IMG/VR virus record: IMGVR_UViG_3300045256_000458 | Coordinates: 1-27,130 of that record | From: a virus | Reading direction: 5' to 3' (one strand) | Length of the DNA stretch: 27,130 bases | Shown here: positions 1 through 27,130 of the stretch, one piece after another | Layout of the letters: each line of letters opens with the position of its first letter | How positions within the stretch are numbered: position 1 is the first letter of the stretch | The notes under the pieces: generated by a model | Databases searched by the model: none | The model's input: the letters and a program-made list of their open reading frames with translations, nothing else | What the model was told of the DNA's origin: nothing | Position numbers and translations under genes: made by a program

Positions 1-140
1 CGGCGCTCTGGATCAAGAACTTCGACAAGTCCTGCGGGTTCAAGGACTGCGGCTCGGCAACTCTGACGATGCGCTTCAGCTACAAGTTGAGTCCTGACTG
101 GGACATCAGCGTTTACGGGACTAAGTACTCCTGTGAGTGA
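1..140 (+). CDS. 3' end of a cut-off hypothetical gene
   Basis: The reading frame that opens at position 3 runs without a stop to TGA at 138-140 and gives about 45 residues; the start lies left of the window. The visible tail has three cysteines (KSCGFKDC near its start and SC at the end) and alternating hydrophobic/polar residues (LTMRFSYKL, WDISVYGTKY) that suggest beta strands, perhaps held by metal or disulfides. The next gene's GTG at 133 overlaps its last codons, the same tight packing seen throughout this strand. The family is not recognised and no function is proposed. Confidence 0.55.
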   Translation, partial: ALWIKNFDKSCGFKDCGSATLTMRFSYKLSPDWDISVYGTKYSCE

Positions 141-505
141 ACCAACGAAAGATCAGATGCTGGACCTCGTCGCCAGCGTGCTCCGCGGGGCTTGACTTCC
201 ATGCAAACACCGAGGTCACCATACAGTCGGCGATCAAGCTGCTTCTGGACAGTAAGGGGCTCGACTACGAAGCAGAGAAAGCGCTCGACGCGAAGAATCG
301 GGTAGACTTCCTGGTGCAGGGCAGTGTAGCCGTCGAGGTCAAGGTTCAGGGGTCGGCGAAGTAGATCTACCGGCAGGTAGAGAATACTGCGCCTTCGACC
401 AAGTTTCCGCGGTCATTTTTAGTAACCAGGAAATCGATCGGGATGCCGGCCACTGTCTCGGATAAGAAGGTTGTGGTAGTATCAGCAGGTAAAGGATGGC
501 TTTGA
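133..505 (+). pseudogene. frameshifted PD-(D/E)XK-like small nuclease-fold protein
   Basis: A GTG at 133, overlapping the upstream stop, starts VSEPTKDQMLDLVASVLRG. The frame then breaks at a GGGG run (about 197-200) and continues one frame over as LDFHANTEVTIQSAIKLLL through RVDFLV and VAVEVKV. A D followed by ExK across a beta hairpin is the PD-(D/E)XK nuclease signature. After SAK comes an in-frame TAG (362-364), then IYRQVE, then two compensating shifts around YCAFDQVSAVIF before VTRKSIGMP and a final VSAGKGWL. Repairing each mononucleotide run and reading TAG as Gln gives one continuous protein of about 120 aa. A similar small phage protein family is known to me only as hypothetical. The gene is either decayed or carries consensus indels; nuclease activity is inferred from the motif alone. 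Confidence 0.6.
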
Positions 506-678
506 GATCGACGAGATCTTTGGGAAGTTCAAGAAAGTGCTCGCGGCGGCCGGTTACGTTACGCCCACCTCCGAATCGTACCCGTACCAAAGCTCTGAAA
601 GAGTTCGACCAAGCGCTCGACGAAGAGGACGCGCGTCAGTTTTGGGAACGCGTACAAAACCCAAAGCGCCGTGAATGA
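496..678 (+). pseudogene. frameshifted small hypothetical gene
   Basis: An ATG at 496 sits after an AGGTAAAGG ribosome site. The ATG frame is coding-like only at its end (KALKEFDQALDEEDARQFWE, about 586-660). Between 501 and about 580 the coding signal is one frame over, reading FEIDEIFGKFKKVLAAAGYV. Restoring one T in the TTT run at 501-503 joins MA to FEIDEIF, and removing one base near 588 rejoins the C-terminal frame, giving about 60 aa. The protein would be acidic and helical and is of unknown function. It overlaps the upstream broken gene by 10 nt, so the two were probably translated as a pair. Confidence 0.5.
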
Positions 679-737
679 GAACCTACGGATCAATCCATCA
701 TGACAGGGAACGCTGGTTATCGCCGAGCTGGAACCAA

Positions 738-766
738 TTGACAAAACGCGTCACCGATGTTAAGAT
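738..766 (+). promoter_or_regulatory. sigma70-type promoter for the 790-2080 gene run
   Basis: A perfect -35 box TTGACA (738-743) is followed by a 17-bp spacer and TAAGAT (761-766), a 4/6 match to TATAAT. An AAGGAG ribosome site (777-782) precedes the ATG at 790. It sits just after the broken genes and before the first intact run, so it probably drives 790-2080 and perhaps beyond, read by host RNA polymerase early in infection. It is the best promoter-like site seen in the window. Confidence 0.7.
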
Positions 767-789
767 CTTTGTAAACAAGGAGAACACCA

Positions 790-996
790 ATGACGATTGC
801 GTTCAACAAGGATCAAGAAGGCGTCGAGGTTACGATTACCGGCGGTACGACCGAGGAGATCAATCGCGCGAAGGCGTATTCTGTTTGCTTCGAGGACGGC
901 CACGCGGTGGCAGCCAGCGTTTGCTTCATCGGCATGATGACCCATGAGTCCTTTGACGACTACGTGAAGGAACAGAGACTGGAGATCGAGAAATGA
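790..996 (+). CDS. small hypothetical protein (68 aa)
   Basis: The ATG start is preceded by AAGGAG at good spacing and lies 24 nt downstream of the promoter -10 box, so this is the first gene of the transcript. The protein opens MTIAFNKDQEGVEVTITGG and looks like a small alpha/beta fold: two beta strands, a helix (TEEINRAKAYSV), another strand and a charged C-terminal helix (YVKEQRLEIEK). It has two separated Cys and no clear metal site. The stop overlaps the next start as ATGA. The family is not recognised; co-translation with the next gene is likely. Confidence 0.7.
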   Translation: MTIAFNKDQEGVEVTITGGTTEEINRAKAYSVCFEDGHAVAASVCFIGMMTHESFDDYVKEQRLEIEK

Positions 997-1283
997 AGAT
1001 ACACCAACGTTTTTTTGAAGTGTCGCGGCAGTACGAGAACATGAAGGAAGTCCAGAAGCGCCTGCGCGCCGAGATGGAAGAGATGATGTCCGAGATCGGT
1101 ATCGGCACGTACTTGCAGGATCCCGAAACCGGCGCCGTCTACAAGATCGTTCAGCCGAACGGCACGTACGTCGAGTACCGAAAGATCGGCTACGATCGCA
1201 CTGCGCTCCCCCACGAGCTGCGCGGCTCGTTGTCTAAGAAGGAAGCAGAGGAGGCGGGCTTTCAGATCCCGAAGAAGTCTTGA
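993..1283 (+). CDS. small hypothetical protein with N-terminal coiled coil (96 aa)
   Basis: The ATG overlaps the upstream TGA and has GGAG eight bases before it. Residues 1-35 (FFEVSRQYENMKEVQKRLRA onward) are strongly helical and charged, a likely short coiled coil. The remainder (GTYLQDPETGAVYKIVQPNG, then TYVEYRKIGYDRT) looks like a small beta hairpin domain. The pattern is seen in phage small proteins of unknown function. The last codons overlap the TTG start of the following membrane protein. No catalytic motif is visible. Confidence 0.7.
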   Translation: MKIHQRFFEVSRQYENMKEVQKRLRAEMEEMMSEIGIGTYLQDPETGAVYKIVQPNGTYVEYRKIGYDRTALPHELRGSLSKKEAEEAGFQIPKKS

Positions 1284-1495
1284 TCCTGAAGGTGGTCGGT
1301 TCGCTGCTCGGAGCATGCTTCCTGATCTTCTTTGCGGCTGCGTGCGTTGCCGTGCTGGCCGAGTTCGTTCTGTGGCTCGGATGCAAGGCGGACAATCATT
1401 GCTGGAAATACCACCCGGTAGTCAAAGATGGCGATTTGGTAATAGTACAAAGCTGGCGAGAGTGTCAGATCTGCGGAACGAAGAAAATAGAATGA
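1280..1495 (+). CDS. single-pass membrane protein with C-terminal zinc-knuckle-like tail
   Basis: Translation from a TTG at 1280 (TTGA overlap with the upstream stop) gives 71 residues. Residues 2-28 are a strong membrane segment rich in Leu, Phe, Ala and Val (FLIFFAAACVAVLAEFVLWL). The C-terminal part carries CWKYHP, then a short strand, then a WRECQICGTKK end. A CxW...C..CG arrangement of this kind is common in small phage zinc-ribbon proteins, and C, H and CxxC could bind one zinc. The ribosome site is weak, so coupling to the upstream gene probably supplies initiation. It is likely placed in the host inner membrane with the Cys tail on one side. The role is unknown. Confidence 0.55.
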   Translation: MILKVVGSLLGACFLIFFAAACVAVLAEFVLWLGCKADNHCWKYHPVVKDGDLVIVQSWRECQICGTKKIE

Positions 1496-1821
1496 AATTG
1501 TCGTTCGACCTCATAAAGTTCCTGGAGCAGTTTGAGACAGCGGATCGCGTAACGGGGCTGCAAAAACTTCTGAGCGCGCTCGGTATGCGCGCTACCGTCT
1601 TCTACTGGGATGACCATATCACGGCTAGGGTTCGGGGCATGCGAGACAGGATACTGGTGTCCCTATGGCTCTGCGCCGCGCGCGGCAACAAGCAGGCTTC
1701 CATCTCAATCGTCGAACCCAAGTGGTACCAGAACTGGACTCGCAAGGTGACCGTGCACGACATGCGCGGAGAGAAAGGTAAAGAGTATGTCGAGAAGCTT
1801 ACGAGAATTTCTTTTCGGTAG
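1492..1821 (+). CDS. hypothetical protein (109 aa)
   Basis: The ATG at 1492 overlaps the upstream TGA. An open frame reaches back to 1315, but that part overlaps the membrane gene and reads as noncoding, so I chose 1492. The protein starts MKLSFDLIKFLEQF, has a helical first third, then strands (ATVFYWDDHITARVR, ASISIVEPKWY) and a basic end. It could be a small alpha+beta regulatory protein, but no family is recognised. The stop is TAG; the last 35 nt overlap the next gene, more than its neighbours do. If TAG were read through, only eight residues would be added before TGA. Confidence 0.6.
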   Translation: MKLSFDLIKFLEQFETADRVTGLQKLLSALGMRATVFYWDDHITARVRGMRDRILVSLWLCAARGNKQASISIVEPKWYQNWTRKVTVHDMRGEKGKEYVEKLTRISFR

Positions 1822-2080
1822 AGAGGTCGACAAGGAGTTCGACGTTGAGGTCGCGACCGCCGAGGTTACCCTGAGCGACGGCGAGAAGAGAACGATCACC
1901 CGCAAAGGGTACGTGGACTTCCTGATGGGAGATCCGCTGGTTGTCTCCGGAACCTGCTTGCTTGAAAGCTACATCTACTACGACGGCCAGGGTTTTGCGG
2001 TAGCACGAATCAAGTCGATCAAGATCTCGAAGCAGAAATTGATTATACCGGTCCGTGTTCGCACCGGCGGGATACTGTGA
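1787..2080 (+). CDS. hypothetical beta-rich protein (97 aa)
   Basis: The ATG lies in the end of the previous gene, after AAAGGTAAAGAG, a good purine-rich ribosome site. The sequence is dominated by alternating beta-strand patterns: FDVEVATAEVTLSDGEKRTI, then YVDFLM, LESYIYYDG, FAVARIKSIKI and LIIPVRVRTG. This suggests a small beta sandwich or barrel. The N-terminal SRSLREFLFG is basic and aromatic. There is no Cys cluster or catalytic motif. A function cannot be assigned. Its stop overlaps a GTG (2077) that starts the next, broken, gene. Confidence 0.65.
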   Translation: MSRSLREFLFGREVDKEFDVEVATAEVTLSDGEKRTITRKGYVDFLMGDPLVVSGTCLLESYIYYDGQGFAVARIKSIKISKQKLIIPVRVRTGGIL

Positions 2081-2203
2081 TCCATGGGACCAGGCGGAGA
2101 TCGATCGGCACCAGAACCCGTTCGAAACTTTGAAGATGTCGTTCAACGCTTCAAGTGCTACGCCGAACATTCGATCGAGTACTACGCCAAGAAGCTTTAC
2201 TGA
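2077..2203 (+). pseudogene. frameshifted micro-gene (about 42 aa if repaired)
   Basis: A GTG at 2077 overlaps the previous stop. Two frames in turn look coding: PWDQAEIDRHQNPFE (about 2083-2127) and then FEDVVQRFKCYAEHSIEYY to AKKLY and TGA at 2201-2203. Adding one C to the CC at 2083-2084 and one T to the TTT near 2130 gives a single reading frame from the GTG. The product would be a short amphipathic helical protein. It is too short to recognise. It shows the same kind of defect as the other broken plus-strand genes. Confidence 0.4.
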
Positions 2204-2243
2204 CCGATCGGTCTTCTGGTACGATCAAAGATGAGAGGTAAGG

Positions 2244-3017
2244 ATGGCAAAGAGTAAGAAAGCGACCGCAAAAGTTTTGGAACCGATCAGTCTAATGACG
2301 CTTCAGGAAGCGCGCGAGTCTGCCGGCAACAAGTTTCCTTTCAAAGTCTACGTTCTGAGCGGGGTTCGTACCCTGGAGTTCAACGTAACCGGCGGTCCCG
2401 AGGAGTCGGACAGTAAGTCTTGGCTTACGGACAACACCATTGATACGCCAGACGGAGTCCGCCAGTTCGAGATCAACGCCGAAGTCGCTTCCCGCTCTAT
2501 CTTTTCCCTTACCCAACCGCCCAGCGCCGAGGAGAAGGAGCTTGCGCAGTTGGAAGCTGACGTCGAAGCTTTGAACGAAGTTTTGGCTAGTACGGGAGCG
2601 CTGGCACGCAAATACGGCCACCTGCTTTTCCTTGAAAACAAGCTCGGGCTGCACGAGAAGAGCTTGGACCTTTCGAGCCTTAAGTTCAAGGTAAAGCACC
2701 AAGCTGGATCGTTCCTGAGCAAGAGCGACTTCCTGATCACCGTTGGCGCCGAATACTCGTACCTGGACCTGAAGGAAGTACTTACCCTTGAGCTGATCGG
2801 GGCACTGAGAGCCCTCTTGAAGGACGGCAAGTCCTCGTACAAGCTGGGCGGCGACCGAGTCCTGGAAGCTTCTCGCCACGGAATCTCATGCAACGGGTTC
2901 GCTCTGCTGACCTGGAGCGAAGCGGACGACGTTTTGGAGTTTGCGGAAAGCGAGCGCTCCAAGAGCCGCGAACTGAAGCGTCGTAGCCAGACGGCTACAC
3001 AATTATCGGAGGAGTAA
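2244..3017 (+). CDS. hypothetical protein (257 aa), lysine-rich N terminus
   Basis: The ATG follows AGAGGTAAGG. It is the largest intact gene of the plus-strand module. The basic N terminus (MAKSKKATAKVLEP) precedes a mixed alpha/beta region with FKVYVLSGVRTLEFNVTGG. A long acidic helix follows at about residues 93-145 (AEEKELAQLEADVEALNEVL), likely a coiled coil. A second alpha/beta half (KSDFLITVGAEYSYLDLKEV) and a charged C-terminal helix end the protein. No enzyme motif is visible. The stop overlaps the next start as TAATG, so it is probably co-expressed with the next protein. The family is not recognised. Confidence 0.7.
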   Translation: MAKSKKATAKVLEPISLMTLQEARESAGNKFPFKVYVLSGVRTLEFNVTGGPEESDSKSWLTDNTIDTPDGVRQFEINAEVASRSIFSLTQPPSAEEKELAQLEADVEALNEVLASTGALARKYGHLLFLENKLGLHEKSLDLSSLKFKVKHQAGSFLSKSDFLITVGAEYSYLDLKEVLTLELIGALRALLKDGKSSYKLGGDRVLEASRHGISCNGFALLTWSEADDVLEFAESERSKSRELKRRSQTATQLSEE

Positions 3018-3325
3018 TGAAGTCTAAGATGAAGATCCATAAGATCCAGGTTCGTAACAAACCCGGAGCCAAAGGTAAGATAACCGTCGGCGCCAATACG
3101 GAGGTACTTTTGGACGGGAAACCCCTTAAGGGAGCAAAGTCGATCAAGATCCAGATCCAAGCGAAAAAGGTGGCCAAGGTTGTCATCGAACTGTACGCTG
3201 AAGTGGAAGCCGACATCAAAGCTTTTACGCACAAGAAGAAAACCGCCGCCGGAGGGGCAGTACTCGGCTCGTATTTTCGGGCTCGTCCGCAGAAAAGCAC
3301 TCGGTTTCAATCCGAGCCCACTTGA
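3017..3325 (+). CDS. small basic hypothetical protein (102 aa)
   Basis: The ATG overlaps the upstream TAA, with GGAGG just before it (ATCGGAGGAGTAATG). Residues 1-70 alternate charged and hydrophobic residues (KIHKIQVRNKPGAKGKITVG, then SIKIQIQAKKVAKVVIELYA), consistent with a compact all-beta domain. The pattern recalls small phage proteins of unknown function built around an 'LDGKPLKG' turn. The last 25 residues are basic and probably disordered. It ends just before the A+T-rich island. Nucleic-acid binding is possible from charge but not shown. Confidence 0.65.
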   Translation: MKSKMKIHKIQVRNKPGAKGKITVGANTEVLLDGKPLKGAKSIKIQIQAKKVAKVVIELYAEVEADIKAFTHKKKTAAGGAVLGSYFRARPQKSTRFQSEPT

Positions 3326-3387
3326 CTCGATATCAAGCAAACCCCGTACTTAGTAACTAAATTAATATGAATTGACGGTGAAGAACT

Positions 3388-3627
3388 ATGAAAAGAAATA
3401 GAGTCAAAATTAATGGTAAATTTGTTAACAAAGATTATCTGGCCAGCTTTTTGGACCTAAAGCCTCACAGTGCCAAAACCCAAGAGGAATTGAAGGGGAT
3501 TTACTTTCTTGTTCCTAACGTCGGAGAAGAAGCACATGCGGTTGGAAAGAAAAAGTACCACTACGTACAGGTTGTAGACGGCATTCCCTATAATTTTTTT
3601 GAAAGGAACGAGATTTACTGGAAATGA
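3388..3627 (+). CDS. small hypothetical protein in A+T-rich island (79 aa)
   Basis: The ATG has only a modest ribosome site (GGTGAAGAAC). The gene is visibly richer in A and T than its neighbours (AAA, AAT, ATT and TTT codons dominate), which suggests a separate origin. The protein begins MKRNRVKINGKFVNKDYLA, a basic beta start, and ends with aromatic residues (YHYVQVVDGIPYNFFERNEI). It looks like a small single-domain protein. The family is not recognised. The 60 nt upstream are A+T-rich and may hold a promoter, but no convincing -35/-10 pair was found. Confidence 0.6.
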   Translation: MKRNRVKINGKFVNKDYLASFLDLKPHSAKTQEELKGIYFLVPNVGEEAHAVGKKKYHYVQVVDGIPYNFFERNEIYWK

Positions 3628-3651
3628 CCAGTTGGTATGGTAGAGGCTTAG

Positions 3652-3675
3652 AGCTACGTCAGCGTGAGCTGTTTT
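3652..3675 (+). terminator. weak possible intrinsic terminator
   Basis: AGCTACG (3652-3658) can pair with CGT-G-AGCT (3663-3670), leaving one bulged G, and is followed by GTTTT. The stem is short and imperfect. It lies in the 90-nt gap between two A+T-rich genes and could end transcription from the first of them. Confidence 0.25.
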
Positions 3676-3703
3676 AACACTTACTGTTCATAATGAATTT
3701 TTA

Positions 3704-3717
3704 GTTAGGAGGAGTAA
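3704..3717 (+). promoter_or_regulatory. strong ribosome binding site, duplicated at 4681-4694
   Basis: GTTAGGAGGAGTAA directly precedes the ATG at 3718 and contains a full AGGAGG. The same 14 bases occur exactly at 4681-4694, where no usable start codon follows. The two sites share little sequence outside the 14 bases. Confidence 0.7.
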
Positions 3718-4170
3718 ATGGGTGCTGATGCTGGAATTTTTGCCAGAAACGCTAAGAAGTATTTCTGGTTTGACCGTGAAAAAAACATGCGCGGTTGGAT
3801 GTATACTGGCGATGAAGAGTTTTTCGATAATAATTCCCAAGAATGCGATAGAGCGGAAGACCTCTATTATGAAAAACTTTGCACTTATGACACTGAAGAT
3901 AAGGGGTGTACGGCAGAAGAAGTAAAATTCATGGCAGAATTATCCAAAAAGGGATGGCTTTCTGATCCCGATGCAGACGAACGTTCCAGAAGTCTTTGGA
4001 TGGATTGCGTATTAAAGTTTGTTGGGATGTTCCCCAATGATCTTTTTACCGTAAAATCGGACCATGGAAGTGAATGGCCGGAATGTGTTGATAAATACGA
4101 AGAAGTGCATTTTGATAAAAGCGAGGCTGATAATACCGGGTTTGGTTCGATTACCAAGGAAGACAATTGA
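3718..4170 (+). CDS. acidic phage hypothetical protein, MGADAGIF family (150 aa)
   Basis: The start is fixed by the excellent AGGAGG site. The protein opens MGADAGIFARNAKKYFWFDR, a start I recall from small phage proteins of unknown function. It is strongly acidic overall, with many Asp/Glu and aromatic residues (YYEKLCTYDTEDKGCTAEEV) and four Cys. A central helix (EEVKFMAELSKKGW) and an acidic C terminus follow. Codon use is A+T-rich compared with flanking genes. Its stop overlaps the TTG start of the next gene. An acidic cytosolic protein could act as an inhibitor or DNA mimic, but that is only a guess. Confidence 0.65.
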   Translation: MGADAGIFARNAKKYFWFDREKNMRGWMYTGDEEFFDNNSQECDRAEDLYYEKLCTYDTEDKGCTAEEVKFMAELSKKGWLSDPDADERSRSLWMDCVLKFVGMFPNDLFTVKSDHGSEWPECVDKYEEVHFDKSEADNTGFGSITKEDN

Positions 4171-4445
4171 AGTATTTTTGGATCATAGCTGTTTACCTGA
4201 TTTTGTTGGGAGTGGTAGTCAACGCGGAGGATCGCGGTATTACCAAAGTTCCGGAAGGTCATCTTGACAAGGAGCGAATCAAGCCGCTCACTCCGGGCCA
4301 AACTTTCGACCTGTGCCAGGAGTACTGTTTCCAGCAAGGCAAGAACGCGAGCGATTCAATCCTGATGGCGGACCAACAGCACTTCGCCTGCGGATGCGGG
4401 CTGCGAAGGATCGAGGAAGACGATGTGCAAGGTAATACACGTTGA
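4167..4445 (+). CDS. small secreted or periplasmic Cys-containing protein (92 aa)
   Basis: Translation starts at a TTG (4167) in a TTGA overlap, eight bases after AAGGAAG; no in-frame ATG offers an alternative before the mature part. Residues 1-20 form a classical Sec signal peptide (MKYFWIIAVYLILLGVVVNA), with cleavage predicted after VNA. The mature part is short and polar, with four Cys (LCQEYC and FACGCG), which could form disulfides in the periplasm. Base composition returns to G+C-rich within this gene. A role at the host envelope is likely, such as an inhibitor or lysis accessory; the exact role is not known. Confidence 0.65.
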   Translation: MKYFWIIAVYLILLGVVVNAEDRGITKVPEGHLDKERIKPLTPGQTFDLCQEYCFQQGKNASDSILMADQQHFACGCGLRRIEEDDVQGNTR

Positions 4446-4668
4446 TTTTCGCAAGGAAGAACCGCCGGTCGAGGACAACGAGGTTGATGACCTGTACTTC
4501 CTGAACGAACTGCCGGACCTCGGCTGGTTACCGTGGGCAATTAGCTTTGTAACAAGCAGTTCAACAACAAGGCCAAAGAAGAACTTGACGCACTAAAAAC
4601 ACTTGGACGGACTGCGGAGTGACCTGCTACGCCTTGAGTGGATGATGAAGACCTACGAGAACAAGTGA
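4423..4668 (+). pseudogene. frameshifted small coiled-coil protein gene
   Basis: The ATG at 4423 overlaps the end of the preceding gene and reads MCKVIHVDFRKEEPPVEDNE through LPDLGWLPWAIS, then shifts at a TTT run near 4533. The second segment, one frame over, reads LCNKQFNNKAKEELDALK. A second shift at the AAAAA run near 4595 leads to LDGLRSDLLRLEWMMKTYEN and TGA at 4666-4668. Left as it is, the first frame ends at TAA 4594-4596 after 57 aa. Repaired, it is an about 80-aa protein with an acidic N terminus and a helical, probably coiled-coil, C terminus. The continuous coding signal through all three frames is the evidence. Function is unknown. Confidence 0.5.
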
Positions 4669-4680
4669 TTGATATATAGC

Positions 4681-4796
4681 GTTAGGAGGAGTAAGATCTC
4701 GAAGATAGATTAGCGATATTGAACCCTATTTCCTTGCTTCGCATGGACAAAAACGAACGATCCCTGCTTCTTGGCAAACAAGAGAAGATCACGTGA
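4681..4796 (+). pseudogene. start-less ORF behind an orphan ribosome site
   Basis: The exact 14-base copy of the strong ribosome site (4681-4694) is followed by GAT rather than a start codon. The open frame from 4695 reads DLEDRLAILNPISLLRMDKN and goes on to QEKIT and TGA at 4794-4796, overlapping the next GTG. Only internal TTG (4719) or ATG (4743) codons are available, too far from the ribosome site. It looks like a micro-gene of about 34 aa whose start was lost. Confidence 0.3.
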
Positions 4797-4981
4797 GCCT
4801 GCGCAAGTTCATACTGCGGTACCTGAAGAAGCGCCGCATGGAGCGGGAACTACAGCTTCTAGCCCAGACCCTAAGCACGAGGGCTGAGTGGCCGAACGAA
4901 CGGTGGCGCGGACTCACGATCAACCATTATCCAGACGAGTATGCTCGTAAGTCCGACAGAGCGTTCGAGGTGAAGCGATGA
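4793..4981 (+). CDS. small basic hypothetical protein (62 aa)
   Basis: A GTG at 4793 follows AAGAGAAG and overlaps the previous frame's stop. The protein begins MSLRKFILRYLKKRRMEREL, a strongly basic amphipathic helix, and continues with a second helix and an Arg/Trp-rich patch (AEWPNERWRGLTINHYP). Such a basic helix could bind nucleic acid or the inner face of the membrane. No family is recognised. The stop overlaps the ATG of the next, broken, gene. Confidence 0.5.
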   Translation: MSLRKFILRYLKKRRMERELQLLAQTLSTRAEWPNERWRGLTINHYPDEYARKSDRAFEVKR

Positions 4982-5190
4982 GGAGAATCAAGGCACAATA
5001 TCAACCTGAAGACGTTGGAACGAAATAGCAAAAGGTTGAACCGCGAGGACATTAAGCGCATCATGGACGATGCCCAGTCGCTCGGTCAGAACTGCGGCGG
5101 GTGCGAGATCTGTCACATGACCTTCTGCGATTCGCGTACGGTTACGAGCAGGCGAAACTAGGGCCGATCAAGGTCGAACCGAGCAGGTAG
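4978..5190 (+). pseudogene. frameshifted small zinc-binding-type protein gene
   Basis: The ATG at 4978 overlaps the previous stop and reads only MRRIKAQYQPEDVGTK before TAG. One frame over lies clear coding signal: HNINLKTLERNSKRLNREDI through CGGCEICHMTFC. A second shift at the TT in GATTCGCG then gives FAYGYEQAKLGPIKVEPSR and TAG at 5188-5190. Removing one A near 4990 and adding one T near 5133 restores a protein of about 70 aa. The CxxCxxCxxxxC cluster suggests a zinc or Fe-S site. Function is not known. It is the last plus-strand gene before the convergent junction. Confidence 0.5.
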
Positions 5191-5205
5191 CGTTAAGGGT
5201 CCTTA

Positions 5206-5246
5206 TTGGGACATTAAGGCGGGAATTAAGACGTTAAGTGTCCCAA
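5206..5246. repeat. inverted repeat at the convergent gene junction
   Basis: TTGGGACA (5206-5213) and TGTCCCAA (5239-5246) are perfect complements, and the pairing extends outward by A/T and inward by TTAA/TTAA with one bulged G. TTAAG occurs four times between 5193 and 5238. The hairpin lies exactly between the last plus-strand gene (ending 5190) and the minus-strand gene ending at 5256. It has no clear U-tract on either side, so a bidirectional terminator or protein site are both possible. Confidence 0.5.
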
Positions 5247-5255
5247 TCAGGGCAG

Positions 5256-5455
5256 TTACGACCGCACTCGCACATCGAAGTGGTCCTTGTGGTAGGTCTA
5301 GGTGACGCCCCGGTCGTTGGTCAGTAGCACGACGTTCCATTCCAGAAGCAACTCGGCTTCGTAGTACTTCCCGACCGTCAGCGACAGCTCTCCGCTGCTG
5401 TCGTCGACGCACAGGATGCGCTGGGTTCCGAGAGATGTGTGGTTTTTTTGTCCAT
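5256..5455 (-). pseudogene. frameshifted small protein gene with internal amber codon
   Basis: Read on the minus strand, an ATG (5455-5453) lies just behind AGAGG. MDKK is followed by a run of seven A; adding one A gives MDKKNHTSLGTQRILCVDDS, then LTVGKYYEAELLLEWNVVLL, TNDRGVT, an in-frame TAG (5300-5298) and TYHKDHFDVRVRS before TAA (5258-5256). The amber sits where Gln would fit. Repaired, the product is 66 aa. The plan (ILCVDD, then a strand, then VGKYYEA) resembles small phage proteins with an SH3-like barrel. It follows the structured region on the minus strand, which would form its leader. Confidence 0.5.
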
Positions 5456-5470
5456 GATCCTCTAAAGTTC

Positions 5471-5805
5471 AGCTCCGGCTGCCCTGTCTTACGGGGTCGA
5501 ACGTCCTTCGCCGCCGCAGTCAGTTACCCGACTGAAGCCGGAGCTTATACCGCGGTTGCAGGTAAACGTCTTGCAAGGCGCAAGTTTTACTCCGCGGTAA
5601 ATTTAAAATTTATCCCCTCCCTGCTACCCGTCGATCGGGTTTGCCGATGGCTTTAACCACCGTGCTGCTCTTCGCTGGCTAAGCGGGCCACCGAGAGGGG
5701 AATATGCGCTTGCGGCGCAACCTAAGTTGAACCCCACCGGCGGGCGCTGAACCGCCGGTTTCACCTTCGGGGAATACCCCTATAGGCCCGGCCTGGATCT
5801 GGCCG
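5471..5805. ncRNA. candidate large structured noncoding RNA
   Basis: This stretch has no convincing gene but is packed with perfect complementary segments: 5471-5480 with 5536-5545 (10 bp), stacked on 5520-5524 with 5531-5535; 5548-5555 with 5592-5599 (8 bp), enclosing 5562-5567 with 5584-5590 (one bulge) and 5570-5574 with 5580-5584; 5598-5603 with 5607-5612; 5626-5630 with 5636-5640; 5697-5700 with 5732-5735, enclosing 5705-5709 with 5715-5719; 5736-5743 with 5752-5759 (8 bp); and 5769-5772 with 5777-5780. This is too regular for an ordinary spacer. The minus strand is favoured because it would lie between the ParB-like gene and the 66-aa gene in the same direction. I cannot match it to tmRNA, RNase P, a group I or II intron, or an omega RNA, and no TnpB or IscB gene is present. 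A 73-codon plus-strand ORF inside it shows no protein-like pattern. Confidence 0.5.
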
Positions 5806-5822
5806 TTAGAACACCTGCAGCG

Positions 5823-6575
5823 CTACACCGCCTCCTTCTCGTTGCGATACTCGAACTTGCGCAATACGTCGATGCGGCGAGTCGGGTTCAGGTGAGCGTT
5901 GTACACCTCGGCGAGCATCAGCGCGCCGTCGCGGAAACTGTTGACAGTCGTCAATTTGTGCTCCGCGATCGCGTTGAGCCGGCGGACGAAGTGCTTGTGG
6001 TCGTACGCCTCGTGCTCGATCAGCGTGAGCAAAACCTGGATGAACTTGACCGCCTTGATCTTGCGGGCGAACACGCCGTCGCGAACCTCGATCAGGGACT
6101 TGATCGTTTCCCAGCGCTTCTTGAAGGTCAGGAAGGTCTTGCCGTCGATCTCAAGCGTACCGTCCAGGAGCGTGTTGTAACGCTTCGAGGTCATCCTACC
6201 GAACAGGAGCACGTGCAACGCCCCGGTGCTCAGCCCCGTCTTCTTTTGCAGGTTCACGAAGGTGTGGTAGCTCTCGTTGCCGCAGTTGTCGAAGAAGTTC
6301 ACGAAGTTCTGAGTCGTCCACGGCTTATGCAAGCGGTGCGCGTGCATCACGTCAACGGTCTTCGCGTCCTCGGAGATGAAGTACTTCACTGGCAGCCCGG
6401 CGAGCTTGGCGGCTTCAAGGCGATGATGGCCGGAGATGACCTTCAGTTCCCCCGTGTTTCCGCCAGTGACCTGAATAGGTTCCTGCTGGCCGCGCTTCAT
6501 GAAATCCTCGGCCAAGTCCTTTACGTAAACTCCTTGATAGACACAATCATACACCAATTGGATGCGATACGTCAA
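5823..6575 (-). CDS. ParB/sulfiredoxin-like protein (250 aa)
   Basis: The protein contains the ParB N-terminal (ParB/Srx) signature: YQGVYVKDLAEDFMKRGQQE followed by IQV, ELKVISGHHRLEAAKLAG (the GHHRLEAAK box at residues 49-57) and LPVKYFI. In this superfamily the fold binds nucleotide (CTPase in true ParB, nuclease or ATP binding in others). The remaining 170 residues are helical, with a helix-turn-helix-like stretch (KKTGLSTGALHVLLFGRMTS) that probably binds DNA. The TTG start at 6575 overlaps the stop of the upstream nuclease gene (TTGA), so translation is coupled. The stop is TAG. It could regulate transcription, segregate DNA or cut DNA or RNA; a partner ParA was not seen in the window. 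Confidence 0.75.
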   Translation of the reverse strand: MTYRIQLVYDCVYQGVYVKDLAEDFMKRGQQEPIQVTGGNTGELKVISGHHRLEAAKLAGLPVKYFISEDAKTVDVMHAHRLHKPWTTQNFVNFFDNCGNESYHTFVNLQKKTGLSTGALHVLLFGRMTSKRYNTLLDGTLEIDGKTFLTFKKRWETIKSLIEVRDGVFARKIKAVKFIQVLLTLIEHEAYDHKHFVRRLNAIAEHKLTTVNSFRDGALMLAEVYNAHLNPTRRIDVLRKFEYRNEKEAV

Positions 6576-8020
6576 TAAGGGGAATTATTTAGCCGACGAA
6601 ACACTAACTTTACCTTACCGCAATCCCATATCCTGACCAAACCGTCAGCCTCAGCGTGTTTACTCTCCGTCATCCCTGGGGGAGTTCCCGCCCGGCTCTT
6701 CTTCCTCGATTGCTTGGAAACTGCTTTCCCGGACGAGGTGGCGTAAAAGTAATCGGGAGGTAAGACGTCGGTTTTTATCCATCCGGCCGCAAGGTACCCC
6801 CTGGCCTGGCTCTTGGCCAAGTCTGCCCATGTGTACAAGTCCCGCCCAAACTTTCTTGAAGCCATGAGGGACATCTTGGATAACGCGCCAGATACGGTCG
6901 TTCCGTCCCTAAACGCAAATCGATTCAGGATGATCTCGCTGCCTCCCCGCCTGTGGTGTGCACCGAAGGTGGCGACCCCCAGCAGTTGTCCGTTCTTCTC
7001 GCACGCTACCGCATACCTCAAGGACCTAGGGGCTCCTTGAACGTGGTACGCTTCAAGAAACATCCTGGCTTCAGGCCCATCGCATTCGCGGAAAACGCAC
7101 TCACGAGCACCGATACGTTCAGTGTTGGCCCCTAGAGCAGACCTAAGGAATGACTTTACTTGAGGTTTTCTGTATTTCCATTCGTGCTCAAACACGTGCA
7201 GCAGTCTTATACCAGCAGCCTCGCATTTATTCGTGCGGTCTCGGTGGAAGTTCCTGGGCTTAAACTTTTCGCTATGCCAGTACAGGCCGTTAAACTCTAC
7301 GCCTACGCGAAGAGACGGGATGAATACGTCTAACTCCATCGTTCCTATCTTATGATGGCGAATTGCATCAGGAACAACCGACAGTACGTACTCGAACAGT
7401 TCCTTCTCTCCTTCGGACTCAGCGTAACCTGGGGCAGGTTTACCGGACTGGCGACCGGTTATCAGGTCATTAGGTCTACATTTAAACCATCCGCGACCTT
7501 CCCTACTGTCAAAGAACGAGCATTTCTTGCTGCTATCAAGGAATTCTTTGATCTCAGTGATGTGAGGGTACTTGGACCTAACGTGCTCCAACATAATCTC
7601 GGAAGAACGCTTCTGGCGCTTGTTCAGGCGGGGATGACCGGACTGATTACCCGTCATCAAGTATATCGGCTTAGCCGAGAACCATCCCCCGCCTGCGCGA
7701 GCGTCGAAGAACAGGCATAGTGAACCGGTGTTGGTGAAAGAGCGCTGGTCTATCTCGGACACGTACGGAAACCGCTCTTGGATTTTGCGTAAAACCTCGG
7801 TGCACGATAGTTTTCGTCTAGGATTGTAGTAGGGATGTCCGGAAGTTTGGCCACTAAGAAGGTAGACGGGCTTCGTCTCGAACCAGCCGGCGTTCGGCCG
7901 ATCGTCAAAGAATCGACACCTTGTCTGAGTATCGCGGTACGAGGCCGTATCGATCTTCGTGACGTGGGGGTACTTGGTCGATATCTTGGATAATACTTCT
8001 TGGACAGATAGTTTTTTCAT
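6572..8020 (-). CDS. VSR/EDxHD-type homing-endonuclease-like protein with triple N-terminal repeat (482 aa)
   Basis: Residues 4-70, 71-137 and 138-200 are three copies of one module: a helix (VLSKISTKYPHVTKID), then CxFFDxRxxxGWF, a KPxYL and a GxxSGHP end. They are probably DNA-reading units, like the repeated DUF723 modules of phage homing nucleases. Residues 201-290 hold the nuclease core: LDVFIPSLRVGVEFNGLYWH, then FHRDRTNKCEAAGIRLLHVF and EHEW, matching PD-(D/E)XK/VSR-type enzymes (D231, E242, H259 candidates). The C-terminal third (EAYHVQGAPRSL, GVATFGAHHRRGG, RFAF) is the GNAT-like domain seen in this family. The gene begins 28 nt after the tail-tube terminator, suggesting insertion there. 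A weak TATCAT -10-like box precedes it. The precise cut site is unknown. Confidence 0.75.
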   Translation of the reverse strand: MKKLSVQEVLSKISTKYPHVTKIDTASYRDTQTRCRFFDDRPNAGWFETKPVYLLSGQTSGHPYYNPRRKLSCTEVLRKIQERFPYVSEIDQRSFTNTGSLCLFFDARAGGGWFSAKPIYLMTGNQSGHPRLNKRQKRSSEIMLEHVRSKYPHITEIKEFLDSSKKCSFFDSREGRGWFKCRPNDLITGRQSGKPAPGYAESEGEKELFEYVLSVVPDAIRHHKIGTMELDVFIPSLRVGVEFNGLYWHSEKFKPRNFHRDRTNKCEAAGIRLLHVFEHEWKYRKPQVKSFLRSALGANTERIGARECVFRECDGPEARMFLEAYHVQGAPRSLRYAVACEKNGQLLGVATFGAHHRRGGSEIILNRFAFRDGTTVSGALSKMSLMASRKFGRDLYTWADLAKSQARGYLAAGWIKTDVLPPDYFYATSSGKAVSKQSRKKSRAGTPPGMTESKHAEADGLVRIWDCGKVKLVFRRLNNSPY

Positions 8021-8047
8021 ACCTATCAGTCCAATGATACGCTACGT

Positions 8048-8079
8048 AAAAAAGAAAAACCCAGCAGTTTCCTGCTGGG
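8048..8079 (-). terminator. strong intrinsic terminator after the tail tube gene
   Basis: On the minus strand CCCAGCAG pairs perfectly with CTGCTGGG around a GAAA loop (stem 8079-8072 and 8067-8060), followed by TTTTTCTTTTTT. This is a textbook rho-independent terminator, closing the virion operon 22 nt after the tube gene's triple TAA stop. Confidence 0.93.
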
Positions 8080-8100
8080 TCGTATAAGTGACTGTTATTA

Positions 8101-8577
8101 TTAAGCTCCGTCGTCGATGTTCGACGCGTCGGCGGACTCGGAATCGCCGCCTTGGGCAATTCCGTACTCGTCTTCGCCGATAAGGCCGATGATGTCGAGC
8201 CGCAGGTCGGAGACACCGCGCTGAGCGACGCCGCCGGACCAGCCCATGACGCGGCAGCCGTCGGCCTGGAAGATCAGCTCGCCCGTCTGGCGATCAAGGA
8301 TCGCTACAGAGAAGTCGTCTTCCGTGAGGAGGTTCTTGAGCAGGGTCGCTTTGGCGACCGCGTAGGGGCCAGCGTTCACGACGCGGTAACCCGTCAACGT
8401 GATCTGTACCGGCGCCTGGTCGGTCGGCGTGATCTCGGCCGGCGAGTACCGACCAAGGACGTACAGCGCTTCTTTCCCTTGCCGCAGCGACCAGCTGCAG
8501 TTAGAGAAGAGGCCGACGAGGTTCCCGTTGATGAGAACCTTTGCCCTTGCACCCGTTAAGACTTTAGCTCTTGCCAT
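8101..8577 (-). CDS. tail tube protein (158 aa)
   Basis: It lies directly downstream of the sheath gene, the usual place for the tube in contractile-tailed phages, and has the expected size. The sequence shows the tube plan: an N-terminal strand pair (VLINGNLVGLFSNCSWSLRQ), a loop (GRYSPAEITPTDQAPVQITL), a helix (GPYAVAKATLLKNLLT) and more strands (FSVAILDRQTGELIFQADGC). Tube subunits stack as hexameric rings inside the sheath and carry DNA into the cell. The ATG has GGAGAG upstream. It stops with TAA TAA TAA, and the terminator follows. The acidic C-terminal tail (GGDSESADASNIDDGA) is probably flexible. The family is assigned by position and pattern, not by search. Confidence 0.8.
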   Translation of the reverse strand: MARAKVLTGARAKVLINGNLVGLFSNCSWSLRQGKEALYVLGRYSPAEITPTDQAPVQITLTGYRVVNAGPYAVAKATLLKNLLTEDDFSVAILDRQTGELIFQADGCRVMGWSGGVAQRGVSDLRLDIIGLIGEDEYGIAQGGDSESADASNIDDGA

Positions 8578-8580
8578 AAC

Positions 8581-8723
8581 TTATTGACTCTCCAGCATTT
8601 TATTGCTCTTCTTCAGGTTCTCTCCTGCAGGTAATACTGCAAGTTCTCAAGAACGTGAAGACCGGAAATTGTTTTACCTTTCAGAGGAACTGCGTGGTCT
8701 ACGCAATAACCTTCTGGACAACC
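8581..8723 (-). pseudogene. relic of an HNH homing endonuclease
   Basis: The 150-nt gap between sheath and tube is not empty. Directly after the sheath's TAG TAA, in the same frame, it reads [20 protein letters not shown] and [10 protein letters not shown]. After a one-base shift (TT where TTT is expected, near 8621) it reads [17 protein letters not shown] and stops at 8583-8581. VDHxxPLKGK, GLHVxxNLQ and ENxxKSNK are the core of the small phage HNH endonucleases, including the active His and the Asn. The N-terminal half is missing and no start codon is usable, so this is a remnant left by a mobile nuclease gene. Confidence 0.75.
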
Positions 8724-8726
8724 TTA

Positions 8727-11513
8727 CTAACTGGCCGATTGTTGAACCTGCGAGATAGTGAAGTTGATAGGAACAAAGTATATTAAACCCGCTAATTTAG
8801 CTTCGACCGACACCCGGAGAGCCGGGCCGACGATCTGCGTGCTGGCGTTCTTGTAACCCTTCGGAGCGTCGTCGGACGGAGCCGTCCAGCGCAGCCGCAG
8901 GAAGTTCAGCATCTGGCCCTGCAGGAAACTCAGCGCGCCCTTGGCGGAGATCTGAGCGACCGACTGGCCCACCACCGCGACGTTGAACGCCTCGATCAGG
9001 GTCAGGGTCATGAGGTCCGCGACGTAGACAGCCTGCATGCTGTTGTAGACGAAGTTGTTGTCGACCGAATACGTCATCTGGTCGGACACCCAGCGGAAGC
9101 CCTGGTTGTTCGGCACGGGCTCCAGGATCAGGAGTCCGGCTTCCAGCGCATCTTTCCGGGCCGAGCGGCTCATCGGGTTGAAGTCGCCTTCCGGCTTGAT
9201 GACGGCCTGGACGTTCGCCTTCTTCTTGACGATGCCCTTGTAGCCGGCCGCAGCCTGCATGCCGAGGGCGACGATCGCCGCCATCCAGGGCTGGTACTGC
9301 GCGAGCGTACCGGCCGAGCTGACGACCTTGACGTCCTGAAACGCAAGGCCCATGCGGAAGCTGGAGAGGCTGGAGGCCGCCTGCTTCTGCTGTACGTAAG
9401 ATCCGGACCGGCTACCTACCGCGAGGCGGTTCATGCCGGTCTCCTCGTTGCTCATCAAGATGCAGTGCGAGTTGAGGTACGCGTTTACCGCGTCGATGGT
9501 GTAAGTGGAAGTCGGCTCGGTCTCACCGTTCGCGATGTCGACGGATGCGTCGGCAGAGATCAATGCCGTGATGAAGTTGGTCTGAACGCCTTGCGCCGCG
9601 TCGATGCCTGCAACGAACTGCGCGGAGGTCGTACCGGCTTTCAAGCCGCCCGACAAAAACTGGTCGGGTACAGTCACTTCGGGCAAGCCGGACTGACCCG
9701 ACTGCTCGTTCGCGACGGTGGCGAGCTGGCTTGCCGCCAGCGCGTTGAGCCACGCCTGCGCATCATACTTGATGCCGGCCGGCTTCGCCGCGAGGTCGGA
9801 GCTGAGCCCGTAGGTGCCTTTGTCCAATTGGGACGTCGACACGTTCGCCCACTTCGAGGCCGACAGCGCGGCGCTAAAGGTGGACTGGCTGTTGACGTAG
9901 CTGACGAGCTGGCTCAGGGTCTTGAACTGGGCGAAGCTCGCCGAGAAGATGATGGAGGAGCCGACCTTGAAGTCGATGCCGCTTGCTCCGACCACCGCGG
10001 TGGCGCTAGCCTGCGAGCATCCGATCGTGAGCAGGATGTCGCCGCCGGCCTTGAACGAGGCGGAGCTGGTATCCTTGCTGATCGTGAACAGGTTGACGTA
10101 CTCGGCGGCCGAGCGAAGCAGCTGGTTACCGAAGGCGCTCGCGGTCTGCGAGGCGCCGTCCCACGCGATCGGGGACAAGTCACCGATGACTTCCATCGAC
10201 TTGGACAGGCCGTCGATGACGGGCTTCATGACGATGAAGGGCTGAGTTCCTTGCGTGATCGGAGACGCTACGTTCTGCGAGCCAGAAGTTCCAGCATTAC
10301 CGTTTGACAGGCGACTGATCGACGCGGTGGTCGAAGTGCTGCCAGTAACCTGGTAGAAGCCAGCGATCAGGCCGGCAAAGGTGGAACCGAGCTTCAGGAT
10401 GTCGCCTACGACGGGCTGCGCGGCCCACGCCGCAGGAGCGGTGATCACCGCAGTCGAACCGCTGATGACGGTCGTGAAGCTTCCGCTCAGGCCAATCGTG
10501 GACTGGCGATCCTGGCCCGTCTTGTTCTGGATCGAGATCGGGGTGTAATCGATGATGTCGTTTTCGCCAACGCTCACCACAGTGGCGGAAACGGACGCTA
10601 CCGCCGGAGCACCGGACGGAGCGTTGATGCGCTTGATGGTGATGGTCGAGCTGGACGGACCGGGGCTTACCGCGGTGACGAGGTACGCTCCGCGGTTCTG
10701 GCCGATACCGCCGATCAGGGCGGAATCAGCCGCAGCGCCGAAGTCACCGGTCGCGGGGATCACCACGGTGTCGCCGATGGACGGAACAGAAGCGAAGGCC
10801 GAGGACAAGGTGATGGTCAAGGTCGAAGAGTTGATCGCGGTAGCAGCGATCGCAACGCCGTTCTTGCCCTGAAGCGGGAGAACCTGCGAGGCGCCAGACG
10901 CGAGCGTTCCGTTGGTAACGTTCTCGACCAGGGCCGCAAACGCCGGACCGGAAGTTACCTGAGCGACGCTGATGGTAGCTTTCGCTCCGCCGTTCTGACG
11001 CAGTGCCATGCTGACCGCCGACGACGAGTAATGCGGGACGTAGGAGAAAGAGCCCGTGGTCGGAGCGATCTCGGCGACCGAGACCTCCGAGCGATACTTG
11101 ATGAGGTTACCGGGAGCACCGGCGCGAGCCGCTTGAAGCAGCGCGTAGGAGCCGAAGCCGGGGCGAGTAAGGACAGCCTGGGCCTTGACGGACGGGTTCG
11201 TCTTGATGATCTTCACCAGGGAGACCGCGCCGGTGATGGCGGGGTCGTTCGCGGCGACAACAATCTCGCGGAACGCGTCCACGATGCGGCCGGTGCCGTA
11301 CTTCTGCTGGACGGCAGAGATCTGATCGGGGCCGAAGGCGTTCTGGTTCAGGTCAGCTTCTTGAGTAAAATCCGGACCTTCGTCCGCTTCACCGACAAGC
11401 GTCACGATGCCGGCAGCAGCGGAGTTTGAAGAGTTGTTGATGACCTGGACATTTACGTACGTCCCCGGATCGATCAGGACAAGGCCGGAATCTGTGGTGT
11501 AAGACTGAGCCAT
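8727..11513 (-). CDS. contractile tail sheath protein (928 aa)
   Basis: The sheath surrounds the tail tube and contracts during infection. The N terminus has the sheath start pattern (PGTYVNVQVINNSSN, then VTLVGEADEGPD). The C-terminal 300 residues carry the conserved sheath core: NGETEPTSTYTIDAVNAYLN, MGLAFQDVKVVSSAGTLAQY, QPWMAAIVALGMQAA, then GFRWVSDQMTYSVDNNF and ALRVSVEAKLAGLIYFVPIN. At 928 aa it is much longer than T4 gp18 (659 aa). The extra length is Ser/Thr/Gly/Ala-rich and beta-like, including two related segments (about 228-297 and 352-402) that probably form surface-exposed insertions. The ATG follows GGGAG. It ends TAG TAA. Confidence 0.93.
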   Translation of the reverse strand: MAQSYTTDSGLVLIDPGTYVNVQVINNSSNSAAAGIVTLVGEADEGPDFTQEADLNQNAFGPDQISAVQQKYGTGRIVDAFREIVVAANDPAITGAVSLVKIIKTNPSVKAQAVLTRPGFGSYALLQAARAGAPGNLIKYRSEVSVAEIAPTTGSFSYVPHYSSSAVSMALRQNGGAKATISVAQVTSGPAFAALVENVTNGTLASGASQVLPLQGKNGVAIAATAINSSTLTITLSSAFASVPSIGDTVVIPATGDFGAAADSALIGGIGQNRGAYLVTAVSPGPSSSTITIKRINAPSGAPAVASVSATVVSVGENDIIDYTPISIQNKTGQDRQSTIGLSGSFTTVISGSTAVITAPAAWAAQPVVGDILKLGSTFAGLIAGFYQVTGSTSTTASISRLSNGNAGTSGSQNVASPITQGTQPFIVMKPVIDGLSKSMEVIGDLSPIAWDGASQTASAFGNQLLRSAAEYVNLFTISKDTSSASFKAGGDILLTIGCSQASATAVVGASGIDFKVGSSIIFSASFAQFKTLSQLVSYVNSQSTFSAALSASKWANVSTSQLDKGTYGLSSDLAAKPAGIKYDAQAWLNALAASQLATVANEQSGQSGLPEVTVPDQFLSGGLKAGTTSAQFVAGIDAAQGVQTNFITALISADASVDIANGETEPTSTYTIDAVNAYLNSHCILMSNEETGMNRLAVGSRSGSYVQQKQAASSLSSFRMGLAFQDVKVVSSAGTLAQYQPWMAAIVALGMQAAAGYKGIVKKKANVQAVIKPEGDFNPMSRSARKDALEAGLLILEPVPNNQGFRWVSDQMTYSVDNNFVYNSMQAVYVADLMTLTLIEAFNVAVVGQSVAQISAKGALSFLQGQMLNFLRLRWTAPSDDAPKGYKNASTQIVGPALRVSVEAKLAGLIYFVPINFTISQVQQSAS

Positions 11514-11560
11514 CTGTTATAATCTCCCGTTCACTGGAACCAAGATTAGGTCAACGCCTA

Positions 11561-11788
11561 TCAGACGTTGTAGCCGAAATCTCTCAAGCCCTTGTTCCAT
11601 TCCTTAGAGTCCCAGAATCCACGGGCTTTCACGTGCAACTTCACCGCTTGCTTCAAGCTCTCGCCGAAGTCGTACTTCGACGAAACCTGCGCCCACCACG
11701 CGTCAAACTCCATGTTCTGGACAGGAGCTGCGTTCTGGTGGGACGAATTCTGTAAGGTCTGTAAGGTCTGCTGATCTTTCTTGGCCAT
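11561..11788 (-). CDS. small virion-operon protein (75 aa)
   Basis: The ATG follows a GGAAAGAAG ribosome site lying in the last codons of the preceding gene. The first 25 residues are Gln/Asn-rich and likely disordered (DQQTLQTLQNSSHQNAAP). The rest is a compact helical unit with four Trp (MEFDAWWAQVSSKYDFGESL, then LHVKARGFWDSKEWNKGLRD). It lies just upstream of the sheath gene in the same transcript. The size and position suit a small tail or head-completion accessory. The family is not recognised. Confidence 0.6.
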   Translation of the reverse strand: MAKKDQQTLQTLQNSSHQNAAPVQNMEFDAWWAQVSSKYDFGESLKQAVKLHVKARGFWDSKEWNKGLRDFGYNV

Positions 11789-11792
11789 AGCG

Positions 11793-13376
11793 TTACTTCT
11801 TTCCGGCTTTCGCCTTGCCCGCCTCTTTACCCAACTCCTGCTTCTTGATCTGCCCGTGCATCTTCAAGGTGTTGTGCGCGTCGGCCAACGCTCCGCGGAG
11901 CGTGGTACCGTAGCCGATGTCCTGACCGGTCTTCTTGTGGGCGATCGCCCAGTGTCCGCGGGGATCCTTCATCCGGGTCGCGTGGACTTCATGGCCGCCG
12001 ACGCTGTAATGCTGCTTGTTCTTACCGGCTTTCAGGCGCTTGATCGCGACCGCTTCTCTCGGAGCCGGTTCTTCCTTCTCCATCTCGGCTTTCGGTAACT
12101 TGGGGGCCGGCATCGAACGGAGTTCGTGGAGGACGCGCTTGTGAGAGTGGCGCTCGGACGGTTCTTTACCGCCCCAACCACCGCCAGCGCGGGAGTGCCC
12201 AGGTAACCCAACTACCGGCTTATGTACGCCCTTCTGTTCGTCAAAGCGATTGACGTAGCTGCCCTTGCCGGGGTTAACCTTCTGGTTTTTCTCCATCTCA
12301 GCCTTCGGGAGCTTGGGGGCCGGCATATCCTTCAATTCTTTGTGGACGCGACGATGTTCCTGATTTGCCCATTGGTGCTTCTGGCGAGCAGCGATGCCCG
12401 CGAGCGAGGAACCTGAGCCGCGGAGTTTGTTGCCTTTCTCGCCCCAAGGCTGGTGAACACCCTTCTCTTCCTTTTCCATCGACGGCTCGGCCGCGACGAT
12501 GTCCTTCTTCAGGAAGCGAGGTTTCCAATCCTTTGCCAGGTCGGCCTTGCACATCTCGGACATCGACATCGAGTTCTCGTAGCTCGGCCGATCGGGAGAC
12601 ATCTCCTGCTCGACGCTTTCTTGGTCGTCCTTGCCGAGGTAACCCATGTCGGCTCCGCCGTACGCGCCTCCGGCCGCAGCTTTCTTCATGAAACGCGGCT
12701 TCCACTCGGACATGACGTCCTTGCGGATATCGATCTTGTGGCCTTCCTCGCGCTCCGCGGGAGCGTTGGCGATCATGTGATCTTCGACCAGGTGCTCGAC
12801 GTCTTCGCCGAGCTGGGCATCAGCCTTTTCGTCCGGGTTACCCGCCTTCGCCATGCACTTGCACATGGACTTCTCCATCCCGCACTTCTCGCACTCTTCG
12901 GCCTTGCCGATCGCGCGCTTAGCGGGCGAAGATGAAGCTGCGGCAGAAGCCGGATTCTGAGAAAGGTGATGGAAGATGTTGTGGCTGCCCTTCTGGTTGA
13001 TCATGAAGTCGTGGTAAGCGTGGGTGCGATCGTCGGGTAACCGCTTCTGATCAAAGTTTTCGGGATTAACGAAGTGTCCGGAAACGACCTTGCCGTCGTT
13101 GCCGGTAACGCGGAACATGTTCTTTGCGCGAAACTTGGTGTCGTGGGTCGGATATACACCGCCCACCTTCATCTCGTGGATGCCGGCTACGGGCTTACCG
13201 AGCTGGTGCGTTCCGTGGCCCGAACCGTGCCAGACCTGGTCCTGCACGGCGGAAGCGGGGTGACGCACGGGAATGGCTTTCGCCAGCTTATCCATGCTCT
13301 TAGAGATGGTGCCGGGAGACTTGGATTCGATCTCAAGCATCCCCTTGGCGAGTTCCAGCAGTTCTTTCTCGTTCAT
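11793..13376 (-). CDS. basic modular virion-associated protein with KGVH repeats (527 aa)
   Basis: Residues 60-130 form a small domain (VGGVYPTHDTKFRAKNMFRV, then GKVVSGHFVNPENF). A Cys cluster follows (CEKCGMEKSMCKC, 162-174), likely zinc-binding. Two WKPRF(M/L)KK motifs (225-232, 284-291) follow. Two copies of a longer module occupy 305-363 and 382-434; each begins KGVH(Q/K)P and ends MPAPKLPKAEMEK. The last domain (450-510) reads HYSVGGHEVHATRMKDPRGH and ADAHNTLKMHG. The protein is lysine-rich and largely disordered between domains, as expected for internal virion or injected proteins. It lies between the metallopeptidase and tail genes. No enzyme motif was seen. The function is unknown; a DNA-binding or scaffolding role inside the particle fits the charge. 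Confidence 0.7.
   Translation of the reverse strand: MNEKELLELAKGMLEIESKSPGTISKSMDKLAKAIPVRHPASAVQDQVWHGSGHGTHQLGKPVAGIHEMKVGGVYPTHDTKFRAKNMFRVTGNDGKVVSGHFVNPENFDQKRLPDDRTHAYHDFMINQKGSHNIFHHLSQNPASAAASSSPAKRAIGKAEECEKCGMEKSMCKCMAKAGNPDEKADAQLGEDVEHLVEDHMIANAPAEREEGHKIDIRKDVMSEWKPRFMKKAAAGGAYGGADMGYLGKDDQESVEQEMSPDRPSYENSMSMSEMCKADLAKDWKPRFLKKDIVAAEPSMEKEEKGVHQPWGEKGNKLRGSGSSLAGIAARQKHQWANQEHRRVHKELKDMPAPKLPKAEMEKNQKVNPGKGSYVNRFDEQKGVHKPVVGLPGHSRAGGGWGGKEPSERHSHKRVLHELRSMPAPKLPKAEMEKEEPAPREAVAIKRLKAGKNKQHYSVGGHEVHATRMKDPRGHWAIAHKKTGQDIGYGTTLRGALADAHNTLKMHGQIKKQELGKEAGKAKAGKK
12075..12464 (-). repeat. two tandem copies of the KGVH...MPAPKLPK protein module
   Basis: Copy one is encoded at 12464-12288 and copy two at 12233-12075 on the minus strand. 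Both start KGVHxP, contain a glycine-rich stretch and a His/Arg helix (HRRVHKELKD and HKRVLHELRS), and end MPAPKLPKAEMEK. A full single copy lies at 23963-23754 in the 649-aa protein, and a KGVHQP copy lacking the MPAPKLPK end begins at 13624 in the metallopeptidase gene. Confidence 0.8.
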
Positions 13377-13396
13377 CGTACCCTCTGCCTGAAGTA

Positions 13397-14830
13397 TTAG
13401 GCGACCGGGAAGCCTGATTTTTTCTGAGGTTTTGGGTCCATGGCGCTGGCCGAACGAATGTAACCGTGGCCCGGATAAATCTTCTTCGCTTCGGCGGTGA
13501 CCCGCTTTACCTCTGAGTGCGCGGCCTGTTTGTTCGCTGCCGGATCACCATAGTGCATCGCGCCGCGGACGTTCATCCCCATGACGGAGCGGCCCATGCC
13601 AGCCAGCGGCTGGTGCACGCCCTTTTGCTGGGTGTGACGAAACGCGGTGCTGCGAAGGTGTTGGCGAAGTCTCTGGTGCTGCGGACCTTGCACACCCATG
13701 TGGCGCTCGACGCGGTTAGCTTTTTCCAAGCCCTTGCGCGCGATCTTCCCCTCGTTGCGAGAAACCGACCTGGCCGCAGCGACGGCGTCCTTTGCCCGAG
13801 AAAGAGGATTCAAGTGCCTGTAGGAAGGCGTAGCACCGGTAACCCTAGAAACCGCATCGTCTATGTGGTTGAAAACTCTCTGAACGATGTTTGAGCGCCT
13901 GTGCTCGCCCATCGCCTGTCGAGCAGAATTAATGCGAACGTTGGATTTTCGCATCTCGGACGCGGCAAGCTTTGCCGGAACTTTCCTAGTCGGAGCTTTG
14001 CCGGCGCTGCGCTTAAGGCGCATACGGAACAGCTCGCGGGCGAGCTTGTGCGCCAGTTCCTTGTCGCCGCGCTTGCGCGCTTCGATCACGGTGTCGATGG
14101 TCGGCCGCGTGCGCCAACCCTTATCCGGCGAGTAAGTTGCGCGGGGCGAGTCGCGAAGCTCCAGCATCTGCCGGGTTTCGGGCGACAAAACTTCCTTGCC
14201 GGCGGTCAGGTGCCGGGTTCCGATCGCGGGGTTACCCTTCTTGTCCTTGGTCTTGACCGGGGTGCCGGGGTAATCCTTCGTGACCAAAAGTCCGGGCTGG
14301 TCGGCAGCGTAGCGCTGCTCGGGACGGACGACGTCGCGCATCTTCTGGTGAGCTGGAAGCCCCAGGCGACGGCGCAGGTGGTTCTCGATCGCGGTCGCCT
14401 CGTACTCAGGCTTACCTCTCGACTGCTGCTTGTAGCCGATCCCGCCGCGCTCGACGGGCTGGTTCTGTCGCCCGTAAAGATCGTCCATCCAGTCCTGGAA
14501 ATCGGACAAGGACATCTTGTCCGGAGCATGCATGATGTGGCCGATCTCGTGGATCAGGGAGTCGGGGTTACCGATGTGCTCGATGTAGCCCGTGCGAAGA
14601 TCGGGCTTGTCGATGATCTTGCCGGCCTTGTTCTTCTTACCTGGAGCGCGACGAACAGGGGTGTTCAGCTTCCGCTGAGCAAAGTCCGAGATCTGCTGGA
14701 TCTGACGCTCGCGCTGGGGAGAATCAGGCTTGGTCTTCCAGCCGCCGAACACCTTCTCGCGCTGGGCGCGGACGTTCTTAGATTTTGCGAGTTGGCGGGA
14801 CTTGCTCAGTAGGTTTCTGAAGTAGCTCAT
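13397..14830 (-). CDS. virion-associated HExxH metallopeptidase-like protein (477 aa)
   Basis: Residues 91-100 read SLIHEIGHIM: H94, E95 and H98 form the zincin HExxH motif. A downstream EYEATAIENHLRRRLGLP (142-159) can supply the third zinc ligand, as in phage 'polyvalent protein' metallopeptidases. The N terminus is basic (LLSKSRQLAKSKNVRAQREK). The middle and C-terminal regions are lysine/arginine-rich helices and linkers, and the C terminus has the KGVHQPLAGMG module (from residue 403). Such proteins are thought to be packaged and injected, where they cut host or phage proteins. It lies in a run with the ADP-ribosyltransferase-like and GNAT genes. The substrate is unknown. Internal proteolysis of the virion is an alternative role. 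Confidence 0.75.
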   Translation of the reverse strand: MSYFRNLLSKSRQLAKSKNVRAQREKVFGGWKTKPDSPQRERQIQQISDFAQRKLNTPVRRAPGKKNKAGKIIDKPDLRTGYIEHIGNPDSLIHEIGHIMHAPDKMSLSDFQDWMDDLYGRQNQPVERGGIGYKQQSRGKPEYEATAIENHLRRRLGLPAHQKMRDVVRPEQRYAADQPGLLVTKDYPGTPVKTKDKKGNPAIGTRHLTAGKEVLSPETRQMLELRDSPRATYSPDKGWRTRPTIDTVIEARKRGDKELAHKLARELFRMRLKRSAGKAPTRKVPAKLAASEMRKSNVRINSARQAMGEHRRSNIVQRVFNHIDDAVSRVTGATPSYRHLNPLSRAKDAVAAARSVSRNEGKIARKGLEKANRVERHMGVQGPQHQRLRQHLRSTAFRHTQQKGVHQPLAGMGRSVMGMNVRGAMHYGDPAANKQAAHSEVKRVTAEAKKIYPGHGYIRSASAMDPKPQKKSGFPVA

Positions 14831-14902
14831 CGCACTGTAAGATTAGGATTTCTTGGACGGCTTGCTCTTGTCGACCTTGCGATTGTAAGAGCCATTGGGA
14901 TA

Positions 14903-15544
14903 CTAAATTAACAATTCGCCCTTTTTCAGAGACGGCCGCGGGATGTACTCGTTTGGCATATGATTGATGCGCTTGATCTCAACAGGGGCCTTGTTGTGTA
15001 TCTTGAACTCGCCAAGCTTGGTTAGAACCTCAAACTCGTTTCGACGCTGAAACTTCCCCGGACCGAGGCGATCGAAGTCTCCACCCAGTCGGCCAGTAAT
15101 GTGCGGTAGATGGTGGTCGCGGTGGTCGACGTTGCGGTGGCCGGCCAAGGATGGATGGTCCTCGGAGTAGTGCCGGCCGCTGAAGTCGAGCATCTCGCCG
15201 CCCGGCATGATGTACCCCGCCTCCCTCATGTCCTTGGTCGTACCGAAGTGCTTCTTGGCCTCGGAGACCATCGGGTGCTCCTGCGGGTCGGCTTTGCCGA
15301 GGCGGTGGTTCCAGAGCTTCTTGGCGGCAGGACTCTGCTGGGTAACGCGCGGCACGATCTTCATTCCAGAGTTGTGCTCGACCAGCTGATACGCAGCAGA
15401 AGCCAGGCCCTTGCGACGGTGGTCAACGTGGGTGTTAGAGGAGTGAACTAGCAGCCCTCGCGGTTTAACCACGAAGTGGTAGTTGCCCACGTTCCGACCG
15501 TCCTTCCAGGCGGTGACGTAGTGGTCTCCGGTACTGTCCTGCAC
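14903..15544 (-). CDS. GNAT-family acetyltransferase with extra phage domain (213 aa)
   Basis: A GTG at 15544 follows GGAG at good spacing. Residues 1-80 are a GNAT domain: YVTAWKDGRNVGNYHF, then HSSNTHVDHRRKGLASAAYQ (acetyl-CoA loop RRKGLA) and SPAAKKLWNHRLG. Residues 105-140 are a second phage domain (MREAGYIMPGGEMLDFSGRH, then GHRNVDHRDH). GNAT enzymes transfer acetyl groups to amines. The same frame is open upstream (QKEGHSLEHK) to the TGA ending the 923-aa protein, so the two may once have been one chain. The stop is TAG, and the frame continues as YPNGSYNRKVDKSKPSKKS to TAA at 14845-14843; the true C terminus may lie there. Confidence 0.75.
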   Translation of the reverse strand: MQDSTGDHYVTAWKDGRNVGNYHFVVKPRGLLVHSSNTHVDHRRKGLASAAYQLVEHNSGMKIVPRVTQQSPAAKKLWNHRLGKADPQEHPMVSEAKKHFGTTKDMREAGYIMPGGEMLDFSGRHYSEDHPSLAGHRNVDHRDHHLPHITGRLGGDFDRLGPGKFQRRNEFEVLTKLGEFKIHNKAPVEIKRINHMPNEYIPRPSLKKGELLI

Positions 15545-15574
15545 CTTGTGCTCCAGCGAATGCCCTTCCTTCTG

Positions 15575-18346
15575 TCAGTCTCCGTTCTGCCCCTTGAACA
15601 GGTGGCGAACCTTGAACTTCTTGGTCTTGGTCCCCGGCTGCACGTCGTGCCCCATCGCCATGCTGGCGCGATTGGCAACGTCAGCGATCGCGCCTTGATC
15701 TAAAGCACCCTTATGGATCGGCTCTTCAGACTCCACCTCTGAGGGGTGGAACAAAGCGACCACGTTCGGTAGGTTAGAGCCAGAGTTCGAAAAACCATGG
15801 TAGCCCGCTTCCCGGATCTTGCCCAGGATCTTGTCGGAATTCCAGACGCCCTGGTTTTCTCTGACCGTTTGCTCGATGAGGCCGGCATGATCGTTTGCCA
15901 GGTCGTAGATCTTGTGTTCGGGCTTGAGAGACACGAAGTACTTGGAGCGAGCGGCGCCGGTCACGAGGTCTTCGGGCTTCGTGCCTTCTCGGTAAAAATA
16001 GGAGCGGGGGACCTCGGGCAGGCCGCGCTTGTACTCTTCCGACCGCACGCCCTTACCCTGGTGCTTAGGGTCGATCTGTTTCAATCCTTGGGTAGGAGAA
16101 TAATGGACGAGGCGAGCGGGAGCTGTCTTTTTGAGGGATTCGGTCTTTACTATCTTCTTGCCAACTTGATGTGCAAACTTTTGTGAATGTACCTGGTAAT
16201 CATGCGGTTCCACGATTACTTCATGCTCGCGACGTAATCGTTCACGAAGATCGTTCGGCTGTACAATATGCTTGAGTACAGAAACGACTTTTGATGCCGG
16301 TATCCATGCCGACGTGACGATACCGGTTCCGTGCCGGTGCGGACCATATTCTCCAAAAGCTTGAGCAACGTCCAAACTTGGAGTCCAGCCGACCCTTTGC
16401 GTAGACCGCTTAAGCATCACTGGATCTTTCGGGCCGTGACCTCTGTGTAACAGGAATTCATGCTCTCCGGTCTTTGGGTTTTTACGTACCGATGCCGCCG
16501 CGGCAAGCCGAGCGAGCGAGCGAGTGCGTATCCCGCCTTCCGATCGAGGTATGTTTGCCCTAGTATCCGCGAAGTTCGCTATCCAGTCCTGCGCAGCCTT
16601 TGAATCCACCTTTGATTGCTTTACGGGATGCTTAGATTGCCAGCTGCCCTTGTCGAGCTTCTCCGACTTCTTCATCGGGGTGACGTCGTTGTGGACCCAG
16701 TCCGGGAGCAGGCCAGCCTTCTGGTCGGCGTAGACCGTGTTGGCCGGATCCTTGCGGTTCTTCTCACCGTGAGGTCCAAAGTTAACCCAGGAGTTCTGTC
16801 CGCGCGTCTCGGTCGCCAACGCTTGCTGAGCGAGCGGCGAGTACATCTGCCGGTGCTCGTTCCAAGCGTTTTCCTCGCCTGTGTGGCCAAAGCCGTGACC
16901 TTCCTTCGCGTGTCCGAAGTAGTCATGCACGATGCGGAACATATCGTTCGCGAGTAAAGGTTTACCCTCGTGCTCCTCGCCGGTCGGGGCCAGCATCGGA
17001 TGGTCGGAACGGTTGTTGCTCGAGCCAAATCCCATCTCGGTCGGGTAGTACCAGAGGTGCCTGTTCTCGTTGACGTCGCGGTGGACATCCTTCGAGCCGT
17101 TCGGGTACGGGTTCGGCTGGCCCGGCTTCATGCGGGAGATCTTCAAGCCAGAGTTCTTGATGTGCTGGAACTGTTTCTTAGTCTCGTTGATCAAAGCGCC
17201 GTACGCGGCCTTCACCTTCGGATCGTTCGGCCGGTGAGGCATCTCGTGGTATGCCTGCGCGATGCGGGCGCCGCGGTTAGGGTCAACAGACAACTTCTGC
17301 GCAGGCTGGGGCGCGATGCCGGCCGATCGTAGGTAACCGTTAGCAACGTCGCGGACAGAAGCTTTCTTGCTTAAGGGTTCGCTCTTGCCTAGGCTTGCCT
17401 TGAAGCGGCCTGCTGACACAAACGGTTTCGTGTCGGCGCGAGTAACCTTGTATCCTTCGGGCGAGCGGGCCATGACCTCGAACGAGTCTCCCCAATGCTG
17501 GCGAGCGATTTGCCTTGCTGCGGCCGTAGCCGGATGCAGCGGGTTCGAGATGATTGAAGAATCAGCCTGGAGGTTGTGGCCGTCAGAACCGTGGTCTCTT
17601 CCTACGCCTACGGAAATCCAACCAGCTCCGAGAGCTTTACCGTAAGAATCGTCCGAGTATTTGTACGGATCGTGCTCGGGGCTTTGCTCGTGCAGCTCGG
17701 GATGATGAGCCTTCGTGTAGTCGTGGATCCACTCGTGGTGGTGCACGCCCTTTGGGACCTCGTGGAATTTTCCTTCCGGCGAGATGAAGCCCTTGGGTGC
17801 TTCAGCTTTGGTGAGAGCTTTGGTGATAGGCTCCGACTTCTTCGTTGCGCCGAAGTGCAGGCGAAAGCGCGCGGGGCCGGAGTTCGTATGAGTCAAAGAA
17901 AAGTCGTCGTCGAAGTGAGGCGCGATCTCGTGCTCGGTGCCGGTCTGCTCGTCATGGTGCTCGGTAGATGGGTGCGTCGGGATCAGCGAATGCGTCCCTT
18001 CCTCGGCGTGGATTACTGCCTGCTGGTTGTACTTGCGGCCGAGTTCGGTGGCCTGCTCTCGGGAGATCCCGTGGACCATGAAGCTCGGCTCGTGCTGTCC
18101 GCCCCACTGACCCATGAGAGGAGTCCAGCGGTGACCGGCGGACTGCAGATCTTGCTTGAACTTCTGGTAGTTGGCGGCGTTGGTCGCGGCATCGTCTTGC
18201 GCGCGGTACGGGGTCAGGAGGGCGTACTTACCGCGCTTTAAGTAGGCGGAAAGATGCTCGGGCGACTCGAATTCCTGGTGCTGCGGGTTCGGCCCGGTCC
18301 TAGGGAACGATCGGGCATGTAACTTGTGGAAGTAGGGGTGTGCCAC
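15575..18346 (-). CDS. multidomain polyvalent protein with ADP-ribosyltransferase-like domains (923 aa)
   Basis: Domains in order: about 30-125, DUF3293-like (KYALLTPYRAQDD, then EPSFMVHGISREQATELGRK); 185-315, a GFISPEGKFHEVPKGVHHHEW domain; 330-555, a phage domain with LWYYPTEMGFGSSNNRSDHP, FRIVHDYFGHAKEGHGFGH and ATETRGQNSWVNFGP; 595-720, an ADP-ribosyltransferase-like domain with the R-S-E layout (LLHRGHGP R635, WTPSLDVAQAF, REHEVIVEP with ExE 707-709); 743-870, a second ART-like or related domain (RLVHYSPTQGLKQIDP). ARTs move ADP-ribose from NAD to target proteins. The architecture fits injected phage effectors that modify the host at entry. The GTG start lacks a clear ribosome site and lies 10 nt after the previous stop. 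A single TGA separates it in frame from the GNAT gene. Confidence 0.75.
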   Translation of the reverse strand: MAHPYFHKLHARSFPRTGPNPQHQEFESPEHLSAYLKRGKYALLTPYRAQDDAATNAANYQKFKQDLQSAGHRWTPLMGQWGGQHEPSFMVHGISREQATELGRKYNQQAVIHAEEGTHSLIPTHPSTEHHDEQTGTEHEIAPHFDDDFSLTHTNSGPARFRLHFGATKKSEPITKALTKAEAPKGFISPEGKFHEVPKGVHHHEWIHDYTKAHHPELHEQSPEHDPYKYSDDSYGKALGAGWISVGVGRDHGSDGHNLQADSSIISNPLHPATAAARQIARQHWGDSFEVMARSPEGYKVTRADTKPFVSAGRFKASLGKSEPLSKKASVRDVANGYLRSAGIAPQPAQKLSVDPNRGARIAQAYHEMPHRPNDPKVKAAYGALINETKKQFQHIKNSGLKISRMKPGQPNPYPNGSKDVHRDVNENRHLWYYPTEMGFGSSNNRSDHPMLAPTGEEHEGKPLLANDMFRIVHDYFGHAKEGHGFGHTGEENAWNEHRQMYSPLAQQALATETRGQNSWVNFGPHGEKNRKDPANTVYADQKAGLLPDWVHNDVTPMKKSEKLDKGSWQSKHPVKQSKVDSKAAQDWIANFADTRANIPRSEGGIRTRSLARLAAAASVRKNPKTGEHEFLLHRGHGPKDPVMLKRSTQRVGWTPSLDVAQAFGEYGPHRHGTGIVTSAWIPASKVVSVLKHIVQPNDLRERLRREHEVIVEPHDYQVHSQKFAHQVGKKIVKTESLKKTAPARLVHYSPTQGLKQIDPKHQGKGVRSEEYKRGLPEVPRSYFYREGTKPEDLVTGAARSKYFVSLKPEHKIYDLANDHAGLIEQTVRENQGVWNSDKILGKIREAGYHGFSNSGSNLPNVVALFHPSEVESEEPIHKGALDQGAIADVANRASMAMGHDVQPGTKTKKFKVRHLFKGQNGD

Positions 18347-18356
18347 ACGATGAAGA

Positions 18357-18572
18357 TTAAGCGGGCTTTATGAAGTAGTGAAAATGATGATCGAGAAGAA
18401 TTAACTCCCTGATACCGTTGCGATCTAGCGGGCCATCCGGCGGGAGAAGATCATGGACCAAAGGACTGCGCGCTTCCGTAAGCACGATGTGGCCGTCCGT
18501 CGTGATGCTGAACCGCGCGATCTCCCGCGGGTCGTTCCGGTCGGCCATTAGGATGTAGTTACCGGGCTTCAT
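18357..18572 (-). CDS. small hypothetical protein (71 aa)
   Basis: The protein opens MKPGNYILMADRNDPREIAR and has a beta-hairpin look (YILMADR, ARFSITTDGHIVLTE) followed by a His-rich helix (LILLDHHFHYFIKPA). It sits between the Nudix fusion and the polyvalent protein in the same transcript. The ribosome site is poor. No family is recognised. The compact size and position suggest an accessory of the neighbouring effector genes, but nothing in the sequence shows this. Confidence 0.55.
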   Translation of the reverse strand: MKPGNYILMADRNDPREIARFSITTDGHIVLTEARSPLVHDLLPPDGPLDRNGIRELILLDHHFHYFIKPA

Positions 18573-18632
18573 CGTTACATGCTACCAGAATCATCATCGT
18601 CCGTCGAGCGGGAGGGGTCTATACCGTGGAAG

Positions 18633-19865
18633 TCATCGATATGACGGGCTAGATTTGCTGATCTCGGACTTTGCCACCTTGAGCTTCGGCTTGTTGTACG
18701 CAGCAAGGTGCGGGTCGAATTCCCCGAACTCGCCGGGCTTCACCGTGATCCCCTTGCCGGGGAGCTTCTTCGTCCACTGGTGCTCGGTCGCGGGCGACAC
18801 GCGGGAGTCGGAGTAGACCTGGCCGTGCTGCTTGATCGCGAAGCGCTTAAGAGCTGTGTTCAACCCTTTGCCCTCGTGTCCAGGCTGGGTCGCCGAGAAA
18901 GAGATGTGGTGCGAGTCTGGGATCTCGAAGTACGGGTCTCCGCTGGAAACTTGGACGGAGGAGATCGCGCGGGAGTGCGGCTGGTCATCTTGGGTGATGA
19001 CGTAATGCGTAATGCTCTTCGGTTCATTTTCATCGCCAGAGCCTTGCTCGCGGAACACATGGATCTTACGGCCGAGCGCCTTATGCCGATAAGTCTTCAG
19101 GTGCCTGCCGAGGCGCGCGTGCTGGCTGTCCCAGTCCATATCTTCTCGGACGTTCTCGTAGCCCGACGACACTACAGGGGACTTCTTCAACTTGGGATCT
19201 TCCACGGACCTGAGCTTCGCGTAGTACTCGGGGTCTTCCTGCAGGTGGTCCATAGCGATCTCGCGCGCCACGGAAGGATCACTCGTGTGCTCTTTCTCCA
19301 CGTTCGCGCCCTGCTTGAGCTTCTTCTGGTCGAAGTCGGAATGCTTCTTTCCGGCCGCAAGGCCGCCTGGGATCTTCTTCTTGAACTCGCTCTTCTCCGT
19401 GCGCTGGTCGCCGTCCATCATGCTGTCGGCCGCCTGCTCCGAGGTCGTAGAAGAGAGTTTCTCTCGTCTGACACGCTCCTGCTTGAGCCAAGCTAGCAGT
19501 ATGTTGTTATTCTTTGGGATCTGCCAGTTACCGGACTGCTGCGGGTTCAAGAACTTTAGCTCCGAGAATTCCTGGTCAGGGTCGTTCTTGTAGCCCTCCA
19601 TGTCGTACTTCTGGGGAAGCTTCGCGGAATAGAGTATAAGCGTGCCGTCACCGGACGGAAGCGGCATCTCGTGCAGGCGGTGGAACTCGCGGGCGTCGAT
19701 CCCGGTCTCTTCTAAAAGTTCTCGGTGAGCACTTTCGACGTCGGTCTCCCCCTTCTCGACGTGACCGGACGGCGCGCACCACTTCTGGGAATCACGTCTT
19801 TTCCCGTGGAGGAACAGTCCTTCAAGGATAGGGTGTTGCACGGCGATCACGACCACGCGCTTCAT
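18633..19865 (-). CDS. Nudix hydrolase-DUF5661-acetyltransferase-like fusion (410 aa)
   Basis: An open frame reaches 19943, but the ATG at 19865 overlaps the previous stop (ATGA), has GGAG nine bases upstream and starts a proper Nudix fold (MKRVVVIAVQHPILEGLFLH). The Nudix box is complete at 34-56 (GHVEKGETDVESAHRELLEE then TGI). Residues about 165-220 match DUF5661 (GGLAAGKKHSDFDQKKLKQG, then VEKEHTSDPSVAREIAMDHL). Residues 259-394 look like the GNAT-like domain of phage polyvalent proteins (PGHEGKGLNTALKRFAIKQH, VYSDSRVSPATEHQW). Nudix enzymes cut nucleoside diphosphate compounds such as ADP-ribose or NADH, which fits the ADP-ribosyltransferase-like gene nearby. The substrate is not shown by the sequence. 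Confidence 0.8.
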   Translation of the reverse strand: MKRVVVIAVQHPILEGLFLHGKRRDSQKWCAPSGHVEKGETDVESAHRELLEETGIDAREFHRLHEMPLPSGDGTLILYSAKLPQKYDMEGYKNDPDQEFSELKFLNPQQSGNWQIPKNNNILLAWLKQERVRREKLSSTTSEQAADSMMDGDQRTEKSEFKKKIPGGLAAGKKHSDFDQKKLKQGANVEKEHTSDPSVAREIAMDHLQEDPEYYAKLRSVEDPKLKKSPVVSSGYENVREDMDWDSQHARLGRHLKTYRHKALGRKIHVFREQGSGDENEPKSITHYVITQDDQPHSRAISSVQVSSGDPYFEIPDSHHISFSATQPGHEGKGLNTALKRFAIKQHGQVYSDSRVSPATEHQWTKKLPGKGITVKPGEFGEFDPHLAAYNKPKLKVAKSEISKSSPSYR

Positions 19866-20125
19866 TTCTGCTGCTCCGTGTTCAGTACTGCCTTTGCGGT
19901 CATGTGCTTGATGGCCCGCGTCAGACCGTTGCAGTCGGCGCACTCAGTGACCGACGGCGAGAAAACGAGGTTACACTTCGGGCAACTCCAGCCGCTAGAC
20001 TGCATCAGCTGCGTTGGCGCTTGCGCTGGGACAAGCAAGTGCTGGACGCAGGTGGAACACGTCCCCTGGCACATGCAGCACGCAGACTGCATCATCCCCT
20101 GAACTTGTACAGCTAACAAACTCAT
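19862..20125 (-). CDS. small double zinc-ribbon protein (87 aa)
   Basis: The ATG at 20125 is chosen over a TTG at 20134 because it overlaps the previous stop (ATGA) and has GAGG at a workable distance. The first part holds SACCMCQGTCSTC, a dense Cys cluster. The second part is a canonical zinc ribbon (WSCPKCNLVFSPSVTECADC, CxxC...CxxC). The C-terminal helix (LTRAIKHMTAKAVLNTEQQK) is amphipathic. It is co-translated with the 51-aa Cys-rich protein before it and the Nudix fusion after it. Small Zn ribbons of this form are common and uncharacterised in phages. Nucleic-acid or protein contacts are likely. Confidence 0.75.
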   Translation of the reverse strand: MSLLAVQVQGMMQSACCMCQGTCSTCVQHLLVPAQAPTQLMQSSGWSCPKCNLVFSPSVTECADCNGLTRAIKHMTAKAVLNTEQQK

Positions 20126-20277
20126 CTCTCGCAATCCTCGTGGTGGGGAACCCAGCTACCGCAATACACGCACCAGTCGCATCCGCTCCTGCGGTTTTGC
20201 CAACGCGAAGTACTGACTTCGGGCAGCAGGCACTTCGGGTTGTGGCCGAAGATCCAGCAGTAGATCTTGCGAAGCAT
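20122..20277 (-). CDS. Cys-rich micro-protein (51 aa)
   Basis: Read on the minus strand, an ATG at 20277 overlaps the preceding gene's TGA (TGATG) and follows GAGGAG. It encodes MLRKIYCWIFGHNPKCLLPE, a basic linker, then CDWCVYCGSWVPHHEDC before TGA at 20124-20122, which itself overlaps the next ATG. The C and H residues (two in the first half, and CxxCxxC with HH and C in the second) suit one or two zinc sites. Overlaps at both ends strongly support a real gene. The function is unknown. Confidence 0.75.
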   Translation of the reverse strand: MLRKIYCWIFGHNPKCLLPEVSTSRWQNRRSGCDWCVYCGSWVPHHEDCER

Positions 20278-21254
20278 CAGGAGTTCTCCTCGCCAAAATC
20301 GGGATCCTTAGATAGTCGCCAGCCCTGAGCTAGGACCTGTTCCTTGTAGTTCTCGGGCGTAACTAAGGCGTCGCAGATCTTGATCCCACCCTTGACGCCG
20401 GCAAGGCGCGGGGCAACGTACTTGATCCACGAAAGCTCGACCTGACCGGTCAGCGACACGCTCTTGAACCACACGTTCTCCGGATCGTAACGCGGTGCTT
20501 TCTGGAGGGGTGAAGAACCGAATGTAGAGATCTCGAACCCTCGGGCTTCAAGCCACACTTCCTTATACCGACCCAGGCAGTATACCACGATCGCGTGCAG
20601 CCACTGAGCGTAAACTGGATCCGACGACGCCATGCAGACCAGGGAGTAGGAGTGCCGCAGGAAGGTCTGCTCCCGCTGCAGGTTCCAGAGCGCGGACATG
20701 GGCGTTACGTAGCAGTTCGTCAAATCGACCCGAACTCCTGGCTTGATCTGAAAGGCATTCTTGCCAACCAGCTTCCTAACCTGATACGCAGACCCTGTCC
20801 TGGAGACGAGGAACATTCCGGGGAACAGCGCCTCGTTCGTGACTCCCTTTGGGAAAGTGACGGTGCCGCTGGCCGCGTCGTAGTTCGACGGGGTAAACGG
20901 GGCATAGACGTAGTCCGGGGTCGTCTCGATGTTCTTGGGGTCGAAATCTTCTGGGTAGCCGCGGTCGTCCGACAAAGCCGCTCGGTTCTCCATCTCCTGG
21001 TCGCCTGAATCCACGATCACGATGCAGGGGAACGTCGGGGTGTCGATGCGCTGCTGCATGAAGACGCCGATGTTGTTGGAAAGGAACCATTCCTTGAAGC
21101 GCTTGCGCTCCTTGTCGCCGTACTCGGCTTCAGAGATGTCGCCGGCAGAGAAACCGGCCGAGATGTCGTCCACAACGTAGTCGTTGGCTCGCAGGTCCGC
21201 GATCGCCGCCTCCAGCATGGTCTTCAGCAGGATATCTGTTTGGATGTACGACAT
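20277..21254 (-). CDS. putative neck/tail-completion structural protein (325 aa)
   Basis: The ATG at 21254 is the first start after a 121-nt A+T-rich gap with a hairpin, so the gene may begin a subtranscript. The N-terminal helix (MSYIQTDILLKTMLEAAIAD) resembles neck or tail-terminator proteins. A long alpha/beta body follows: FMQQRIDTPTFPCIVIVDSG, TVTFPKGVTNEALFPGMFLV, WLHAIVVYCLGRYKEVWLEA and VWFKSVSLTGQVELSWIKYV. The last, a strand with polar and hydrophobic alternation near the C terminus, is typical of proteins joining head and tail. The assignment rests on position between other virion genes and on pattern only. Confidence 0.55.
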   Translation of the reverse strand: MSYIQTDILLKTMLEAAIADLRANDYVVDDISAGFSAGDISEAEYGDKERKRFKEWFLSNNIGVFMQQRIDTPTFPCIVIVDSGDQEMENRAALSDDRGYPEDFDPKNIETTPDYVYAPFTPSNYDAASGTVTFPKGVTNEALFPGMFLVSRTGSAYQVRKLVGKNAFQIKPGVRVDLTNCYVTPMSALWNLQREQTFLRHSYSLVCMASSDPVYAQWLHAIVVYCLGRYKEVWLEARGFEISTFGSSPLQKAPRYDPENVWFKSVSLTGQVELSWIKYVAPRLAGVKGGIKICDALVTPENYKEQVLAQGWRLSKDPDFGEENS

Positions 21255-21293
21255 ACCTTAGAGTCGAAGGATTAAGTGCCGGGTCGCCAAAAG

Positions 21294-21374
21294 AATAAGG
21301 TAGAAGCTCTTACCTTATTTGATATTTTAAACCAAGTGGTTGATAAACCGCACATTTTAAACTACATTTAAAAC
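21294..21374 (-). promoter_or_regulatory. regulatory gap: hairpin plus ATTTTAAAC repeats
   Basis: The 121-nt gap upstream of the 325-aa gene is A+T-rich. AATAAGGTA (21294-21302) pairs perfectly with TACCTTATT (21311-21319) around an 8-nt loop; on the minus strand it is followed by CTTTT, so it may be a terminator for the genes to its right. ATTTTAAAC occurs at 21324-21332 and again 30 nt away at 21354-21362, with a variant at 21366-21374. These could be late promoter elements read by a phage polymerase. Confidence 0.45.
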
Positions 21375-21375
21375 T

Positions 21376-22230
21376 TCAACCCTTAGCGATCGAGTCGATC
21401 TCGTCCTGCATCGTCCGGATTATGGTCTCTACCTGCTGGGACGCCCAGTCGTGGGCTTCCTTGATGGAGTGCAGTCCAGGACGAGGAGGGGCGAACCAGC
21501 GCCCTTCCTTTTTGTGAGCTTCCGTGATCGTACGGAACGTGATCGCCTCTCGCACTACCTTGCCCTTCTGGTTCTTCCTCTGGACGATGAGAGTATCTTG
21601 CAACAGCGAGATACCGCCGTGGGCGGGAAGGCCGGTTAGTTCGGCCATCGCCTGGGAGCGCGGCTCGGAGTATAGCGTCGGGAACTGAGACTGCGGACCA
21701 GGCATCTGGGGACTAATGCGATGCAGCACGCCGAGCTTAGGAGTTCCGTCCGGATTCTTCTCGATCTTCTTAAGTGGGATCTTGTTCTCTTTCAGGGCAG
21801 ACTTGATGATCGCAGCGAGCGCCGGGTTACGGGGAGTTGCCGTAGAGTTCAGCTTACCGTTGCTGATCGGGATACGAGCGTAGAGAGTACCCTTCTTGCT
21901 GACCTTTGCCTTCGGGTTCTTGGTCAGCAGCCAATCCATGAACTGCGGCTCCGTACGGCCTTCCTCGATCCATGCTACGGACTGGTCGATCTCGACGACC
22001 CACATGGAGTCGCCGACCTGCGTCCAGCGCACGTTCTTGTTGTCTGGCCCCAGGAACTGTTCGAGCAGATTACCGGAAAGCTTCTCCTGGGCCTGGTGGA
22101 CGATGAAGGCGTGGGTCGCAACAGAGAGCTGCTGTACCTTGGTGCGCAGGCCGGGAAGGATGTCGTTGACCGTCTTGTTCAAGAGGTCAGCGAGCTTTTG
22201 GGCGTCTACCGAGATCTCAAGCTTTGCCAT
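21376..22230 (-). CDS. HK97-gp10-like tail-completion candidate (284 aa)
   Basis: The ATG lies 14 nt inside the end of the preceding gene. The N-terminal helix (LADLLNKTVNDILPGLRTKV), the second helix (ATHAFIVHQAQEKL) and the strand pair VGDSMWVVEIDQSVAWIEEG follow the plan of HK97 gp10-like tail-completion proteins, which sit at the head-tail joint. A basic insert (NPKAKVSKKGTLYARIPISN) and a C-terminal helix (LHSIKEAHDWASQQVETIIR) make it longer than the usual gp10 family. It lies next to other neck candidates. The assignment is from pattern and position. Confidence 0.5.
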   Translation of the reverse strand: MAKLEISVDAQKLADLLNKTVNDILPGLRTKVQQLSVATHAFIVHQAQEKLSGNLLEQFLGPDNKNVRWTQVGDSMWVVEIDQSVAWIEEGRTEPQFMDWLLTKNPKAKVSKKGTLYARIPISNGKLNSTATPRNPALAAIIKSALKENKIPLKKIEKNPDGTPKLGVLHRISPQMPGPQSQFPTLYSEPRSQAMAELTGLPAHGGISLLQDTLIVQRKNQKGKVVREAITFRTITEAHKKEGRWFAPPRPGLHSIKEAHDWASQQVETIIRTMQDEIDSIAKG

Positions 22231-23290
22231 CGGCCTTGGCCTCTGACTCAGCGTTGATTTCTTTCACAGAGATCGGCGCACCGTTCTGATCCTTAACCTG
22301 ACCAGAACGCATGCTTCGCCAGCGAGCGCGTCCGCCTACCAGAACCTTCTTCTTACCGTTAAACTGGGTTCCGATGGGGGCCGCGTGCGGGACCGGAGTC
22401 TCGACGTGGGCCGCTTTCTTTACGTCCTGGTCTTTCGTCAGCTTAGATTTTTGAACTTTTTTTTTAGACTGGTGCTGCTTCGCCACGGCCACGAGCTTGT
22501 TGACCATGTTCATGGTCGCCTTGAACGCGGCCGGGTTCTTGTCCGCGAGCGCCATGATCTGCGGGATCTTTTCGTGAACAGTGTGGAGGGTCTGCGCAAG
22601 GCGGTCTCCGACGGGATCGGATTCCTGCTCGTCGACCTCTTCCTTTTGCTCGGGTTCAGGCTGCTGCTGCGCTCCGCCCTGCACTTCTGCCTGCGACGGA
22701 GGTGTCGCGGGCGGTTGAGGCGGGTTCGGGTTAAAGCCGAGTTCCTGCGCCATTGCTTGGATCAACGCGGCGTTACCCTGGGCGGCCTGTTCGGGAGAAA
22801 GAGATTTCGGGGGCGCAGCCGGCTGGGGCTCAGGCAAAGCGTAGTCGGGTTCTTCCGGCTGCACCGGATCGAACACGTTGGAGAGAGGCTTATCTTCTTT
22901 GGGCTTTGACGCAGCTTCCTCGTCGAGTTCCGAGCCGTACAGTTCGATCTCGCCGGTCGACTCCGATCGTTCAGCAGCTTCAGAAGCTTCGAGCATGGAC
23001 AGGCCGATGCCCATCGCGAGCTTGTAGTGGAAGCGCTTCTCGAACTCTTCCGAGAACTCAACCATCTGGTCGGCTCGGGTGGACGGAAGCTCAAGGACAG
23101 ACTTCTCGTACAGGTGCAGGTGGAGGTGACCGCCGCAGTTCTGAGCAAAGCTTTCCACCTCGTCGTAGAACGACTTCAGGTTCTGGGAGAGCCGGTTGGC
23201 CTCGGTCATCATCCCGCGATCGATCAGCTTGGAGAGCTTGTCTCCGATCTGACGGCAGGAAAGGACGATATATACTGACTCAGAGGTCAC
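22217..23290 (-). CDS. virion-operon protein with degenerate cyclase/GGDEF/mCpol-like palm domain (357 aa)
   Basis: A GTG at 23290 follows AAGGGG. Residues 6-118 follow the palm-domain layout: VYIVLSCRQIGDKLSKLIDR, a long helix (ANRLSQNLKSFYDEVESFAQ), GGHLHLHLYEKSVLELP and KLAMGIGLSMLEASEAAERS. In active nucleotidyl cyclases and mCpol the first strand carries DGDxIG and the hairpin carries GDD. Here these are SCRQIG (11-16) and YEKS (61-64), so the metal ligands are gone, while IGxKL and MGIG...EA remain. A Pro/Gln-rich linker (about 130-225), a helical part (KIPQIMALADKNPAAFKATM) and a lysine-rich tail follow. It is probably a structural or nucleotide-sensing domain, not an active enzyme. 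The fold call is by pattern only. Confidence 0.55.
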   Translation of the reverse strand: MTSESVYIVLSCRQIGDKLSKLIDRGMMTEANRLSQNLKSFYDEVESFAQNCGGHLHLHLYEKSVLELPSTRADQMVEFSEEFEKRFHYKLAMGIGLSMLEASEAAERSESTGEIELYGSELDEEAASKPKEDKPLSNVFDPVQPEEPDYALPEPQPAAPPKSLSPEQAAQGNAALIQAMAQELGFNPNPPQPPATPPSQAEVQGGAQQQPEPEQKEEVDEQESDPVGDRLAQTLHTVHEKIPQIMALADKNPAAFKATMNMVNKLVAVAKQHQSKKKVQKSKLTKDQDVKKAAHVETPVPHAAPIGTQFNGKKKVLVGGRARWRSMRSGQVKDQNGAPISVKEINAESEAKADGKA

Positions 23291-23300
23291 GGAGTACCCC

Positions 23301-25241
23301 TTACTTGAAACGTTTTCCCGCGAGCAAGCTGGCTTTCAGGAGAAGCAGGAACATGCGCTGGGATTCCGGATCGGAGTCCTTCGCGAACACTACGCGCTGC
23401 TTCCCGTCTTGACCCTTCACGAGTTCCACGAACTTCTTCGGCTGGCCATCGTCGGCGACGGTCTCGGAGGCGAAGCACGCGCAGGGCGCAAAGCGCGGAC
23501 CGGTCTCGGACTTCTTGAACTCAGGTTCGCCGCAGGTCAGGCACGGGCTGTAGATCTCTTCGTCGGTAACCAGGAAACTCTTTTCGGACTTCTGGGTGGC
23601 CATGGCAGATTGCGCGGGCTTCGGAGCCTTCATCTGCGGCTTAGGCATGGTCGACTTCATCTTGGGCTGCGCCAGCTTCTTGTTGCTGGGAGAAGCTGAA
23701 GGAGCAGCGGCTACGGCGGGGATCGCCGAGGCAGCGCCCGTAACCATGCCGGCCTTGCCTAGCTCAGACTTCGGCAACTTCGGCGCGGGCATGCGCTTCA
23801 AGTCTCGGAGAACGCCTTTGTGTTTTTTCACCGCTTGGGCGGTAAACCGTTCGCCGCGCGCCTGTCTGGCCGACTCTCTGACCATGTGACCGGCGGGACT
23901 AACGCCTTCGCGGGTCTTGGAACCGGTGGTATTAGGCCAGTAGGCAGCTTGGTGCACGCCCTTCTCGTCGGCCTTGCCTAGTTCGGCGGCCGCCAGCTTC
24001 GTCGGGGACTTCTTGGACCGCAAAATGCGATAGATGTTGTTCGAGGACGCGACCTTGGCCTGGCGGATCTGATGGGCCGCGGTTTCCGGGTGGTCGCTGA
24101 AGGACTGGGCGCGGCGGGCGTAGTCGCCCATCTCGCTCTGTCCGGGGCGGCTGTCGCTGGCCGGAGCGTGCACGTCAGGCTGCATCGCGGAGGCAGCGCG
24201 CTTGCGGGTGCCGCGCATCCAGCGCTTGAAGCGCTGCTCAAGCTCCGGGTGGATGCCCTGCTTGTTGAACTCGTGCTCGTCGATCTTGGCCTTCTCGGTG
24301 TGCTCGGGCAGCTTCCCGCCCTTGTCGGCGTTCGAGAATTCTTTGCCAACCTTCTTTGGGATCCCGATGGTCGACTTGCCGGCAGCAGCAGCGTGCATCG
24401 CGCGGCGCTGGGCTTCGGATACAGGAGGCTTGCGAAGCTCTTCCTTCTTAACCGGCTTACCGTTGTGGTCTGTCTTGGAAGGATCTTGGGGTTTGCCGAA
24501 CTTTAGCTTGGCGGTACGACCGTTTAATTCAGCTTCCGGTGCCTTCTTTTGACCAGGCTTGATCTCTTCCTTGCTCACAGCGTGGGCCATGGCGGAGATG
24601 TCGTCGTCCTTGTCGGTCGACTTCTTGGACTTGTCGGCGCGCTTCTTGTCCGGGAGCTTCTGGTCTAATGGTTTCAGGTCGATCTCGGTCTGGATCGGAC
24701 CGCGGGACTCCTCGATGCTCGGGTCCGCGTTGCGGGCCGCCACGAGGTCCTTCTGGGTGTCGTACGGGTTCTTGTTGTCGCGCACTTCCTGGGAGTCGGA
24801 GTGCTCGGAATCCTCTTTCGCTTCGATCTTGGCCTTTACGAGCGTGGCGATCGCGTCGCCCAGGGACTTCTTGATCGGCTCGACCTCAAGACGGAGCTGC
24901 TCGCGGGTCGGTTTGCCTTCTAAGGTAGACGCAACGGCGCCGGCAACGGCCAAGTAGCCCGCTTCGTTCATACCGAGGTGCGACAAGGATCCGCCTACCA
25001 CGAGGTCGGAAGCGATTGAGCCGTCCTCGCGCTTCTCGAAGTAGCAGTCCGTGCTGGTGCCGGGGATCCGGAAGTAACCAGCTTCGAGCGGCTTCAAGGC
25101 GCTTGCGGTCTCAGACGCCCATTCGGCCACCGCTCTGGTAACCGCGTAGTGCGCTTTGGCACCGGTAACGCTCTTGGCAAGCAGGCGGTCGGCGGCCTGG
25201 TTTCCGATCAAAGCCTTCAATACGGTCTTGAGTTGTGCCAT
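23301..25241 (-). CDS. large lysine-rich virion-operon protein with KGVH module and C-terminal zinc site (646 aa)
   Basis: A GTG at 25250 is possible, but the ATG at 25241 has the better ribosome site (GAAGTGAG). Numbered from the GTG frame, residues 5-140 are a folded alpha/beta domain (LKTVLKALIGNQAADRLLAK, YFRIPGTSTDCYFEKREDGS). The middle (140-480) is a basic, low-complexity chain containing an IGIPKKVGKEFSNADKGGKL segment seen in other phage proteins. The KGVHQ module (430-499) ends MPAPKLPKSELGK. An Ala/Pro/Lys spacer follows, then a C-terminal domain with CLTCGEPEF and APCACF, a likely zinc site. The family is not recognised. The basic disordered design fits an internal head or packaged protein. 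Confidence 0.65.
   Translation of the reverse strand: MAQLKTVLKALIGNQAADRLLAKSVTGAKAHYAVTRAVAEWASETASALKPLEAGYFRIPGTSTDCYFEKREDGSIASDLVVGGSLSHLGMNEAGYLAVAGAVASTLEGKPTREQLRLEVEPIKKSLGDAIATLVKAKIEAKEDSEHSDSQEVRDNKNPYDTQKDLVAARNADPSIEESRGPIQTEIDLKPLDQKLPDKKRADKSKKSTDKDDDISAMAHAVSKEEIKPGQKKAPEAELNGRTAKLKFGKPQDPSKTDHNGKPVKKEELRKPPVSEAQRRAMHAAAAGKSTIGIPKKVGKEFSNADKGGKLPEHTEKAKIDEHEFNKQGIHPELEQRFKRWMRGTRKRAASAMQPDVHAPASDSRPGQSEMGDYARRAQSFSDHPETAAHQIRQAKVASSNNIYRILRSKKSPTKLAAAELGKADEKGVHQAAYWPNTTGSKTREGVSPAGHMVRESARQARGERFTAQAVKKHKGVLRDLKRMPAPKLPKSELGKAGMVTGAASAIPAVAAAPSASPSNKKLAQPKMKSTMPKPQMKAPKPAQSAMATQKSEKSFLVTDEEIYSPCLTCGEPEFKKSETGPRFAPCACFASETVADDGQPKKFVELVKGQDGKQRVVFAKDSDPESQRMFLLLLKASLLAGKRFK
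23754..23963 (-). repeat. third full copy of the KGVH...MPAPKLPK module
   Basis: It encodes KGVHQAAYWPN, a polar middle, then KKHKGVLRDLKRMPAPKLPK SELGK. It matches the two copies at 12075-12464 in order and spacing, although the host gene is about 10 kb away and otherwise unrelated. Confidence 0.75.
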
Positions 25242-25246
25242 GTGTC

Positions 25247-25624
25247 TCACTTCAGGTAGCTGTCGTCCACGATGATGTAACCGAAAACTTCTGCGTCGTC
25301 CGCGATCACCCAGAGGTTGGGGCCGGCGGCAAGGACCGTGTAGACTCCGGGCGGTACGGCGATGCCGTTGGCCGGACCAGTAGGCGCCGCGACAGAGCTG
25401 TCGGAACCGAACGCTACGTTATGAGCGCTCGTGCCGGAGTTCCAGATCGCGATCAACTTGCCGGGATCAGTAAGATTTTTTGCGGAGTCCAGCGCGCCGA
25501 TGGGGATCAGCTGTCCGAGGGTCGGCCCGAGCACCTTTACGGCGCCAGCCGGCTCGTTGTACTGTTCGTTGTGGATGCGGCCTATGTCTCGCATCCCGTC
25601 GCGCGGTTTCTGTCTCTCTGCCAT
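25247..25624 (-). CDS. small beta-rich structural protein (125 aa)
   Basis: The ATG follows GGGAG. After a polar start (MAERQKPRDGMRDIGRIHNE) the sequence is beta-rich: VKVLGPTLGQLIPIGALDSA, LIAIWNSGTSAHNVAFGS, GIAVPPGVYTVLAAGPNLWV and FGYIIVDDSYLK. The Ile/Val-Gly-Pro pattern, small size and lack of Cys recall phage capsid decoration or head-stabilising proteins. The gene is in the virion operon beside the 290-aa structural gene. Its stop overlaps the GTG of the following large basic protein. Confidence 0.55.
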   Translation of the reverse strand: MAERQKPRDGMRDIGRIHNEQYNEPAGAVKVLGPTLGQLIPIGALDSAKNLTDPGKLIAIWNSGTSAHNVAFGSDSSVAAPTGPANGIAVPPGVYTVLAAGPNLWVIADDAEVFGYIIVDDSYLK

Positions 25625-25657
25625 GCGGAATTTCTCCCTGACGCGAAGATTAGGCTA

Positions 25658-26530
25658 TCATTTCGGGCCTAAAGTGCCGCCCGAAGGAGAACTGTACGCA
25701 GCCCTCTTGCTCTGTAAAACATCGTAAGGTGTTCGAGCCTGGTCGTGGAAAACCTTCTCGCGGGCTATCAGTACTTGGTAAGGCATTCGCTCGACGGACC
25801 TCTCGTAGGTGGCGGGGTCTGTGACCTGCGCTGCGCGCATCTCGTGCAGGATCTTTGAGACAACGTAGAAGCCGGTATACCGGTACCGGATGCTGCAAAC
25901 TATGCCGCGCCCAGTCACGGGATTGATGCCTGGACGGTTCTGGCTGATCCACCGCACGTCGCCCTCTGGGGTGATGACGAAATCGATGTTCTCCTTGTAC
26001 TCCTTGTCGGTCGAATCGTAGAGGAACTCCACGCAGGATACCGGAAAGTTCATGCGGTCGATACCGGTAGGGCTAGCTTCAAACTTCTGCAACGCCACGA
26101 CGCGCATCTCAACGTCTTTCAGGAAGAAGCGGTCCCAGTCGGACACGAGGAGCGGGGTAGTGCCATCGTCGTAGGTCGTGGGAAGAGTAAGGTAGGCCGT
26201 GGAGGAAGATAGTACGCCCTCGTCTTCGATGGTCAGGTCGGTGCTGTTGGCCTGCATCCATCCGGTGAAGCATCCGGCCTCGATGTACTTGAAGCCGTCG
26301 ATGCTCTGGCGCTTACCGAGCACATCGTGCTGGTCTCCGCGCGAAGCCTGTCCCGAAACGTCGGGGACGGCGCGAAAGTGCGTGAAGCGCAGGCCCTGGG
26401 AGCGGATCATCTCGTCGAACGCGCCCTTGTCGAAGGACACTTGTTCTTGCGGGATCTCCGTTAGGATCTGCTCGCCGATCGTCATCGCCTTCTTGCGACC
26501 GCGCGGCCCTTTTCCATTAATACTTGACAT
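25658..26530 (-). CDS. putative neck/head-tail structural protein (290 aa)
   Basis: The ATG lies one base after the stop of the preceding Cys-rich gene. The body is beta-rich with a virion look: FTHFRAVPDVSGQASRGDQH, YIEAGCFTGWMQANSTDLTI, DWDRFFLKDVEMRVVALQKF, VEFLYDSTDKEYKENIDFVI and RGIVCSIRYRYTGFYVVSKI. The end holds helices (HEMRAAQVTDPATYERSVER) and a flexible tail (SSPSGGTLGPK). No catalytic motif is present. Position upstream of other structural genes suggests a neck or portal-proximal role. The exact family is not recognised. Confidence 0.55.
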   Translation of the reverse strand: MSSINGKGPRGRKKAMTIGEQILTEIPQEQVSFDKGAFDEMIRSQGLRFTHFRAVPDVSGQASRGDQHDVLGKRQSIDGFKYIEAGCFTGWMQANSTDLTIEDEGVLSSSTAYLTLPTTYDDGTTPLLVSDWDRFFLKDVEMRVVALQKFEASPTGIDRMNFPVSCVEFLYDSTDKEYKENIDFVITPEGDVRWISQNRPGINPVTGRGIVCSIRYRYTGFYVVSKILHEMRAAQVTDPATYERSVERMPYQVLIAREKVFHDQARTPYDVLQSKRAAYSSPSGGTLGPK

Positions 26531-26531
26531 C

Positions 26532-26765
26532 TTACTTCTTCTTTTCCTTCAGGACATCTGCGATCTTGCGGATCAGCTCCGAGCAGTACTTGCACATGCA
26601 TTCCGGGTTATGACTCAGCAAGGAATTTTCCCAGAAAGAATCGGTGCACTTGCGCTGCTCGAACTCCTTCGCGCTGATGCCCCATTCAACGTAGAATTCG
26701 TGACCGCACGAAGGCTTCCTTAGCAAGCGGCCACCTTTAACATCTTGTGTGGAAGGTCTGCTCAC
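26532..26765 (-). CDS. small Cys-rich protein (77 aa)
   Basis: The ATG at 26765 overlaps the previous stop (ATGA). The protein has CGHEFYVEWGISAKEF, a single C, then CMCKYCSELIRKIADVLKEK. The CxCxxC plus CGH arrangement suits a zinc-binding knuckle followed by a basic helix. It is the third small Cys-rich protein of this operon. Its role is unknown; a nucleic-acid contact is plausible. Confidence 0.65.
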   Translation of the reverse strand: MSRPSTQDVKGGRLLRKPSCGHEFYVEWGISAKEFEQRKCTDSFWENSLLSHNPECMCKYCSELIRKIADVLKEKKK

Positions 26766-27130
26766 GCCTTACCTCCGAGCTTGGGGTGAAGGTATGCTAC
26801 GCGCGCTTCTTCCGACATGTCACACAGCCTAACAAGGTCGGTTTTCTCCACCTGGCCGCTCGCGTACCCATCGATTAAAGCATTTTCGTCCATGATCGAG
26901 GCCGTATCGCTGGCCGCGTCGTAGACGATGTAGTCTGTGCGACCGGACTTCTCCAAGATTAAGGGGGAGAAAACAGCTTCGCGCAGCATATCGACCGCGG
27001 TGTCGGAGTTGTCCGACTTCATGAGCACACCCTCTTCCCACCTGATGCCGGGGCACTTCCTCTCGGCCATGTAGCAGGCGATGGCGATGTGCGGAGCAGT
27101 CGCGATGGTCTCGAAACCTCCCTGCTTCTT
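26762..27130 (-). CDS. hypothetical protein, cut by the right window edge
   Basis: An ATG at 27070 is available, but the frame stays open to the window edge and reads naturally upstream of it (KKQGGFETIATAPHIAIACY), so the true start is probably beyond 27130. The visible 122 residues include MAERKCPGIRWEEGVLMKSD, a beta segment (RTDYIVYDAASDTASIMDEN) and a C-terminal helix (KTDLVRLCDMSEEARVAYLH). It heads the visible part of the virion operon, and its stop overlaps the next ATG. The family is not recognised. Confidence 0.6.
   Translation of the reverse strand, partial: KKQGGFETIATAPHIAIACYMAERKCPGIRWEEGVLMKSDNSDTAVDMLREAVFSPLILEKSGRTDYIVYDAASDTASIMDENALIDGYASGQVEKTDLVRLCDMSEEARVAYLHPKLGGKA

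Follow-up and report, generated by a model that had tools for sequence, protein, structure and literature searches.

Structured phage RNAs and the region downstream of the tail tube

Phages and prophages encode elaborately folded non-coding RNAs such as GOLLD and ROOL, which are often found near tRNA islands, and many GOLLD RNAs are longer than 800 nt (PMC12286853). In Myxococcus phage Mx1, the same-strand stretch after the tail-tube gene is occupied by a large tRNA cluster that includes a tmRNA, and a close relative of Mx1 (contig L049) likewise carries tRNAs and a tmRNA downstream of its tail-tube gene on the same strand. In the other relatives, this place was found to hold endonucleases and small genes, and RNA genes were few or absent in the DNA covered. 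The region downstream of the tail tube is a hypervariable slot that can accommodate RNA genes; an RNA at this place is thus reasonable, though this proves nothing. Phage tmRNA genes with distinct tag peptides were located in Mx1 (L014, 27328-27705), in L049 (6704-7069), and in another endonuclease-bearing virus contig (L013, 1079-1386). Those of Mx1 and L049 sit within the tRNA clusters. The annotation of the Mx1 record lists no tmRNA.

The window analyzed here is the whole of IMG/VR record IMGVR_UViG_3300045256_000458, a linear virus contig of 27,130 bases. Its tail sheath (8727-11513, minus strand) is 37% identical over the full length to the Mx1 sheath and 46-56% identical to those of 18 other virus contigs, and the tail-tube and other structural genes are common to the contig and its sheath relatives. 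These similarities assign the contig to an Mx1-like myovirus. Small genes on the plus strand reach ~4981 and minus-strand genes come down to 5823, so that 4982-5822 forms a convergent junction with little or no intact coding sequence. Along the minus strand, the tail operon is followed by a terminator that probably closes it, a homing endonuclease gene, a ParB-like gene, and, 18 nt from the ParB-like stop codon, the structured stretch at 5471-5805 (Table 1). The endonuclease ORF overlaps the listed parB-like ORF by 4 nt, and relatives of the ParB-like protein share 24-30% identity with it.

Several further observations were made on these genes. In the homing endonuclease, the nuclease part is accompanied by a C-terminal half with weak similarity to a Mom-like DNA modification protein (phrog_1384, E 2e-5). 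In related phages, 475-aa ORFs lie directly after the sheath gene (L015, 12904-14331; L016, 12907-14334), which suggests a repeated insertion site; by eye, the repeats and nuclease-like core of the L015 ORF look similar to those of the window's endonuclease. In the structural block, a 923-aa protein (15575-18346) contains DUF3293 together with an S-AdoMet-lyase-like match (PF23780, E 4.5e-6, just under the cut-off) and, judged from these matches, is possibly an injected anti-restriction activity. A short motif, KGVH[QK]P or similar, recurs in different proteins of this block (11793-14830 and 23301-25250).

Table 1 Positions of the predicted structural units and of neighboring features in the window.
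Feature	Position	Strand	Description
Strong separate hairpin	5194-5258		Between the convergent blocks; z -5.27 (plus), -4.18 (minus); inverted repeat I1; no T run
Broken small reading frame	5256-5468	minus	No start codon of its own; internal in-frame TAG; downstream of the stretch
Unit A, 75 nt	5471-5545	minus	10-bp closing stem AGCUCCGGCU/AGCCGGAGCU; pair probabilities 0.85-0.97
Unit B, 52 nt	5548-5599	minus	8-bp closing stem UACCGCGG/CCGCGGUA; pair probabilities 0.85-0.97
A/U-rich linker between units B and C	5600-5612	minus	Read from the sequence; unpaired in the fold
Unit C, 89 nt	5613-5701	minus	9-bp closing stem UCCCCUCUC/GGGAGGGGA enclosing three hairpins
Hairpin D	5736-5759	minus	8-bp perfect stem ACCGGCGG/CCGCCGGU, 8-nt loop; pair probability 0.98-0.99 on both strands
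Hairpins E (5763-5787) and F (5789-5805)	5763-5805	minus	Pair probability 0.95-0.99 on the minus strand
ParB-like protein	5823-6575	minus	phrog_12305, PHROGs E 2e-17
Homing endonuclease	6572-8020	minus	phrog_3339, PHROGs E 5.6e-71
Intrinsic terminator	8058-8081	minus	10-bp stem, T-rich tail

Fold of the stretch and its strength against chance

The long stems listed in the preliminary description were all found, at 5471-5480/5536-5545 (10 bp), 5548-5555/5592-5599 (8 bp), and 5736-5743/5752-5759 (8 bp), and so was the direct stacking on the 10-bp stem, which is abutted by the hairpin at 5517-5534. This hairpin has a GUAA (GNRA-type) loop and, together with a smaller arm (5491-5516), fills the interior of unit A, which folds with a z of -3.25 on the minus strand and -3.15 on the plus strand. 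Unit B is a single arm in which 5-bp and 5-6-bp helices continue beyond the closing stem (z -2.91). In unit C (z -3.42), the closing stem has a pair probability of 0.92 and the inner hairpins 0.59-0.79. The part at 5702-5805, which contains hairpins D, E, and F, folds more weakly (z -1.81); E and F come just 3' of the ParB-like stop codon. The closing stems of units A, B, and C reach a pair probability of at least 0.92, and of at least 0.86 when 5150-5830 is folded; hairpin F competes with other pairings in that longer fold.

Read 5' to 3' on the minus strand, the order is F, E, D (5805-5736), C (5701-5613), the linker, B (5599-5548), and A (5545-5471). The same long stems are kept on the plus strand, where 5471-5606 gives a z of -4.36, so that this strand too folds well and the choice of strand is tentative. 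It falls on the minus strand for two reasons: there the whole gap between the neighboring frames folds better, and the stretch lies directly downstream of a minus-strand gene.

We found that the stretch folds better than all 100 of its dinucleotide shuffles on both strands (z -2.88 plus, -3.67 minus), as the preliminary description had led us to expect. The boundaries at 5471 and 5805 had been picked there after the stems were seen. The gap at 5456-5822 served as an unselected interval, set without regard to the stems, and gave a z of -2.65 on the plus strand and -3.57 on the minus strand, with none of 200 shuffles as good on either. Under the same procedure, the Mx1 tmRNA scored -3.13 on its own strand and -1.80 on the opposite strand, and a plain Mx1 spacer scored +0.4. 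Segments of 335 bases across the contig had a mean z of -0.2 (sd 1.2). Five of the 216 other segments, counting both strands, scored -3.4 to -4.2, so that a z of about -3.7 is uncommon on this contig, not unique. The folding signal of the stretch is moderate, not extreme.

The stem density had been described as far above that of an ordinary spacer, which did not hold in general. Only stems of at least 8 bp were enriched, with 3 observed where shuffles average 0.35 (three or more occur in 5 of 1000). The shorter stems, of 4-6 bp, did not exceed chance: there were 23 perfect stems of at least 5 bp against 18.0 in shuffles, a count reached by 43 of 300 shuffles, and 4 of at least 6 bp against 4.8.

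Known RNA classes, coding potential, and relatives

The preliminary description had placed the stretch in no known RNA class, and an Rfam search of the whole window at the gathering score agreed with this, giving no match. GOLLD, ROOL, OLE, HEARO, and group I and II introns had no Rfam match in the window at the gathering score or, in a lax scan of 5100-6000 (E up to 5), in the stretch itself. The lax scan returned a single isrG match, just outside the stretch, which is spurious. Like GOLLD and ROOL, the stretch is a candidate elaborately folded non-coding phage RNA; it differs from them in lacking an Rfam match and in its length, 335 nt against more than 800 nt for many GOLLD RNAs.

The tmRNA model RF00023 found nothing at E up to 10 (it detected 14 of 14 controls), and the tRNA cloverleaf model RF00005 found nothing at the same threshold. 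ARAGORN detected no tRNA or tmRNA in the stretch, and a profile of three tmRNAs had no match in it. In a T-loop scan of 5471-5805, the TTCRANY loops had at most 2 of 5 stem pairs and thus formed no T-arm. A tRNA or tmRNA identity was rejected on all of these results.

Between ~5470 and 5780, the codon statistics of each of the six frames were close to zero or negative, which bears out the earlier view that the stretch holds no convincing gene; it is non-coding. Downstream of it, the broken small frame has a codon-usage signal at 5242-5362 and a weak phrog_4927 match (E 0.016). An ATG at 5453-5455, directly downstream of the stretch and preceded by AGAGGA, is out of frame with the small frame, and its use would need a frame change within a run of seven A. 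In this phage TAG is a true stop codon, as it terminates the sheath, ParB-like, and other genes; recoding of TAG, by which the ParB-like or the small frame could continue into the stretch, was rejected on this ground. Other small frames on both strands of 4423-5470, such as plus 4982-5158, also appear frame-broken, apparently through real decay or assembly indels.

We searched for relatives of the stretch through the ParB-like, sheath, tail-tube, endonuclease, and early genes, and found no copy of it among the relatives reached in this way. Blastn against GenBank phages and plasmids found no similar DNA, and single exact patterns from the stretch were absent from IMG/VR (a 17-mer) and from GTDB contigs (a 20-mer). 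When compared as DNA with the complete records of 18 sheath- or endonuclease-related loci, the stretch gave chance matches of 12-18 bases only, and nhmmer found no copy among 128 loci, including 80 of ParB relatives. A single-sequence covariance model had no hit among the ParB loci apart from the window itself and none in 20 phage records; it spans 5471-5606, half of the stretch, and has little power at a distance. These searches leave room for diverged homologues.

Candidate readings of the stretch

The description of a structured, non-coding, unclassified stretch beside the ParB-like and homing-nuclease pair was supported. We consider a non-coding, phage-encoded structured RNA without known relatives to be its most likely single reading, at somewhat less than an even chance. 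This is favored by the minus-strand fold of the whole gap (z -3.57, matched by 0 of 200 shuffles), by three stems of at least 8 bp where 0.35 are expected, by closing-stem probabilities of at least 0.92, by the lack of a coding signal, and by the RNA genes downstream of the tail tube in Mx1 and L049. It is weakened by the lack of a homologue and of covariation, by the folding of the plus strand, and by the five other segments at z -3.4 or below. In a consensus scan of the minus strand, the stretch was neither immediately preceded by a promoter nor followed by a terminator, and this, like the scarcity of RNA genes in the searched locus of most other relatives, also weakens it.

Nearly as likely is an ordinary GC-rich spacer at a convergent junction, in which inverted repeats end or slow transcription from both sides and chance folding occurs in decaying sequence, with no dedicated RNA. 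The convergent layout, the adjoining broken frames, the lack of enrichment of short stems, and the other contig segments with similar z all fit this reading. The stretch resembles a bidirectional terminator or spacer of convergent phage operons in lying between converging blocks and in its inverted repeats, but it comprises several nested units in 335 nt and is nearly devoid of T-run terminators; there is only one weak plus-strand match (5570-5584), no more than shuffles give, and the whole gap beats every shuffle on both strands. The separate hairpin at the junction (Table 1) may serve as the end structure of the plus-strand block. Inverted repeats near their own gene are frequent targets of ParB-type proteins, and the stretch begins so close to the ParB-like stop codon that a DNA-level element, with binding sites for the ParB-like protein or a replication signal formed by inverted repeats in duplex DNA, was also considered. 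This is improbable: the stems differ from each other in sequence, no motif is repeated within the stretch, and the listed direct repeats pair single places with places inside genes. Iterons of the parS type were rejected, as no repeated or iterated inverted-repeat motif is present.

A structured 5' leader acting as cis-regulator of the small minus-strand gene, proposed earlier for a 66-aa product, would agree with the ATG and AGAGGA directly downstream and with some coding signal in that frame. The frame has no start of its own, needs the frame change, and holds an in-frame TAG, the codon that ends the sheath and ParB-like genes, and the proposal is therefore weak; we regard it as decidedly improbable. 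The least likely reading, now largely refuted, is that the Mx1 position is occupied here by the eroded remains of a tRNA/tmRNA cluster or by a tmRNA that has diverged strongly. The stretch resembles the Mx1 tmRNA (OR576727, RF00023) in lying downstream of the tail tube on the tail-operon strand, in its fold z-score, and roughly in length (~335 nt against 378 nt), and its units are about tRNA-sized. Unlike the Mx1 tmRNA, it lacks a tRNA-like end and a T-loop with matching stem, and neither the covariance model nor the profile matches it; the lax Rfam scan also found no tRNA or tmRNA.

For the structured RNA without known relatives, the minus strand is the most likely source, possibly as the 3' portion of the transcript of the ParB-like gene or as a product processed from it. 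Such an RNA would fold into three closed, tRNA-sized domains (75, 52, and 89 nt) with a few 5' hairpins. It would be a stable accessory RNA made during infection and acting in trans, encoded in the hypervariable region that follows the tail tube and that in Mx1 and its close relative contains the tRNAs and tmRNA. That this candidate is transcribed, from that strand, into a stable RNA acting in trans is inferred. That it represents a new class, a multi-domain non-coding phage RNA of ~335 nt that resides in the tRNA/tmRNA accessory region and acts in trans during infection, seems unlikely on present evidence.

As it stands, this is a single-sequence prediction for which an ordinary alternative exists, and a new phage RNA in the 335-base stretch is plausible, unproven. 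Should it prove to be transcribed and to be conserved in relatives not yet sampled, Mx1-like phages would have an RNA class in addition to their tRNAs and tmRNA, and these poorly studied phages would have a candidate effector.

Follow-up and report, generated by a model that had tools for sequence, protein, structure and literature searches.

What does a diverged palm domain do in the tail operon of a phage, and is it still an enzyme? The question is raised by one gene in the window, which is the whole stretch of DNA that was analyzed, an IMG/VR record of 27,130 bases that is probably a fragment. At its 3' end this gene shares 14 bases with the next gene. The original prediction placed a catalytically dead palm of the mCpol, GGDEF, or Cas10 kind at the N terminus of its product and named a decoy, a sensor, or a recruited structural fold as possible roles. 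In 2025 mCpol was characterized as the bacterial half of a tripwire aimed at phages with cyclic-nucleotide sponges. Below, palms that have lost the catalytic Asp are called dead, and those that keep the catalytic motifs are called intact. The features are listed in Table 1.

Table 1. Features of the window and of related loci (positions without a locus prefix refer to the window)
Feature	Position	Strand	Basis or remark
Palm pseudoenzyme gene	22217..23290	minus	357 aa, GTG start
Palm (mCpol-like) domain, residues 2-118	22937..23287	minus	Pfam, AF2 model, Foldseek, hhalign
Ser11 codon, place of catalytic Asp6 of KpOptS	23258..23260	minus	alignment to OptS
Glu62 codon, place of catalytic Asp57 of KpOptS, still acidic	23105..23107	minus	alignment to OptS
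Pro/Gln/Glu-rich linker, residues about 119-224	22619..22936	minus	low confidence: most blocks pLDDT <50
Conserved helical segment, residues about 222-284, EKIPQIMALADKNPAAFK...	22439..22627	minus	dead-protein comparison and model
Conserved short beta tail, residues about 300-345, PIGT...WRS...GQVKD..G.PISV	22256..22393	minus	dead-protein comparison and model
gp7.1-like structural gene, always directly downstream of dead palm	21376..22230	minus	profile matches
gp7.2-like gene	20277..21254	minus	profile matches
Gene with C-terminal Zn-ribbon-like segment (CxxC...CxC), directly upstream of palm	23301..25250	minus
SPO1 gp6.4-like virion structural protein	25658..26530	minus	phrog_1004, E 7.1e-15
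Tail sheath, 928 aa	8727..11513	minus	Mx1 homologue annotated tail sheath
Tail-tube-like gene	8101..8577	minus
Nudix and DUF5661 cargo-type protein	18633-19943	minus-strand block	Pfam
923-aa cargo protein, DUF3293/SAM-lyase-like part	15575-18346	minus	Pfam
Intact mCpol domains (DGDN...GGD[DE]) in structural-operon proteins, six distinct phages	L018:15842-17284, L005:1513-4896, L039:7707-8639(-), L041:10474-12201, L037:5063-7822, L036:8578-9636(-)

Palm fold and domain layout

The best Pfam match of the window protein was mCpol (PF18182; E 0.0023), with a score of 18.7 bits, below the curated cut-off of 26.4 bits. A six-frame search of the window record found the palm as its only mCpol place (E 6.5e-6). 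Neither the protein nor the rest of the window matched the GGDEF family (PF00990), and the hairpin of the protein reads LYEK instead of GG[DE][DE]F. The protein likewise had no match to the Pfam family Cas10-Cmr2_palm2 or in a PHROGs search.

The AF2 palm model was built from residues 2 to 128 with 12 aligned palms. It had a pLDDT of 89.6 and a pTM of 0.80, and the order of its elements was b-a-a-b-b-a-b-a. Its top PDB match was the mCpol of Panoptes, OptS (Foldseek E 2.8e-5), with a VIA Z of 14.9 and an rmsd of 2.1 A over 117 aligned residues. Y-family Dpo4 (Z 13.2, rmsd 3.6), Csm Cas10 (Z 12.7), and the GGDEF protein DosC (Z 12.1) ranked lower. A second, full-length model was built from six dead sequences only, which guards against bias from the intact palms. 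Its palm was again closest to OptS (Z 14.8), and the dead-only profile also retrieved OptS first from the PDB (E 6.7e-4). The predicted N-terminal palm and its kinship with mCpol, GGDEF, and Cas10 were both borne out, and the AlphaFold and Foldseek check proposed with them returned a palm with OptS in first place.

The closest entry in the viral structure library was A0A6J5L1I5 (TM-score 0.88 over the query). It is a 365-aa uncharacterized protein from an uncultured Caudovirales phage and probably a further member of the family.

A chance resemblance was ruled out, because the diverged, syntenic protein of Myxococcus phage Mx1 (WNM70340.1, annotated as hypothetical) also matches mCpol, as its sole Pfam match (E 0.00046), and because the dead-only and intact-only profiles align with an E value of 5.7e-13 (hhalign). 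The global shuffle test between the window and Mx1 proteins gave a z of 9.2. Dpo4 and Cas10 were set aside as the nearest folds. OptS had the higher Z, the palm is common to all of these structures, and the sequence profile points to mCpol.

In the dead-only model, residues from about 119 to 224 are mostly disordered and are followed by helices (225-280) and then by a small beta element (about 305-340). This three-part layout (palm; disordered linker and helices; short beta tail) is common to the dead-palm orthologues. All dead proteins have the helical segment and beta tail, and no other ORF of the 15 loci searched matched them at E 1e-3 or better.

Dead and intact palms in one phage lineage

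Searches with a sheath alignment returned seven IMG/VR loci. The intact-palm alignment returned seven loci with five new records, and the dead-palm alignment returned two, one of them new. Near-duplicates, recognized by equal or nearly equal match scores, were left out of the counts (G004 of G003 and G009 of G010). Records G005, G007, and G002 are fragments that end short of the palm slot and were left out of the slot counts. There were seven distinct dead-palm proteins (window, Mx1, G001, G003, G006, G008, and G013) and six distinct intact mCpol palms (G001, G002, G008, G010, G011, and G012), so that G001 and G008 contain both. The check suggested at the outset, for homologues in phages with DGD and GGDD retained, was thus answered by six intact palms in related phages.

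All six intact palms exceeded the Pfam mCpol cut-off (E 6e-11 to 2e-19). Single Pfam scans of the dead proteins of G001, G006, G008, and G013 gave no mCpol match; six-frame searches gave weak matches in G003 (E 0.0025) and G006 (E 0.015). The window palm was 13 to 16% identical to its intact relatives. The viral_contigs set yielded no new relatives with the window protein, the palm alone, or the gp6.4-like protein, and only known records with A18 or the G001 dead palm. From genome_contigs, a scan recovered a single locus (L042), which was partial and matched weakly. Against phage records, tblastn gave four weak matches (E 0.5 to 9), one of which was the syntenic Mx1 gene, and another such search gave none. 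An intact palm used as the query against phage records retrieved only the Mx1 dead palm (E 0.03).

Residues were compared by alignment of the 7 dead and 6 intact palms to OptS. KpOptS uses D6 and D57, and Asn at either position is reported to abolish activity (PMC12657218). D6, D8, D57, GG, and GKxxGKN were all present in 6/6 intact palms. The window palm has S11-C12-R13 in place of DGD. The D6 site reads S/S/A/A/A/N/N in the order window, Mx1, G006, G003, G013, G001, and G008, and the Asp is lost in 7/7. In the same order the D57 site reads E/A/D/D/D/E/E and is acidic in 6/7. The D8-equivalent Asp is kept in four of the seven. GKxxGKN is absent from all seven, and none keeps the GG pair. The position of the catalytic GG turn is occupied by L60-Y61 in the window palm, within LYEK. 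G53-G54 precede that strand and are conserved in the dead family. Columns conserved specifically in the dead family include G53, L58, Y61, E67, I115, and Y118, among others.

The catalytic loss that was predicted is therefore seen at D6, now Ser11, and in the absence of GKxxGKN. As read from the alignment, the term "catalytically dead" stands for these two losses and not for the loss of all acids. The original prediction had all acidic metal ligands replaced. This was correct for DGD, which became SCR, and incorrect for YEKS, whose E62 aligns with D57 and is still acidic. It had also described the GG hairpin as kept; the glycine pair present in the window palm is G53-G54, ahead of the turn.

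S30 and N34 are reported to be the ATP-selectivity residues of mCpol (PMC12657230). Both positions vary across the dead set, and a Ser equivalent to S30 is present in the window and Mx1 palms. At the S30 site the intact palms have Ser in G002, G011, and G012 and Asp in G001, G008, and G010. An Asp at the matching position of GGDEF enzymes favors guanine. By this analogy the intact palms may differ in their products.

The dN/dS of the dead palms was 0.22 for G001/G008, and it was 0.04 for G006/G013 and 0.05 for G006/G003, the last two being rough because dS is near saturation in those pairs. The gene is therefore maintained under purifying selection. A decaying pseudogene was ruled out on the same three pairs. 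In a tree of 14 rows, six dead palms formed one clade (support 100/99). All seven, including Mx1, grouped in 62% of bootstraps, and the placement of Mx1 is unsure. From these sequences, a single inactivation event likely lies behind the dead palms.

Operon slot and neighboring genes

The order Zn-ribbon gene, dead palm, gp7.1-like gene, gp7.2-like gene, and, further on, sheath was found in 7/7 distinct dead-palm phages. In Mx1, two extra genes separate the Zn-ribbon gene from the palm. It is this gene order that suggests the palm gene is a virion gene.

In record G012, an intact palm (DGDN...GGDE) immediately precedes the gp7.1-like gene, and the flanking segments are different. The helical segment and tail were not found in this protein in the 15-locus search (E 1e-3). 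What G012 has in common with the dead proteins is therefore the slot and the domain and not the whole protein. A Zn ribbon upstream of its palm was seen by eye, and the HMM match fell short of 1e-3. The G012 palm is a possible evolutionary intermediate. The G010 slot contains a repeat protein, with no palm in the 2.2 kb before the gp7.1-like gene on the contig, and the intact palm of G010 is about 20 kb downstream of the slot. In SPO1, no palm gene lies between gp6.4 and gp7.1. The palm is therefore not universal in this tail module.

All six intact palms are on sheath-bearing records, at most about 17 kb from the sheath. The one in G011 is upstream of the gp6.4-like gene. Several occur as fusions with GNAT, Nudix, or repeat domains, and they are located in different genes. 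By their motifs, the six proteins are candidate phage cyclic-dinucleotide synthases.

Cargo enzymes (Nudix, GNAT, and ART) are among the neighboring genes of these operons. The 923-aa cargo protein of the window contains five K[STA]E processing motifs against 0.92 expected, and these are perhaps processing sites. The palm protein contains none, so cleavage of the palm protein gains no support. No CRISPR genes were found among the window ORFs that were scanned.

Other genes of these operons were recorded in passing. The window encodes a 482-aa ORF (6572-8020, minus strand) that adjoins the tube gene. Three repeats, each about 70 aa long, can be seen by eye. The ORF also has a weak endonuclease match (MTES_1575, E 0.0072), and from its sequence it looks like a homing-endonuclease-type insertion. 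A 250-aa ORF (5823-6575, minus strand) contains a ParB-like stretch by eye (ISGHHRLEAAKLAG) and had no Pfam match at E 0.01. Long HEAT-like repeat proteins are encoded in the same structural operons (L018:854-3055, with NLHPEAQKQLAQSKDE-type repeats, and L038:43-2172), and one of them sits in the G010 palm slot. Mx1 encodes a GGDEF protein with NDFG and GGDEF motifs (L002:1113-1844; Mx1 17173-17904). Its gene is separated from the preceding prohead protease gene by one short gene and lies ahead of the major capsid gene.

Possible roles and comparison with known systems

We favor, with a probability of roughly 0.55, an exapted pseudoenzyme that serves as a virion or assembly component. In this scheme a virion-operon copy of an mCpol palm, descended from an active enzyme of this lineage, would have lost its catalytic Asp. 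The dead palm would then have become fixed in the head-tail or tail-completion block of one SPO1-like myovirus lineage. It would now be a folded protein-protein module, probably dimerizing. The disordered linker would tether it to the helical segment and short beta tail, and these would dock it on the assembling particle or on neighboring proteins. As far as the records go, the dead palm is independent of intact mCpol, because no intact copy was found in five of the seven distinct dead-palm phages. Three observations pull the other way. The palm is missing from SPO1 and from the G010 slot, the acidic D57 site (6/7) and the D8-equivalent Asp (4/7) would be compatible with residual binding of metal or nucleotide, and the cargo-enzyme neighbors make an injected effector possible. 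Among the decoy, sensor, and recruited fold of the original prediction, the data favor the recruited fold without settling the choice.

The retained acids speak for a sensor or sponge. Its dead pocket would bind, but not turn over, an NTP or a cyclic dinucleotide, either once injected into the cell or at a late stage of infection. The Ser equivalent to S30 in the window and Mx1 palms is consistent with this role, and phages are reported to sponge cyclic nucleotides often (PMC12657218). However, S30 and N34 are not conserved, GKxxGKN is lost in 7/7, and the GG turn is replaced, so that the pocket is without visible joint constraint, and we regard this role as doubtful. The Acb2/Tad1 anti-CBASS sponge (PF24729) matched 0 of 11 records, and the control likewise matched nowhere.

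A somewhat more tentative proposal starts from the intact copies. The lineage may have taken over a Panoptes-type enzyme. Its intact copies, delivered or made in infection, would keep the effector silenced as an anti-Panoptes measure or hijack other cyclic-dinucleotide defenses, and in the branch of the window the slot copy would have lost catalysis and would persist in the virion as a pseudoenzyme, still able to engage the palm cyclases of the host or what they produce. The mCpol product is reported to hold the Panoptes toxin silent, which a catalytic mutant does not, and raised expression of mCpol-2TMb is reported to lower defense (PMC12657230). By analogy, phage-supplied mCpol could therefore blunt Panoptes. 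The authors of the Panoptes work state that they expect a phage counter to be discovered (PMC12657218). We found no report of a phage-encoded or anti-Panoptes mCpol in the open-licence PMC literature. The palms of this lineage hint at the recruitment of a host immune enzyme by phages.

It is unlikely that the dead palm is packaged and injected as a decoy that pairs with OptS, Cas10, or GGDEF proteins and poisons or titrates them. The operons are rich in cargo enzymes, and mCpol is reported to act as a palm dimer with its site split between protomers (PMC12657218, PMC12657230). Blocking OptS would nevertheless set the toxic effector free, and the phage should suffer from this. The low identity of the window palm to its intact relatives also argues against pairing, and a structural part is the better fit for the fixed slot and the conserved, docking-like tail.

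The co-occurrence of dead and intact palms in G001 and G008, and the GGDEF protein in Mx1, would fit a regulatory role in which the dead palm partners an intact mCpol or GGDEF enzyme within one virion, comparable to Palm1-Palm2 of Cas10. Four of the seven dead-palm phages nevertheless have no recognizable intact mCpol or GGDEF, in records that may be incomplete for all but Mx1, and GGDEF was found in only 1 of 12 records searched (Mx1); we consider such a partner quite improbable. A still-active enzyme with an altered metal site is the least credible, since D6 is replaced in 7/7 and D6N alone is reported to have abolished KpOptS activity (PMC12657218), even though E62 is acidic and the printed alignment shows AADG, not GGDD, for KpOptS itself.

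In our view, the intact mCpol domains in phage genes are a larger surprise than the dead palm. A lineage whose structural operon contains mCpol palms of both kinds offers testable candidates for a Panoptes counter. It is also a clear case in which the fold of an immune-signaling enzyme has become a conserved part of a phage operon.

The SPO1-type (Herelleviridae) tail module of gp6.4, gp7.1, gp7.2, sheath, and tube is a homologous gene block and differs in the missing palm gene. The polyvalent phage proteins (PMC5512222) are multidomain, whereas the dead-palm protein has one recognizable enzyme-derived domain, which is inactive. GGDEF domains in polyvalent proteins were proposed there as a source of cyclic nucleotides (Iyer et al. 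2017; PMC5512222), and mCpol is named nowhere in that paper (0 occurrences). Some of the genes neighboring the palm do resemble polyvalent proteins. GGDEF diguanylate cyclases and Cas10 have the same palm fold with lower Z. The intact phage mCpol proteins belong to the same lineage and operon and have a homologous palm, but they keep D6, D8, D57, and GKxxGKN and are different genes.

The mCpol/OptS of Panoptes (PF18182; PDB 9mnr, 9pd0, and 9nwn) has the same palm fold and length and is the best profile and structure match. The dead proteins differ from it in the loss of D6 (7/7) and in the added linker, helices, and beta tail. OptS adjoins a 2TM-beta effector, whereas the neighbors of the palm are Zn-ribbon and gp7.1-like genes in a phage tail operon. 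The window protein has the mCpol scaffold but lacks the catalytic Asp and scores below the Pfam cut-off, and we therefore do not class it with the mCpol enzymes. It is a pseudoenzyme that either derives from the mCpol family or is a sister to it.
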